Source: Candidatus Poribacteria bacterium (GTDB taxonomy: Bacteria > Poribacteria > WGA-4E > WGA-3G). Taken from it: DNA of 64,000 nt. The stretch is taken from positions 62,001 through 126,000 of the forward strand of contig JAJECN010000054.1 of NCBI GenBank assembly GCA_022821965.1, in the 5' to 3' direction. A program made the translations under genes and the position numbers. The notes beneath the pieces were generated by a model. The model saw nothing but the letters and a program-made list of their open reading frames with translations, did no database searches and was not told where the DNA came from. Below, piece by piece: positions 1 to 64,000 of the stretch (position 1 is the first letter of the stretch; every line of letters starts with the position of its first letter).

Positions 1-1
1 A

Positions 2-832
2 CCTTTTTATGAAAACTATGGACCGGATACGATCATCTCTGGTGCGAAACCGGTCTACGTAGCGTTACAAGAGACACCAGCATCTGATGGTACTATCCAA
101 TTTACCTATGACGCAGCCGAACTCAGAGATGCTTTTTCTGCCAATACGAAAGCCATCATCATAAACACCCCGAATAACCCACTCGGTAAGGTTTTTAGTC
201 GGGACGAACTTCAACAGATTGCTGACCTCTGCTGTGCGTACGATTGTCTTGCTATCACCGATGAAATATATGAGCACATGATTTACGATGAAAGACCGCA
301 TGTTAGTATCGGTGCGCTGCCGCAGATGCGGGATCGAACGATTACCGTGTCAGGATTGAGCAAAGCCTATTCAATGACCGGGTGGCGGTTAGGATATGTC
401 ATCGCGCCAGAGCCGTTAACCGATGCTATCCGTAAAATGCACGATTTTTTGACAGTCGGTGCGCCGCATCCACTTCAACGTGCTGGCGTTGTTGCCCTCA
501 ATTTGCCACCGAGTTATCACCAAGAACTGGTCGCGAAATATGATAAGAATCGCAAACGTCTCGTAAATGACCTCACAGAAGCAGGATTTGTCTGCCATCA
601 GCCGGAGGGTGCCTATTACATCATGACTGACATCACCGATTTTGGGTTTTCGGATGATACGGCTTTTGCCCATTGGTTGGTGAAGGAGATTGGCGTAGGT
701 GGCGTGCCGGGTTCCAGTTTCTATAGCCGTCCACACCTCGGCAAGACGAAATTCCGGTTTATGTTCAGCATGGCGGACGACATTCTCTCAGAAGCTGCCG
801 AACGCTTGATGCAAATCAAGGCAAAAATCTGA
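2..832 (+). CDS. PLP-dependent class I/II aminotransferase (5' truncated by window edge)
   Basis: Frame 2 is open from base 2: PFYENYGPDTIISGAKPVYV...INTPNNPLGKVFSRDEL...ITDEIYEHMIYD...VSGLSKAYSMTGWRLGY. NPLG, DEIYE and the SLSKxxxMTGWR PLP-lysine motif are diagnostic. The track ORF at 278 is only the 3' part. Confidence 0.93.
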   Translation, partial: PFYENYGPDTIISGAKPVYVALQETPASDGTIQFTYDAAELRDAFSANTKAIIINTPNNPLGKVFSRDELQQIADLCCAYDCLAITDEIYEHMIYDERPHVSIGALPQMRDRTITVSGLSKAYSMTGWRLGYVIAPEPLTDAIRKMHDFLTVGAPHPLQRAGVVALNLPPSYHQELVAKYDKNRKRLVNDLTEAGFVCHQPEGAYYIMTDITDFGFSDDTAFAHWLVKEIGVGGVPGSSFYSRPHLGKTKFRFMFSMADDILSEAAERLMQIKAKI

Positions 833-911
833 AAGTAGGAGGGCTTTAGAAAGCCTACACGCTGCTTTCTCCCACCGCGGGTTCTCTGTTCACAATTTAA
901 GAAGGATTGAT

Positions 912-1118
912 ATGGACATTTCTCTTGAAAACGAAACGCAGGACATCTACAGAAGAGAGATTGAGACTCTTATTCAGCGGGATGAGAAGTATAGAGATTT
1001 AGGTCCCGCGGAACTTGAGGCGATTGTGCGAGCGTTTGAATTGACTTTGACAAACGGACGCGAGAAGGTCCGAGCACAGATGCTTTATGACCTCATCCAC
1101 CAAAAGAGAGACGATTGA
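912..1118 (+). CDS. Small hypothetical protein, coupled upstream of Rad50-like ATPase
   Basis: 68-aa ORF. Its TGA (1116-1118) is followed one nt later by the ATG (1120) of the next gene. Confidence 0.6.
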   Translation: MDISLENETQDIYRREIETLIQRDEKYRDLGPAELEAIVRAFELTLTNGREKVRAQMLYDLIHQKRDD

Positions 1119-1119
1119 T

Positions 1120-2994
1120 ATGCAGTTAGAACGGATCCGGCTTAAGACTTTTGGCTGTTTCCAACAGCGTGATTTTGAACTTCATAACGGCATTAATCTC
1201 ATTTTTGGTCCCAATTTTAGTGGGAAAAGCACGCTTGTCAATGCAATCTTCTTCACACTGACAGGGAAACCGATTGTTCCGCGCGTGGATACCTCTGCCA
1301 TTAAAAACGCCAAAGCCTATAGCGGTACAGCTGGACTCCAATTTGTCGTAGATGGTGAGCGTTACCAACTCTACCGTGCCACCGGAAAACGCATCCAGCT
1401 CCGTTCTGAGAAAAATGGCGCGTGGCATGTTCTGTTCGATGAGAATCGGGTCAAGGTAACAGAAGCGATGTTGCAAGAGCAATTTGGGATTATGCACGAG
1501 CAACTTGCGCTCACCACCTTCCTCCGCGAGGGAGAAATTTTTGAATTCCTCGCCCGCCAAACTGCCAGCCGTCGCGATATTCTTCACACCCTTCTCGGTA
1601 TCGACAGATTGATTGAGGTTCGGCAGCGGTTCATTGACACGCGTCGTATTGCCAAACGTGAACAGGGAAGGATCCATGCCCACCAAAATAGCCTGCGGTT
1701 CAATGCTCAGAACGCAAACGCATCCGAAATCGATCGGATTGAAGCGAAGTTGAAAAGTTTGGAAGCCGCTTACGGTGCTGAAACGGGTGATACCGCACTC
1801 ATTGCAGAGTGGCTCCAGCACCAGAACCGCTTGCAAAAGCAATTGGATACGCTTACACATCAACAGCACGAGGCATTGAGCGGTTTCAACGATATCGCGG
1901 GGCTGCGTGGAATGATAACCACCATTGAGACTGCCGTTCAGGAAGCCGTCGGATTAGAAACAAAACGTGAGAAACTCATACAACAAATTGGCAGCCTTGA
2001 ATCACAAATTACGGCGTTGACAAACGTCTGTAACACCCTCCGCACCTTGATTGAAAGCGATGAACAGCACTGTCCGACCTGTTATCAGAAGGTTGAGCAG
2101 GAAATGGTCCAGCAGATTATTGACGAAAAAGAGACTGAGAAATCAAAGCACAGCACTGAATTAGATGCCCACAAGAAATCTTTGGAGACAGAAACAGCGA
2201 ATTTGGAAAGTCGCCGTGAACTTGAGGAACGGCTGCAAACTTTGCAGAGGCTTTTGACGCAATTTGAACATCGCTCCGGTGAAATTGAGGAGATTCAAAA
2301 TGAACTTCGTACACTAACTTCTCGTTTGGCTGATCGGGGCATCCAAAAGGGTGAACAATTGCCTTCTGAAGCATCTGCCGGTTTAGACAAACCGAAACTG
2401 AAAGCACAAATTGAGCAGGAACGGAAACGGTTGGATCAACTCAAACAGCAGGAGGCTGTCCGCTTGGATAGACTTGGTGCGCTTCAGCGGGTAAATAGAG
2501 ACGCGGTAAAGGTTGAAAAGACGCTCCTGAGTTTAGAACTCGCCTGTGCAGGCGTTGACAAAACCATCGAAACCCTCCAACAGCAGATCCTCAAGCCTGC
2601 TGAGGAGGAATTACATCATTGGCTTGAAAAGATGGAACTCTTTTCTGTTTCTGGCGAGAACGGGGGACAAACTCGCGTTGACTTGCAACGCCAACACCTA
2701 CTCCCTTCGCTCACGATAGATGGTGTTGATCGGAGTTTGATGCTGCTGAGTGGGAGCGAGAAGATGTTTCTCTATCTCTGTTTCAAAGTCGCCCTCGCCA
2801 AGGTTTTGGGCAATCCGGGTTTCTTCGTGTTCGACGATCCAACGCTCCATTTAGATGGTGAGCGGAAGGCGTTGATGGTGGATTTTATCCGTCAACTTGC
2901 TGAAGAGCATCAGGTGGTTGTGACGAGTTATGATGAGGATGTCCGTTCAGGTCTTGAAGGTGCTAACCTCATTGAGATGAAACGGCGGTCGTAG
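1120..2994 (+). CDS. Rad50/SbcC-like SMC-family ATPase with zinc-hook CxxC
   Basis: MQLERIRLKTFGCFQ...LIFGPNFSGKSTLVNAI (Walker A), coiled coil, HCPTCYQ hook at about 2071-2082, LLSGSEKMFLYLCFKVAL signature, FFVFDDPTLHLD Walker B. Start chosen at 1120, not track 1087. Confidence 0.85.
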   Translation: MQLERIRLKTFGCFQQRDFELHNGINLIFGPNFSGKSTLVNAIFFTLTGKPIVPRVDTSAIKNAKAYSGTAGLQFVVDGERYQLYRATGKRIQLRSEKNGAWHVLFDENRVKVTEAMLQEQFGIMHEQLALTTFLREGEIFEFLARQTASRRDILHTLLGIDRLIEVRQRFIDTRRIAKREQGRIHAHQNSLRFNAQNANASEIDRIEAKLKSLEAAYGAETGDTALIAEWLQHQNRLQKQLDTLTHQQHEALSGFNDIAGLRGMITTIETAVQEAVGLETKREKLIQQIGSLESQITALTNVCNTLRTLIESDEQHCPTCYQKVEQEMVQQIIDEKETEKSKHSTELDAHKKSLETETANLESRRELEERLQTLQRLLTQFEHRSGEIEEIQNELRTLTSRLADRGIQKGEQLPSEASAGLDKPKLKAQIEQERKRLDQLKQQEAVRLDRLGALQRVNRDAVKVEKTLLSLELACAGVDKTIETLQQQILKPAEEELHHWLEKMELFSVSGENGGQTRVDLQRQHLLPSLTIDGVDRSLMLLSGSEKMFLYLCFKVALAKVLGNPGFFVFDDPTLHLDGERKALMVDFIRQLAEEHQVVVTSYDEDVRSGLEGANLIEMKRRS

Positions 2995-3060
2995 ACGACA
3001 CTAAGAGAGATCGGTCCCTCCTCGCCATCGTCCGTTTCATAAGCGGTTTCCAAAATCAAT

Positions 3061-3090
3061 TTGACTTGATTCAAATCGTCATGGTATCCT
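3061..3090 (+). promoter_or_regulatory. Possible sigma70-type promoter (TTGACT-18-TATCCT)
   Basis: TTGACT at 3061, TATCCT at 3085, followed by AAAGGAGGAATTAACA RBS before ATG 3115. Confidence 0.35.
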
Positions 3091-3114
3091 CTAAAATAAA
3101 AGGAGGAATTAACA

Positions 3115-3366
3115 ATGAAACACCCAAATTGGACAGAAACCGATTCATATAAATGTAAGCAAATTTGGGCAGAATACCAGAAACGGCACGATATTACCGA
3201 ACGGATTGGACAGACAGCCGGTATAGATCCGAAGAGCGGCAAGATTTGGTTCGGCGACTCCATTTCAGAGATTGTTGAACACCGGCGTACTGAGGGGCTG
3301 ACTTCTCCACTCTTCTTTGAACGGGTCGGCTTTAGAACCTATTTTCGGAAGGGTGGACATCAATGA
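3115..3366 (+). CDS. Small hypothetical protein, overlaps next gene by ATGA
   Basis: 83-aa ORF with strong RBS (AGGAGG). Stop overlaps ATG at 3363. Confidence 0.6.
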   Translation: MKHPNWTETDSYKCKQIWAEYQKRHDITERIGQTAGIDPKSGKIWFGDSISEIVEHRRTEGLTSPLFFERVGFRTYFRKGGHQ

Positions 3367-4470
3367 AAACGTTTGGAACCGAAGGCCCCGTATCCCCAGA
3401 GAAAAACTACATTGTCAGCAGGACGGCTGAACTCACCGACTTTATCGATCGCATCAAACAGGGAAAATACCTTGTTATTTTTGCCCCGTGCCAAACCGGC
3501 AAAACCACGTTTTTCCAATTGGCACTTGATATGCTTGTCGCCGAGGATCCAACTTATTTCCCTATTGAACTTAACTTTGAAGCGTATGTAGATGTAGACC
3601 CAGTCGATTTTTATAGAAGCCTCGTCGAAGATATTCGTGAGGGGATAGTACACAATTTCCAAAAACGTGGAAGCACACCTACTAAAGCATTGATGTCTTT
3701 TTTAGATGCCGCAGAAATAACGAATCATCTGTTAATGCTAAGGTTTTTCCAACATTTAGCGAGTTTGCTTGGTAATCAAAAGTTTGTTGTTATCATTGAC
3801 GAGTTTGATGGCATTCCCACAACTGCTGTGAGAGGTTTCCTTCATTCGTTGCGTCGTATCTACCTCACCCGTAGTGCTCCGCAATGTCCACACAGCGTCG
3901 GCATCGTTGGTGTCAAGAGCATCGCCCAACTTGACTACGACCGCTCGGTTTCTCCGTTCAATATTCATGACGAGTTTGCGCTGCCTAATTTCACGCTTGA
4001 ACAGGTGCATGAACTTCTGGGACAATATACAGACGAAGTTGGTCAAGTCTTCGCGCCTGAAGTCATCGAAAGTCTTCACAAACAGACAGGTGGACAGCCC
4101 TTTCTCGTTAACCGATGCGCCCGAATTCTCACAGCAGAACTGGAAATTCCAAAGATCGATCCGATTGTGATGGAGCATTTCTCAAGTGCCCATGCGCGGT
4201 TCCTTCGAGAACAAAACCGCAATATTCAGCACTTGTTGACGAATATTCGCAGAGACCGGTGCTTTGAGAGAATCCTGATGGAGATTGCCTCTTACGATAA
4301 AGAAAGTGCAACTCGCGAAATATCTGATCATAGAAAATGTGAACGAAGGGTATTACGTGGTATTTGATCATCGTAAAAACCCCGAACCTCGGGTAGAAAC
4401 ACAAACATTGCAGGATTTGACGATTCGGAGTTATGTTATTCCTGTGGTGCAAGAACGTCCTTCAGCTTAG
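3363..4470 (+). pseudogene. AAA-like ATPase with PD-(D/E)XK C-terminus, internally deleted and frameshifted
   Basis: N-terminal AAA (VIFAPCQTGKTTFFQLAL, VVIIDEFDGIP) in the frame of 3363-4367. The remnant of the C-terminal end (KKVQLAKYLIIENVNEGYYVVFDHRKNPEPRVETQ...RSYVIPVVQERPSA) continues in another frame to 4470. Confidence 0.75.
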
Positions 4471-4476
4471 GGACTG

Positions 4477-5889
4477 CTATTCTTTTGACTGATCGCTGAC
4501 TGCTGAAAACCGCTCAAGGTAAATATCACCCTTGTCTTCTTGCATATTGCTCCAGACGACAACCCACTCCCCGTTCCCAACAGATGCCACAAAAGGTGGA
4601 TAGTGTTTTCCCGTGCTTGTAGAGATTGGCACGCCGTCTTTTTCCCATAACAAAGTTCCTGATAGATCGATGTGTTGTCCATAGATAGCATCTTTACTCT
4701 CTTCACCGAAGTCCTCTCGATAATCTACCCATGCCACGAAAAACCGATCCTTCCCGGTTTGGACAATGAAAGGTTTGTCTTGATGACCGCCTGCTGTGCA
4801 GAGAGAGATGCCGTCCTCTTTCCAGACTGGTGTTCCGTCCGCACGGATACGCTGCACGTACAGGTCAGAATAGATATCGCGTTCGTCGCGCCAGACAGCG
4901 ATAAAACCGCCTTCACCGTCGTTCACAATTGAGGTGTGTTTCTGGATGCCCGGTGCCGTACAGATCGGAACACCGGTGTCCTGCCATAATTTACTGCCGT
5001 CAGGTGCGACTCGCTGCGCATAGAGTTGATCGTTGATGAAATTTTCATACACCTGCCAAAGCACGATAATACCGCCTTCGCCATCAGCAATTACACGCGG
5101 TTCACCTTGCATCCCTTCTGTTGGTGAGACAAGACGCGGACGCTCCCATAAAGGTGTCGCGTCCAAACGCATCCGATGCGCCATGATATGCCACGCATCA
5201 TATCCGATAACATCCCACCAAACTATATAGAATCCGCCCAACCCATCTGCAACCAGAATCGGATCACTTTGTAGAGATTCCGATGGAAAAACGGGGATTC
5301 CATCGGGTGCCCACATCGGTTCGCCGCTGGCATTAACCCGTTGGATGTAAAGGTCTTGGAACTCAGAACTTCGGCGTTCATCCTCCCAAATAAAGATGGC
5401 ACCGCCTTCACCATCGCTCAAGATTGCTTGTGTTGATTGGTCTGCTGTGTTTGTGCAGATAGGAATCCCGTCCGTTTGCCAGAGAATCTCGCCATTGAGT
5501 GTCACCGCTTGGGCGTAGATATCCCAGTTGCTTCTATCGCGTCTGTCGTTCCAGACAACAATGGCGTGCTTGTCGGGTCGAATCATCCGTAAGCGACGTT
5601 GATTTCTACCGGCTGTGCAAATCTTTATACCGTTTTGTTCCCAACGCGTTGTGTTAGTGCTGTCAACGCGTTGGGCGTAAACATCCCAATCCTTGCCGGT
5701 TCGGTAATCTTCCCACATAACGATAACACCGCCTTCACCGTCGTCCACGACCCATGGAAGGAATTGTCCGTCTATAGCAGTTGAAACCGGAATTTCAGCC
5801 GCCGTGGTTCTGCACAATAGGCAAGAACCTACGAGGAATAGGAATATTAAAAGCTGTTTCAGTCGATGAAAAGCGTTTTGGGTGTCCAT
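4477..5889 (-). CDS. Secreted repeat protein (about 8 repeats of DGEGG-[IF]xVWxDxR, probable beta-propeller-like)
   Basis: N-terminal hydrophobic signal (LLIFLFLVGSCLLC). About 54-aa repeats (VVDDGEGGVIVMWEDYRTG...AQRVDS..W..NGI.ICT). Confidence 0.75.
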   Translation of the reverse strand: MDTQNAFHRLKQLLIFLFLVGSCLLCRTTAAEIPVSTAIDGQFLPWVVDDGEGGVIVMWEDYRTGKDWDVYAQRVDSTNTTRWEQNGIKICTAGRNQRRLRMIRPDKHAIVVWNDRRDRSNWDIYAQAVTLNGEILWQTDGIPICTNTADQSTQAILSDGEGGAIFIWEDERRSSEFQDLYIQRVNASGEPMWAPDGIPVFPSESLQSDPILVADGLGGFYIVWWDVIGYDAWHIMAHRMRLDATPLWERPRLVSPTEGMQGEPRVIADGEGGIIVLWQVYENFINDQLYAQRVAPDGSKLWQDTGVPICTAPGIQKHTSIVNDGEGGFIAVWRDERDIYSDLYVQRIRADGTPVWKEDGISLCTAGGHQDKPFIVQTGKDRFFVAWVDYREDFGEESKDAIYGQHIDLSGTLLWEKDGVPISTSTGKHYPPFVASVGNGEWVVVWSNMQEDKGDIYLERFSAVSDQSKE

Positions 5890-6356
5890 AAGTTGACTAA
5901 GACTCCCTTTGTATACAGATTGAGTGCTTCCCAGTGTTCGATGGGGAGTTCAATGTGGGCGAGTGCTGCTGTCGGCATCCGTTCAATGCGTCCCGTCAGA
6001 TGGCTCACGAGTTGTTCCATTGTAGGGTTGTGTCCAACTACCATAACGCACTGATATTTTTTCGGAAGTGATTGTAATGTTTCAAAGTAAACCCCCGGCA
6101 CGGTGTCATAAAACACGTCCAACTTCTTTACTTTTCCTGTGTAACCGCATGCTTTTGCCACTTTGTTTGCTGTCTTTCTCGCCCGTTTTGCTGATGAGGT
6201 AAGAATCCGGTCGGGGATCAATCCCTCTTGACGTAGGTGTTTCCCCATACGTGGCGCGTCCCGTTTACCACGTCTGTTGAGAGGGCGGTCGTAATCGGAG
6301 AGTTCTGGGTAATTCCAACTGGATTTGGCATGTCGCAGAATCAGAAGTGTTTTCAT
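5859..6356 (-). CDS. sixA: SixA-like histidine phosphatase
   Basis: MKTLLILRHAKSSWNYPELSDYDRPLNRRGKRDAPRMG...VVGHNPTMEQLVSHL. RHG motif; start set at internal Met. Confidence 0.88.
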   Translation of the reverse strand: MKTLLILRHAKSSWNYPELSDYDRPLNRRGKRDAPRMGKHLRQEGLIPDRILTSSAKRARKTANKVAKACGYTGKVKKLDVFYDTVPGVYFETLQSLPKKYQCVMVVGHNPTMEQLVSHLTGRIERMPTAALAHIELPIEHWEALNLYTKGVLVNLWTPKTLFID

Positions 6357-6599
6357 TGCTTTTCCTTTGCGTTGCGATTGAGTTTGTGTCCATATCATAT
6401 CACAATCGACGCTTGCCTGTCAATTGCGAGGTTTAGCCATCAGGTAGGTTGGGGTGAATGAATCAGAAAAAGCAGGAAAATTTTGTTTTGCATTCTCAAG
6501 GCTTTTGTGATATTATTTAATAAAATGTCTGTCAACGATTTTAAGGAAATCTCCGTTATAGAGTCTAAATGTAATTTAAACTCTTAAGGAGATAGACAA

Positions 6600-7400
6600 A
6601 TGTTATCTAAAATTAACGGAATACTCATTACACTAATGTTCGCGATGCTGTTTGGCGGCATCAGTGGCTGTTACATTGACACTACTGACGATATGGATGA
6701 TGAACCCCCCGCCATTCCACGTGGGGTCAGAACTATAACAGGAGACGAACAGGTTACTGTTGAATGGTATCCTAACGGTGAATACGACTTGGCAGGCTAT
6801 AGAGTGTGGCGAGGACCCGATGGCACGAATTTTAATGAAATGTTGATAGAGGCACCGCAAGGCACCACACGTTACACAGATACAACCGTTCGCAATGGAG
6901 TGACCTACTATTACGCTGTCTCCGCTTATGATATTCACGGAAACGAAAGTGATCTCAGCCCTGAGAATGCTTGGGATACACCACGACCAGAAGGACGGAA
7001 TATTGCGCTTGATGACTACAACCTTTTTCCTGAAAGAAGTGGTTTCGATTTCTCACAACCGGAAAAAGGGAGTATCCCGTGGGATGTCGCCGCAACTGAT
7101 ATCTATTTTGGACTTGATACCGAAGTCAATGTCACTTACCTCTATTCTGACAATGAAACGCTCATGCAAGATTTGGGGTATCACGAAGATTTTGATGCGG
7201 TTGATGTCGTTCCAGAATTCGGGTACACGACCCTATTTGTTGAACTGATCGAAGGACATATCTATGCCATCTATACACCCGATGGTAACTTCGCCAAGAT
7301 TCGGGTGCGCGAGCTTTATGACGATGCCGTCATTTTTGATTGGGCGTACCAGACGGATCCTGAAAATGTCCAATTGGCTCCGTCTCTCAAGATCCCTTGA
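6600..7400 (+). CDS. Putative lipoprotein with fibronectin type III domain
   Basis: Signal ending in FGGISGC lipobox. FN3-like IPRGVRTITGDEQVTVEWYPNGEYDLAGYRVWRGPDG...GVTYYYAVSAYDIHGNES. Confidence 0.8.
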   Translation: MLSKINGILITLMFAMLFGGISGCYIDTTDDMDDEPPAIPRGVRTITGDEQVTVEWYPNGEYDLAGYRVWRGPDGTNFNEMLIEAPQGTTRYTDTTVRNGVTYYYAVSAYDIHGNESDLSPENAWDTPRPEGRNIALDDYNLFPERSGFDFSQPEKGSIPWDVAATDIYFGLDTEVNVTYLYSDNETLMQDLGYHEDFDAVDVVPEFGYTTLFVELIEGHIYAIYTPDGNFAKIRVRELYDDAVIFDWAYQTDPENVQLAPSLKIP

Positions 7401-7406
7401 TGAGGA

Positions 7407-8063
7407 GTGGATTTCATGATGAAAAAACTTGAGGCGGTGCGAGTGCCGCCTCCATTATACGTGCTTTTTACATTTCTGCTTTTTTTCATTGTTGGGACGG
7501 TTTCGGTAAATGCTGAAACCAAACCTGTTGATGAGAAATCTGACGCTGAAAATCAAAGCACTCAACCGCTTCTACGTAATTATCTGAATACACCTGAAAC
7601 AGAATCGGAGTATCCGCTGTTCCGGTCGCATCCAGAGCGCTACTATCCGGCGCTTGATCTCCAGAAGGCGAGACGGTTATCGATACTTATGCCGGGATTG
7701 GGTCAAGCTTACGCCGGTAATTACACAAAAGCGACACTTTTCCTTACTGTTGAATTGGGTACGTTCGCATTTGCTGGCTATAACATCGCGCGCGCCCTGC
7801 ATTACAATAAACAGGATATTTTTGAAACGGGATTTCAAGACATCCGGACGGGTGAATTTTTAACATACGATCAGGGACGCACCCGAATGAGGAATCACGC
7901 ATTTCTCAGCGGTGTTTTTCTCGCGACGGGTATCGGAATTCATATTTGGAATATCCTTGATGCGCCAAAGACAGCCGAGGCATATAATAATCGAAGATTT
8001 TCTGTGCAAGTGCAACAAAGAGAGCGTGGTATCAGATCTCTAATCTTTACGCATAGGTTTTAA
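7407..8063 (+). CDS. DUF5683-like membrane protein
   Basis: Core LQKARRLSILMPGLGQAYAGNYTKATLFLTVELGTFAFAGYNIAR typical of DUF5683. Confidence 0.7.
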   Translation: MDFMMKKLEAVRVPPPLYVLFTFLLFFIVGTVSVNAETKPVDEKSDAENQSTQPLLRNYLNTPETESEYPLFRSHPERYYPALDLQKARRLSILMPGLGQAYAGNYTKATLFLTVELGTFAFAGYNIARALHYNKQDIFETGFQDIRTGEFLTYDQGRTRMRNHAFLSGVFLATGIGIHIWNILDAPKTAEAYNNRRFSVQVQQRERGIRSLIFTHRF

Positions 8064-8087
8064 CATCCGCTGCTGAATCTACCGGGT

Positions 8088-8870
8088 TTGGGGGTGAAAA
8101 ATTTGCAGTACGCAGTGCGCCTAATCTTCATCTTTCTTCTCATAGGCTGTCTTGCCGTAAACGGTGCCTCCGAATCGCTTGTTGAAAGCCCAAACATTGA
8201 ACCTCACCCACTGCGGGTCGGTGAAAAGTTAACTTACAATATTCATGTGGCAAAAATGCGTGCTGCCAAACGAATAGACTGGATTGTCAAAGAAGAAGCA
8301 GTGAATGGAGAGAATGTTTATCATGTCCAGTCTAAAATGAAAACGCGTGCCCTTTTCAGACTCTATAGTTTCGAGAGGCAGGAAGAAACGTATTTGAATC
8401 CGAAAACGCTTTCACCTGTCCGCTTCCGAAATCAGTTGCGGGATCAGAAATATCGCGCAACTGTAGCAATTGACTTCGGCGTGGAAACGGCAGAATATGA
8501 AAAAATCTCGCGCCCGAAGCCGAAATCACCTGAAAAACGCGAGGCGAAGGTCTTAGAGATACCCACTGGCACACAAGACGAATTGTCAATGCTCTACTTC
8601 CTACGTTCTAAACAACTCACAGTTGGTAAAACCTATTTCTTTCCGGTTATAGCGAAGGGTAAGGTTCAGAAGGTTACCCTCACTGTTGAGAGTAGGGAAA
8701 GAGTAAAAAATAAAGCATTAGGCGTAGTGGAAACGCTTGTCCTACACACCTCAACAGGTGGGCGTTTCTGGTTCACAGATGATGAGCGTCGATTACTCGT
8801 CAAAGCAGAAACGAAAAGGGGACGCTGGACAGCAAGAGCCACTTTAGTCGACATTGAATTTATCAACTAA
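8088..8870 (+). CDS. DUF3108-like periplasmic protein
   Basis: LRVGEKLTYNIHVAKMRAAKRIDWIVKEEAVNGENVYHVQSKMKTRALFRLYSFERQEETYLNPKTLSPVRF. TTG start in track. Confidence 0.72.
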   Translation: MGVKNLQYAVRLIFIFLLIGCLAVNGASESLVESPNIEPHPLRVGEKLTYNIHVAKMRAAKRIDWIVKEEAVNGENVYHVQSKMKTRALFRLYSFERQEETYLNPKTLSPVRFRNQLRDQKYRATVAIDFGVETAEYEKISRPKPKSPEKREAKVLEIPTGTQDELSMLYFLRSKQLTVGKTYFFPVIAKGKVQKVTLTVESRERVKNKALGVVETLVLHTSTGGRFWFTDDERRLLVKAETKRGRWTARATLVDIEFIN

Positions 8871-8976
8871 AACACGGCAATCGGCAGTCGGCAGTCAGCA
8901 AAGAGGTTTCCTTACTGAAAGCTGATCGCTGATTTGTGGCTGCAAGCGTCAGCGGCGGTTTGTCAAGGAAACAGTA

Positions 8977-11900
8977 GTGATAGAATTTTTACGTAAAACC
9001 GAAAATTACCAAACACTGGTGGCATGCCTCAAAGGTGGTAAGAAGCTCCCATGGCTCAGAGGATTGGCAAACGCATCGACCGCGTATCTTTTGGCAACGC
9101 TCACTAACGATTTTCCGGAAAAATCCTTCCTGATTGTGCTACCCTCACAGCGTGAAGCCGAACAAGTCTTGGAAGAGATCTGTACGTACCGGTCATACCC
9201 TACCTTGGAAACCGCACCCGCTGCCGATGAACAGCCCGAAATTAACTTGTTCCCCGCTTGGAACCCTAAACTTTTTGATCGTATTGCTCCTCCTAAAAAC
9301 ACTGTCTCAGACCGGATGCGGTGCCTGGAACGCTTACTCCACAAAGAGCGAAGCGTCGTTGTGACAACAAGCCAAGCGATGCTTTACAAACTACCACCAC
9401 GCGAACGTTTTGTTGATGCTTGTTGTGTACTTAACCTCGGAGATGAAATCGACCCGGACGATGTCGCGGCGAGGCTCATCCGTGGTGGTTACCAGAACGT
9501 TGAACTCGTAGAAGTCAAGGGTGAATTTGCCCGCAGGGGCGATATCTTAGATGTCTATCCGCTTACTGCTGACACCCCGGTACGCATCGAATTTTTCGGC
9601 GATGAAATTGATGCCCTCCGCGCTTTTGATCCAATATCGCAACGTTCAACAGAATCGGTTCAGTCGGTTGCACTCACACCGCTACGAGAAGTTTTTTCCG
9701 CTGATGTATCAGTCGACCATTGGCAAGCACAGATGGATGAATTGATTCAGGAACATGCAACACCGCAACTAATAAATGCTGTCCGGGAAATAACACAAAG
9801 TTTAACGGAGGCTGCATCGTCTCAATATCGGCTTGAAGAATGCCCACTCAATGATGGGATCGAGGCATTTTTGCCGATGCTCATCCCAGAAACTGGACTC
9901 CTCACCGATTATTTACCTGACGACACAATTGTCTGCTTGATAGAGCCACAGTGGCAGAAGCGCGAGGTGTCGCAGATGCAGGAGCGGACGGAGGAATTGT
10001 TTCAAAAAAAGTTGGAAGAATCCAACCTTATGGTCCCGCCCGATCAGTTGTTGGTTTCCTTTGAAACACTCAATGCCGAATTAGAGAAGTATCCGGTCAT
10101 CTCATCGTCTTTGGCACCGCCTCGTGAAGCCGCGGAAAATGCATTGGAGCCACTGCATTTTGAGATGAAACCGCTCGCACTACCATCTGGCAACTATCAG
10201 ACGGTTATTAACGAGATGAAAACGTGGGCAGCTGCAGGAATGCGGATTCATGTTTTCTGTGAAACGCCTCAACAGTCAAAGCGTGTTTCTGAGATTTTAG
10301 CGGAGCGCGAGTTGTTCCCTCCAGACATTAACACCAGCGTGGGAGCAATCAGCGAAGGGTTTCTCAATGAATCGTTGAATCTTGTTGTCATTTCCGAAGA
10401 TGAACTCTTCGGCAGTCGCCAGCGTCGCCCGATCCGGCACAGACCTTCTACAGATGGCACTCCGATTCTCAGTTTAATCGATCTAAAGGTTGGGGACTAC
10501 GTCGTACACGTCTCACACGGCATCGCTGTTTATGATGGGATCCGACGATTGGCAATTGACGGCAAATCACAGGATTTCCTAATACTCAAATACAGCGCGG
10601 ACGATGTCCTCTATGTACCGACCTATCAGGTTGACCTTGTTCAGAAGTATATCGGCAGCAAGGACAATAACTATAAGCCGCGTGTTGACAGGCTCGGCGG
10701 GACCGCTTGGGGGCGACGAAAAAGTAAAGTCAAGGCGTCAATTGAGCAGATGGCGGATGAATTGCTCAAACTGTACGCCCTTCGACAAGCGCGGAAAGGA
10801 TTCAGTTTTCCGGCTGAAGTGCCGTGGCAAACTGACTTTGAAGCACTTTTCCCGTATCAGGAAACGGATGATCAGCTCCAAGCGATTGAAGACGTGAAAA
10901 CCGACATGGAAGATGAGCGTCCAATGGATAGACTCGTCTGTGGAGATGTGGGTTACGGAAAAACGGAGGTCGCGTTGCGTGCCGCTTTCAAATCTGTTAT
11001 GTCTGAAAAGCAGGTAGCGATTCTCGTGCCTACCACGATTCTCGCGCTTCAACACCACGACACCTTTGAGAAACGTTTTCAATCTTTTCCGGTCAATATT
11101 GAGATGTTAAACCGGTTCCGGACACCGAAGGAAATCAAGGAGGTTAAAGCGGGATTGGCGAGCGGGACGGTGGATATCGTCATCGGAACGCACAGTCTCC
11201 TCTCCAAAACAGTCGAATTTGATAACCTTGGGCTTTTGATCGTTGACGAAGAACACCGTTTTGGCGTTAAGCATAAAGAGAAAATCAAACAGTTTAAAGA
11301 GACAATTGACGTGCTTACGTTGACGGCTACGCCGATTCCACGGACGCTTCACATGTCGCTTGTTGGTATACGCGATTTTAGTATTATTAATACCGCACCA
11401 GCAGATCGGTTGCCGATTCAGACGTTCGTTATGCCTTATGATAGCGAAGTCATCCGTGAAGCGATCGTTGCCGAATTAAGTCGCGATGGACAGGTGTTTT
11501 TTGTTCACAACCGCGTTCAGGATATTCAAAGTATCGCGCTAATGGTTCAGGAACTCGTGCCGGAAGCGCGTATCGCTGTCGCGCATGGACAGATGCCAGA
11601 GCGTGAATTAGAGACCATTATGCTTGAGTTTGTTCGCCATAAACACGATATCCTCGTCTGCACAATGATTATTGAGTCAGGACTGGATATCCCTAATGTG
11701 AATACTATCCTCATTAATCGGGCAGATGCCCTCGGTTTAGCGCAACTCTATCAATTACGCGGGCGTGTTGGTCGTGCGACGACGCAGGCTTACGGATATT
11801 TATTTTATCCGCAAGACCGCGCGATTACTGAAGGCGCGCAGAAAAGACTCCGGGTTATTGAGGAATTCACAGACCTCGGTTCAGGTTTCAAAATAGCCCT

Positions 11901-12480
11901 GCGAGACTTAGAGATTCGGGGAACTGGAAATATTCTCGGAGCGGAACAGCACGGTCATATCGTCACCGTAGGCTATGAACTTTATTGTAAACTCCTTGAA
12001 GAGGCGGTCATGTCATTGAAGGGTGAAACGGTTGAAGAAACCGTGGAAACACGTATCAGTTTCCCTGTTGAGGCGTATCTACCTGATGATTACGTACCGG
12101 ACAGTCGTCAGAAGATATCTATCTACAAGAAAATTGCTGGGTTAAAGGATCCGGAGGCACTTAATGAACTCCGCGAAGAGCTTAGAGACCGGTACGGTGC
12201 GATTCCAGAGCCTGCAGAAATGTTACTGGAGATTGCCAACATCAAGCAGCTCAGTCAACGCCTTGGTATTACTGCCATTGTTGCTGGGAAGGAGCAGGTA
12301 AAGGTTACTTTTGACGAACGAAAACCGAGAATTAATGTGAAGAAATTGGTTGAGATTGTCCACCAAAGTAAAGAGCTTGAACTACAACCCCCGGCACAAC
12401 TTAAAATTCGGATGCCGGGAGTAACTGGCACGAATATGTTAATCGAATTGCAACAAACCTTAAAGGTGTTTGTTGCGTAA
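8977..12480 (+). CDS. mfd: Transcription-repair coupling factor
   Basis: 1167 aa. UvrB-like N-terminus, CarD-like RID (LKVGDYVVHVSHGIAVYDGI), RecG-like helicase motifs (DRLVCGDVGYGKTEVALRAAFKSV, DEEHRFGVKHKEKIK, TATPIPRTLHMSL, QLRGRVGR). Confidence 0.97.
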   Translation: MIEFLRKTENYQTLVACLKGGKKLPWLRGLANASTAYLLATLTNDFPEKSFLIVLPSQREAEQVLEEICTYRSYPTLETAPAADEQPEINLFPAWNPKLFDRIAPPKNTVSDRMRCLERLLHKERSVVVTTSQAMLYKLPPRERFVDACCVLNLGDEIDPDDVAARLIRGGYQNVELVEVKGEFARRGDILDVYPLTADTPVRIEFFGDEIDALRAFDPISQRSTESVQSVALTPLREVFSADVSVDHWQAQMDELIQEHATPQLINAVREITQSLTEAASSQYRLEECPLNDGIEAFLPMLIPETGLLTDYLPDDTIVCLIEPQWQKREVSQMQERTEELFQKKLEESNLMVPPDQLLVSFETLNAELEKYPVISSSLAPPREAAENALEPLHFEMKPLALPSGNYQTVINEMKTWAAAGMRIHVFCETPQQSKRVSEILAERELFPPDINTSVGAISEGFLNESLNLVVISEDELFGSRQRRPIRHRPSTDGTPILSLIDLKVGDYVVHVSHGIAVYDGIRRLAIDGKSQDFLILKYSADDVLYVPTYQVDLVQKYIGSKDNNYKPRVDRLGGTAWGRRKSKVKASIEQMADELLKLYALRQARKGFSFPAEVPWQTDFEALFPYQETDDQLQAIEDVKTDMEDERPMDRLVCGDVGYGKTEVALRAAFKSVMSEKQVAILVPTTILALQHHDTFEKRFQSFPVNIEMLNRFRTPKEIKEVKAGLASGTVDIVIGTHSLLSKTVEFDNLGLLIVDEEHRFGVKHKEKIKQFKETIDVLTLTATPIPRTLHMSLVGIRDFSIINTAPADRLPIQTFVMPYDSEVIREAIVAELSRDGQVFFVHNRVQDIQSIALMVQELVPEARIAVAHGQMPERELETIMLEFVRHKHDILVCTMIIESGLDIPNVNTILINRADALGLAQLYQLRGRVGRATTQAYGYLFYPQDRAITEGAQKRLRVIEEFTDLGSGFKIALRDLEIRGTGNILGAEQHGHIVTVGYELYCKLLEEAVMSLKGETVEETVETRISFPVEAYLPDDYVPDSRQKISIYKKIAGLKDPEALNELREELRDRYGAIPEPAEMLLEIANIKQLSQRLGITAIVAGKEQVKVTFDERKPRINVKKLVEIVHQSKELELQPPAQLKIRMPGVTGTNMLIELQQTLKVFVA

Positions 12481-12625
12481 CCGTAAAGACGAAAGGTCCA
12501 CTAAGAAAGACGTGCTACGCACATTTTCCAAAGCGCGTAAGCCTAACCAACGGGCAGGCTGGATATACAGAGAGGGATTTTATTTCCTAAACTCGCCTGA
12601 CCGAACCGCAAGGAACATTAAAAAT

Positions 12626-13597
12626 ATGAAAAAAACGATTACTATTTTTGTAATTGTCGCTATGACTTGTCTGTTGACATGGCGGTTTGTTCAATCTGAT
12701 GGTCATGAACAACCTGAACCTGCCATGGACGAGAGCCAAGTGATTTTGGTGGAATACAAATGGAATGGCGAATCCCATCAAATCTCGTTGGCAGACCTAA
12801 ACGCTGCAATCTCGGAATTGCCGGTTTACCGTCAGCAGAACTATAAGAGTCGAGCAGACAAAGCCGAGTATCTTGAGGAATTGATAGAGGAGAAACTTAA
12901 AATCCTTCGTGCTGCTGATGAGGGGTTTGATACGCTCCCTGAACATCTCAATAAACTCGAAGATTACACCCATCAGCTCATGGTCGAGAAACTGACCGAG
13001 GCGGAAGTAGATAACAAAATCGCCCATACCGACGAGGAGTTGATGGCGTACTATCAAGCGAATTTGAGTGAGTACGTTGAGGATGCCAAAGTTCGCGCGA
13101 CCTGCCTTACGCTTGATGACGAGGATTTCGCCAATGAGACGTTGGATGCCATCAAAGCGGGTAAGGACATCAAGGAGATGGCGAAGGAGCTGCACGCAGC
13201 AGGTAAGCTCGCCAACGGTCCTGGCAGCAACAATGAAGATGATCCGGGGAACACCTATTTCTTTTCCAAATCCGCGTCGCCGCTCTGGGCGGATTTCATT
13301 GACGCTGTTTTTGAACAAGAGGTCGGCGAAATGACGGATGTCCTCTTTGAAACTGATGTCAATGAGGAGACCTTCTACCTCATCTTCCGTAAAGAAGAGC
13401 ATCATCCAGACCGCCAACAGGAATTTGACGAGGTTAAAAGCGACGTTCGAAGGACTGTTGAACGTGATAAGAAACGTGCTCGCATCAATGAGTGGGTTAC
13501 CGAGATCACTGAGAAAGGCAAGTTAAAAACCTATCCTGAAAATATCCCGGAACCGCCGAAACCAGAAGAAGCGGAAACCGATGAGTCAGACCAATAG
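12626..13597 (+). CDS. Divergent periplasmic parvulin/SurA-type PPIase-like protein
   Basis: Signal MKKTITIFVIVAMTCLLTWRF. SurA-N-like helices and a degenerate PpiC region (EDAKVRATCLTLDDEDFANETLDAIKAGKDIKEMAKEL...). Start set to 12626. Confidence 0.7.
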   Translation: MKKTITIFVIVAMTCLLTWRFVQSDGHEQPEPAMDESQVILVEYKWNGESHQISLADLNAAISELPVYRQQNYKSRADKAEYLEELIEEKLKILRAADEGFDTLPEHLNKLEDYTHQLMVEKLTEAEVDNKIAHTDEELMAYYQANLSEYVEDAKVRATCLTLDDEDFANETLDAIKAGKDIKEMAKELHAAGKLANGPGSNNEDDPGNTYFFSKSASPLWADFIDAVFEQEVGEMTDVLFETDVNEETFYLIFRKEEHHPDRQQEFDEVKSDVRRTVERDKKRARINEWVTEITEKGKLKTYPENIPEPPKPEEAETDESDQ

Positions 13598-13721
13598 CAA
13601 TTAGTTGTCAGCCATCAGTGATCAGCAGTTAGTGAAGAAATAAGTCTTTAAACAATACAGTTAACCTTTTTGCTGATTGCTGATAGTCGATAGCTGATAG
13701 CCATAAGAAAAGGAGTAAAAA

Positions 13722-14750
13722 ATGGTCACAGCAGTTGCCCGCTTCATGGGCAAAGTCAATAATCAGTTCCAGCTTCCGGTTGTCCCTTTACTTTTACTCG
13801 GGATTCTTGCCACGCATCCTATCTTCTATAGCTGCGGTGACAAGGCAATCGGTGCTGACGGAACGGTCATCGCTGAATTTGATTGGAATGGTAAACAGCA
13901 CATCACCCTTGAAGAGATGATGCAAGAGATTAGCGAACTCCCGGAGTACAAGCAGCGTCAGTATCAAGACAAAGAAGGATTAGAAACCTACATGCTTCTC
14001 ATGGCAGAGAGTCGCTTAATTCTCAGTCTCGCCCGGGACGAAAAGCTCAACGAGGACCCCGAAATTCTCAAGAAGGTTCAGGAGTATCTTCACGAGTTGA
14101 TGGTTAAGAGGATTACGACGCAAGAGGTTGACGATAAGCTCACTTTGAGTGAAGAGGATTATATTCAATACTATGAAACGCACAAAGAGGAGTACGTGCG
14201 TCCGGCGCAAGTGAGGCTTTCATGTATTACGCTTCTTGATAAAGACCGGGCTGATGAAGCGTTCGCACAAATTAAAGGTGGCAAAGACATCCTTGAGGTT
14301 GCCCAGGAGCTTTCCGACCGCGGTGAACTCGTCGGTCCTGGGGCGAATCCAGCCTCTCCGGGGGACTCGGACTATATTAGCCGAGATTCCTTCCCAACAG
14401 GAACTGAGCCTTTCTTAGATGCAGCGTTCGCTGGAGAGAAAGGGACACTCCACGATGGCGTTATTGAAGTCGAAGTCCAAGGGCAGAAGTACTTCATGAT
14501 GTTCCGAAAAGATGACGCTCGTGACGAATACCAAAAGCCACTTGATGACGAAGATGTCCGTAAGAGTGTCGAGCGAAAAGCGGAACGTGAAAAACGGCAA
14601 CAACTCATGGATGAGTGGGTACGTCAGCTTCGTGAACGTGCTGAGGTCAAAACCTACATAGATCGCATCCCGGAGGCACAATCCGAAGAAGAGGCCACCG
14701 CGGAAGAAGAAACTGAAGATCCCGCCACCGAGGGACACCCTGAAGAATAG
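13722..14750 (+). CDS. Divergent parvulin/SurA-type PPIase-like protein, paralogue of the preceding gene
   Basis: Co-linear with 12626-13597: AEFDWNGKQHITLEEMMQEISELPEYKQRQYQDK vs VEYKWNGESHQISLADLNAAISELPVYRQQNYKSR. Acidic C-terminal tail. Confidence 0.72.
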   Translation: MVTAVARFMGKVNNQFQLPVVPLLLLGILATHPIFYSCGDKAIGADGTVIAEFDWNGKQHITLEEMMQEISELPEYKQRQYQDKEGLETYMLLMAESRLILSLARDEKLNEDPEILKKVQEYLHELMVKRITTQEVDDKLTLSEEDYIQYYETHKEEYVRPAQVRLSCITLLDKDRADEAFAQIKGGKDILEVAQELSDRGELVGPGANPASPGDSDYISRDSFPTGTEPFLDAAFAGEKGTLHDGVIEVEVQGQKYFMMFRKDDARDEYQKPLDDEDVRKSVERKAEREKRQQLMDEWVRQLRERAEVKTYIDRIPEAQSEEEATAEEETEDPATEGHPEE

Positions 14751-14817
14751 GCTTTTGCCGTCATTATAGGCGCGGTCATCAGATCGCGCCACTCCCGTTT
14801 AATATAAGGAGGCGTAC

Positions 14818-16122
14818 ATGGCTTACAGAATTGTTGCTTATCCTCTGCTCTGTTTATTGCTCATCAGTAGTGGTGTAAGCGTCAGTGTCGCTCGCACGTT
14901 TGATAGGATTATCGCTTACGTCAATGACGATGTTGTAACCAAGCGAGAACTTGATGTCTTGGTGAAGCAACGCGCGATGGAGCTCCAGCAAGTCTATCGC
15001 TTCAGTGAGCGTGAAGCACTCAGTAGGTCCGAACAACAACGACCTGAGCTTCTTGATCGGCTTATCAGACAGATGCTTCTTTTGGAAGCCGCGCTAACCT
15101 TGAAGGTTACTGTCAGTGATGCGGACGTAGAGCAGTACGTTCAAGACTTTAAAAAGAGATACCAGATTGAAACCGATGAGGAGTTTAAGGAGCAGTTAAA
15201 TCGAGAGGGCATGACACTCGTTGCTTTTCGTGAGCAATCGGAGCGGAACCTTAAAGCAGAGAGACTTGTGATGGGGCGGATTGTGCCGCGCTTACAAGTC
15301 CGCGACAGCGATATCCAAAAGTTTTTTGAAGAGAATCGAGACCAACTGCCAACTAAATCAGATAAAGTCGGTTTGCGACACATTTTTGTCGCCTTTAAAC
15401 CGAATCAAGCCGACCGGGATGCTGCATTTGAGACTGTTAGAAAAGCCGTTGATGAAATCAAGGCGGATAGTACGAAGTTTGAAGAGTTCGCACAGCGGTA
15501 TGCCCCGAAAAAGAATCCAAGTTCGCAAGCCGGAATGCTCATAGAAGCCACCACTGAAGAACTCAATCAATTTCCAGAGATATTTCAGAATGTTCTGAAG
15601 GACTTGTCAGAAGGCGCGCTGAGCGAACCGATTGAAGGAAGCGAAGGACTCTACGTTTTCGCTGTGGAACAGAAAACGGACGAGATGATTGCCTTTCGGT
15701 ATCTCATTGTTCCACTGGTGCCCAGTCCTGAGGCTATGCACGAAGCACGCGAGAATATCGTTGAAGTTTACAAAAAGTTGGAAGCGGGTGAGGATTTTAC
15801 TGCCCTTGCTGCAGCACATTCCGACGATGTTGAAACGCGAGAAAACGGCGGTGACCTCGGGGTTCGTTCCCTGACGGAACTCAACCCTAAAACGCGTGCG
15901 GTGATTGAAGCACTGGAAACTGGGACTTACAGCCAACCCCACGAAACTGAATCTGGACTCCACATTTTTAGCGTTGACGAGCGAAATAGCCCTGACCTGA
16001 GTGAAGCGGAGAAAAGACAGATCACCTCAATACTCCGTCAGCAACGGTTTCAGGAAGAATGGGACGCATATACCGACAAACTCCTCGAAAATGCCTACGT
16101 CAAAATCCAATTGAAAGAGTAA
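14818..16122 (+). CDS. surA: SurA-like periplasmic chaperone/peptidyl-prolyl isomerase (two PpiC domains)
   Basis: Signal peptide, SurA-N (FDRIIAYVNDDVVTKRELDVLVKQRAMEL), PpiC 1 (KVGLRHIFVAFKPNQADRDAAF), PpiC 2 (ENGGDLGVRSLTELNPKTRAVIEALETGTYSQPHETESGLHIFSVDER). Confidence 0.88.
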   Translation: MAYRIVAYPLLCLLLISSGVSVSVARTFDRIIAYVNDDVVTKRELDVLVKQRAMELQQVYRFSEREALSRSEQQRPELLDRLIRQMLLLEAALTLKVTVSDADVEQYVQDFKKRYQIETDEEFKEQLNREGMTLVAFREQSERNLKAERLVMGRIVPRLQVRDSDIQKFFEENRDQLPTKSDKVGLRHIFVAFKPNQADRDAAFETVRKAVDEIKADSTKFEEFAQRYAPKKNPSSQAGMLIEATTEELNQFPEIFQNVLKDLSEGALSEPIEGSEGLYVFAVEQKTDEMIAFRYLIVPLVPSPEAMHEARENIVEVYKKLEAGEDFTALAAAHSDDVETRENGGDLGVRSLTELNPKTRAVIEALETGTYSQPHETESGLHIFSVDERNSPDLSEAEKRQITSILRQQRFQEEWDAYTDKLLENAYVKIQLKE

Positions 16123-16129
16123 GAAATCC

Positions 16130-19100
16130 GTGAGAAAGAACGCGTCTGACGTGCCTACCTGTTATCAGTATCAATACGCGAAGGCGGTGCAGCAGTACGC
16201 TGTCCGCATTGCAACGTCAGGAATTGAGCGTATAATGCTCATGATGTTCGTGATCGCATGTCTGCTTTGTCTAGGACAGGGCGTTATCGCGCAAGATGCG
16301 CAACCCTCTGAACCTTCCACCACTGAAACAGTACCACCCGAATCCGCAGATCAAACGGAGCAGGAAGGAACCGCCTCAGAACGGTTGAATCCTGAAACAG
16401 ATGTCCCGGAAGAAGGCACAGTCATCGGCGATGGCGACGATATGGCTATAGTCGATAACTTCGTTCAAATTCACGGGAATGCCCTTATCAAATTTGAGGA
16501 TGTCATTCTCCGAGCAGACCATATCTGGGCTGATTTTGACGAAAACCTGATGCGAGCCTCAGGGAACGTCCACCTTAAGATAGGAAACGAGGAGACGTAC
16601 TCCGATGAACTCATCTTCAACCTTGAAAATAAAAAGGGAATTGCCCGCAACGGCTTTACGTTCAATGATCCATGGTATTTTGGGGGCAGTGAAATCTTTA
16701 AAATCGAAGAGGATCGTTCCTATATCCGCGGCGCGACGCTGACGACGTGTTCGTTGAAACATCCGCACTACTATTTCAGTGTCTCTGAAGTCATCGTCCG
16801 AATGAATCAGGAGATGATCGCCAAAAATATCGTTTTGCGTATTGGTGGGTATCCGCTGTTCTATTTTCCGGCGATTCGGCGGGATCTGCGTAAAGGTAAG
16901 ATCGCGAAGATCATCGTCAAGGTTGGAACGGATAGCTACCAAGGTCCCAACTTGAGTATTATCTTACCTGTGTCACGCAGGCGGCGTTATGATGGGGCGT
17001 TGCTCTATGATAGGAGTGCGAGACGTGGACAAGGTTACGGGTTTGAAGGAAAATACCGCTTCAATGACACACAGTTTCAAGAAATCTATATTCCTATTCC
17101 TCCGGACGTAACACCGAACCAACGCACGAAGTTGAAGGAGAAGGCGGACGAATTACATGATCGACTTGATGGTGAATACGACCGTTATTGGTTGCGGCAA
17201 ATTTTCCTGGAATATAAAATCACTGACGAGGATGTGAAGCGCGCGAAAGATCGCGCCGAAGAACTCCGCACGCAGCTTCAGGAAGAGGACGCTGACTTCG
17301 CACAGATCGCACAGAGCAATTCAGACCATTACGATACCCGTTATGATGGCGGGGATATGGGATTCCTCGTTCCCGGTGAACTTGATGAAGAAGGGAATCC
17401 GAAACTCGACCCCGTTTTGGAGGAAGCCGTCTTTGCGCTGGAAGAGGGTGAAATTAGTTCTGTTATCCAAACTGAATCCGCCTTCCATATCTTCAAAGCG
17501 GAACAGGTACTTGATGTCTATGGTGAACGCGAAATTAAACTCAGCCGTATTGATGTCGCTATTGCTGCGAGCGATGATACAGAATATGTCATACGCGAGT
17601 TGGCGAACGATATGCTCAAACGTGCCCAAGAAGGGGAGCCTTTTGAGCAATTGATACAAATTCCCGATGAATTTGCTGATGTTGCCCAACCTGTCTTGTC
17701 GGAACTCAATGAAGGTGAGGGGATGCTGCTAAATGAGATGGAATCCTCTTGGCAGCCCTCAGTCAAACGCTTAGAAAATCCGGGTGATGTCACTGAACGT
17801 AGACCTATTTCTATGCCCGAAGGACTTTACATTTTCCAACTCATCGAAAAAGAGCGAACCCCAACTTTTGAGGAAGTCGCTGAACAGTTTGAGGCAGAAT
17901 GGGATGCTTTTTACGAGGAACTGATGAATCCTCCGCCAGAGGAAGCTGTAGAAGATGGAATGCCTACTGATGACAACGGGGATGTCGAGCAGAGCGAACC
18001 AGAGGATGGAGAGGATAGCGAGATTACATCGGAAGAAACCGAAGAAGGTGATAAAGTCCAAGACACAACCGAAGACGCGCAATCGCAAGAACCGGACACT
18101 GCTACCGATGCACCAGAGCCTCTACAAACACCTGATGCCACCGATGCTGACGATACTGCTGACAACGGTGAGGGGACGGAGCAGAGCGAACCAGAAAATT
18201 CGGAGGACAGCGAAACCGCTTCTGATCAGGTCGAAGATGAAGTCGTTTCAGAAGACTCAGCCACCGAAGAAGACGCGGAAGATGGAGAAGCGGTAGAGGA
18301 CGAAGATGAGCTTAAGGTCTATCGGAAACACGGGTTTCGAGGACGGTGGGAAGATCCGAGTGCTGTGGCTTCAGATGCGCAAAGCATGTACGCGGGTGAA
18401 TTTAGCAGACGACCCATTCAAACCAAAAAGTCCTTCCGTCTCCTCAAAGTCGATAAAAAACGAACGTATCGAGGGGATATCTACTTCTATGGTGCAGACC
18501 GCTATTCCTACGAGCGACAGAACGCCACCCGAATCGGTAGGCGTTGGATTATGCGATGGGCACACACCCAATCCTTCTATACTCCGTGGGATGACCGTCA
18601 AGCCGGTAGGCGTCCTATCAATTTCACAGGTAGGACGGAGTTGCAAGCCCGGAATTTTAAGGAAGAATTAAAACTTCCCAGCGAATCCACACTCAGATCT
18701 TTCGGAATACTCACTTATGGAACGGGTTTTTCCACCGTTGCTGACGAGGATGTTGATGAGAACGGTAACCTGAGATTCTCGCGAGAAACTATCGGTGATC
18801 TCACAAGTAGGCTTGAAGTGCGGCACATTCACGATTTCACGGGTGAAGGCACAACCTCGCTACAAAAGCTTCCGCAGCTCACTGTGAATTTATCGCGGAT
18901 GCGTTTGGATGCTTTTCCACTCTTTAGTACCCTTAATGATGGCATGGAAACACTTGCCGAGAGATTCCGAACCGAAAAGCCGTTTCTTTCACTGCTCGCT
19001 TTTCCAACGCTTGACAGCGCAAGCGTCGACCTTGATGTTGAGTTCGGCAATTTCTTTAGAGAGGTTTATCGTGGTAAAGCTGGTGATGAGAGAGATGTCT

Positions 19101-20146
19101 TCCTACAGACCTTAGACCTTGGCTTTGATGTCCGCAAGCAGTCGACGCTCCTGATTACACCTTTGCGGGAGCTTCAACTCGGTCTTAATCTCAATACGAC
19201 CGCGGTTTGGCACGACCGGGATCAGGAAAACAATAGGAACATTATAAGGGGGATTTACAGTTTTAACGGAACTGCTACAAACACTCTTTTCCGTATCTAT
19301 AACATCAGTTATATCCCCGGAATGCGAAGGTTGCGACACGAAATACAATCCTCACTCCGGTTTAATTATCAACCCGCTGTCGATGAAGATGAGAACCTCT
19401 ACCCTTTCGGTCCTAGTACCTATTTCTATGAACGCAAGAGACTCACATATAACTTCAATACGAACTTTGAAATCAAAACTCGGCGGAGTCAGTCGGCACA
19501 CCGTATCTTCTATTTTGATACACGTCTCACCGCCGATTTCACTGAATTCGATCCTTTGTATGAGCGTCAATTTGAGCCTATTGAGAGTGATTTTACATTC
19601 GTTCCGCTTCCGAGTCGAAACCTAAACATGACCTTCCGGGTCACGCATGATCCGAATCCGCATCCGGTTGATGGCAAACAGTTCAAAGTGGTTGGCATCC
19701 GTACCAATATCCGTTATACGCGGCAGTCGTGGAACGTTAGCATCGGTAACTCGTTTAGTAAACGCCATACATCGAGACGTGCGTCGCGGTCTATCACTGC
19801 CACCGGTCGGTACCGTCATAGCCAAAACCTTGAATTCGATTTGAGCCTCATCTATTATCCGATTGATCGGCAGTTTTACTCACAACGTCTCACAGTTACA
19901 CGTAACCTCCACGATTGGAGTCTTCGCATTTCTTGGAGTCGAGTCGGTATTGACCGCGGCGATCCACGTTACAACAATGTCCGTCAAGACTTTACATTCC
20001 AAGTGAGTCTGATTCAAGAACCCGCAATTTCCATGGGTGTCGGTTACGACGCGACAACTGAAACTTGGGGGCTCCGTACCATACCAGCTGGCATGCCCTA
20101 CAATGCATTTGGCTCTGGAAACTCACTCGGCAGGTCTTACTTCTAA
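16130..20146 (+). CDS. LptD/OstA-like LPS-assembly outer-membrane protein with embedded SurA-like PPIase region and acidic linker
   Basis: OstA-type jellyroll (DNFVQIHGNALIKFEDVILRADHIWADFDENLMRASGNVHL...YFPAIRRDLRKGK), then a rotamase (DFAQIAQSNSDHYDTRYDGGDMGFL...LEEGEISSVIQTESAFHIFKAEQV), an Asp/Glu-rich linker, then a beta-barrel-like C-terminus rich in aromatic/alternating strands to the stop. GTG start at 16130, or ATG near 16234 matching the signal peptide. Confidence 0.82.
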   Translation: MRKNASDVPTCYQYQYAKAVQQYAVRIATSGIERIMLMMFVIACLLCLGQGVIAQDAQPSEPSTTETVPPESADQTEQEGTASERLNPETDVPEEGTVIGDGDDMAIVDNFVQIHGNALIKFEDVILRADHIWADFDENLMRASGNVHLKIGNEETYSDELIFNLENKKGIARNGFTFNDPWYFGGSEIFKIEEDRSYIRGATLTTCSLKHPHYYFSVSEVIVRMNQEMIAKNIVLRIGGYPLFYFPAIRRDLRKGKIAKIIVKVGTDSYQGPNLSIILPVSRRRRYDGALLYDRSARRGQGYGFEGKYRFNDTQFQEIYIPIPPDVTPNQRTKLKEKADELHDRLDGEYDRYWLRQIFLEYKITDEDVKRAKDRAEELRTQLQEEDADFAQIAQSNSDHYDTRYDGGDMGFLVPGELDEEGNPKLDPVLEEAVFALEEGEISSVIQTESAFHIFKAEQVLDVYGEREIKLSRIDVAIAASDDTEYVIRELANDMLKRAQEGEPFEQLIQIPDEFADVAQPVLSELNEGEGMLLNEMESSWQPSVKRLENPGDVTERRPISMPEGLYIFQLIEKERTPTFEEVAEQFEAEWDAFYEELMNPPPEEAVEDGMPTDDNGDVEQSEPEDGEDSEITSEETEEGDKVQDTTEDAQSQEPDTATDAPEPLQTPDATDADDTADNGEGTEQSEPENSEDSETASDQVEDEVVSEDSATEEDAEDGEAVEDEDELKVYRKHGFRGRWEDPSAVASDAQSMYAGEFSRRPIQTKKSFRLLKVDKKRTYRGDIYFYGADRYSYERQNATRIGRRWIMRWAHTQSFYTPWDDRQAGRRPINFTGRTELQARNFKEELKLPSESTLRSFGILTYGTGFSTVADEDVDENGNLRFSRETIGDLTSRLEVRHIHDFTGEGTTSLQKLPQLTVNLSRMRLDAFPLFSTLNDGMETLAERFRTEKPFLSLLAFPTLDSASVDLDVEFGNFFREVYRGKAGDERDVFLQTLDLGFDVRKQSTLLITPLRELQLGLNLNTTAVWHDRDQENNRNIIRGIYSFNGTATNTLFRIYNISYIPGMRRLRHEIQSSLRFNYQPAVDEDENLYPFGPSTYFYERKRLTYNFNTNFEIKTRRSQSAHRIFYFDTRLTADFTEFDPLYERQFEPIESDFTFVPLPSRNLNMTFRVTHDPNPHPVDGKQFKVVGIRTNIRYTRQSWNVSIGNSFSKRHTSRRASRSITATGRYRHSQNLEFDLSLIYYPIDRQFYSQRLTVTRNLHDWSLRISWSRVGIDRGDPRYNNVRQDFTFQVSLIQEPAISMGVGYDATTETWGLRTIPAGMPYNAFGSGNSLGRSYF

Positions 20147-20208
20147 TATCTATCCCTTGCTGGTGAGGTTTTTAACCTCGTTCATCTAAATTTTATCGGG
20201 AAAATGTT

Positions 20209-21774
20209 ATGAGCACCAACCTCGCAGAAATCGAAAGTAGACTGTGGAGTGCTGCAGATGAACTCAGAGCCAACTCCCGCCTCAGAGCCTCAGAGTACTC
20301 AACGCCTGTGCTTGGGCTTATCTTCTTACGGTATGCAGACCATAAATTTACACAGGCTGAACAAGAAATCGGTCGTGAAGCCACTACAAGCACACGCAGA
20401 CGTACCGATCCAAAAACGCAATATCAGGCGCGCGGTGTATTTTATCTGCCAGAGAAAGCGCGGTTTCAGCACCTCTTGAGTTTACCGGAGGGTGAAAACA
20501 TTGGACAAGCTGTTACGGATGCGATGAAGGCTATAGAAAAAGAAAATCCGCAGGTTGATGGCATCCTACCCAAGACTTACAATCGCCTTGAAAAAAACAC
20601 GCTCCTTGAACTCCTCCGTATCATGGAACAAATCCCCATGGACATTGAGGGTGATGCTTTCGGAAGGGTTTACGAGTATTTTCTCGGCAATTTCGCCATG
20701 AGCGAAGGACAACGCGGCGGAGAGTTTTTTACCCCTACTTCTCTTGTTAAACTCATCGTTGAGATCCTCCAACCTTTTCACGGTCGTATTTTTGATCCGG
20801 CTTGTGGCTCTGGCGGTATGTTCGTCCAGAGTGCAGCGTTCATTAGTAACCACAAGAAAAATGGAAACCTTGGAGACATCAGCATCTACGGCGTTGAACG
20901 CGTTGCCGAAACTATCAGGTTGTGCAAAATGAACCTCGCAGTCCATGGACTTGAAGGCGATGTCAAGCAAGCCAATAGTTACTACGAGGATTCGCATAAC
21001 TGCCTCGGTAGGTTTGATTTCGTCATGGCAAATCCACCTTTCAATGTCGATCGCGTAGACATGGAACGCCTTAAAGACGATCCGCGATTTCCGTTCGGTA
21101 TGCCACGCGTTGACAATGCCAACTATCTCTGGATACAACTGTTTTATAGTGCGCTCTCTGAATCTGGGCGCGCAGGCTTTGTGATGGCGAACTCTGCTGC
21201 AGATGCCCGTGCCTCCGAACTCGAAATCCGCACACAGATTATCAAATCGGGGGCGGTGGATGTTATCGTCAGTATCGCTTCAAATTTCTTCTACACCGTT
21301 ACTTTACCCTGTACCCTCTGGTTTTTCGACAAATCGAAACGTGATAAAGATAGACACGATAAGGTGTTATTTATTGACGCACGCCACCTCTATCAGCAGG
21401 TAAGTCGTGCCCATCGGGAATTCACACCTTTGCAGCTTGAATTTCTTGCGAATATCGTTAGGCTCTATCGTGGCGAAATTCCTGAAAATCAACACGACAG
21501 CGCGGATTTCCTTACCACAAAGTTTCCCGATGCAGAATATATTGATGTTCCTGGACTTTGCAAGGTAGCGACGATTGCCGAAATTGAAGCGCAAGGATGG
21601 AGCCTCAATCCGGGACGCTATGTCGGCGTTGCTGAACAGACGGCTGACGATTTCGATTTCGCCGAACGCTTTGGGGAACTCAACGAAGAATTGGCGGTAC
21701 TAAATGCTGAGGCGCATCAACTTGAGGAACGCATCGCCGAAAATGTTGCAAGGATTTTGGAAGATGCGGTATAA
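20209..21774 (+). CDS. hsdM: Type I restriction-modification methyltransferase (M subunit)
   Basis: HsdM-N ([39 protein letters not shown]), [37 protein letters not shown]. Confidence 0.95.
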
Positions 21775-21794
21775 TATCAAAGGGGAGTAGGATT

Positions 21795-22151
21795 TTGGAT
21801 CAAGCGAGGAAAGATGTGAAATGGATTGGGAATTCTCGCGAACAGGTGCGGAGTTTTCCTAAACCCGTAAGAAAAACAGTAGGACGAGCGTTAAATGCTG
21901 CTCAATCCGGTCTTAAATATATTAATGCCAAACCATTGCGAGGAGTGGGTTCCGGGGTATTAGAGATTACTGCTCGTTACGATACCAACACTTACCGGGC
22001 GGTTTATACTGTCAAACTGGGCAAGAACATCTATGTGCTTCATGCATTTCAGAAGAAATCCACCCGTGGCATCAGAACACCCAAAAGGGAAATTGACCTG
22101 ATTAAACAGCGTCTGAAAATGGCGCGAGAGATGGAGGCTAAAAATGAGTGA
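21795..22151 (+). CDS. HigB/RelE-superfamily (phage Gp49-like) toxin
   Basis: VKWIGNSREQVRSFPKPVRKTVGRALNAAQSG...KPLRGVGSGVLEITARYDTNTYRAVYTVKLGKNIYVLHAFQKKSTRGIRTPKREIDLIKQRL. TTG start. Confidence 0.88.
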   Translation: MDQARKDVKWIGNSREQVRSFPKPVRKTVGRALNAAQSGLKYINAKPLRGVGSGVLEITARYDTNTYRAVYTVKLGKNIYVLHAFQKKSTRGIRTPKREIDLIKQRLKMAREMEAKNE

Positions 22152-22470
22152 AGAGATCAAAATTGTGGACAGTTCTGGTAATGTGTTTTTGGACATCGGT
22201 TTCTCTAAAGAAGAAGCTGAACGTGAACAGTTAAGAGTGGATCTCGTGGTTAAAGTCTATCGCCTTCTTGAGGAATTAAAGCTAACTCCTGCAAAAGCAG
22301 AGGCACGCTTTGGACTTAATCCGTCCGATGTGTCACGAATACAGAAAGGCGATTTGGATTTTAATATAGATGAACTGTTCACAATCCTGAATCAGTTGAA
22401 CCGTAATATCGAAATTCGTATTACACCTTCAGATGAAAAAGTTGGGCACCTGCAAATTGTTTCAACTTAA
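22144..22470 (+). CDS. XRE/HigA-like antitoxin
   Basis: Overlaps the toxin gene by 8 nt. HTH region LRVDLVVKVYRLLEELKLTPAKAEARFGLNPSDVSRIQKGDLDFNIDELFTILNQL. Confidence 0.87.
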   Translation: MSEEIKIVDSSGNVFLDIGFSKEEAEREQLRVDLVVKVYRLLEELKLTPAKAEARFGLNPSDVSRIQKGDLDFNIDELFTILNQLNRNIEIRITPSDEKVGHLQIVST

Positions 22471-22484
22471 GGAAGCGTTTTTTA

Positions 22485-23258
22485 ATGCTACTCAAGGATC
22501 GTGTTTGTATTGTAACCGGTGGAAGTTCAGGCATTGGACGTGGTATTGCACTTGAATGTGCCAGTGAGGGTGCGCGTGTTGCCGTTGTAGATAAGCAGGA
22601 GGCACCCCTTCGCGGTAAGTATCACGAAACCGATGTCACAACGCCAACCGTCGCAGAGATCGAAAAACTCGGCGCGCAGGGTATCTTCCTCCAAACCGAT
22701 GTTGCTGACGAATCGCAGGTCGCTGACGTAATTCAGCAGACTGTCGAACACTTTGGTGGACTCGATATTCTCGTCAATAACGCCGGTATCCACATTCCAG
22801 GTGGCACGCAAGATATCTCAATCGCTGACTGGGACAAAGTTGTGGGGGTCAACCTCCGCGGCGTTTTCGTCGCGACGAAACTCGCAATTCCACATCTAAA
22901 GCAATCGAAATTTGGAAGGATTATCCAGATTGCCTCGGTTCATGCCTACGGCGGTGGTGCTGGACCTGCGTATGCCCCCGCGAAAGCCGCACTCGTCAAC
23001 ATGGTCCGAGATACGGCGTTGGAAATCGGGGAATTTGGTATAACCGTCAACGCCATCTGTCCCGGTTATATTGAGACGGCAATCCAGGATTACCTGACAC
23101 CTGAACAGATAGAAGAGGCATTGGAAAAGACAGCCTTGCCGCGCTTCGGTCTACCGAGAGACATCGGGAGAGCCGTCGTCTTCCTTGCTTCCGATGATGC
23201 GGAATGGGTCACGGGTGCCTCCTTGCTCGTTGATGGTGGGTTCGCCGCAGGCGTGTAG
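22485..23258 (+). CDS. SDR family oxidoreductase
   Basis: CIVTGGSSGIGRGIA, LVNNAGIH, YAPAKAAL, CPGYIETAI, TGASLLVDGGFAAG. Confidence 0.93.
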   Translation: MLLKDRVCIVTGGSSGIGRGIALECASEGARVAVVDKQEAPLRGKYHETDVTTPTVAEIEKLGAQGIFLQTDVADESQVADVIQQTVEHFGGLDILVNNAGIHIPGGTQDISIADWDKVVGVNLRGVFVATKLAIPHLKQSKFGRIIQIASVHAYGGGAGPAYAPAKAALVNMVRDTALEIGEFGITVNAICPGYIETAIQDYLTPEQIEEALEKTALPRFGLPRDIGRAVVFLASDDAEWVTGASLLVDGGFAAGV

Positions 23259-23433
23259 GATGGATTTCCGAATCCGGACTTTTAACTGATCGCTGATGGC
23301 TGACCGCTGACAGCGTATTATAGTAGATTCTGTAATTACTTATACACTTAGCATCAGTGCGGTTAGGAAACCGCACCTACCGGGGGTTGAAAGTGTCTAT
23401 TTATTTTTGGAATTTACTATAAAGGAACAACAC

Positions 23434-24231
23434 ATGCAAACAAACCAATGGGGAACAATCCGTTTTACAGATAAAGTCGCATTGATAACCGGTGGTGCCT
23501 CCGGCATCGGCAGAGCGACGGCGAACCGTCTCGCAGCGGAAGGCGCGCACGTCATCATTGCCGATAACAACGCTGAAATGGCGCGTAAGGCAGTCGCTGA
23601 AATCCAAGAAACGGGTGGGAAGGCACTTTTTATAGAAACCGATCTCGCTGACGATGAGAGCGTTATCGCCGCTGCCCATGCTGTTACAGAAAAGTTTTCC
23701 GCGCTTCATGTTCTCGTCAATAACGCCGCTATCTTGCGGTCCGGCAAGATTGAAGATGGCGCATGGCTACCCAATTGGGAACCCGAAACAGCGATCGGTC
23801 TCCGAGGCTGGGTGCTGATCACACAACATCTGTTGCCATTGCTAAAAAAAGAGGGTGCCGCGATTGTTAACCTCTCATCGGAAGGCGGATTCCTCGGCAG
23901 ACCTGGGCAATGGGTCTACGATGCGATTAAATCCGCTTTGGTCTCTCTCACGAAAACAATGGCATCCGAGTTCGTCGAATACGGCATCCGTGTCAACGCC
24001 ATTGCGCCGGGTTGGATTGTTACGGAGATGCACTTCGGTAAAGCACCCGATCCCGCCGCTCGCAAAAAGGAGTTAGAGGAAACACCAATCAATTCGTGCA
24101 TTATGAAACGTTGTGCTCGACCGGAAGAGATCGCATCCGCCATTGCCTTCCTCCTTAGCGACGATGCCTCTTATATTACCGGTCAGACGATTCATGTGGA
24201 TGGCGGACGATGGGGGATGTCTGTGGGTTGA
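23434..24231 (+). CDS. SDR family oxidoreductase (second copy)
   Basis: ALITGGASGIGRATANRLAAEGA, LVNNAAIL, YDAIKSALVSLTKTMA, APGWIVTEM, ITGQTIHVDGG. Start set to 23434. Confidence 0.92.
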   Translation: MQTNQWGTIRFTDKVALITGGASGIGRATANRLAAEGAHVIIADNNAEMARKAVAEIQETGGKALFIETDLADDESVIAAAHAVTEKFSALHVLVNNAAILRSGKIEDGAWLPNWEPETAIGLRGWVLITQHLLPLLKKEGAAIVNLSSEGGFLGRPGQWVYDAIKSALVSLTKTMASEFVEYGIRVNAIAPGWIVTEMHFGKAPDPAARKKELEETPINSCIMKRCARPEEIASAIAFLLSDDASYITGQTIHVDGGRWGMSVG

Positions 24232-24466
24232 TTTTCCATGGGGACGGTAGGCGCGGCTTGATGAGGATTCAGAATTTAATTGGGTAGTGTATGTGTGAAT
24301 TGTCTGAATCACGGATTACGCGGATTACACAGATGACGCGGATTATAGATTCCTTGATTGAAAAGGGTCTTTCGTAGAATTACCGAATTATTTTTTCAAA
24401 TTTCATGTAACCCCATTGGATCTTAGCCGTGAACTTTGATTGCCAAAGTGCTTATATTTTTTGGTT

Positions 24467-25012
24467 ATGTCTAATAAAACCCATACAACAGCCGTTGTCC
24501 TCATTCCACCAGAAACGGTGCAACCACCCATCCAAGCCATCCGCCAGATTCACGACCGGAACTTCAGGCGATGGATGCCACACATAACGCTGCTCTATCC
24601 ATTCGCGGAGCGTCACGATTTCGCCTCTATTATCCCCGCGCTCGCAAAAGCAGCACGACAGATATCCTCCTTTTCCGTTGAACTCACACGCTTTGACGCT
24701 TTCAAACACCGAAAATGGTGTACGATGTTCCTTGTTCCAGAACCCGAAGACGAAATCGTTCGATTACACAGCGTCCTGTTGCAACATCTTCCCGATTATG
24801 ACGACACGGCACGATTTGCGGGTGGATTCCACCCACACCTCTCCGTCGGACAATTTCAGCACCGTTCGCTCCACGCTGAACAACAGCGACTCCAAACCGA
24901 ATGGCAACCGATTCCGTGTGAGATGAAAGCAATCAGCCTCATCTACCGCTCCTCTGAAACGGACGATCGGTTCGTCGTTGCAGAACAATTCTCATTTCAA
25001 ACAGGAGATTAA
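24467..25012 (+). CDS. 2'-5' RNA ligase / LigT-like phosphoesterase
   Basis: Two HxT/S motifs: MPHITLLYPF and HPHLSVGQF. Confidence 0.85.
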   Translation: MSNKTHTTAVVLIPPETVQPPIQAIRQIHDRNFRRWMPHITLLYPFAERHDFASIIPALAKAARQISSFSVELTRFDAFKHRKWCTMFLVPEPEDEIVRLHSVLLQHLPDYDDTARFAGGFHPHLSVGQFQHRSLHAEQQRLQTEWQPIPCEMKAISLIYRSSETDDRFVVAEQFSFQTGD

Positions 25013-25015
25013 TGA

Positions 25016-26209
25016 ATGAACACAAAAACTTTTATCCCGATTTTCCTAACCCTCGTTGCAATTTCAATCATATCGCTTTCAGGGTGTGAACGCATACAGC
25101 ACGTTATCACATCTGAAACCGTCACCCCGGTCACTATGTCCACCGTCAAAATTGGCGTGATTCAACCCTCAGGAGTCGGTGCTAATTTCACCAAGGGAGC
25201 AGAACTCGCAAGGTCTCAGATTAACGAAGCGGGTGGTCTGCTCGGCATGCCGGTTGAATTTATCGTCATGGACAATCAAGGCGATAGCGAATCGCCTGAC
25301 GCAGCCGAAAGCGTCCGTATCGCCAAAACACTGATTGAACAGGAAGGCGTTGTCGCAATCCTCGGCACCCAACTCTCGACGAATTCTATGCAGGTCGGAG
25401 CGGTCGCCACTGAGCTTCGCCGCCCAATAATTACGGGTTCATCCGGTGAATCCGGTGAAAAGGTAACCGCAACAGGCGAATTCGTATTTCTTACGGTTAC
25501 GCCTTCGTCAGTTCAGGGCGCGAGAACAGCACAATTCGCCTTAGATCCTGTGGAACTTAACGCCAAGACTGCCGCAACGATCCGCCAAGCCGGTGATGTA
25601 TATTCCAGTGCTGTTGCTGATGCCTTTGAAGAGAATTTTCAGAAACTCGGTGGGGAGCTCGTCGCAAGTGAAGTCTATCAACACGGCGATAGGAACTTCA
25701 CCGCACAGCTGACAAAAATTCAATCCGCAGCACCCGATGTCCTCTTAATCGCCGGTTTCAATCCAGAAATTCCGTTGTTTGCATTGGAAGTGAGGAATAT
25801 GAACATTGACGCGATCTTTATCGGCACCGATGGTTGGGATGACCCCGACAAACTCCTCGGCACTTTAGATGACAACGCACCCCTGGAAGAGTCTTACTTC
25901 ACCAGAAATTTCAATGTCGGGTCCGTCAGCGCGCCTGCCTTTGTTAAAGCCTACACGGCGATGTATATGGAATCACCAGACGCTCCGTCGGCGCGAGGCT
26001 ACGATGCGATGTCGCTGTTAGCATTCGCCATCGAAAACGCTGGAACGTTGGACCCCGAGGCGGTTCAAAGTGCCTTGGCGAACACGACCAACTATCAAGG
26101 CGCGACCGCTATCTTACATTTTGATGAGAATCGATATCCCGTCAAATATCTTGAACTCTACAGAATTCGCGAGGGGCGAATAGAACTTTACAAGGTTATT
26201 ACGCCGTAA
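25016..26209 (+). CDS. ABC transporter periplasmic-binding protein (Leu/Ile/Val-type), lipoprotein
   Basis: IISLSGCERI lipobox. VKIGVIQPSGVGANFTKGAELARSQINEAGGLLGMPVEFIVMDNQGD; type 1 periplasmic-binding fold. Confidence 0.9.
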   Translation: MNTKTFIPIFLTLVAISIISLSGCERIQHVITSETVTPVTMSTVKIGVIQPSGVGANFTKGAELARSQINEAGGLLGMPVEFIVMDNQGDSESPDAAESVRIAKTLIEQEGVVAILGTQLSTNSMQVGAVATELRRPIITGSSGESGEKVTATGEFVFLTVTPSSVQGARTAQFALDPVELNAKTAATIRQAGDVYSSAVADAFEENFQKLGGELVASEVYQHGDRNFTAQLTKIQSAAPDVLLIAGFNPEIPLFALEVRNMNIDAIFIGTDGWDDPDKLLGTLDDNAPLEESYFTRNFNVGSVSAPAFVKAYTAMYMESPDAPSARGYDAMSLLAFAIENAGTLDPEAVQSALANTTNYQGATAILHFDENRYPVKYLELYRIREGRIELYKVITP

Positions 26210-26290
26210 CACAAATGTCGCCCCTACGGGGCTTGGTTTTTGTCGGAGACACATTTCTACACAGATGCCGTCCCTACGGGACTCAAGAGT
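26210..26290. repeat. Two copies of the CCCCGTAGGGGCGGCAT(C)TGTGTAGAA-type repeat (reverse orientation)
   Basis: ATGTCGCCCCTACGGGGCTTGG and TTCTACACAGATGCCGTCCCTACGGGACT, spaced about 49 nt. Confidence 0.8.
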
Positions 26291-26362
26291 AATCGGTTAA
26301 GATGCGACGGCTCTCTTAAAATCCGGTACGGTTTCCCAACCGCACTGGGACTTCAAACTATT

Positions 26363-26460
26363 GTAGGTTGGGTTGAACGGGTCGTCGGTGAGTGCTTACG
26401 AATAGAAACGAAGCTTACTTCACATACCTATTATTGCCAAGATACCAAGTGAAACCCAAC
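26363..26460 (+). repeat. MITE-like element copy A (GTAGGTTGGGTTGA...GAAACCCAAC)
   Basis: 98 nt bounded by inverted GTTGGGTT / AACCCAAC. Matches 26501-26602 (inverted) and 48324-48423. Confidence 0.75.
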
Positions 26461-26500
26461 GCTCTTTCCGTGAACGCTGAAAACATGGTGGTAGATTTCC

Positions 26501-26602
26501 GTTGGGTTTCGCTATGGCGTTGATTTATACGACGGTGTGGGGTGCTGAAATGTGCTTGTGTTATCTATATTGCTTTCCTCGGTTCCGCTCAACCCAACCT
26601 AC
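26501..26602 (-). repeat. MITE-like element copy B (inverted)
   Basis: GTTGGGTTTCGCTATGG...TTCCGCTCAACCCAACCTAC, reverse complement of the same element ends. Confidence 0.75.
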
Positions 26603-26638
26603 GATGCTGCCGGTTTAAACGCCACTAAAAACCCTCTT

Positions 26639-26820
26639 TAGCCTCGTAGAGGCGGCATGTTTATAGAGGACGCGTGTCTCCCTCGGTCTACAACCCTGTA
26701 GGGGTGTCATATTTATAGAAACGCGTGCCTTTTGTTTTTAGCCCCGTAGGGGTGGTATCTGTGTAGAATTGATAACATCCATAAAACAAGCCCCGTAGGG
26801 GCGGCATCTGTATAAGAATA
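26639..26820. repeat. Four-copy array of the CCCCGTAGGGGCGGCATCTGTGTAGAA-type repeat
   Basis: GCCTCGTAGAGGCGGCATGTTTATAGAG, ACCCTGTAGGGGTGTCATATTTATAGAA, GCCCCGTAGGGGTGGTATCTGTGTAGAA, GCCCCGTAGGGGCGGCATCTGTATAAGAA; period about 47-53 nt. Confidence 0.85.
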
Positions 26821-26863
26821 AAAATTATCGCGAAGGTCGTAGGGAATATGGTATAATGAAGAT

Positions 26864-27067
26864 ATGAAAAACAAAAAACGAGATCCAATGCCGCCTCCCG
26901 ATGCAACACCAGAAGAAATCTCGGAATTTTGGGACACACATAGCCTCGCCGATTGTTGGGACGAAACCCATGAGGTGGAAGTTCAGGTCAGTCTTAAATC
27001 ACGTCACAACCTGATACCAATTGAGGATGAGCGAGTTAAACATATTAACATGTCTAAAACAAAATAG
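26864..27067 (+). CDS. CopG-family antitoxin-like small protein
   Basis: PPPDATPEEISEFWDTHSLADCWDETHEVEVQVSLKSRHNL. The FWDTHSLADYWDE signature is characteristic of CopG-type antitoxins. Confidence 0.75.
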   Translation: MKNKKRDPMPPPDATPEEISEFWDTHSLADCWDETHEVEVQVSLKSRHNLIPIEDERVKHINMSKTK

Positions 27068-27095
27068 AGCGTATCTATCAAAAAAGGATTTCATA

Positions 27096-28244
27096 ATGCC
27101 CGACGAAACAAAACCTGATTTACCTGCAACAACCGAAGATGCAGGGAACGCTGATCTTGACATTGCTACCGAAAATACAGCAAGCACTGACGTTGACACT
27201 GTTGCTGATCTTGTATCTTCGCTAAGTCTCCCTACTTGGATAGCGAGAAACGCGTCTAAAGCTTTTCGGCAATTGTGTTCTGCTGCTGTTGAGTGGCCTT
27301 CTGCCTTTTTCAAAGGGAAAGCATCTGAAAGACATACAATAACAGAGGCAAATACAAAAATTACTGAGACTGTTACTGATCAAATTATCCAACAAATAAA
27401 GGTACCACCAGAATATGCACAGATAGCAGTAGGCAAACACATAGAAAAGATAATTGGAGAACAGGTTAACCTTGATAAAATCTCCGCTATTGCTGCAAAT
27501 GAGCTTAAGAACAGCAAATCCAGCAATTCAACAAATCCAGACACGAGTGAACCTGATAAAGAACAGTCTGCTGATTCAACAAATCAGGCCACAAATAGCG
27601 GTGAGGAAAAGATAATCAACGACGATTGGTTGAACAGTTTTGAGACAGAAGCACGCCAAAAAAGCACCGAGGATATGCAGCTTCGTTTCGGACGCATCTT
27701 GGCAGGTGAAATTAAGCAACCAGGCTCATATTCAATTAAGGCTGTAAAACTCCTCGGTGAACTGGATCAGGATACCGCTGCCTTGTTCAAAAGACTCTGT
27801 TCGGCATGTGTGACTCTTAAAGTTCCATATAATGGTCGTGACGGGGCGCATGTCCTTGATGCCAGAGTTCCCTCTATGGGAGGTAGTGCCGGACAAAATG
27901 CACTCGAGGAATATGGCCTAGGATTTAACCAACTTAATATATTAAACGAGTATAATTTGATTATTTCGGACTATGACTCCCAATTTTCCTACAACCTTTG
28001 TATATTGAATCAGGATAATCCAGTGAATTTGGCATTTGAATATCAAGAACGATATTGGCTTTTACTACCCGAACCGGAACGGAATGACAATTCGGAATTT
28101 AGGTTGTTAGGTGTTGCACTTTCCCATGTTGGACGCGAATTGTTCTCCATAGTTGATCAAGAACCTATGTCAGAATACACCGAAGCCCTTAAGAAATTTT
28201 TTGCAGGTCAGAAACTACAAATGGTTGAAATTCCGACCCAATGA
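27096..28244 (+). CDS. DUF2806-like protein
   Basis: DDWLNSFETEARQKSTEDMQLRFGRILAGEIKQPGSYSIKAVKLLGELDQDTAALFKRLCS. Start set to MPDETKP at 27096. Confidence 0.65.
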   Translation: MPDETKPDLPATTEDAGNADLDIATENTASTDVDTVADLVSSLSLPTWIARNASKAFRQLCSAAVEWPSAFFKGKASERHTITEANTKITETVTDQIIQQIKVPPEYAQIAVGKHIEKIIGEQVNLDKISAIAANELKNSKSSNSTNPDTSEPDKEQSADSTNQATNSGEEKIINDDWLNSFETEARQKSTEDMQLRFGRILAGEIKQPGSYSIKAVKLLGELDQDTAALFKRLCSACVTLKVPYNGRDGAHVLDARVPSMGGSAGQNALEEYGLGFNQLNILNEYNLIISDYDSQFSYNLCILNQDNPVNLAFEYQERYWLLLPEPERNDNSEFRLLGVALSHVGRELFSIVDQEPMSEYTEALKKFFAGQKLQMVEIPTQ

Positions 28245-28280
28245 GTTTGGATCTCACGAGGTACATTGAGAAGATAAGAT

Positions 28281-29573
28281 ATGGTTCAAAAATTACCTAA
28301 AGGTTGGGAAATAAGAACACTTGGAGAGGTTACAGATATTTTTAAAGGCGGGACCCCTACGCGGAGGGTTGAGAAATATTTTCAAGGCGATATTGCATGG
28401 GCAATACCAACTGATATTACTAAATTGAACGGGGCATTGTACATAGACGATACCGAAACACATATAACTGAAGAAGCACTTGGTAAGAGCTCTGCAAAAT
28501 TGTTACCTTCTGGAACTGTCCTTTTGACAAGTCGAGCAACGATTGGAAAGGTAGCAATATCCAGGATTCCTATAGCAACAAATCAGGGCTTTGCTAACTT
28601 CTTATGCAAAGAAGAAATTGATAATCACTTTTTGGCTTATTACCTTAAAGCGAAAACGGATTTGTTAATTTCACTTGGGACCGGAACGACGTTTTTAGAA
28701 GTTACTAAAGCACGACTTCTTGAAGTTGAAATCCCCTTACCGCCACTTCCAACCCAACGCAAAATCGCCGCTGTTCTCTCCGCCTATGACAACCTCATTG
28801 AAAACAACACCCGCCGCATCAAAATCCTTGAAGATATGGCGCAAACCCTCTACCAAGAATGGTTCGTCCACTACCGCTTCCCCGGACATGAGAACATTCA
28901 GATGGTAGAATCAGAATTAGGACTGATACCACAGGGGTGGGGAGTGGGTGAAATCGGGGATTTGGCAGAATCCATTAGGCGAAACGTGAAGCCGAGGGAC
29001 GTTAAGCAAGAAGCTCCCTATTTCGGTTTAGAACACCTACCACGAAAATCGATTGCGCTTTCAAATTGGGACTCCGTTGACTCAATTAACAGTGCAAAAC
29101 TGAGATTCAAAAAAGGTGAAATTCTATTCGGTAAGATCCGTCCGTATTTTCATAAAGTAGGTGTTGCTCCTATAGATGGAATTTGTTCATCAGACACGAT
29201 TGTAATACGTTCTAAAGTACACGAATACTTTGCGATAACTCTTTCCCACGTTTCGAGCGAGCACTTTATCAAGTATGCAACAACGACCTCACAAGGCTCA
29301 AAGATGCCAAGAGCCGATTGGAAAGTTCTTTCAAAATATTCTGTTGTGTTACCACCGCTTGAAATCTCGCGGCAATTTAATAATCTAGTTAAAGATATGG
29401 TTGCCAATATTCATAACCTAATTTTTTCCAACAGAAAGCTCCGCCAAACCCGCGACCTCCTCCTTCCCAAACTCATCTCCGGCGAGATTGATGTATCCGA
29501 ACTTGACATTGACGCTATTCAACCTCAGTCATATGCTATAAGTGGAAGCGAATCCGCTACATCGGAAAAATAA
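28281..29573 (+). CDS. hsdS: Type I restriction-modification specificity subunit
   Basis: Two TRDs with central conserved region LPPLPTQRKIAAVLSAYDNLIENNTRRIKILEDMAQTLYQEWFVHYRFPGHE and terminal KLRQTRDLLLPKLISGEIDVSELDI. Confidence 0.95.
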   Translation: MVQKLPKGWEIRTLGEVTDIFKGGTPTRRVEKYFQGDIAWAIPTDITKLNGALYIDDTETHITEEALGKSSAKLLPSGTVLLTSRATIGKVAISRIPIATNQGFANFLCKEEIDNHFLAYYLKAKTDLLISLGTGTTFLEVTKARLLEVEIPLPPLPTQRKIAAVLSAYDNLIENNTRRIKILEDMAQTLYQEWFVHYRFPGHENIQMVESELGLIPQGWGVGEIGDLAESIRRNVKPRDVKQEAPYFGLEHLPRKSIALSNWDSVDSINSAKLRFKKGEILFGKIRPYFHKVGVAPIDGICSSDTIVIRSKVHEYFAITLSHVSSEHFIKYATTTSQGSKMPRADWKVLSKYSVVLPPLEISRQFNNLVKDMVANIHNLIFSNRKLRQTRDLLLPKLISGEIDVSELDIDAIQPQSYAISGSESATSEK

Positions 29574-29596
29574 GCACTTCCAGAGCCATTTTTTGA

Positions 29597-29626
29597 TTGA
29601 CGAAATTTCATAAAGTGTGTTATTAT
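29597..29626 (+). promoter_or_regulatory. Possible sigma70-type promoter (TTGACG-18-TATTAT)
   Basis: TTGACG 29597-29602, TATTAT 29621-29626, upstream of ATG 29674. Confidence 0.4.
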
Positions 29627-29673
29627 CACATTTTAAAACGAAAAAAATAGTATTATAGAGAGGGAAATGACTA

Positions 29674-30063
29674 ATGGCAACAAATATTCGAACCCACCTG
29701 ACCTTTGATGGCGCTGCTGAGGCGGCAATGAACTTCTACGTTGATCTATTCCCTGGGTCTGAAGTTATCAAGGTGTTCCACTACGACGAAGGAGAAAATA
29801 AAGGTAAAATTCAACACGCCTATTTTACGCTGAAGGGGCGGGAATTTATCTGCATTGACACCCCGATAAAGCATGATTGGGGCTTCACACCGGCTATCTC
29901 AATCTTTGTTGATTGTGAATCAGAAGAAGAACTTGAGCGGCTGTACTCAGCACTTGCTGCTGATGGGAAAATACTTATGCCACTGGACAACTGGGGGTTT
30001 AGTCAGCGGTTTGGTTGGGTAAGCGATCACTTTGGTGTCTCATGGCAACTCAACCTTCCATAG
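29674..30063 (+). CDS. VOC-family (PhnB-like) protein
   Basis: RTHLTFDGAAEAAMNFYVDLFPGSEVIKVFHYDEGE...HAYFTLKGREFICID...WGFSQRFGWVSDHFGVSWQLNL. Confidence 0.9.
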   Translation: MATNIRTHLTFDGAAEAAMNFYVDLFPGSEVIKVFHYDEGENKGKIQHAYFTLKGREFICIDTPIKHDWGFTPAISIFVDCESEEELERLYSALAADGKILMPLDNWGFSQRFGWVSDHFGVSWQLNLP

Positions 30064-30427
30064 GAGAAAAATTGCCGATAAACTCGATTATCCGACCTCC
30101 TCATCAGACGGATTTGTGCCGAATCCCGTTAGCCTGTGCCAGTTTTCTCCAACTTCGCGAGCAAACATACCTTCTTGACCCCCTATCAAGCCGTCCACCT
30201 CCCCGCGTCCGCGGTCCTTGCCTTCAAGGCAAAGTTGTTTTCTCAGACCTATTGGGCTTTGACAAACAGGCAGATGAAAGTCACAGAGATTCTCCTGAGT
30301 TATTCCAACACTACGATTACTCAGTTTACGGGCTTCTCGGATTTCATGAAGACTGCTAATGGAATATAAACTCTTAGGAATGCAGAGGCATTCAATTATC
30401 GGTGAGACCTCACAGAGGCAAAGGTAA

Positions 30428-32707
30428 ATGATGCTATCAGGAGTCCTAACAGAAATTTACAAAGACGTTCGCGGGTCAATGAAAAATAAACGCGAAGAGT
30501 CAGAGGCAAAAAAGGCAGAAATTGAAAACGCCTCCCACCAATACGAGAAGAACTATAGAGATCGTCACGGTCAAATCAAAGTCTTCTGTGTAGGTATGCG
30601 AGAACCGATACCCCTTGATGATGTCTATGTCGCCGTTCAATTCTTGGATGATCAAAACACATCAAGGTACGGCTCCCCTGAAGATGTTGAAGAAGCATTC
30701 CGGCAAAGATATCCAAGCCGTTCTATTTCAAATTCCGATAAGCGAAAAGAAGGAACAGTGGTTGCCAACGAAAAACAGTATCTGGTATTGCTCGGTGGAC
30801 CCGGTGTCGGCAAATCAACCTTCCTTCGTAAGGTTGGGCTTGAAGCGTTGAAAGGAGAGAACGGAAACTTTGAACACACCTGCATCCCTGTCTTCCTTGA
30901 ACTAAAAAGGTTTACTGCGGATCAAATTAATATTGAAACACTGATTACTGAAGAGTTTAGGACATGCGGTTATCCAGATCCGGATCGGATGACAGAGACT
31001 GCGTTGAAATTAGGGAAACTCCTGATACTCTTCGACGGACTTGACGAAGTCCCTACTGCGAATGTTGACAATGTAGTGGGTAAAATCGGAGATTTCGTTG
31101 ATCGGTATAGCCAGAATCGTTTTATTGCTTCCTGTCGGATAGCGGCATATAAAGGAGGGTTCACGCGGTTTACAGAAGTGGAGATGGCAGAGTTTGACGA
31201 TGCCCAGATTGAGGCGTATATCAAAAATTGGTTTGATTCAACGCCTCACCAATACCAGTATCAACTTGACAAGGATATGAAAACTGCCGAAAAATGCTGG
31301 TGGGCGTTGAACTCAATAGGGCATCACGCGACGAAGGAGTTGGCACAGAATCCGTTATTACTCACGCTTCTATGTATGGTTTACGACAACTCACAAAACT
31401 TCCCGCGAAATCGGACGGATCTCTATGAAAAAGCACTTAGCATCTTTCTTGAGGAATGGGCGGCTGAAAAGCGGATCAGCCGAGAAGAATCGATCAGTCA
31501 GTATTTGGACATTTCGGATGAAAAACGGATGCTCTCCGAAATTGCAGCGAAGAATTTTGAGGAAAACCGTCTCTTTTTTAGTAAGGATGAACTCATCGAT
31601 CAGATTCAAAAATTCGGTGAAGGAGATGCTAATACACCACCAACGTTCAATGCCCGCGAAATCTTAGAAACAATTCTCATAGATCAGGGTCTCTTCGTCG
31701 AGCAAATTAGCGGATCTTATTCCTTTTCTCATCTGACCTTTCAAGAGTATTTAACAGCAAATTATGTCGTAAGGGATACACGGTCAATTCGAGGATTGGT
31801 GAGTGATCATTTACATGATGAACAGTGGCGGGAAGTTTTCTTATTGACGGCTGGACGGATGCACGCGGCAGACGATTTGCTGTTAGCAATGGAATCCGAG
31901 GCAGCTCAGTCTATCAACACAGATAGGCTTAAAGCACTGTTTCAATGGACAAAACGGACTGCGGCCCCTACAGATGACCGATATACTGGAGTCACTAAAC
32001 GAGCATTTGCGATCCGTCAGTACTTTTCCATATGGTTATTGAATACCATTCATGCAGAAATTAATAACAGGCCTCATGAAGATAGAGACTTGACCCTCTA
32101 TCACTCCCTCGATCGCAAACTCCATCGCGACCTCTATCGCGAATCCTATCTCCAGTCCTTTCGCCCCTCCGTCTACCGCTCCAACACCGGTAGCCTTTAC
32201 CGCCACTTAGATCTCGACTTAGATCTCAACTTCGATTTCTACTTTGACCTTAACCTTGACCTTTACTTCTACCTTGATTTTTACTGTTATATAGACCCAA
32301 ATTTCTACGTTCGTGTTTCGTCTGAAGTTGTGGAGCGGTTTGATCGGGACTTGGGCCTCCGAATAGTACTTATTGAGTGTATGGAGGAGACAAAAATTTT
32401 CAAGGCAGTGGATTTACAGCGAATTGTACTGAGGTTCAAAACGCAACAGGAATTTATCAAAGCGGCGAGAGAAGGCAAGACTGTTGAATTTCCGAAGGAA
32501 TCTATACATGACACGTGGCTCTCTGTCTTGCAGATTACTGATGAAATGCTTGCAATTTCACACGAAGAGTTGGAGAGTTGTGTTCGATATCTTCGTGCAG
32601 TGGAACTCATGATTGACTGTAAAGAAGCCGCTGGTCGTGTGTCTCCTAAAGTATGGAATGGCATTGAGGAGCGTTTCCTGACTTTGGATGTTGAAACGAA
32701 TAACTAA
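30428..32707 (+). CDS. NACHT-domain NTPase (STAND) with low-complexity D/L/Y/F-rich C-terminal segment
   Basis: VLLGGPGVGKSTFLRKVGLEAL (Walker A), LLILFDGLDEVP (Walker B), RFIASCRIAAYK, NPLLLTLLCMVY, YSFSHLTFQEYLTANYVV, then RHLDLDLDLNFDFYFDLNLDLYFYLDFYCYIDPNFYV. Confidence 0.88.
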   Translation: MMLSGVLTEIYKDVRGSMKNKREESEAKKAEIENASHQYEKNYRDRHGQIKVFCVGMREPIPLDDVYVAVQFLDDQNTSRYGSPEDVEEAFRQRYPSRSISNSDKRKEGTVVANEKQYLVLLGGPGVGKSTFLRKVGLEALKGENGNFEHTCIPVFLELKRFTADQINIETLITEEFRTCGYPDPDRMTETALKLGKLLILFDGLDEVPTANVDNVVGKIGDFVDRYSQNRFIASCRIAAYKGGFTRFTEVEMAEFDDAQIEAYIKNWFDSTPHQYQYQLDKDMKTAEKCWWALNSIGHHATKELAQNPLLLTLLCMVYDNSQNFPRNRTDLYEKALSIFLEEWAAEKRISREESISQYLDISDEKRMLSEIAAKNFEENRLFFSKDELIDQIQKFGEGDANTPPTFNAREILETILIDQGLFVEQISGSYSFSHLTFQEYLTANYVVRDTRSIRGLVSDHLHDEQWREVFLLTAGRMHAADDLLLAMESEAAQSINTDRLKALFQWTKRTAAPTDDRYTGVTKRAFAIRQYFSIWLLNTIHAEINNRPHEDRDLTLYHSLDRKLHRDLYRESYLQSFRPSVYRSNTGSLYRHLDLDLDLNFDFYFDLNLDLYFYLDFYCYIDPNFYVRVSSEVVERFDRDLGLRIVLIECMEETKIFKAVDLQRIVLRFKTQQEFIKAAREGKTVEFPKESIHDTWLSVLQITDEMLAISHEELESCVRYLRAVELMIDCKEAAGRVSPKVWNGIEERFLTLDVETNN

Positions 32708-32874
32708 TACCTTTCAATGCGCTTGTAGCATAAACTTTTAGTTTGTGCCCCATGGACCTTTTCAGAAAAGTTATGCTTGCGATATTTACTTTCAGAAATG
32801 GTATAAAAATCCGCGCAATCCGTGATTTGGACAATTTGAAAATTGAATAACGCTGTCACGGTCGCTAAAAGCAA

Positions 32875-33186
32875 TTGACACGGACAACGCAGCGATGTAT
32901 AATTTACAACAAGGCATCGGAGGAAATCGTGCAGGAATCTTCTATCATCCAATACTTCACTGAGAAAGGCATCGAACAAGGTATTGAGCAAGGCAAAAAA
33001 CAGCAAGCCGTTGAAGCGATACTCACGGTGCTGGAGGTCCGATTTCAGACGGATGTCGCCGAGAAACTAAAGCCTTTTCTTAGAGCCATTGACGATTTGC
33101 AGCGTCTGGATCAGTTAAACCGGGTCGCCGCCCGTGCATCAAACATTGATGAGTTTACGCAGGCACTCTTGGACCTTGAAAACTGA
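32875..33186 (+). CDS. C-terminal portion resembling Rpn/transposase-like PD-(D/E)XK family proteins (likely truncated)
   Basis: EKGIEQGIEQGKKQQAVEAILTVLEVRFQTDVAEKLKPFLRAIDDLQRLDQLNRVAARASNIDEFTQAL. The nuclease core is absent. Confidence 0.5.
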   Translation: MTRTTQRCIIYNKASEEIVQESSIIQYFTEKGIEQGIEQGKKQQAVEAILTVLEVRFQTDVAEKLKPFLRAIDDLQRLDQLNRVAARASNIDEFTQALLDLEN

Positions 33187-33251
33187 AATCCTTTGATGAC
33201 AGAGGCGAAAGAACTGCTGTCCTTCTGTCGATAAGAAAATACCAGTTCCTT

Positions 33252-33467
33252 ATGCAACACCTTGAGGATTTAAAAGACATGTTAGAAGTGGATGCTGCCG
33301 TCCAAACTGAGACAGAAGCCAGTCAGGCAGAACTGATGGACTATGCCGAGACACAACTTCGGGAGATGTGTGCCTCACGAGGTTTAGATTGGAACGCGAT
33401 GACTGAGGCAGATCGCGAGAATTTTGTTAATGACTTCATCCATGAGGACCGCAAATGCGTCCGGTAG
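33252..33467 (+). CDS. Small acidic protein, probable antitoxin partner of the PIN remnant
   Basis: 71 aa; its 3' end overlaps the ATG of a PIN-like N-terminus. Confidence 0.5.
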   Translation: MQHLEDLKDMLEVDAAVQTETEASQAELMDYAETQLREMCASRGLDWNAMTEADRENFVNDFIHEDRKCVR

Positions 33468-33517
33468 TTGTTTATGATACAAACATTTTGTTGTCCCGCA
33501 TCGGTTGTGGGACATGA
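33455..33517 (+). pseudogene. VapC/PIN-domain toxin remnant (N-terminal 20 codons only)
   Basis: ATG 33455: MRPVVVYDTNILLSRIGCGT*. VVYDTNILLS is the canonical PIN N-terminus; stops at 33515-33517. Confidence 0.7.
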
Positions 33518-33560
33518 CTTCTCAAGGGAGATTGGATAAATTCTTGAGGGATAAATTACA

Positions 33561-33890
33561 ATGATTCAAATTTCTGAGCCGATAACACTTGAAAAACTAT
33601 TACCGCTCATACATAAGCTGCCCAAAGTTGAGCGCGAGCAACTGCTTAAGTCCCTTGAAGAGGAATCACAGTTGGATGCCGCGATTTTGCTATATCAAGA
33701 GGGTGAAGTGACGCTTAGCAGAGCCTCTGAGTTGGCTGGTATCCATCGTTTTGAATTTGAAGAGGCTTTGGCAGCGAGAGGTATCTTAAAAATCGTTGAA
33801 GTTGACTCGGCAGAAGCCTTGAAAGAGGGAGTCTCTCTCATAAAAAGCCTTCATAAATCAAAAAGTAGAACAGAAGGACAGGAATCTTAA
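33561..33890 (+). CDS. UPF0175-family antitoxin-like protein
   Basis: AAILLYQEGEVTLSRASELAGIHRFEFEEALAARGI is the UPF0175 signature. Confidence 0.75.
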   Translation: MIQISEPITLEKLLPLIHKLPKVEREQLLKSLEEESQLDAAILLYQEGEVTLSRASELAGIHRFEFEEALAARGILKIVEVDSAEALKEGVSLIKSLHKSKSRTEGQES

Positions 33891-33915
33891 TCTTTACAGC
33901 TGATCCGATTTTCAA

Positions 33916-36900
33916 ATGAATCCATACAGCGAAGACCAACTCATCGAACAACCTGCAATTGGCATCCTTGAAGCGATGGGCTGGGAGACACTAAACTGCT
34001 ACAGCGAATTTGAACAAGCCGAAGGCAGTCTGATCGGTAGACAAACAAAATCTGAGGTCGTTCTAACCTCTCGACTGCGCCCCACATTAGCACGACTCAA
34101 CTCCGATGCAACCGAAGATACCATTACCAAAGCGATTGAGCAACTCACCGACTCCCGCGCACTGATGAGTCCTGTCGAAGCCAACCGAGAGATTTACACC
34201 CTCCTGAAAGACGGCGTGAAGGTTTCCCTTAGCGAGCCGGACGGTGAAGGCGAGACCGTCGAAGTGCTTCAGGTAATTGACTGGGAAAATCCAGAGAATA
34301 ACGATTTCTTCGCCGCATCCCAATTCCATATTACTGGCGACATGTATACGAGACGACCAGATATAGTCTGTTTCGTCAACGGAATTCCCGTGGTCTTGAT
34401 GGAGTTTAAACGGATTGATGTCCACCTCAAAGCCGCTTATGATGATAACCTCCGAGACTACAAAGATACCATCCCACATCTCTTTTGGTACAACGCCTTT
34501 ATTGTGCTGACTAACGGGACAGAGAGTAAGGTGGGCAGTCTCACCGCCAGTTGGGAGCACTTCGCCGAATGGAAGCGCGTTCACAGTGAAGACGAACCGC
34601 CCAAGGTCTCTTTAGAGACGATTCTGCAGGCACTTTGCGAACCGCAACGCTTACTTGATGTCATCGAGAACTTTATCCTGTTTATGGAGGCGCAAGGTGG
34701 ATTAATCAAGATTCTCGCCAAGAACCATCAATACCTCGGTGTCAACAACACGATCAAATCCCTGAAGGAGATTGAAAATAATCAGGGCAAGCTGGGTGTC
34801 TTTTGGCATACGCAGGGGAGCGGGAAAAGCATCTCGATGCTCTTCTTGGCACAGAAAGTGCTTAGAAAAGTGCCGGGAAACTGGACCTTCGTTGTCGTTA
34901 CGGATCGTAAGGAATTAGACGACCAAATCTACAAGACCTTCGCGAGTACGAGTGGTGTCCTAACACAGCAGGAGGTGCATGCAGAAGATATAAAACATCT
35001 CCGCCAACTCCTCAGTGAAGACCATCGCTATATTTTTACTCTCATTCACAAGTTTCAGACGCAGGGCGGCGAGCGGCACCCTGTTCTCTCTGAGAGGTCA
35101 GACATCGTCGTCATCACCGATGAGGCACATCGGAGTCAATACGACACACTGGCACTGAACATGCGCACCGCGCTCCCCAACGCTGCATTCATCGCGTTTA
35201 CCGGTACGCCTCTTATGACTACTGGTGAAGAAAAGACAAAATCGGTGTTTGGCGACTATGTGAGTGTTTACGACTTTAACCAATCTATTATAGATGGCGC
35301 AACCGTGCCACTCTACTATGAAAACCGGGTGCCGGCTCTACAGTTGATAAATGAAGACTTCAACGAAGACATCGAACAGATCCTTGAGGATGCCGAGCTG
35401 GATGAGGCACAAGAGGCAAAAATTGAACGCGAGTTTGGCAGAGAGTATCATCTCATCACACGGGATGAGCGACTGGAAACCATCGCCGAAGATATTGTTG
35501 AGCACTTCATGGGCAGAGGCTACCGAGGTAAAGCCATGGTCATTTCAATTGACAAAGCGACCGCTGTCAAGATGTTCGACAAGGTTCAGAAACATTGGCA
35601 GCAGTACATTGCGCGTCTAAAATCGGAGATAACTACACAGACTGGTAGCGAGCGGACATTCTTGGCGGAAAGGGTTCGCTACATGGAAGAGACCGATATG
35701 GCAGTCGTCGTTTCTCCGGGACAAAACGAGATTGACGACCTCAGCCAAAAGGGAGCGGACATCAGACACCACCGCGCCCGTATGAACGCTGAGGATTTGG
35801 ACACCAAATTCAAGGATTCCGATGATCCTTTCCGAATTGTTTTCGTCTGTGCGATGTGGATCACAGGTTTCGATGTTCCCTCATGTTCTACAATCTATCT
35901 TGATAAACCGCAACGAAACCATACCTTGATGCAGACCATTGCCAGAGCCAACCGTGTCTTTGGTGATAAAAATAACGGCTTAATTGTTGACTACATCGGC
36001 GTTTTCCGTTATCTTGAAAAAGCGTTGGCGATTTATGCGACTGGTGCCGATACGGCAGGCGAGAAACCGATTGCGGATAAATCAAAACTCGTTGAGAAAT
36101 TGAAAGCAGCAATCGCTGAGATTTCTGAATTCTGCAAAGGGCTTGGCGTTGACTTGGAGGAAATCGAAACGGGTGACGCTTTACAACGCATTGCTCAAAT
36201 CCAACAGGCGATGGATGCCATCTTGCAAAACGATGAGACCAAGCGGAACTATCTGCAACTTGCAACCAATGTCTCTAAGCTATATAAAGCAATTCTACCA
36301 GACCCCGACGCGCACGCTTTCACAGGCATCTGTGCACTCGTTAATATTATCGCACAGAAGATCAGAAATTTGACACCACCGGCTGACATCTCTGAAGTGA
36401 TGACAGAGGTTGAGGACCTACTTGACCAATCAATTGCCCCAGAAGGGTATCTGATGCCACCTGACAGTTATGATAACGAACCGATAGATTTGAGCCAAAT
36501 TGACTTTGAGCAGTTAAGTGAACAGTTTCAAACGGAGCACAAACGCGTTGGAGCAGAGAGGCTCAGAGGCGCGATCAACGCTAAACTCGCCGCGATGATT
36601 CGTCTCAATAGAAGTCGGATGGATTACCAACAGAAATTTGAGCAGATGATTGCGGAATACAACGCGGGTACCATTGGTGTTGATGATTTCGTTGAGGGAC
36701 TTTTTAACTTCGCTGGTGAACTCCATCAGGAAGACCAACGCGCTGATGCCGAGGAATTCTCTGAAGAGGAATTGGCAGTCTTTGATCTCCTGACGCAACG
36801 CGAACCGCGGTTAACCCTTGCTGAACGAGATGAGGTAAAGACTGCCGTACGGAAATTGCTTGAGACACTTAAGCAGGAAAAATTGGTTTTGGATTGGCGG

Positions 36901-37071
36901 AAACGGACGCAATCGAAAGCGGAAGTCAAAGAGACTGTCAACAATATACTTGATGATGAACTGCCCCAACCTTACACACCAGATTTGTTCAATCGGAAGT
37001 CTGAGGCGGTTTATCAGCACATCTACGATTCCTACTACGGCGAAGGAAAAAGTATTTACACGCAAAATTAA
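33916..37071 (+). CDS. hsdR: Type I restriction-modification R subunit
   Basis: PD-(D/E)XK (TRRPDIVCFVNGIPVVLMEFKR), Walker A HTQGSGKSISMLFLAQKV, ITDEAHRSQYD, FTGTPLM, QTIARANRVF. Confidence 0.96.
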   Translation: MNPYSEDQLIEQPAIGILEAMGWETLNCYSEFEQAEGSLIGRQTKSEVVLTSRLRPTLARLNSDATEDTITKAIEQLTDSRALMSPVEANREIYTLLKDGVKVSLSEPDGEGETVEVLQVIDWENPENNDFFAASQFHITGDMYTRRPDIVCFVNGIPVVLMEFKRIDVHLKAAYDDNLRDYKDTIPHLFWYNAFIVLTNGTESKVGSLTASWEHFAEWKRVHSEDEPPKVSLETILQALCEPQRLLDVIENFILFMEAQGGLIKILAKNHQYLGVNNTIKSLKEIENNQGKLGVFWHTQGSGKSISMLFLAQKVLRKVPGNWTFVVVTDRKELDDQIYKTFASTSGVLTQQEVHAEDIKHLRQLLSEDHRYIFTLIHKFQTQGGERHPVLSERSDIVVITDEAHRSQYDTLALNMRTALPNAAFIAFTGTPLMTTGEEKTKSVFGDYVSVYDFNQSIIDGATVPLYYENRVPALQLINEDFNEDIEQILEDAELDEAQEAKIEREFGREYHLITRDERLETIAEDIVEHFMGRGYRGKAMVISIDKATAVKMFDKVQKHWQQYIARLKSEITTQTGSERTFLAERVRYMEETDMAVVVSPGQNEIDDLSQKGADIRHHRARMNAEDLDTKFKDSDDPFRIVFVCAMWITGFDVPSCSTIYLDKPQRNHTLMQTIARANRVFGDKNNGLIVDYIGVFRYLEKALAIYATGADTAGEKPIADKSKLVEKLKAAIAEISEFCKGLGVDLEEIETGDALQRIAQIQQAMDAILQNDETKRNYLQLATNVSKLYKAILPDPDAHAFTGICALVNIIAQKIRNLTPPADISEVMTEVEDLLDQSIAPEGYLMPPDSYDNEPIDLSQIDFEQLSEQFQTEHKRVGAERLRGAINAKLAAMIRLNRSRMDYQQKFEQMIAEYNAGTIGVDDFVEGLFNFAGELHQEDQRADAEEFSEEELAVFDLLTQREPRLTLAERDEVKTAVRKLLETLKQEKLVLDWRKRTQSKAEVKETVNNILDDELPQPYTPDLFNRKSEAVYQHIYDSYYGEGKSIYTQN

Positions 37072-37072
37072 A

Positions 37073-37093
37073 GGCGCGGTTGGAAACCGCGCC
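37073..37093. repeat. Perfect short palindrome GGCGCGGTT-GGA-AACCGCGCC just after hsdR
   Basis: 9-bp perfect stem with 3-nt loop; related copy at 23357-23376. Confidence 0.7.
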
Positions 37094-37118
37094 TACTGAG
37101 GTTGAAACGCTCCGATGA

Positions 37119-38321
37119 CTATCCAATCTCGCCTATTTCAATCAATCTATCATCCAGAGACACATCTGGACGCGGGAGATCACCAAAAAGCGGACGGAAA
37201 TAACCAGCACCCGCCGGAGACATCTGATACCGTTCCGCATCGTAGAACCGTAAATCGAGACTCCTTCGGACGACATGTCCGGACGCATCCCGTTTGAGTA
37301 CCTGTTCTAACGGCAACAGCGTCGGTTCAATGCCTGCCTCTGTTCGCGTAATAGTTGCGACACCGTTGAACATCCCGTCTGAGAGTGCTTGCACCGCCAT
37401 AGCACCAGCCTTCATAGCGATGTCTCTATCCAATGGTATCGGGCTACCGCACCTCTGGAGATAACCGAGTATCAATGCCCGGAACGCAGAACTTGAAATC
37501 TCGGGAAGTAGTTTTTTCATCGTCTCAACGATAATTTCTGAACACCCTCCCGGTTTCGTATGCCCGAAAGCATCGAGTTCCGCTTCCGATGTAATCATCA
37601 GTTCCCCAGCTTCGTTCCGAATCCCTTCTGACACGACAACGATGACGTTCCCTTGTGCTGCGTGTTTTTCTCGAATCGCTTCTGCCAACTTTTCCGGTTG
37701 ATATGGGATTTCGGGGACAACGATAAGATCTGCTTGCCCGTAAGCGGCGGATAAGGTCAACCACCCTGCATCTCTTCCCATTGCTTCAACAACAATCACA
37801 CGATCGTGGGAGTAGGTCGTTGTCCGCAGATCTTGGACGTAATTGATGACTCTGTTCGCAGATGAAGGGAAGCCGGGACAGTAATAGTTCACCATCTTCG
37901 AGTAATCGACAGCATCCCCTTCAGGTGGATTGATACCCACATCGTTATCAATTGTTTTGGTGACGAACGTGGTAGTGAACTGGTCAGACAGTGCGGTTCC
38001 GACCGTCAAAGTATCATCACCACCTATCGGAATCAGGCCGCTAATATCCAATTTTTTCAGATTGCTGACTGCCTCATCTAACTTATTATCTTTGATTAGA
38101 TTCGTGCGTGAGCTTTTTAATAACGTCCCACCCCGATTTTCGTCAATCAGATCAGGCGTTAGCGTAAAGTAGCGTCCACCTTTCAAAACGCCACGCCACC
38201 CTTCCATGAATCCGATGAGTTCAAAACCGAGTTCCTCGGCTTTCAGCGCGATGCCTTTGAGGGTGGCGTTAAGTGCGCTCGTATCGCCGCCCCCTGTTAG
38301 AACACCGATCTTTTTTGCCAT
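37119..38321 (-). CDS. 6-phosphofructokinase, PPi-type active-site signature
   Basis: KKIGVLTGGGDTSALNATLKG; GGDDT and KTIDND motifs. Confidence 0.9.
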   Translation of the reverse strand: MAKKIGVLTGGGDTSALNATLKGIALKAEELGFELIGFMEGWRGVLKGGRYFTLTPDLIDENRGGTLLKSSRTNLIKDNKLDEAVSNLKKLDISGLIPIGGDDTLTVGTALSDQFTTTFVTKTIDNDVGINPPEGDAVDYSKMVNYYCPGFPSSANRVINYVQDLRTTTYSHDRVIVVEAMGRDAGWLTLSAAYGQADLIVVPEIPYQPEKLAEAIREKHAAQGNVIVVVSEGIRNEAGELMITSEAELDAFGHTKPGGCSEIIVETMKKLLPEISSSAFRALILGYLQRCGSPIPLDRDIAMKAGAMAVQALSDGMFNGVATITRTEAGIEPTLLPLEQVLKRDASGHVVRRSLDLRFYDAERYQMSPAGAGYFRPLFGDLPRPDVSLDDRLIEIGEIG

Positions 38322-38451
38322 ACCAAACTCCTTTATGATTTATAAATTTTTTATTGCATTGTTGAACAATACTGCGTCTGTTCAAGGTAACCTTTCTATG
38401 AAGCCAGGGCTATTTGGTTTTCGGTTTTCTCGCTGGTATTAACCCCCTAAA

Positions 38452-38469
38452 TCCCCCTTATCAGGGGGA
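38452..38469. repeat. REP-like hairpin TCCCCCTTATCAGGGGGA
   Basis: Perfect 7-bp stem with TATC loop, preceded by CCCCCTAAA. Confidence 0.6.
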
Positions 38470-38495
38470 CTTGACGACCCTACTATGAAGCAAAA

Positions 38496-40055
38496 CTACT
38501 TGATGACTTCAAGGAGGACCGGCTTATCCAATGCGAGTGCCTTTTCAAACGTCGGCTTAAAGTCTCCTGGGTCTTCAACCCGCAATCCAACCGCACCGAA
38601 CGATTCCGCAAACTGCACGAAGTCCGGGTTGACCAATTCGACACCAATCCGTTTACCGAAACGCCGCAGCTGCCCGCGTTCAATTGAGGTATACTGATTG
38701 TCGTTCATGACGAGCGTCACAACAGGTAGGTTATACATCACCGCGGTTGCGAAATCTGGGCACGTCATTAAAAACCCGCCATCACCGCTCAGCGCGACGA
38801 CTTTTCGCTCAGGATATGCAACCTGCGCACCGATAGCACCCGTCAATCCGATTCCCATTGCCACGGATACACCGGAGAAGATGTAACTCCCCGGATGATA
38901 ACATGGGAAATGATGCAGCGCACCGTAGCCAGTGATGTTAACGTCAACCGACAAGATGGCATCGTGAGGCAGGACGTCACGCATCTCCTGAAGGATTCGG
39001 GGGCGTTCAATAGCAGTAAATCGTCGGCGTAATTCGCTTAATCCTTCACCCCAACCACCTGTCCGTTTCTCATCGCGCAGCGCGGCGTTCAACTGGCGTA
39101 AAACCAATTTCGGATTCGCACCGATACCAACAGTCGCTGGATATTCCTTGTGAATCTCTTCGGGGTCCGCTTCAATATGCAACAGGGGTTGCGGAATCTT
39201 AAGGCTCCAGCTGCCCGTATCACGGTAGTTGAACCGGGTGCCAACGGCAACGATAAGATCGGATGCATCCATCGCCGCTTGGGCGACACCGTCTCGGAAG
39301 ATACCGATGGAATGCGGCGAGTCTTCCGGCACTGAACCTTTTCCAAAACCTGTCATCACGATTGGCGCGTCAAGTCGTTGTGCGAACTCAAGTATTTCTG
39401 CAGTCGCGCGTGTATGGTTGATACCACCACCTGCGACGATCAACGGACGTTCCGAGGCGTTCAGCAGTCCCAATGCTGCGTCTACATCTTGCGGACTCGC
39501 TGTCGTCTGAATACCGTTGTTCCGTGGCGGAATTGGCAGGTCAGCCTCGGCATCCAACGCATCTTTTGCCAGTTCAATCAGGACGGGACCAGGTCTCCCT
39601 GAACGCAGCGCACTGAAACTCCGATTGACGGCATCGGGAATCTGGTCTACCCGATGGATTATCTCCAAATGTTTCGTCATCGGCGTGAAGGCAGCTCGTT
39701 GGTCCAACCCGTGAAAACTTTTCTTCGGATCCCGTTGTGCCAAGTAAGATGGGTTCTGTCCGGTAATCCAAAGCACAGGCGAAGACGCTGTGTTTGCTTC
39801 GCCGATACCAATAGAGGCGTTGTTTGAACCGGGACCTGGGACAGTCATACAGACACCCACATCGCCTGTCGCACGCGCATAGCCGTCCGCCATAAATGAC
39901 GCACCGCCTTCGTGCCGTGTGACGTAGTGCTGGATGCTGTCCTGATTGTTGTATAGCGATTCATAGACGGTATCTAAATGGTTCCCCGGTAAACCGAAAA
40001 TGACGCTGACACCTTGTGCTTTCAAACATTCAACAAAAATATCTCCACCTGTCAT
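38496..40055 (-). CDS. Thiamine-pyrophosphate-dependent enzyme (acetolactate synthase large-subunit-like)
   Basis: GGDIFVECLKAQGVSVIFGLPGNHLDTVYESL...TRHEGGASFMADGYARATGDVGVCMTVPGPGSNN...GDGGFLMT. Confidence 0.9.
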   Translation of the reverse strand: MTGGDIFVECLKAQGVSVIFGLPGNHLDTVYESLYNNQDSIQHYVTRHEGGASFMADGYARATGDVGVCMTVPGPGSNNASIGIGEANTASSPVLWITGQNPSYLAQRDPKKSFHGLDQRAAFTPMTKHLEIIHRVDQIPDAVNRSFSALRSGRPGPVLIELAKDALDAEADLPIPPRNNGIQTTASPQDVDAALGLLNASERPLIVAGGGINHTRATAEILEFAQRLDAPIVMTGFGKGSVPEDSPHSIGIFRDGVAQAAMDASDLIVAVGTRFNYRDTGSWSLKIPQPLLHIEADPEEIHKEYPATVGIGANPKLVLRQLNAALRDEKRTGGWGEGLSELRRRFTAIERPRILQEMRDVLPHDAILSVDVNITGYGALHHFPCYHPGSYIFSGVSVAMGIGLTGAIGAQVAYPERKVVALSGDGGFLMTCPDFATAVMYNLPVVTLVMNDNQYTSIERGQLRRFGKRIGVELVNPDFVQFAESFGAVGLRVEDPGDFKPTFEKALALDKPVLLEVIK

Positions 40056-40091
40056 AATAACTCCTTTTATATAGTCTTGTACCTATTCAAT

Positions 40092-42032
40092 CTATGCGGC
40101 TGAGTCGAGTGCCTTCGCTTTCTCAAAGTCAGCCTCCGCTGCTTCTTGTTGACCTAATTTCTCCTTCACGTACCCGCGATTCCGATGCGCTTTGACATGC
40201 TTCGGATTTAACTGAATAGCGTTATCCAGATCTGCAATCGCCGCTTGATAGTGTCTTTCTGCTTCTTGTGAATTTCCGCAATCAGACTCCGACTGACCTA
40301 AGCGGTACTTTGCAAGCCCGCGATTGTTGTAAGCGGCAGTATACTTTGGATTCAGCCGGATAGCCTCTGTACAATCGGCAATTGCCCCCTGCAAGTGATA
40401 TTTTGCTTTTTCTGGATTCTCCCGGCGCAATTCACGCCGTCCCAAGGCATTCTGCGAAAGTGCCCGATTGCTGTAGGCGGAAGCGTATTCTGGGTTTAAC
40501 CTGATAGCTCTATCAAAACTATCCATAGCGGCTTCGTACGCGCGCCCGTCATTTTTTCCGCGTCCCTCTTTGTAGTAATTCTCTGCCAAATCTCCGTATA
40601 TCCGTGTTGCCTTCTCAAAGTCGGCTTTTGCGGCATCCTTTTCGCCGAGCGCATCCCTTGCAAACCCGCGATCGAGGTAGCTCATAGCTGTCTCTGGATT
40701 GAGTCGGATGGCAGCATCGAAATCGGCAATTGCCTCGTCATAGTCACCAAGGGCAGCCCTTGCAACTCCGCGAGTATGGTAGGCAGCACTGCTACTCTTG
40801 TCTGCTGAGGCTAACTGGATAGCGACATCACTGTCAACGACCGCGCTTTGATAGTACCATTCGGCTTCTCCGCTGTTCTCTCGTTCAGTTACAATTTGCC
40901 CGAGGAGATATTTTGTCCAGCCGCGGACATTATAGGCTGAGGCGGACTTTGGTTCCCACTCAATGACGCGCGTAAGGTCGGCGATCGCCGCGTGATAGTG
41001 ATTTCGGGCATCTACTATATCCCCGTGTTCGACTTTGGACGCGCCACTTCGCACCTTTGCATCCGCGCGGGCGTAAGCTACCTTCGGGTTGGTCATCCAG
41101 CGCAGGGGGCTCAGAAATAGTTCTGCTTTTATTCGTTTTCTGAAAGAACGGAAAGGTGACAGAAAGTAATTCGTTGACATGAGTCGGTAAGCCTTAACCT
41201 TGTCCATAAGGAATGTTATAAAGTCAAGCGAATCAACCTGCGTCCGTTTCCCATTAGTATTCAGCATCATCAATTTAAATTGCGTGTCACTACGGGCTCT
41301 ATAGGCATCAGGTATATCCGGGTTAAGATTGATAGCCTGATTATAGGCGGCAACGGCACCTTCAAAGTCCTCTCCCGCTTGATGTGCTATGCCCTTTTTG
41401 TATTCAAGATAGGCACGTATTCGCGGGCGGTTTTGCCATTCCGCTAAAGGTTGAACTTCTGTCGGTTCTGCTGCCGTGAGCAATGCTTTGAGTACGTTTG
41501 AAGGTACAGCATACCCCTTACCCTTACCGGGTTTGAAGCTGCCCCGCGAAAGCATGGCTATTACCTCGCCTTTGTTGTTTAGCACTGGGCACCCACTCCA
41601 CCCTGGTCCTGCAGCAGGTATGTGTAACCGAAGCCATTTGTCATTTTTCTCGATACACCGTACAGTAGCCGCTGCGCTGTTTTCCTTGTCCCCGTGGTAG
41701 CCGATGGCACAAATGCGCGCTTTTTTTTCAACGGTCTCGCTGTTGCTAAGGTCGAAAGGGATCTCTTCTTCCGAAACTTTTAGAACAACGAGATCGTTCT
41801 TTTCATCAAACGCTGTGATACCTTCAATTGTGTACGCGGCATCTGTGTCAACATGCTTTGCGACAATGTTCATAGCCCCTTCTAAAATGTGAAAATTCGT
41901 CGCAATTTGATCACGCGCTACAAAGAAGCCACTACAATTACTAACGGTAACTTCGTATTTGTTGCTGTCAATATACTTACTAAAAACCTCTACCTCCAAG
42001 ATCACCAGCGTACCTTGGATTTTTTTGGGCAT
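40092..42032 (-). CDS. Trypsin-like serine protease with C-terminal TPR array
   Basis: GFFVARDQIATNFHIL (His), EKNDLVVLKV (Asp), GPGWSGCPVLNNKGEVIAM (Ser), then several TPRs (AIADFDAAIRLNPETAMSYLDRGFARDALGEKDAAKADF). Confidence 0.85.
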   Translation of the reverse strand: MPKKIQGTLVILEVEVFSKYIDSNKYEVTVSNCSGFFVARDQIATNFHILEGAMNIVAKHVDTDAAYTIEGITAFDEKNDLVVLKVSEEEIPFDLSNSETVEKKARICAIGYHGDKENSAAATVRCIEKNDKWLRLHIPAAGPGWSGCPVLNNKGEVIAMLSRGSFKPGKGKGYAVPSNVLKALLTAAEPTEVQPLAEWQNRPRIRAYLEYKKGIAHQAGEDFEGAVAAYNQAINLNPDIPDAYRARSDTQFKLMMLNTNGKRTQVDSLDFITFLMDKVKAYRLMSTNYFLSPFRSFRKRIKAELFLSPLRWMTNPKVAYARADAKVRSGASKVEHGDIVDARNHYHAAIADLTRVIEWEPKSASAYNVRGWTKYLLGQIVTERENSGEAEWYYQSAVVDSDVAIQLASADKSSSAAYHTRGVARAALGDYDEAIADFDAAIRLNPETAMSYLDRGFARDALGEKDAAKADFEKATRIYGDLAENYYKEGRGKNDGRAYEAAMDSFDRAIRLNPEYASAYSNRALSQNALGRRELRRENPEKAKYHLQGAIADCTEAIRLNPKYTAAYNNRGLAKYRLGQSESDCGNSQEAERHYQAAIADLDNAIQLNPKHVKAHRNRGYVKEKLGQQEAAEADFEKAKALDSAA

Positions 42033-42136
42033 GCTGCTGGCGTGAGTCCTTTTTTTTCATAACATAAAAGAGCCTATTCTTTCTAATATCTACGGTTTTA
42101 GCTGAATGTTTCCTTACCTTAAGAATTTGTCAAAAT

Positions 42137-43954
42137 TTAGGAAACGACGAAAAGCCGTCCTTGTTTAGGTGTAAACGTGCTATTTAAGTACGTCTTTTCA
42201 TCGGCGTGCCAAAAATTGATGCTCTCTCTGGCATTCTTAGACAACTCCCACTCCGCGAGATGGGATGCCTTCCGGTGTATTTCAATTAAAGTATCAATCG
42301 GTTCAGTACCTGCATGGAAGAGATAAAACAGTTCAGATTCCTCCGCCACGCGATGGTGGACTTGAACGGTATTCGTCGCTTTGTTGTTAGGTTTTAGATA
42401 CACCGATACAGTAGGACGCACCCATTTTCGGAGGCATTTTTCGAGTTTCACCTTTTTCTCATCGGGTGGGCCGCGGAGAATAGTTGTGCGCCGCCCATAG
42501 ATGAGTTGTTCCAGCGGATACGGTTCCAATCCAATTCTCCCGTTGAGCAGATACGGGATCGGTTCGTCTGCTATCAATCTCCCTTTCGCTTTTGTGAATG
42601 TCCTTAGGCACTTGACACTCTCCTCTTGGAGCGATATGCAACTCGGAAGTAGAACGACACTATAGACTTCTTGAGTGCTCGTCCGGTTGTTGAAGAAACT
42701 GAGGCCGCCACTTCTACTACCACGCCCACCTGTACTTACAATTTCTGCTGAGCTCAGTGCCTGCTCCGAGACGATCCTGAAATCGTATCCGAGTTCCGAG
42801 ACGCTTTTGCACAACCACCCCCACGTTTTTGTCAATCCATTCCACTGTTTCTCATCAGGTTTCGTCCAAAGGCTCTGTGTCGGTGCCACCATAAGGAGGG
42901 GGCGCTTTGGATAACCGTGTGATAACCTGTCCGTTATAGAGATAGATTCCGGTATCGCAACACGATTTCTGTTTATCCATAGGTTAAAACCGAGACTTGC
43001 CTCTTCAAGCACTGTGCGTCTATCCGTTTTATCCGTCTCTTTCCGTGAAATACCCGCATATTGTGTGTCGCTGCAGACCCACTTTGCAACGACAAATCGC
43101 TTCGGTGTATCTATTTCCGTAGTTTTTAGAATCGGGCAATCCACCTGTGCTAACATTGCGCTGAGTTCAAACTCCAACGTCTTTGCACTCGCAGGAAGGC
43201 TTAAGGCAAATTGTAGTTCCTCTTGATGACAGAAATGGCGGATACCACCAAGAAAGCAGGTTGCAAATCGCGTCGTCACTTCACGCCAAAACGTGTTCCT
43301 GACCGCTGCGGAGTTATAGGTTTCATAGAACACTAAAGGGAGATATTTCGTAAGTGTCTCCCGTATCGTGTTTGACAGCTGAGGACTCCAAGGTACCGAT
43401 AATGTTTTTCCGCCCAAGACGCTTGCGAGTGAAAGAAACCTTGGTAATTCACAGGTGAAACCGACAAGGTGTTTTTTGCCGTGAGCCTTTAAATAACTTA
43501 CCAGCGTGTGTTCTATGAATCTTGAAACTCCGGTATCGCTTAAAAGATCCGCTGCCGCGCTTTCCGTCTGGTAGATATTAATCACTGTTCGCCCGCGGAG
43601 CCGTTCAGCGATTGCGAGATCACCTGTGACACATTTTTGGACGTAGTCGCTGATATTATAGCAGGGAGCCTCCGCTTGCGGTTCCGCGATTAAGTAGTGC
43701 TGTCCGAGTTCTGGACTGTGCTGTAGGTAGGACTGCCGAAGTTTTGCTTGGATCGCCGCCGTTGGTTCAGCATCGCCAAAGGAATATTCTACAGCGTTCA
43801 ACTGATACCGCGTTGCCAGTAGTCCAGGCGGTAGTGCAACCCATGCGCGTTCGCCTCGTCGCAACAACCGGGTTAATTCTGCCCGATGCGCCGTTGCTGC
43901 TTGTCCGCTTCGCCACGATAGAATACTGCCCGCGTCAAAAGAATCCGTCTGCAC
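42137..43954 (-). CDS. Divergent glycoside-hydrolase-like protein (resembles GH106/alpha-L-rhamnosidase-type)
   Basis: Order of motifs HLVGFTCELPRF...LSVPWSPQL...LPLVFYETYNSAAVRNTFWREVTTRFATCFLGGIRHFCHQEELQFALSLP resembles GFxTDEP/PW/YD/W/H.L in GH106-type enzymes. Confidence 0.4.
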   Translation of the reverse strand: MQTDSFDAGSILSWRSGQAATAHRAELTRLLRRGERAWVALPPGLLATRYQLNAVEYSFGDAEPTAAIQAKLRQSYLQHSPELGQHYLIAEPQAEAPCYNISDYVQKCVTGDLAIAERLRGRTVINIYQTESAAADLLSDTGVSRFIEHTLVSYLKAHGKKHLVGFTCELPRFLSLASVLGGKTLSVPWSPQLSNTIRETLTKYLPLVFYETYNSAAVRNTFWREVTTRFATCFLGGIRHFCHQEELQFALSLPASAKTLEFELSAMLAQVDCPILKTTEIDTPKRFVVAKWVCSDTQYAGISRKETDKTDRRTVLEEASLGFNLWINRNRVAIPESISITDRLSHGYPKRPLLMVAPTQSLWTKPDEKQWNGLTKTWGWLCKSVSELGYDFRIVSEQALSSAEIVSTGGRGSRSGGLSFFNNRTSTQEVYSVVLLPSCISLQEESVKCLRTFTKAKGRLIADEPIPYLLNGRIGLEPYPLEQLIYGRRTTILRGPPDEKKVKLEKCLRKWVRPTVSVYLKPNNKATNTVQVHHRVAEESELFYLFHAGTEPIDTLIEIHRKASHLAEWELSKNARESINFWHADEKTYLNSTFTPKQGRLFVVS

Positions 43955-44129
43955 AACTATCTACTCCCAGTTATGAAACCCAAAAGATTTGCAACGCTTA
44001 GCGTTCTGTGATATACTTTTAACACTGACAGAAGGGTGAAGGTTTGCGAATTTTCTCCATATTTTGTATTAAGAGTTTAGCACACCATGAGAATTCGTGC
44101 AATCAAAAGTTTTCTTGTGAGGGATAGAC

Positions 44130-45380
44130 ATGAACATACTGGAAAATCTTATCTCAGCATTTTCTGTGCTTCGTGGGAGTAAACTCCGCACGATTCTCAC
44201 ACTTTTGGGAATTACGATCGGTATTGCGGGTGTGATAGCGATGATGTCTTTCGGCGCGGGTGCTGAAAAACTCCTTATGTCGGAGATCAACAATATCGGT
44301 GGCCCGAGTATGTTCGGTGTTTATCGCCCCGGATATGTCCGAAAGAACAACCGTTGGCAACGCAACAACAGCCCACATCATTTAGAGATGAAAGACCTTC
44401 GCGACGTTCTGGCGGAGTGTCCGTCCGTTGAAGTTGCTACTGTTGAAGGGAGCTACTATATCAGTCTCGGTGTTGATGGGAAATTTCAGAAAACCTATCT
44501 CCGCGCAACAACAAAGGAATACCAAGCCGTTCGCGAATGGCGTGCACAATACGGCAGATTCCTCGCTGATACTGACATGGACACCTGGACAAAAGTCTGT
44601 GTCATCGGTTCAAAGATTTGGAAAGAGCAGTTTAAAGGGCAAGATCCTATCGGTAAGGAAGTTATCATCAACAATCATGGGAACAACAAACGTTTTACTG
44701 TTATCGGGATCATGGAGAGCCGAGGGGATGGGTTAGAGCGAGGAAAGAGCGACGACAATATGCTATTTATTCCCATTACGACTGCCCAGAAACGGTTTTG
44801 GGGACACGATCACGTTGGACATATCATGGTACGCGCCAAGAGTCCGCTTTTAGTCGATCAAGCGTTGAAAGAGGTAAAGACGATTATTATGCGCAACCAC
44901 GGTGGCGACGAGACGTTTTTCCGAACGTGGTCGGCGAAAAAAGGAATCGAGCATGCAAAAAGGATGATTTTTATCATAGAATCAGTCCTCGTAATTATTG
45001 CGTCCGTTGCGCTGATTGTCGCAGGTATAGGTATTCTGAATATCATGCTCGTCTCGGTGACGGAGCGGATACCCGAAATTGGGCTCCGAAAAGCTGTCGG
45101 CGCGAAGAGTTTTAATATCCGTTTGCAATTCCTCACGGAATCTGTGTTGTTGTGTCTCATTGGGAGTCTATTGGGCATTGCGTTCGGTGCTGTCGTAGGG
45201 AAAGGTTTCGCATGGGTGGTAGGTAAGTTTTTGGATGAACTTTCCTGGCCCTCTGTCCTTACACCGGAAGCCGTGCTGATCTCCGTAGGCGCAGGTGCAG
45301 CTGTTGGTATCTTCTTTGGGTATTATCCCGCCAGCCAAGCCGCAAAAATGACCCCCATTGATGCCATCCGCCATACATAG
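44130..45380 (+). CDS. MacB/FtsX-like ABC transporter permease
   Basis: LISAFSVLRGSKLRTILTLLGITIGIAGVIAMMSFGAGAEKLL, C-terminal LIVAGIGILNIMLVSVTERIPEIGLRKAVGAK. Confidence 0.92.
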   Translation: MNILENLISAFSVLRGSKLRTILTLLGITIGIAGVIAMMSFGAGAEKLLMSEINNIGGPSMFGVYRPGYVRKNNRWQRNNSPHHLEMKDLRDVLAECPSVEVATVEGSYYISLGVDGKFQKTYLRATTKEYQAVREWRAQYGRFLADTDMDTWTKVCVIGSKIWKEQFKGQDPIGKEVIINNHGNNKRFTVIGIMESRGDGLERGKSDDNMLFIPITTAQKRFWGHDHVGHIMVRAKSPLLVDQALKEVKTIIMRNHGGDETFFRTWSAKKGIEHAKRMIFIIESVLVIIASVALIVAGIGILNIMLVSVTERIPEIGLRKAVGAKSFNIRLQFLTESVLLCLIGSLLGIAFGAVVGKGFAWVVGKFLDELSWPSVLTPEAVLISVGAGAAVGIFFGYYPASQAAKMTPIDAIRHT

Positions 45381-45495
45381 CATCTTTATAGGAGGGAACT
45401 CCGATTCCCGACTCTTAAATTCCCTTTGATCTTGTAAGAGCGAGCTGCGCTCGTGACCTTCTAACTGCTGATAACTGATAATATAGAGAACCAAA

Positions 45496-46734
45496 ATGCA
45501 AATCTTAGAGAATCTCATCTCAGCATTTTCTGTGCTTCGTGGGAGTAAACTCCGCACGATTCTCACGCTTTTGGGAATTACGATCGGTATTGCGGGTGTG
45601 ATAGCGATGATGTCTTTCGGCGCAGGTGCCGAAAAACTCATGATGGCACAAATTGAGAATATCGGTGGACCCAGCATGTTCGGTGTTTATCGCCCCGGAT
45701 ATGTCCGAAAGAATGACCGTTGGCAACGCAATAACAGCCCACATTTCTTAGAAATGCGAGATCTGCACGACATTCTGGCAGACTGTCCCTCCGTTGAAGT
45801 CGCTACCGTTGAAAGAAGTCATCCCATTAACTTTAAAGTTGAGGGAAAGCACCGACGGACCTACCTCCGCGCAACAACAAAGGAATACCAAGCCGTCCGA
45901 CGATGGCAGACTGAATACGGTAGATTTCTTGCCGATACCGACATGGACTTCTGGAATAAGGTTTGTGTCATCGGTTCAAGAGTCTGGAAAGAGCAATTTA
46001 ACGGGCGGAATCCAATCGGCGAGGAAGTCAGTATTAACAATAGACGCTTTACTGTTATTGGTATTATGGAGAGCCGGGGTGATGGATTAGAACAGGGCAG
46101 AAGTGACGACAATATGATCTTCATCCCAATCACGACTGCACAAACCCGTTTTGGTGGACGGAATCGGGTCGGAGCTATTATGGCACGTGCTAAGAGCATT
46201 GACCTGGTTGAGCAAGCACTTAAAGAGGTAAAGACCGTTATTATGCGCAACCACGGTGGCGACGAGACGTTTTTCCGAACATGGAACGCAAAAAAAGGGA
46301 TTGAAGGCGGAAAAAGGATGATTTTTATTATAGAGATGGTGCTCGTGGTTATTGCGTCTGTTGCGTTGATTGTTGCTGGCATCGGTATTCTGAATATCAT
46401 GCTCGTCTCGGTGACGGAGCGGATACCGGAAATCGGACTCCGAAAAGCAGTCGGTGCAACAAGTTTTGACATCCGTTTACAGTTCCTCACGGAATCCGTG
46501 TTGTTGTGTCTGATTGGGAGTCTGCTCGGTATTGCGCTTGGTGCCGTCGTCGGGCAAGGTTTTGCATGGGCGGTAGGGCACTTCTTTAGAGAACTTTCTT
46601 GGCCCGCAGTCATTACCCTAAAAGCCGTGCTAATCTCAGTTGGCGCGGGCGCAGCTGTCGGTATCTTCTTCGGTTACTATCCAGCCAGCCAAGCCGCCAA
46701 GATGACACCCATTGATGCTATCCGACATACGTAA
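45496..46734 (+). CDS. MacB/FtsX-like ABC transporter permease, tandem paralogue
   Basis: Near-identical N- and C-terminal regions to 44130-45380. Confidence 0.92.
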   Translation: MQILENLISAFSVLRGSKLRTILTLLGITIGIAGVIAMMSFGAGAEKLMMAQIENIGGPSMFGVYRPGYVRKNDRWQRNNSPHFLEMRDLHDILADCPSVEVATVERSHPINFKVEGKHRRTYLRATTKEYQAVRRWQTEYGRFLADTDMDFWNKVCVIGSRVWKEQFNGRNPIGEEVSINNRRFTVIGIMESRGDGLEQGRSDDNMIFIPITTAQTRFGGRNRVGAIMARAKSIDLVEQALKEVKTVIMRNHGGDETFFRTWNAKKGIEGGKRMIFIIEMVLVVIASVALIVAGIGILNIMLVSVTERIPEIGLRKAVGATSFDIRLQFLTESVLLCLIGSLLGIALGAVVGQGFAWAVGHFFRELSWPAVITLKAVLISVGAGAAVGIFFGYYPASQAAKMTPIDAIRHT

Positions 46735-46767
46735 ACACTTAATACTAAATTTGGGAGGAGGCAACTG

Positions 46768-47337
46768 ATGCTTAATACGCAAACAACCCCTGAGGCTGTA
46801 CAAGAGATGCCCGCACACAAAAGCCCAATGACGCTGGAGGAATTTCTTGAAAACGACTTAGAGGGGTATGAATATGTAAAAGGAGAATTAGTCCCAATGC
46901 CACCGGCGACGATGATACATGGTGAGATTAGTATTAATATTATTCACTATTTGGATGCATACGTTCGTGAGCACCAGTTAGGACGTTTGTATACCGCTGA
47001 AACGACGTTTCAATTAGATGACCGAGTGGTGAAACCAGATGTTGCGTTTGTTTCGACTGACCGATTACCGGAAAATAGAGAGAAGGCATCACCTGTTCCG
47101 CCGGATTTGGCGGTTGAAGTCGTCTCGCCATCAGACAAACACTACGATGTTACCGAAAAAGCACTCGCCTATTTGAGAGCAGGCACACGCCTTGTCTGGG
47201 TGATTGAACCTGTCGCGAAAACGGTAATGGTCTACCGTTCCGAGACCGATTTCACTGTGCTGAACTATGAGGACACATTGACCGGCGAAGATGTCGTCGA
47301 AGGATTTTCATGTCCAGTCGCGCAACTTTTTGAATAA
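46768..47337 (+). CDS. Uma2-family (DUF820) PD-(D/E)XK-like protein
   Basis: MTLEEFLENDLEGYEYVKGELVPMPP...VVKPDVAFVSTDRL...PPDLAVEVVSPSDKHYDVTEKALAYLRAGTRLVWVIEP. Confidence 0.92.
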   Translation: MLNTQTTPEAVQEMPAHKSPMTLEEFLENDLEGYEYVKGELVPMPPATMIHGEISINIIHYLDAYVREHQLGRLYTAETTFQLDDRVVKPDVAFVSTDRLPENREKASPVPPDLAVEVVSPSDKHYDVTEKALAYLRAGTRLVWVIEPVAKTVMVYRSETDFTVLNYEDTLTGEDVVEGFSCPVAQLFE

Positions 47338-47353
47338 ATTTTAAGGATGAACA

Positions 47354-48319
47354 ATGCCTATTTTTAGATTGGAAAAATCAGAAGAGGACGATGTGTCCAA
47401 AGCAGAACTTGTCATTGCGCAAGAAACAAATCTTGAACTTGAAAAACATCTGGAGAATTGGCTTGAAAACAGCCCGCGACAGACGCTTGCTCAAGAGGAC
47501 TTTCTCTGGATCGGTCGGCAAACGAGTGCTACAGACGAAGATGGCACTATTTTTTCTGATCTATTTGGGGTCGATTCTAAAGGAAACCTTGTCATTGCTG
47601 AACTGAAAAAGGGGCGGACCCCGCGTGATGTCGTGGCGCAACTACTTGACTATGCTGCATGGGCAGATAGACTTTCAGAACCCGATATTCGTGACATAGC
47701 TGAAACTTACTTTGAAACCCGGGACGAGTTTAACGGCAAAACTTTCGATGAGGCTTTCAAGGAAGTATTTGACCTGCCTGAAACTGATGAGATTCCGCCA
47801 CTCAATGGACGTTTGCGGCTATTCATAGCAGCAGAAGAGATACCAGCACGGGTCGCACATGTGTGTCGATTCCTCCGTACTTCGCATGGTATGGATATCA
47901 ATTGTGTAGCTGTCTCCGTATTCCAAACAGAGTTAGGTGAGGTCGTTGTTAGTACGGAAACAATCGTTGGAGATGAGGACTTTGCTGCACCTAAAACACA
48001 ACAGCGAGAACATCCCTCCTCTCCTCCACGACTACAGAGTGATCATCCAATAGATCAGGTAACATGGGAAGCTGTCCAGGAATTTACAAAAGGAGATCCA
48101 AATGCTACATTCACTCTCATAGACATTGAAAAAATCCTTTCGGAGAAGTATCCTGATTTAGCTGAGAGTAGTAGTCCAAGAAATCGGATAAGAGGGAGCT
48201 GTGTTAACTTCTCTACACGACGTAATTATCCTAAAGGTGAAGATAGATATTGGCGGGTGGAAAAAGGGAAATACCGTCTATATGATCCTGAAAAAGACAA
48301 AATACCGGATAGTGAATAA
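47354..48319 (+). CDS. Putative PD-(D/E)XK endonuclease with DUF7669-like C-terminal domain
   Basis: SDLFGVDSKGNLVIAELKKGRTPRDVVAQLLDYAAWA (D...ExK); C-terminal RIRGSCVNFSTRRNYPKGEDRYWRVEKGKYRLYDPEKD. Confidence 0.7.
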   Translation: MPIFRLEKSEEDDVSKAELVIAQETNLELEKHLENWLENSPRQTLAQEDFLWIGRQTSATDEDGTIFSDLFGVDSKGNLVIAELKKGRTPRDVVAQLLDYAAWADRLSEPDIRDIAETYFETRDEFNGKTFDEAFKEVFDLPETDEIPPLNGRLRLFIAAEEIPARVAHVCRFLRTSHGMDINCVAVSVFQTELGEVVVSTETIVGDEDFAAPKTQQREHPSSPPRLQSDHPIDQVTWEAVQEFTKGDPNATFTLIDIEKILSEKYPDLAESSSPRNRIRGSCVNFSTRRNYPKGEDRYWRVEKGKYRLYDPEKDKIPDSE

Positions 48320-48323
48320 GGAC

Positions 48324-48423
48324 GTAGGTTGGGTTGAGCGGACATCAGAAAACAACGTTTATGGCGCAGCAAAATTCGCGTTTCTAAATGCCTTGAACAC
48401 TCCAAAATCCAGCGAAACCCAAC
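48324..48423 (+). repeat. MITE-like element copy C (GTAGGTTGGGTTGAGCGG...AGCGAAACCCAAC)
   Basis: 100 nt with inverted GTTGGGTT/AACCCAAC ends; same element as copies A and B. Confidence 0.75.
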
Positions 48424-48468
48424 ACTAAAAACATTGAATACGCAGAAACCTCAAAATCCGCGAAATCT

Positions 48469-49647
48469 GTGAAATCCGTGTCAATCCGCGATTCAGACGA
48501 GACACACCATCGACATAAAACCGTGCAACAAACGCTCCATCCCCCTCCCACCGAAGGTATCAAATACATCGGCTCCAAGCTGAAACTCATCCCGCAAGTC
48601 TTGCAGCTCGTCAAAAAAGTCAACGCCAAAACAATCCTTGACGGCTTCTCAGGCACTACCCGCGTCTCACAAGCATTCGCCAAACTCGGCTATACTGTTA
48701 TCTGCAACGACATCGCCCCGTGGTCAGAAGTTTTCGGCACGTGTTATCTCCTCAACACAAAACCGAGAGAAACATATCAACCGCTTATCGATCACCTCAA
48801 CGCTCTGACACCTATTGATGGTTGGTTCACGGAGCATTACGGCGGACACGCCAACGGCGGCTGCGCTGTCCAAGCAGATGGACTTAAAAAACCGTGGCAG
48901 CTCCACAACACCCGCAAATTAGACGCGATTCGACAGGAGATCGAAACCCTCAACCTCGATCCAATCGAAAAAGCCGTTGCACTCACAAGCCTGATGCTGG
49001 CACTTGACCGCGTTGACAGCACGATTGGTCACTTTTCTGCGTATCTCAAAGCGTGGGCACCTCGTGCCTATAAGGAGTTGGTGCTTGAGGTCCCGGAAGT
49101 TTTCATGTCAGAAGGCAAACATCAGGTTTACCAAACCGACATCTTTGAACTCGTGCCGCGTGTTTCGGTTGATCTCGCCTACTTCGATCCACCCTACGGT
49201 TCAAACAACGAGAAGATGCCCCCCTCTCGTGTCAGATATGCTGCCTATTACCACCTCTGGAAAAGCGTTGTCCTTTTTGACAAACCCACACTTTTCGGCA
49301 AAGCAAAACGGCGAGAGGATACATCAGACCCCCTCGCCGCGTCTGTATTTGAGGAATTCCGTCGTAACGAGGACGGACGTTTCATCGCTGTTGAAGCCAT
49401 TGCGTGGTTAATCCAAGAGACACAAGCCCGTTGGATTCTGCTGTCCTATAGCTCTGGTGGGCGCGCAACTGCTGAGCAACTCAACGAAGTTATGCAGAAC
49501 AACGGAAAACTGCTCACTGTCCTTGAACTGGACTATAAAAAAAACGTCATGGCAGGTATGAAATGGACGGACGAGTGGGTAAACGCAGCAGAGAAACCGA
49601 ACCGAGAATTCCTTTTCCTTCTTGAGAAAAGCGTGCCTCTCATTTGA
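48469..49647 (+). CDS. D12-class N6-adenine DNA methyltransferase
   Basis: GIKYIGSKLKLIPQVLQLV, TILDGFSGTTRVSQAFAKLGYTVICNDI, DLAYFDPPYGSNN. Confidence 0.88.
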   Translation: MKSVSIRDSDETHHRHKTVQQTLHPPPTEGIKYIGSKLKLIPQVLQLVKKVNAKTILDGFSGTTRVSQAFAKLGYTVICNDIAPWSEVFGTCYLLNTKPRETYQPLIDHLNALTPIDGWFTEHYGGHANGGCAVQADGLKKPWQLHNTRKLDAIRQEIETLNLDPIEKAVALTSLMLALDRVDSTIGHFSAYLKAWAPRAYKELVLEVPEVFMSEGKHQVYQTDIFELVPRVSVDLAYFDPPYGSNNEKMPPSRVRYAAYYHLWKSVVLFDKPTLFGKAKRREDTSDPLAASVFEEFRRNEDGRFIAVEAIAWLIQETQARWILLSYSSGGRATAEQLNEVMQNNGKLLTVLELDYKKNVMAGMKWTDEWVNAAEKPNREFLFLLEKSVPLI

Positions 49648-49654
49648 AGTTTGC

Positions 49655-50479
49655 CTAATCGCCTTTGGGTTTCGCCCCGAGCCGCCAATGTCGGCTGCAC
49701 GCCAGGGGCCAATCGGTACAAATACCGTCCATTTTGTTGGCGCGGGCTTCGTCCCAGATATCGGGTCGATTCTCGCCGATGTGCAAGGCGAGCCAAACCT
49801 GTTTACCGAGCTTACGCGCTTGTTCCATCGCTTCTACATTCGGAATGAATCGAACCCACAAGCAGTCGGCGAGCGGATCACTCAGGGCTGCGATGAACTG
49901 ATCGGCTTCACTATCGTTTAGGTATACCGTCGTCCGCAGCTTTGGGTTGGCTCGTTTGAAGCGATGACTCGAATCACTGGACTGACCGAAGGCGAAGAGT
50001 TGATCGAACAGTTCGTATTTTTCAACGACCCGCACGATGTTCTCTTCAATACCCTGCGAGATGACTTTCATATTCAGCGCGATGGTTACCGGCGTTCGTT
50101 GGTGCTTGCGAACAAGTTTGAACACTTCTTCCAATGTCGGTACCTGCTCGCCAGTGAAACGCGAATCGAACCAACTTCCGGCATCCAGTTTACGGATTTC
50201 TGCCAACGTCATTTCGGTTACTTCACCGGTGCCGTTAGTCGTGCGGTCCACAGTCCGATCGTGAATGACCACCAAGTGTTCGTCGCTTGTCTGGTAGACA
50301 TCCAATTCGATTGACAAACCTAACTCGATGGCGGCGGAAAAACTGGGCAAAGTGTTCTCAGGCGCGTGCTGCACCAGACCGCGGTGAGCGAGCAAGATTG
50401 GATCCGTTAGCAACTCATTCGTCTCTGGCTCCGGCGGCACCGCAATTAAACACCTAAGCATTAGCATGTTGAATGACAT
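49655..50479 (-). CDS. Glycerophosphodiester phosphodiesterase family protein
   Basis: ILLAHRGLVQHAPENTLPSFSAAIELGLSIELDVYQTSDEHLVVIHDRTVDRTTNGTG. Confidence 0.93.
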   Translation of the reverse strand: MSFNMLMLRCLIAVPPEPETNELLTDPILLAHRGLVQHAPENTLPSFSAAIELGLSIELDVYQTSDEHLVVIHDRTVDRTTNGTGEVTEMTLAEIRKLDAGSWFDSRFTGEQVPTLEEVFKLVRKHQRTPVTIALNMKVISQGIEENIVRVVEKYELFDQLFAFGQSSDSSHRFKRANPKLRTTVYLNDSEADQFIAALSDPLADCLWVRFIPNVEAMEQARKLGKQVWLALHIGENRPDIWDEARANKMDGICTDWPLACSRHWRLGAKPKGD

Positions 50480-50540
50480 AATTTATCTCCTGATTGCAAA
50501 CGGACCTTATCTGTCGGCACGAGACAACAATTTTCCAAAA

Positions 50541-51527
50541 CTAAGTGTTCACAAATGCCTTAACCCTCGGATGCTCCAGTACTTTCGGATTGAGAATATG
50601 TGCTGGGGCACGTCCCTGAATCGCATCTGTAACCTGTCCAATCGTGCAAAGATCCAACCGAATACCAGATTCAACAGTCATACCAGCGTTGTGATTCGTA
50701 CAGATGATGCGTGGATGGTCTTTGTGGATCGCCCGCGGTCCGTTAACCGGATCGTCTACGACATAATACCAGAGTCGGTTCTCGCTGATGGCGCGGTTCG
50801 CAGCTGCATCGTCAACGAGGTTCCCGCGCGATGGATTGATGAGAGAAGCGTGCGGTTTCATCGCACAGAGTTCTTCGTAGCCTACAACAGTATCCGCACC
50901 CGATAGGTGTAGCGAGACAGTATCACTCTCTTCAAAGAGTTCCAACGGTGTGTCAACAGCCTCTGCACCGAATTCTGCTGCGAGTTCAGCGATGTCCGGA
51001 CGAATATCGTAAACCAAGAGCCGTCCTTGTTCGCCGAGGAGTGGACGCGCACGACGCGCAACCTCTTGTCCAATCCGACCAAATCCGTACAAACCGAGCG
51101 TAGAACCCATTACTTCGTGCGTCTTGATAAGCCCGAAATCCCCGCTGTGGGAGGCTCTATTTAGCGTGTAGACCCGTTTCATCGTCGCGAACCACTGTGC
51201 AATCGCATATTCAGCAACGGTCACCATGTGTTCAGGGGCAATCGTAACAATGACTCCGTATTCGGTCGCCAAGTCTACATTAACGGTTTCGTATCCGACA
51301 CCCCAACGCGCAATGATTCGGAGCGATTCAGCGGCTTGATAGAAACTTTCATGAAATGGCACTCCGCTTGCGATCACGCCAACAACACCATCAGCGTGTT
51401 CTCCAGTCAGTTCTCGTGGATGAATACTCAACTCACCAAGTTGCTCCAAATCTGCCAATGCTGCTCGACGTTCCGCAGTATCAAACTCAGTATTTTCAAA
51501 AATAGGAGAGAGAAGAATTTTGTTCAT
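50541..51527 (-). CDS. NAD-dependent D-2-hydroxyacid dehydrogenase family protein
   Basis: GSTLGLYGFGRIGQEVARRARPL, VSLHLSG, ASLINPSRGNLVDDAA. Confidence 0.9.
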   Translation of the reverse strand: MNKILLSPIFENTEFDTAERRAALADLEQLGELSIHPRELTGEHADGVVGVIASGVPFHESFYQAAESLRIIARWGVGYETVNVDLATEYGVIVTIAPEHMVTVAEYAIAQWFATMKRVYTLNRASHSGDFGLIKTHEVMGSTLGLYGFGRIGQEVARRARPLLGEQGRLLVYDIRPDIAELAAEFGAEAVDTPLELFEESDTVSLHLSGADTVVGYEELCAMKPHASLINPSRGNLVDDAAANRAISENRLWYYVVDDPVNGPRAIHKDHPRIICTNHNAGMTVESGIRLDLCTIGQVTDAIQGRAPAHILNPKVLEHPRVKAFVNT

Positions 51528-51539
51528 AGTTTTATCTGT

Positions 51540-52583
51540 TTAGCGACTGATGCGCACGCTCCCTGCCTGCATCGCTTTTTCCGCTTCTTCTGCTGTTGCC
51601 CAGTTGAAGTCACCGGGGAACGTATGTGCCAAAGCGGAGTATCCACCAGCAAAATCGACGGCTTCCTGCGGCGATTTTCCGTTCAAGAGACTATAAATTA
51701 ACCCCGACGAGAAACTATCACCACCACCGACTCGGTCTACGAGTTCCAAATCCTCATAGATACGGGACAGGTAAAATTCTTCGCCATCAAACAGGAGCGT
51801 CCGCCAATCGTTCAGCCAGCCGGTTTTGGCATCACGCAGCGTCGTGCCGATCATCTCAATGTTCGGGAAAGTGTCTTTGACACGTTGCGCAACCGCTTTG
51901 TAACTGTCAGGCTCAAGTTTGCTGTAGGATTCGGTCGCCCCTTCCGCCGCGAAGCCGAGAGATTTCTCAAAATCTTCCTCATTTCCAATGAGAACAGAGA
52001 CATGCTCCATCATCGGTCGGTTTGCTGCCTGTGCATCCTCCGCACTCCACAGTTTAGAACGGAAGTTCAGATCGTAACTTGTTTTGACACCCGCTGCGCG
52101 TGCCGCTTGAAGTGCTTCCGCCGAAACTGCCGCCGCAGACGCTGACAGTGCTGGCGTAATCCCGCTGAGGTGGAACCAGCGCGCATTGCTGAAAATAGAT
52201 GCCCAGTCGATCTCTCCGACCTGAACGTTGGAAATCGCAGAGTACCCGCGGTCATAAGTGACACTGCTTGCACGCGGTCCTGCTCCCATTTCGAGGTGAT
52301 AAAACCCGTTCCGCTCCAAGCCGACCCCATCGAATTCCGTCCAAACGATGTTCGACATATCTACACCGAGTTCACGTCCTTTGTTTCGAATATAGCGTCC
52401 TGACCAGTTGTCCACGAGTCGTGATACCCACGTTGTCTGCAATCCGAGTTGTGCAGCATTGACGGCGACGTTCATTTCTGCACCGCCTGCTGTGATTGCC
52501 AATGATGATACCTGTTCAAGTCGCATAAATTCTGGCGAGGTGAGTCGGATCATCGCTTCCCCAAATGTGACCAAATCGTACAT
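51540..52583 (-). CDS. PfkB-family sugar kinase (2-keto-3-deoxygluconate kinase-like)
   Basis: DLVTFGEAMIRLTSPE...AVNAAQLGLQTTWVSRL...RVGGGDSFSSGLIYSLL. Confidence 0.9.
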   Translation of the reverse strand: MYDLVTFGEAMIRLTSPEFMRLEQVSSLAITAGGAEMNVAVNAAQLGLQTTWVSRLVDNWSGRYIRNKGRELGVDMSNIVWTEFDGVGLERNGFYHLEMGAGPRASSVTYDRGYSAISNVQVGEIDWASIFSNARWFHLSGITPALSASAAAVSAEALQAARAAGVKTSYDLNFRSKLWSAEDAQAANRPMMEHVSVLIGNEEDFEKSLGFAAEGATESYSKLEPDSYKAVAQRVKDTFPNIEMIGTTLRDAKTGWLNDWRTLLFDGEEFYLSRIYEDLELVDRVGGGDSFSSGLIYSLLNGKSPQEAVDFAGGYSALAHTFPGDFNWATAEEAEKAMQAGSVRISR

Positions 52584-52586
52584 AGT

Positions 52587-52859
52587 TTATTCTCCCGTTT
52601 CGATGTTTGTTTTGTTTTTTTTCTGGGATTCGTGATAGAGGGTTTCAATACACTGTCCACAGAAACAGTAAACTCTACCGTATCCGCCGATCTCTTTTTC
52701 AAGCAATTCGCTCATCATAAATTCGTTTTGGCAGACCGCGCAGACTTCTAAAAGATCTTCCGGTTCAGTTGTTTCTACGCTGGATTTCCGCCGGGACATA
52801 AAGTGCAGGATTAACCAAACGGCGATAGGTGTAACAATTACAAAAATAGCGAATAGCAT
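52587..52859 (-). CDS. Small membrane protein with Cys-rich putative zinc ribbon
   Basis: N-terminal TM helix; CAVCQNEF...YCFCGQC. Confidence 0.6.
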   Translation of the reverse strand: MLFAIFVIVTPIAVWLILHFMSRRKSSVETTEPEDLLEVCAVCQNEFMMSELLEKEIGGYGRVYCFCGQCIETLYHESQKKNKTNIETGE

Positions 52860-53043
52860 CTTAGGTTTTCCTCATAACGACACAAAGTAACGAATGTTCC
52901 TGTTAATATAGCGGATAGTTGGGAAGATGTCAACGGAAATTGTTTTGATTAATCAACCGCTTCTGTGCTAAAATACAGGTGTTGGCACTCAGAACAAGTC
53001 AAGGCAAAGCGGGTTTTCTAATAACGGAGCACTCTATCTGTAT

Positions 53044-54174
53044 ATGCGAAAAATAGCACACGTAGACGTTTATCCGACTGCTGTCGGGATGAAAGACATC
53101 TTTAATATCGGGACGGGATTTGTGGGAGATGCCAGTTCTGCAGGCGATCATGTCTTCGTTAAGATTACAACGGACGATGGCTACGTCGGTTGGGGAGAAC
53201 AACGCGCGCTCCCCTCGTGGAGCTACGAGACAACCGAATCTATCACGACCACCATTCGACATTACATCGCACCGCTACTACTCGGACGCAATCCTTTGGA
53301 TCTCAATCAGATCCATCACACCATCTATGACGCATTGAAACCCGCTGTCAGCAACGGACACCCGTTTGCGAAAGCTGCTGTGGACATTGCCTTGCATGAC
53401 CTCAATGGACGCATCCTTGACGTGCCGGTCCATGCGCTCTTCGGTGGCAAACGGCACGATGCCCTCCCGCTCTGTTATGCCTTGAGCATTGATACACCCG
53501 AAATAATGGGGTTGAAGGCGAAGGCTTTGTCGCCCTGTTCCTGTTTCAAAGTGAAAGTCGCTGGTGTTCCAGCGGAGGATGAAGAACGCTTACGCGCGGT
53601 GCACGAAGCGATGCCAGATGCCAAACTCTGGATCGATGCAAATCAGTCCTATACGCCATCGAATGCCCTTGAATTACTGAAACGGGTTGCGGATATTCGC
53701 GAGATTTACTGTATGGAACAGCCCGTGGCGAGTCAAGATTGGTTCGGCATGAAGCGGGTGCGGGGGGACGCACCGATTCCAATTGCCATTGACGAGGGGT
53801 GCTTCACCTACTTCGATCTGGCAAAAATCGCGCGTTTGGAATGTGCAGATGCTGTTGTCTTGAAAGTGTGTAAATCTGGTGGGTTGGCGGAATGCCTCAA
53901 AAGTGTCCACGTTGCCGAAGCCAATTCGCTTGAATTACTCGGCAGCGGTCTGACAGAAGCAGGGATCGGTTTCATAGCGAGTGTCCATCTGTTTTCAACT
54001 TTGGGTTTGGTTCTCCCCGCTGAACTCAATGCCCCCGCTTTTCTGGCAACTATGGCGGTGAGCGGTGTCGAAATCCACGATCATGTTGTCACGGTGCCGG
54101 AGGGTCCAGGGCTTGGTGTTACACCTGATGAAGACTACATCAACGAGAATCTGCTTGATGTCGACAACTCTTGA
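53044..54174 (+). CDS. Mandelate racemase/muconate lactonizing enzyme (enolase superfamily)
   Basis: GWGEQRALPSWSYE, AKAAVDIALHDLNGRI, CFKVKVAG, LWIDANQSYTPSNAL, CMEQPV, IAIDEG. Confidence 0.93.
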   Translation: MRKIAHVDVYPTAVGMKDIFNIGTGFVGDASSAGDHVFVKITTDDGYVGWGEQRALPSWSYETTESITTTIRHYIAPLLLGRNPLDLNQIHHTIYDALKPAVSNGHPFAKAAVDIALHDLNGRILDVPVHALFGGKRHDALPLCYALSIDTPEIMGLKAKALSPCSCFKVKVAGVPAEDEERLRAVHEAMPDAKLWIDANQSYTPSNALELLKRVADIREIYCMEQPVASQDWFGMKRVRGDAPIPIAIDEGCFTYFDLAKIARLECADAVVLKVCKSGGLAECLKSVHVAEANSLELLGSGLTEAGIGFIASVHLFSTLGLVLPAELNAPAFLATMAVSGVEIHDHVVTVPEGPGLGVTPDEDYINENLLDVDNS

Positions 54175-55345
54175 GCAGAATAAGAATCTCTATGAGGATC
54201 GCGATTCCAATCGCTACCGCACAGAGTAGGTAAGGACTCTGAACGCCCAATTGTGAATCCGCTGAGATGCCTCCAAGGAAGGGACCTAACAGGATTCCAA
54301 CACCTAATATGGCTTCGTGCCACCCGCTCTTATTCCCCTTATCTGCATGCCGGTCCAGCCCATAGTAGAGACTACTGAAGTAAGTAAAAGCTACAGATAC
54401 ACCGATAACCGCAAATGCAATAGCCCAGAGGATTATATGCTGGAATAATCCTATGCCGAGGAAACTCAGAATTGCCAGCACTTGAACAATCAAAAGTGGG
54501 CTAAAGCGATAATGCCACCGGGTCGAGTAGCCGGTCCCAAGGACGACGAACGCCAATGTTTGAACGCCACCGAGTATCAGCATCAAATTTCCATATATTG
54601 CCGGACGTATACCCATCTCTAATGTGAGTTTTGGGGCGAGTTGGCGGAGCACACCCAGCGAGAACCAAGAGACAAAATTCGCACAACGCGCCAGATGAAG
54701 ATAAGTCATCCGAACGGGTAGAGATGGATACAGTATCTCAGGTGATTCCGGGTCGGATTCGTCTGTGTGGACAGATATACTTGATGGGTCGGGTTTGGAA
54801 ATACGAGAAGCCCAAATTGTCACTAAGGTGAGGATGGCGAAAATACCAGCGAGGTAGAAAGGTTTAAATGGGTTTGCCTCGCCGTACAGATAACTCGAGA
54901 ACGCTGGCCCCAAGGTCATGCCGATGCTCCAGAACAGGTTGAAGAGCATAATCCGATGGATTAATTCGCCTTCGCCTTCTTGTTCGGCGAGCCATGCCTC
55001 GTAAGCGGGAAAGAAGAGTGCCATACTTATACCGATTCCGGGAAAAACACTCATCAGATGTCCGCTATTTCGACATAGGGCGAGTGCTACACTGACGACA
55101 CTAAGTATCAGGCACCCTGCGTAAAGGATATACCGACGCTCTATCCGATCCGAGAGTCTACCGAGTGGGATCGCGAGCAGCGCGAAACACCCTGTGCTTA
55201 CTGCCATCAACACACCGAGAAACGTTGTGGAGAGTCCTAAATAACTGGTATAAAAAGAGGTGTTGGTTAGGACGCTGCTAAAGGCAAAGTCAATCAATAG
55301 GACTGGTAGATAAACAGTGAGCAGTTGGATCGGTTTTAGGCGCAT
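54140..55345 (-). CDS. MFS transporter
   Basis: About 12 hydrophobic segments; LAIPLGRLSDRIERRYILYAGC loop motif. Confidence 0.9.
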   Translation of the reverse strand: MRLKPIQLLTVYLPVLLIDFAFSSVLTNTSFYTSYLGLSTTFLGVLMAVSTGCFALLAIPLGRLSDRIERRYILYAGCLILSVVSVALALCRNSGHLMSVFPGIGISMALFFPAYEAWLAEQEGEGELIHRIMLFNLFWSIGMTLGPAFSSYLYGEANPFKPFYLAGIFAILTLVTIWASRISKPDPSSISVHTDESDPESPEILYPSLPVRMTYLHLARCANFVSWFSLGVLRQLAPKLTLEMGIRPAIYGNLMLILGGVQTLAFVVLGTGYSTRWHYRFSPLLIVQVLAILSFLGIGLFQHIILWAIAFAVIGVSVAFTYFSSLYYGLDRHADKGNKSGWHEAILGVGILLGPFLGGISADSQLGVQSPYLLCAVAIGIAILIEILILLKSCRHQADSR

Positions 55346-55376
55346 TAAGGCATCGGGGTTGAAAACCGCTCCTACG

Positions 55377-56369
55377 TTATGGCATCATAATCGCCGCGTC
55401 GATCATGTGATAACCTGTCGCACCAACCGGTTCTACTTCAATTCCGATTTCGTCTTGCGTGACACCACTATTGCCGGTGGCTCTTGCATAGATTTCAACA
55501 GGCTCCACTTTTTCGGGTACCTGCCACTCCCATTTCCAGAGCACCCACGCAAACAGGTTATCCTTCGCCCAAATTTCTGCCTCTTCCCACGTCTGTCCGT
55601 AGTCGATACTAACTTCTACCTTCTTAATACCACCGTGGTTGCCCGCATCGAACGCCGCACCACTCACTGTGTAAATCTTGCCGCCCGGAATTTCCTCACC
55701 CTCGCTCGGGGTCCCAATCATTGTAGCGAGTTTCACATTCGCGATCGGATCCCAACCCCGTTTCTCCCAGTAACTTTCATGTTCCTTCGCCAATTGAATG
55801 TTGATTATCCATTTCGGGTTCTTCGTGCCGTAATGGCCCGGGTTAAGCAATCGGATGGGGAAGCCGTGCTCAGTCGGTAGCGGTTCACCGTTCATCTCAT
55901 AAGCGAGGAGTGTCTCTTCCCGCATCGCCTTTTCCAAAGGAATCGCTGTATGGTAGTTGTCTGCACAGCGGAAAACTACCACTTTGGCTTCAGGTTTGGG
56001 TACAACTTTTTCAAGCAGATCGCGCAGCCGAATCCCTTTCCACACCGCATTGCTCATCTGTTCCGTGCCGATTGGGTCGCCGATACACTTCAGGGTTCGC
56101 ATCGCCGTGATGGATTCCATCGCGGTGATGTCTTCAAGTCGCAGCGGTGGTATCCGTTTTTCGATGAGACCGGTGATCGGCAATCGCCATGTCGCCGCGT
56201 CAAGTTCAACAGGATCGCCGATCTGTAGGATATAGAAGTCGGCGTTTGGGGTTATCAGTGTGCTCGGTTTAAGGTGTGGCACTGCTGCTGCGTCTCCTTC
56301 CAATCGAAGGGGCAACACCATTCCCGCTGCACTAATCGCGCTCAGTTTTATGAACGTTCGTCTTTTCAT
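55377..56369 (-). CDS. Molybdopterin-dependent (sulfite oxidase-type) oxidoreductase, Tat-exported
   Basis: MKRRTFIKLSAISAAGMVLP Tat-like signal. MRTLKCIGDPIGTEQMSNAVWKGIRLRDLLEK Mo-Cys region; dimerization domain at C-terminus. Confidence 0.88.
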   Translation of the reverse strand: MKRRTFIKLSAISAAGMVLPLRLEGDAAAVPHLKPSTLITPNADFYILQIGDPVELDAATWRLPITGLIEKRIPPLRLEDITAMESITAMRTLKCIGDPIGTEQMSNAVWKGIRLRDLLEKVVPKPEAKVVVFRCADNYHTAIPLEKAMREETLLAYEMNGEPLPTEHGFPIRLLNPGHYGTKNPKWIINIQLAKEHESYWEKRGWDPIANVKLATMIGTPSEGEEIPGGKIYTVSGAAFDAGNHGGIKKVEVSIDYGQTWEEAEIWAKDNLFAWVLWKWEWQVPEKVEPVEIYARATGNSGVTQDEIGIEVEPVGATGYHMIDAAIMMP

Positions 56370-56511
56370 TCTTTTAATTTTCCTTGCGGTTCGGTCAGCA
56401 GGGTTTGAGGTTTTCGTGCCCGTTTCCGTATATCCGCTTTCCACTTCGTTTCAAGCTGCGTGTGCTTCTGAAAAGCGAGTTGTAATATACCGCCTGCCTC
56501 TTTGCTGACTC

Positions 56512-56709
56512 CTATTTCTCCTCGCGTCTTTTTCTATTTCGCATTCGCATCGTAATTTTTACAACGCCTCTCACCATAATTGCCGTCCCACCGCACAGAA
56601 ATAGGGGCAATCCCCATTTCCAGTGAAAGAAAAAGTAAGCGATAAAACTGACAGACATCAAAGCAATAAAGGTATTTAAAAGTGTTTTGTTTTCGTACCA
56701 TTTCTGCAT
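56512..56709 (-). CDS. Small hypothetical membrane protein
   Basis: 65 aa with two hydrophobic stretches and a basic tail. Confidence 0.5.
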   Translation of the reverse strand: MQKWYENKTLLNTFIALMSVSFIAYFFFHWKWGLPLFLCGGTAIMVRGVVKITMRMRNRKRREEK

Positions 56710-56762
56710 CTGTTTATCTGTTTCTGAAGGTTAACTCAGAATCCGATTGCTGCTGAGAACAC

Positions 56763-57368
56763 TCACGCTTTTTGTGCCACCATACCAGAGAGAATGCCCA
56801 AAATTTTGTCGCACTGCCCGATGGGATAAACAGCCATATCAATGTGCAACCGTTTTCCATCTAACTTCAGAAATTGCCACTCCGTTCCTGTAGTGGCAGC
56901 TCCATAAATGTACGGGATGTTATTCCCTCTTTCTCCATTAAAGCGTTGTGCCGCGAGCATCTCGGCAGCACACTGTCCAAAACCCAGTTTCGGTTCGGCA
57001 TTTTTTGCTTCAACAAGCACGATGACAGGTGCCTCTAAAAACAATTGTTCCGGCGACAAACTTACCAAAAAATCGCAGACTCCGGTCAATCCATCTTCGA
57101 CATCAACATTGAAGTCAATGCCGGAGAAGAGACTCACGCGGTTCTCAAAGTACTCCCAGAGTTCAAACAGAACGTCGGCGACAATTAGCTCCGAGCGTGC
57201 CTTCACTGTGCCTATCGCAACGGCTAATGGAGCCTTTTTTGCCAGGACCGTCGCGAGTTGTTCACTTGGCATCACCGGTTCTATCTCAGAGAAAATACCG
57301 ATAGATCGAATCATCTCAAGTTGAAACGTTGTCACCACTGATTCTAAGGTAAAGTTACTATAAGCCAT
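56763..57368 (-). CDS. Hypothetical protein with PD-(D/E)XK-like core
   Basis: GVCDFLVSLSPEQLFLEAPVIVLVEAKNAEPKLGFGQCAAEMLAA (D...ExK). Confidence 0.65.
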   Translation of the reverse strand: MAYSNFTLESVVTTFQLEMIRSIGIFSEIEPVMPSEQLATVLAKKAPLAVAIGTVKARSELIVADVLFELWEYFENRVSLFSGIDFNVDVEDGLTGVCDFLVSLSPEQLFLEAPVIVLVEAKNAEPKLGFGQCAAEMLAAQRFNGERGNNIPYIYGAATTGTEWQFLKLDGKRLHIDMAVYPIGQCDKILGILSGMVAQKA

Positions 57369-57559
57369 TGTGATATGATCCCCTGCAGGCGTAAGTCCTA
57401 TTTTTTCAACTCACATCATAATAAAAATGATACCACATACTATAGTTGAACGTCAACAGAATAGAGACATTTGAAAAATCGGTTGTGCTCCGCTTGAAAA
57501 AGTGATATGCTGTTCCTATACATTCATACAAACCTTAGCGAAAAGGCTCGGAGTTCCTC

Positions 57560-59047
57560 ATGGCAAAACAACCGAATATAATTTTCCTCATGACGGATCA
57601 GCAGCGTTTTGATACGGTCGGCGCACTCGGAAATCCAATTATTCAGACACCGGGATTAGATCGCCTTGTTCGGGAGGGGACAAGCTTTACGTCGGCGTAT
57701 TGCCCGTCTGCTGTGTGCGTAGCCTCCCGTTGCAGTTTCTTGCTCGGGCAGTGGCCACATGAGACAGAATGTACCAGCAACTCAGCCATGCCACAAGATC
57801 GTGTTTCGGTGATGGAGCTGCTCAATGAAGCAGGCTACCAGACACACGGTATCGGCAAGATGCATTTTACACCACAAGGACGCAAAATGTGGGGGTTTGA
57901 AACGCGAGACTATTCCGAGGAGGGGCCCGGTCCCGATGATTTTACGGAGTTTTTGGGTGAAAACGGCTATGACCATATCGTTGCACCACACGGCGAGCGG
58001 AGTGAGTATTACTACATCCCACAACCTTCGCAACTTCCAGCGCGCTTGCACCACACGCAGTGGGTAGGGGATAGGACACTCCAATTCCTGTCTCAACGCG
58101 ATACGAGTCGCCCCTTTTTGTGTTGGAGCAGTTTTATCAAGCCACATCCGCCATTTGAATCACCCGTGCCGTGGAATCGGCTCTATCGCACAGTCGAAAT
58201 GCCGCTTCCATTCCTACCTTCAGATTATGAGCATCTGCATACCTACTGGAATCGACATCAAAATCGTTACAAATACCGCGACCAAGGACGGGATATGAAT
58301 CTGCTCCGCACGATGCGGGCGGCTTACTATGCAGCCATCTCTTTCATCGATTATCAGGTGGGTCGAATCCTCGACTCCCTCGAATCGGAAGGTGAACTTG
58401 ACAACACGCTGATTTTATACACCTCCGACCACGGTGAATTGCTCGGTGACTATGATTGCTACGGGAAACGCTCTTTCCTTGACGCTGCTGCCCGAATTCC
58501 GCTGCTCGTCCGTTATCCTGAACGTTTCGCCGCAAACACCCAATGCGACGTTCCAACGAGTCTTGTTGATGTGCTGCCAACGAGTCTTGGCGCAGCGGGG
58601 CTATCCCCAGAGGTGGATCGGAGCGGCGTTGATCTCGCGGATCTTGCCACCGGACGCGCACAGCGGAATGCAATCGTTGGGCAATTAGGGCAAGAGGGCA
58701 CAGGACTCTACATGCTCTTGACGAGTGAATACAAATACATCTACTCTGCCGCTGATCGGCAAGAATGGCTCTTCAGGCGTTTGTCGGGTAGACTTGATGA
58801 ACGAAGTCTCGTTGGCAATCCTGCTTATGGTAGGATTCTCAACGACTATCGGAAACGCTTGATTGAATGGCTCCGCGAGGACGGCTACGAGTTACCACTT
58901 GATGGCAATAAATGGCGCGAATTCCCTCCACCTGCTGAACCTGAAAATCCGGATGCGGGTCAACTTTTCCAAGACGGTCGCTCCGTGAGTGATCAGTTTC
59001 CACAAGGGTATTCGCCGCATATTGATCCCATGAGACCACCGTCTTAG
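57560..59047 (+). CDS. Sulfatase (arylsulfatase family)
   Basis: NIIFLMTDQQRFDTVG; formylglycine site CVASR (CxASR); LILYTSDHGELLGDYDCYGKRSF. Confidence 0.95.
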   Translation: MAKQPNIIFLMTDQQRFDTVGALGNPIIQTPGLDRLVREGTSFTSAYCPSAVCVASRCSFLLGQWPHETECTSNSAMPQDRVSVMELLNEAGYQTHGIGKMHFTPQGRKMWGFETRDYSEEGPGPDDFTEFLGENGYDHIVAPHGERSEYYYIPQPSQLPARLHHTQWVGDRTLQFLSQRDTSRPFLCWSSFIKPHPPFESPVPWNRLYRTVEMPLPFLPSDYEHLHTYWNRHQNRYKYRDQGRDMNLLRTMRAAYYAAISFIDYQVGRILDSLESEGELDNTLILYTSDHGELLGDYDCYGKRSFLDAAARIPLLVRYPERFAANTQCDVPTSLVDVLPTSLGAAGLSPEVDRSGVDLADLATGRAQRNAIVGQLGQEGTGLYMLLTSEYKYIYSAADRQEWLFRRLSGRLDERSLVGNPAYGRILNDYRKRLIEWLREDGYELPLDGNKWREFPPPAEPENPDAGQLFQDGRSVSDQFPQGYSPHIDPMRPPS

Positions 59048-59131
59048 TTCAAGTTTCTTCTCAGTACGAAGGATAGTATATTCCTAAACGCCTGAATGTG
59101 TTCGGGCACCCAAACACAGCAATTGGAAATC

Positions 59132-60472
59132 ATGCCGATCCGTCGTTATGCCAAAACGCTACTCTCAAAGGCAGCATGGCATGCCTACAATACCTATCGC
59201 AAAGGTGCACGTCACCGCTCTCGATTTGCACAGGCAGCTGCATTGCTGGACGCGCCGCGCGAAGACATCTTGGCATTCCAGAGAGAGCGGTTGGAAAAAC
59301 TCCTTCAGCACGCGTCCCAGACTACACCGTATTACCGCGAATTGCTTAAGACGGAGTCACCAGATATTTCAGAGGTGCCACCGCTTGAAAAACAGAACGT
59401 TCGGGAGCAATTAGAGCACCTCTGTTCTGAAGCGTTTCCACAGGAGCTGCGCATCAAAAACGCTACGGGTGGTTCAACAGGCACGCCGCTTACCTTCTAT
59501 CAAGACAGAAATTATTGGAATCAACGGAACTTGAGCGTATACTACTTTGATCGGTGGGCGGGTTGGAATTTCGGCGAACCGCAACTGATTATATGGGGTG
59601 CCCCCGCAGATTTAAAAGGTGATGAACACTGGAAGCATCGCCTCAACAACTTCTGGCGAAATCAGTATTGGCTCAACGGCTTTCACCTCACAGATGAAAA
59701 TATGCAAGCAGCGTTTGAGAGGATGGAGCAATGTCAGCCACAAACGATTCTCTCCTATCCCTCTTCTCTTTACCAATTTGCTACATTCCTTTTGGAAAAC
59801 GGTTTGACACCCAGATGGCAATTGAAAGGAATTATATCTTCCGCCGAGATGCTACATCAGCATTACCGGGCTTTAGCCGAGGATATTTTCAGGGCGAAGG
59901 TGTATAATCGCTACGGCGGACGGGAAGTTGGGTTGATTGCTATGGAGTGTAGCAAGGGACGTATGCATATCAATTGCCGGGACATCTATCTTGAAATAGA
60001 CAGTCCCAATCCATACACCGAACCAGGGGAGATTCTGATTACGCAACTTAACAACTATGCGATGCCGTTTATTCGATACCGAATCGGGGACATCGGTCGC
60101 CTCTCTGATGAAGTTTGTCCGTGTGGCAATCAGTTGCCTATTTTGGCGGAATTGCTCGGACGCACGACCGCGACCTTCCGAACGGAAACTGGAACGTTGA
60201 TACACGGCGGCTATTTTACGCGACACTTCTACGGCGTTGATGGTGTCCGTCAATTCCAGATAATTCAGGAAACGCTTAAGCATTGCATCTTGAAGTTGGT
60301 TATTAATGCAAAATGGACAGACGCAACACGCCGTTACCTCGTCCAGAGTATCCAAAAAGCACTCGGCGAGGAAGTTGTTGTCACAGTAGAGTTTGTTGAA
60401 GAGATTCCACTTTCTGCTTCAGGGAAGCGAGAATACACGATCTCGAAAGTAACCGCGCCAGTTAATGATTAA
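59132..60472 (+). CDS. PaaK/CapK-like phenylacetate-CoA ligase family protein
   Basis: NATGGSTGTPLTFYQD, YNRYGGREVGLIAMEC, AMPFIRYRIGDIGRL. Start set to 59132. Confidence 0.88.
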   Translation: MPIRRYAKTLLSKAAWHAYNTYRKGARHRSRFAQAAALLDAPREDILAFQRERLEKLLQHASQTTPYYRELLKTESPDISEVPPLEKQNVREQLEHLCSEAFPQELRIKNATGGSTGTPLTFYQDRNYWNQRNLSVYYFDRWAGWNFGEPQLIIWGAPADLKGDEHWKHRLNNFWRNQYWLNGFHLTDENMQAAFERMEQCQPQTILSYPSSLYQFATFLLENGLTPRWQLKGIISSAEMLHQHYRALAEDIFRAKVYNRYGGREVGLIAMECSKGRMHINCRDIYLEIDSPNPYTEPGEILITQLNNYAMPFIRYRIGDIGRLSDEVCPCGNQLPILAELLGRTTATFRTETGTLIHGGYFTRHFYGVDGVRQFQIIQETLKHCILKLVINAKWTDATRRYLVQSIQKALGEEVVVTVEFVEEIPLSASGKREYTISKVTAPVND

Positions 60473-62892
60473 GAATCGTTTCTGGCACAGAGTTCTCGGA
60501 GCGGGGCAACCCGCTTTGTGCCACCCGGAAGATAAGCGAAAATTAATCCGTCAATTGTCTGATTTCGATCCGCTACAACGCCAGTACTCTGCTCCGCAGT
60601 CAAACCTTTGGAAAGCAGTAAATAGAATGTGTCTTTTAGCCAACCGGGAGTCGTAAAGAAATTCCCTTGTCCTTTTGAAATGACAAAGTCTGCTTCTAAC
60701 AGGGCGTTGAAAAATTCAGGACTGCCTCGGTAGAGATTTGTCCCAATCGTCTTTGCCCCTGACGACATCAGCCTAACAACCCCATCCCGCATCGCGGTCT
60801 GTAGTTCTTGGAATTGCGGATAGTTCACGATTTCATGCAAATCGGCGAGGGTCGCATCGTTGCTGGCGTTGTCCACTTTTCCGACGACAGAGATACGGTG
60901 TCCACACTGAACGAGATCCTGAACAAACGCTATGTCGAAAATCACTTCTCCGTCGTTGTCGGCGAGCCAGAGAATGTTCTGGGAAGTCGTGTCAAGTACC
61001 TTTTCACGGAACTTTTCATAACAATCAATAGCGAAAGGTGCTTCAACCGCAGCACGCAGGACTTCAGAGAAATAATCGGGATTCGCGTTCAATCGCTTCA
61101 TGACCCGCTCGCTGCTATAGTCGATGATATTCCCCGCTACAACGAGTTTCAGTCGTGTTAACCAGCTGTCTTTCCAAAACTCTGGAAGGAGTTCGAGTGC
61201 TGTCTGTCGTGCCTTACGTTTATCGTAATGATAAGGATTTGGGTTACCGGTATGAAGCGTTACCATCTCGAAGATACTACCCCATACCTCTTCAGACGTG
61301 AGGGACTCAATGAGATAATCCCCATTGGCACGCCGGATATCCAAGAGTGTTTCTACAGCCTTGTTCGTGATCTGTTGAAGTTGTGAATTGCGGGTTGCAC
61401 GTGGGATCAGCTCTGTGGCACTGTGTGATGTTACATGCTCCCGAAGACCCTCCCAATCTGGCAATTCTCTTTTTTCACCAAAGGTGAAAACCCCAGGGAT
61501 ATATTCACGGGGCACAATCTGATCGAAGAGTGGCTTCGGTACACCGGGCGGAGTTTGAGCCAGTGGCACGCCAAGCGTCCGATTTGACAGGGTAATGTCG
61601 GCAGGAATCACTGTTCCATGCGCAGCGACCGCTGAGAGTTGAACGTTGTTCCCTACGCTCACCGCATCAAAGGTGGAATTTTTGATGGTACTCCGTGTCG
61701 CGAGTCCTTGCACCGGCTCCGATAGTGTTTCAGGTAAAGGATTCGATTCAAACGTCGTGTCGTTTGCGGTGACGTCCTGCAGTCCGACGGAATCACCTAC
61801 CGTTGTTGATCCGAGCAACGTAACGTTTTCAAGCCGACAATAGTCCCCAATCTGAACCTTTTCACCAAGATGCACGCTGCCTATTAAATAACACGCTGCG
61901 CCGATCACAATATCTTCACCGTTTAGGGTTATCTGCGCTGCTGGATCAACACGAATCCCTTTCTGTGCGAGAGACACCCGCGTCTGAGCAAACAGTGCCT
62001 CTTCACCGGATAGGACGTTGGACCAGCGATTGACACCGGATAACACCTCGCCGCGGTAGATAAAAGCATTCGTTTTTAATCCGTCTTCATAGCAGTGTCG
62101 GATGAGGTCAACATGGTGGAGTTCGTCGTTGCGGTTTGAATGTGGTTGTAACCGACCTATCCGTTCCATCAACGCGCTTTTCCGAATGAGGGTGATGCCC
62201 GTGTTGGTATATGCCTCGCCGTGGTGCCATCGATCCCACATCTCCTGTTTTTCTGTCTCCGTCATGTCGTACCACTCTTTGGTGCCAGTAAGTTTCCCAT
62301 CTGTGTCGAAAAAGAGTCCACCCTTATCGACAACCGTTTCAGGTGCCTTGCCACAGAGGGTAACATCCGCATCGGAGAGGAAGTGAGAGAGTAGTGTCTG
62401 TGCGAAAATGTCGCGCGCCAAAAATGGCTCATCGCCGAACGCCACACCGATCCATTCAGCATCCGAATCTCCGAGTGCTGGCAGTGCCGCTTGCAAAGCA
62501 CCGCCTGTGCCGTTCATCTCTTCTTGAATACAAAAAACGGCATTCGGACCCAGCAGTCGCGCGGCGGATTCGCTTTTCTCAACACGTGCTGCCATCTGTG
62601 GGTTGATAACGACAATGTCAGGACGGTCCCCCGGTAGATAACGCCGCGAGTGCTGGAGCGTGTTCTGCTCACCGAAGGTGATATCCAGTGTTTTGCTCAA
62701 GCGTCCAGTGGCATCAATCCGTGTACCTTTACCGGCAGCAAGCACGACCCACTGTGGTGTGAGGTATTTTTCGGGATTTTCTGTCGGGAGTTTCGCGAGG
62801 AAAGTTTCAATTTCAGCCGGATCTGATGAGATCACCGCGAGTGTATCTTCTAAATTACAACCGAGAAGGTTTTCAAGAAGATGGGTCTTCAT
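60469..62892 (-). CDS. GlmU-like nucleotidyltransferase (plus left-handed beta-helix) fused to DUF89 damage-control phosphatase domain
   Basis: VVLAAGKGTRIDATGRLSKTL and QEEMNGTGGALQAALP (nucleotidyltransferase), hexapeptide-like LNGEDIVIGAACYLIGSVHLGEKVQIGDYCRLENVTLLG, then DUF89 motif ILWLADNDGEVIFDIAFVQDL...VGKVDNASNDAT...FVISKGQGNF. Confidence 0.87.
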   Translation of the reverse strand: MKTHLLENLLGCNLEDTLAVISSDPAEIETFLAKLPTENPEKYLTPQWVVLAAGKGTRIDATGRLSKTLDITFGEQNTLQHSRRYLPGDRPDIVVINPQMAARVEKSESAARLLGPNAVFCIQEEMNGTGGALQAALPALGDSDAEWIGVAFGDEPFLARDIFAQTLLSHFLSDADVTLCGKAPETVVDKGGLFFDTDGKLTGTKEWYDMTETEKQEMWDRWHHGEAYTNTGITLIRKSALMERIGRLQPHSNRNDELHHVDLIRHCYEDGLKTNAFIYRGEVLSGVNRWSNVLSGEEALFAQTRVSLAQKGIRVDPAAQITLNGEDIVIGAACYLIGSVHLGEKVQIGDYCRLENVTLLGSTTVGDSVGLQDVTANDTTFESNPLPETLSEPVQGLATRSTIKNSTFDAVSVGNNVQLSAVAAHGTVIPADITLSNRTLGVPLAQTPPGVPKPLFDQIVPREYIPGVFTFGEKRELPDWEGLREHVTSHSATELIPRATRNSQLQQITNKAVETLLDIRRANGDYLIESLTSEEVWGSIFEMVTLHTGNPNPYHYDKRKARQTALELLPEFWKDSWLTRLKLVVAGNIIDYSSERVMKRLNANPDYFSEVLRAAVEAPFAIDCYEKFREKVLDTTSQNILWLADNDGEVIFDIAFVQDLVQCGHRISVVGKVDNASNDATLADLHEIVNYPQFQELQTAMRDGVVRLMSSGAKTIGTNLYRGSPEFFNALLEADFVISKGQGNFFTTPGWLKDTFYLLLSKGLTAEQSTGVVADRNQTIDGLIFAYLPGGTKRVAPLRELCARNDS

Positions 62893-64000
62893 TTAATCGT
62901 TGCCCTCTAATTCTGCTTGGATATTTTGAAATTGTGCTAACGCGGACTCTAAATTCTCGGTGATTTCCGACACTAATACATCTGGCGTAGGAAGGTCTGC
63001 TGCATCTTCAACGGAGTCCTCTTTTAGCCAGAAGATGTCAAGGTTGACATGCTCGCGTTCAATGAGTTCTTCATAACTGAAGGCACGGAAGTGCTCGGTC
63101 TCAGTCCGATCGTCGCGGTTATCTGGTTTGTAAACAGTGATAAAATCTTGTAGGTCAGTATCTGTCAGCGGATTTGTTTTGAGTGTAAAGTTTTTATTTG
63201 TCCGTAGATCATAGATCCAGAGTTTCCGGGTCCACGGTTTTTCGCGCGCGCGTCTCTTATCGAAAAAGAGCACATTCGCCTTGACTCCTTGGGCGTAGAA
63301 AATACCGGTTGGCAGTCGCAAGAGGGTATGGACATCAAATTGTTTCAGCAGCTGCTGGCGAATTGTTTCCCCTGCGCCACGTTCAAAAAGCACGTTGTCA
63401 GGGAGGACAACAGCGGCGCGTCCATCCGTTTTCAGAATGGTTTTGATGTGTTGGAGGAAGTTGAACTGTTTATTTGAAGTGGTTGCCCAGAAATCGTCGC
63501 GCTCATAAGTAAGCGATGTGTTGCTGCGTTTACCGCCATTGGTGGCAATTGTAATGCTACTCCTATTCCCGAACGGGGGGTTGGTAAGCACCATATTGTA
63601 GCGATCACTTGTATCACTCATGAGGCTATCATCGGTTGTAATTGGACTTTCTGTTCCACCGATACCGTGTAGGTATAGATTCATCACACAGAGGCGGACG
63701 ACGTTATCAACGATGTCTGTGCCAGCGAAGGTGTTAAATCTAAGGAAATCCTTCTGTTCGCGATCCATCCTACTGCTATAATTTTCGGAAATATAGTCGT
63801 GCGCTGCGAGAAAGAAGCCACCGGTACCGCACGCGGGATCACAGATCGTTTGCATCGGTTCGGGACGCATTACTGCAACCATCGCCTTGATGAGTGGTCG
63901 TGGTGTAAAATACTGCCCTGCGCCGCTTTTCGTATCTTCAGCATTTTTCTGTAAAAGTCCTTCGTAGATAGTGCCTTTGATGTCGGCAGTCATCCTGCTC
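62893..64000 (-). CDS. hsdM: Type I restriction-modification M subunit (5' truncated at window edge)
   Basis: GAGQYFTPRPLIKAMVAVM, TICDPACGTGGFFLAA, MVLTNPPFG. The N-terminal HsdM helical domain is missing, so the gene extends beyond 64000. Confidence 0.93.
   Translation of the reverse strand, partial: SRMTADIKGTIYEGLLQKNAEDTKSGAGQYFTPRPLIKAMVAVMRPEPMQTICDPACGTGGFFLAAHDYISENYSSRMDREQKDFLRFNTFAGTDIVDNVVRLCVMNLYLHGIGGTESPITTDDSLMSDTSDRYNMVLTNPPFGNRSSITIATNGGKRSNTSLTYERDDFWATTSNKQFNFLQHIKTILKTDGRAAVVLPDNVLFERGAGETIRQQLLKQFDVHTLLRLPTGIFYAQGVKANVLFFDKRRAREKPWTRKLWIYDLRTNKNFTLKTNPLTDTDLQDFITVYKPDNRDDRTETEHFRAFSYEELIEREHVNLDIFWLKEDSVEDAADLPTPDVLVSEITENLESALAQFQNIQAELEGND

Follow-up and report, generated by a model that had tools for sequence, protein, structure and literature searches.

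An LptD in Poribacteria with predicted SurA-like parvulin units embedded in its barrel

The window analyzed here, a stretch of 64,000 nucleotides from a Candidatus Poribacteria genome, contains an open reading frame (ORF) that sequence comparisons and structure models confirm as a predicted LptD, in which a jellyroll and four barrel strands are followed by a parvulin insert and then by the rest of a 26-strand barrel. Its predicted role is the insertion of LPS into the outer leaflet. As the first-pass annotation had described it, the ORF (16130-20146) is intact, a single uninterrupted frame of 1338 codons, and the LptD with parvulin insert is conserved across the Poribacteria. An LptD/SurA fusion in this phylum was described nowhere in the literature searched, mostly papers outside subscription journals, which agrees with the earlier impression of an undescribed architecture. 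The features discussed below are as follows (window coordinates, strand; residues refer to the ORF product, P0001).

12470..13597, +, second Rotamase_2 gene, of the same kind as the next, conserved in part of the phylum (Pfam; gene order)
13722..14750, +, Rotamase_2 gene, periplasmic or lipoprotein isomerase-like, a conserved neighbor (Pfam; gene order)
14818..16122, +, surA, with SurA_N, two parvulin domains, and the C-terminal region (Pfam; PDB SurA)
16130..20146, +, lptD ORF, 1338 codons and 1338 aa, no internal stop
16130..16234, +, 5' extension, probably untranslated (GTG at 16130; the ATG at 16235 precedes the signal peptide)
16235..16291, +, predicted signal peptide, residues 36-54 (hydrophobic stretch MLMMFVIACLLCLGQGVIA before Q, from sequence reading)
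16412..16897, +, LptA/LptD-type jellyroll, residues 95-256 (hhalign, PDB 7omm, NCBIfam LptD, homologue model)
16913..17095, +, barrel strands beta1-beta4, residues 262-322 (AlphaFold model m50cfceeb3b04; same pattern in the homologue model)
17096..18430, +, whole insert, residues 323-767, in turn T2 between beta4 and beta5 (models, profile comparison)
17177..17518, +, parvulin unit 1, residues 350-463, SurA P1-like (PF00639; tree)
17519..17851, +, parvulin unit 2, residues 464-574, SurA P2-like, degenerate (hhalign/hmmsearch to SurA P1+P2; model)
17852..17938, +, parvulin unit 3, first part, residues 575-603 (alignment with linker-less relatives)
17939..18310, +, acidic low-complexity stretch, residues 604-727, inside unit 3 (composition)
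18311..18430, +, parvulin unit 3, second part, residues 728-767 (relatives' alignment; model)
18431..20008, +, barrel strands beta5-beta26, residues 768-1293 (AlphaFold model; Foldseek to LptD)
20009..20143, +, C-terminal tail ending SYF (sequence; low model confidence)

The sequences flanking the insert had been read as OstA/LptD-like, and this reading held at both ends. At the N terminus, where the ORFs of relatives L007, L008, and L010 begin at positions matching residue 36-38 of the window protein, the N-flank profile matched residues 69-230 of E. coli LptD (hhalign E value, 1.7e-6). The jellyroll also matched PDB 7omm LptD (E value, 1.1e-4), and the N flank of P0001 itself matched the NCBIfam LptD model PRK04423 (E value, 1.3e-6). 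Two NCBIfam LptD models were matched by 14/16 and 12/16 homologues, with a best E value of 2.2e-9. For the C-terminal flank, comparing its profile to the PDB by sequence led to nothing useful; the deep homologue L049 matched LptD_2 there (PF19838; E value, 4.7e-9, above the profile cut-off). A Pfam scan of P0001 alone returned the anticipated Rotamase domain (PF00639, residues 360-458; E value, 2.7e-21) and no match in the flanks, where LptD came to light through the homologues instead. PF04453 (LptD) had no match in the window's own genome and was positive in the E. coli and Caulobacter control genomes. Because the LptD fold is present, we infer that this miss reflects the limited reach of the profile.

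AlphaFold models were obtained for a homologue that lacks the acidic stretch and for residues 250-1338 of the window protein. Both have LptD structures as top PDB matches (Foldseek; best E values, 5.7e-22 and 1e-10), followed by SurA or tandem-parvulin proteins. Among the best non-LptD structures is the tandem-parvulin PPIase of PDB 8hm3/8hm4, which has parvulin domains in common with the insert but is a separate protein, outside any barrel. The pTM of the models is moderate (0.55-0.59), too low to place the parvulin units relative to the jellyroll. Compared to LptD (E. coli b0054; PDB 4q35 and 7omm), the protein shares the jellyroll, the 26-strand barrel, the top Foldseek matches, and Lpt partners in the genome, whereas it differs by a parvulin insert of about 310-500 residues in periplasmic turn T2 and by going unrecognized by PF04453. 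In addition, Cys207 is the only cysteine of the mature window protein, which thus lacks the two disulphides that link the domains of E. coli LptD; this pair is not regarded as universal among LptDs. The window's genome also encodes LpxC, LptF/G, and LptE, and no second LptD was detected in it.

In the AlphaFold model of the window protein, the strands preceding the insert lie at residues 262-268 (beta1), 272-283 (beta2), 287-296 (beta3), and 300-322 (beta4, extended), and those following it begin with beta5 (768-792) and beta6 (801-816) and end with beta26 (1285-1293). The count before the C-terminal tail is 26 in the models, as in canonical LptD, and in both of them the insert is borne on a stalk of two lengthened strands, beta4 and beta5. 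The membrane side of the insert was derived from alignment register together with the strand order of the predicted models; the length of an inter-strand gap alone cannot separate periplasmic from extracellular turns. Strand beta6 (GRRWIMRWAHTQ) aligns with the E. coli LptD segment RRWLFYWNHSG, which starts at residue 309, a match that is weak alone and in register (core GRRWIMRWAH versus RRWLFYWNH at 309). EL4 of E. coli LptD comprises residues 330-352 (PMC13067283) and therefore comes after beta7. Taken with the register of beta6, this implies that beta6 runs outside-in and beta5 inside-out, and that the insert ends in the periplasm. The predicted location of the insert is periplasmic turn T2, between beta4 and beta5, in line with the earlier suggestion that a model might show the PPIase hanging from a periplasmic turn; the total of 26 strands is consistent with this location. 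Extracellular loop 3 was first considered because the beta4-turn-beta5 of E. coli faces one long strand in Poribacteria; it was rejected, as both models show one strand there, the strands then number 26, and beta6 corresponds to its E. coli counterpart.

An additional parvulin domain was observed in the beta10/beta11 turn of LptD in L049 (1-3795; genome G040, shared with L133) and L051 (genome G039), followed by a stray strand-helix from another unit. Both are Poribacteria genomes outside the window's class, and beta10/beta11 is also an even-odd, hence periplasmic, turn. In the window protein, this beta10/beta11 parvulin may have left a remnant in the form of a helix at residues 930-945.

The insert itself proved to be more complex than the single PpiC domain with a C-terminal helix originally proposed for positions 17100-18314. 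Its start was nearly right (about 17096), but it ends further downstream, at about 18430, and comprises two whole parvulin units and one partial unit in tandem, the third of which has neither its first strand nor its first helix. Where relatives lack the acidic stretch, they show three Rotamase stretches, and in them the supposed SurA helix runs on as TPTFEELARQYSEG..GGDKGYRGPWE.., which is a third parvulin unit. The match to the SurA C-terminal helix was rejected on the alignment of these linker-less relatives, in which the segment forms the first helix of unit 3. Members of other families and of another class likewise have three units and no acidic stretch. The acidic stretch (124 residues, 55 D/E and 1 K/R) has an AlphaFold pLDDT of about 25-30 in the window protein; it occurs in part of the phylum with variable length and is missing from deep relatives. 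Judged from these sequences, it is a clade-specific, fast-evolving insertion that splits unit 3 in the window's clade. It had been recognized before, at 17941-18314 instead of 17939-18310, but as a linker after the parvulin region rather than inside a unit.

SurA is the top PDB match of the insert, with P1 and P2 covered in one stretch, and units 1 and 2 are collinear with SurA P1-P2 (hhalign E value, 1.9e-13), not with the second PpiC and C-terminal helix of surA as first thought. Likeness to SurA (PDB 1m5y) extends to gene order, surA being the adjacent gene. Unlike SurA, however, the insert lacks the SurA_N core (no Pfam match in P0001) and the C-terminal part, adds a third, truncated parvulin unit, has lost most of its catalytic histidines, and is fused into the client. 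In a tree of roughly 100-residue domains, which is weakly resolved, nine unit 1 sequences group with SurA P1 of one deep Poribacterium (support, 95/89), while unit 2 joins SurA P2 of the same organism weakly (59/75). The comparisons support derivation of the insert from SurA, and the insert probably arose from surA ahead of the diversification of the phylum. The first-pass annotation had invoked duplication of the neighboring surA; the kinship stands on the PDB match, the collinearity, the upstream surA, and the unit 1 grouping, and duplication itself is likely rather than proven, because the tree leaves unit 2 unplaced.

The query was matched in 84/85 Poribacteria genomes, representing 21/22 genera. 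All named loci (74/74) belong to Candidatus Poribacteria, and in a scan of named genomes only Poribacteria appeared among the best 80 of 94 relatives. In every named locus with a long ORF (66/66), the three parts share a single frame, and several of these loci lie in complete chromosomes. A misassembly of two genes, the doubt raised at the outset, is rejected on these counts. Gene order is conserved as mfd, one or more Rotamase_2 genes, surA, and lptD, with surA just upstream of lptD throughout the phylum; the window's surA product matches PDB SurA over 26-430 (E value, 3e-22). Four consecutive genes of the window thus carry parvulin-type domains (the two Rotamase_2 genes at 12470-14750, surA, and lptD). 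In family f5 (L077 and L079), the free SurA upstream of lptD keeps its N and C parts and has lost its parvulin domains, and LptD retains the insert beside this parvulin-less SurA. The second Rotamase_2 gene of the same two loci is a tandem fusion of about 700 aa. Directly downstream of the window's lptD lies a type I restriction-modification methylase-like gene (20209-21774), which is found near lptD in several relatives as well.

The first catalytic histidine of parvulins is present in 0/40 unit 1 and 1/40 unit 2 sequences, and the second in 33/40 and 3/40, respectively; the histidine pair of an active parvulin is largely missing from these two units in the sequences compared. The Asp of unit 1 is kept in most members. 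Among near relatives, on which these values rest because dS is saturated in more distant pairs, dN/dS is 0.02-0.13 for units 1 and 2, close to that of the barrel (0.06-0.11), and 0.22-0.36 for the acidic stretch where computable. The insert is thus under purifying selection. Since it is retained while its catalytic histidines are largely lost, isomerase catalysis is unlikely, and binding or scaffolding is the likelier role. A precedent exists in PPIase-1 of E. coli SurA, which is not a functional isomerase yet has a binding site for OMPs (PMC13067283).

We favor, at about even confidence, a cis-acting, non-catalytic SurA-like module that would hold LptD strands or dock LptD to BAM. As long as LptD is still unfolded in the periplasm, or only half-folded on BAM, the tethered units would hold its own strands or, alternatively, dock it to BAM; once assembly is done, they would hang below the barrel, next to the jellyroll. 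This reading is preferred because the insert is SurA-like, periplasmic, conserved, and constrained, because an inactive PPIase-1 still binds OMPs, and because family f5 keeps the insert. Against it, the SurA core formed by the N and C parts is absent from the insert. In E. coli, this core does most of the chaperoning. The cis copy also looks redundant, because a free SurA with both parvulin domains adjoins lptD in most of the phylum, and the units may instead serve the finished exporter. The latter is the main rival to the cis module: the rigid stalk and the units would steady the jellyroll, lateral gate, or LptA/LptC junction of the completed Lpt machine, or bind another periplasmic partner. 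The seat of the insert on a pair of extended strands, close to those of the N terminus, the lost catalytic residues, the strong constraint, and the second parvulin site in the beta10/beta11 turn of G039 and G040 all suit such a structural role, but the closest relative of the insert is SurA rather than a generic scaffold and no partner is known, and we regard it as possible but doubtful.

The remaining explanations fare worse. LptD could be a membrane-anchored platform presenting its parvulin domains in trans, as chaperone or isomerase, to other outer-membrane proteins; the window's genome has only three PF00639 genes (a PpiD-like gene, surA, and lptD), and most unit 1 sequences keep the Asp and second His, but with the first active-site His missing from all 40 unit 1 sequences and the second from 37 of 40 unit 2 sequences, this is improbable. 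A functionless, neutrally hitchhiking insertion would fit the fast evolution of the long acidic stretch, but hardly the strong purifying selection on the parvulin units or their retention across the phylum, and is very improbable. That the insert replaces LptE as barrel plug was suggested by the initial lack of a PF04390 match in the window's genome. Pfam detects LptE in 33/82 genomes, however, and searching the window's genome with the LptE of a relative recovered a gene of 80% identity, which led us to reject an idea that is now scarcely credible.

LptD is among the largest and slowest of barrels, and the slowness of its assembly has made it a model problem. If the cis reading applies, for which we judge the chances slightly short of even, an outer-membrane barrel would use its own SurA-derived chaperone module for assembly, a chaperone-client fusion spanning the sponge-associated phylum Poribacteria. 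Only two protein families are said to be conserved in all diderms, and LptD is one of them (PMC13067283); the parvulin-bearing form marks a whole phylum. A natural LptD with permanent SurA domains would offer a direct test of their effect on a client, and the same fusion could show where on the barrel SurA domains must act and whether catalysis matters.
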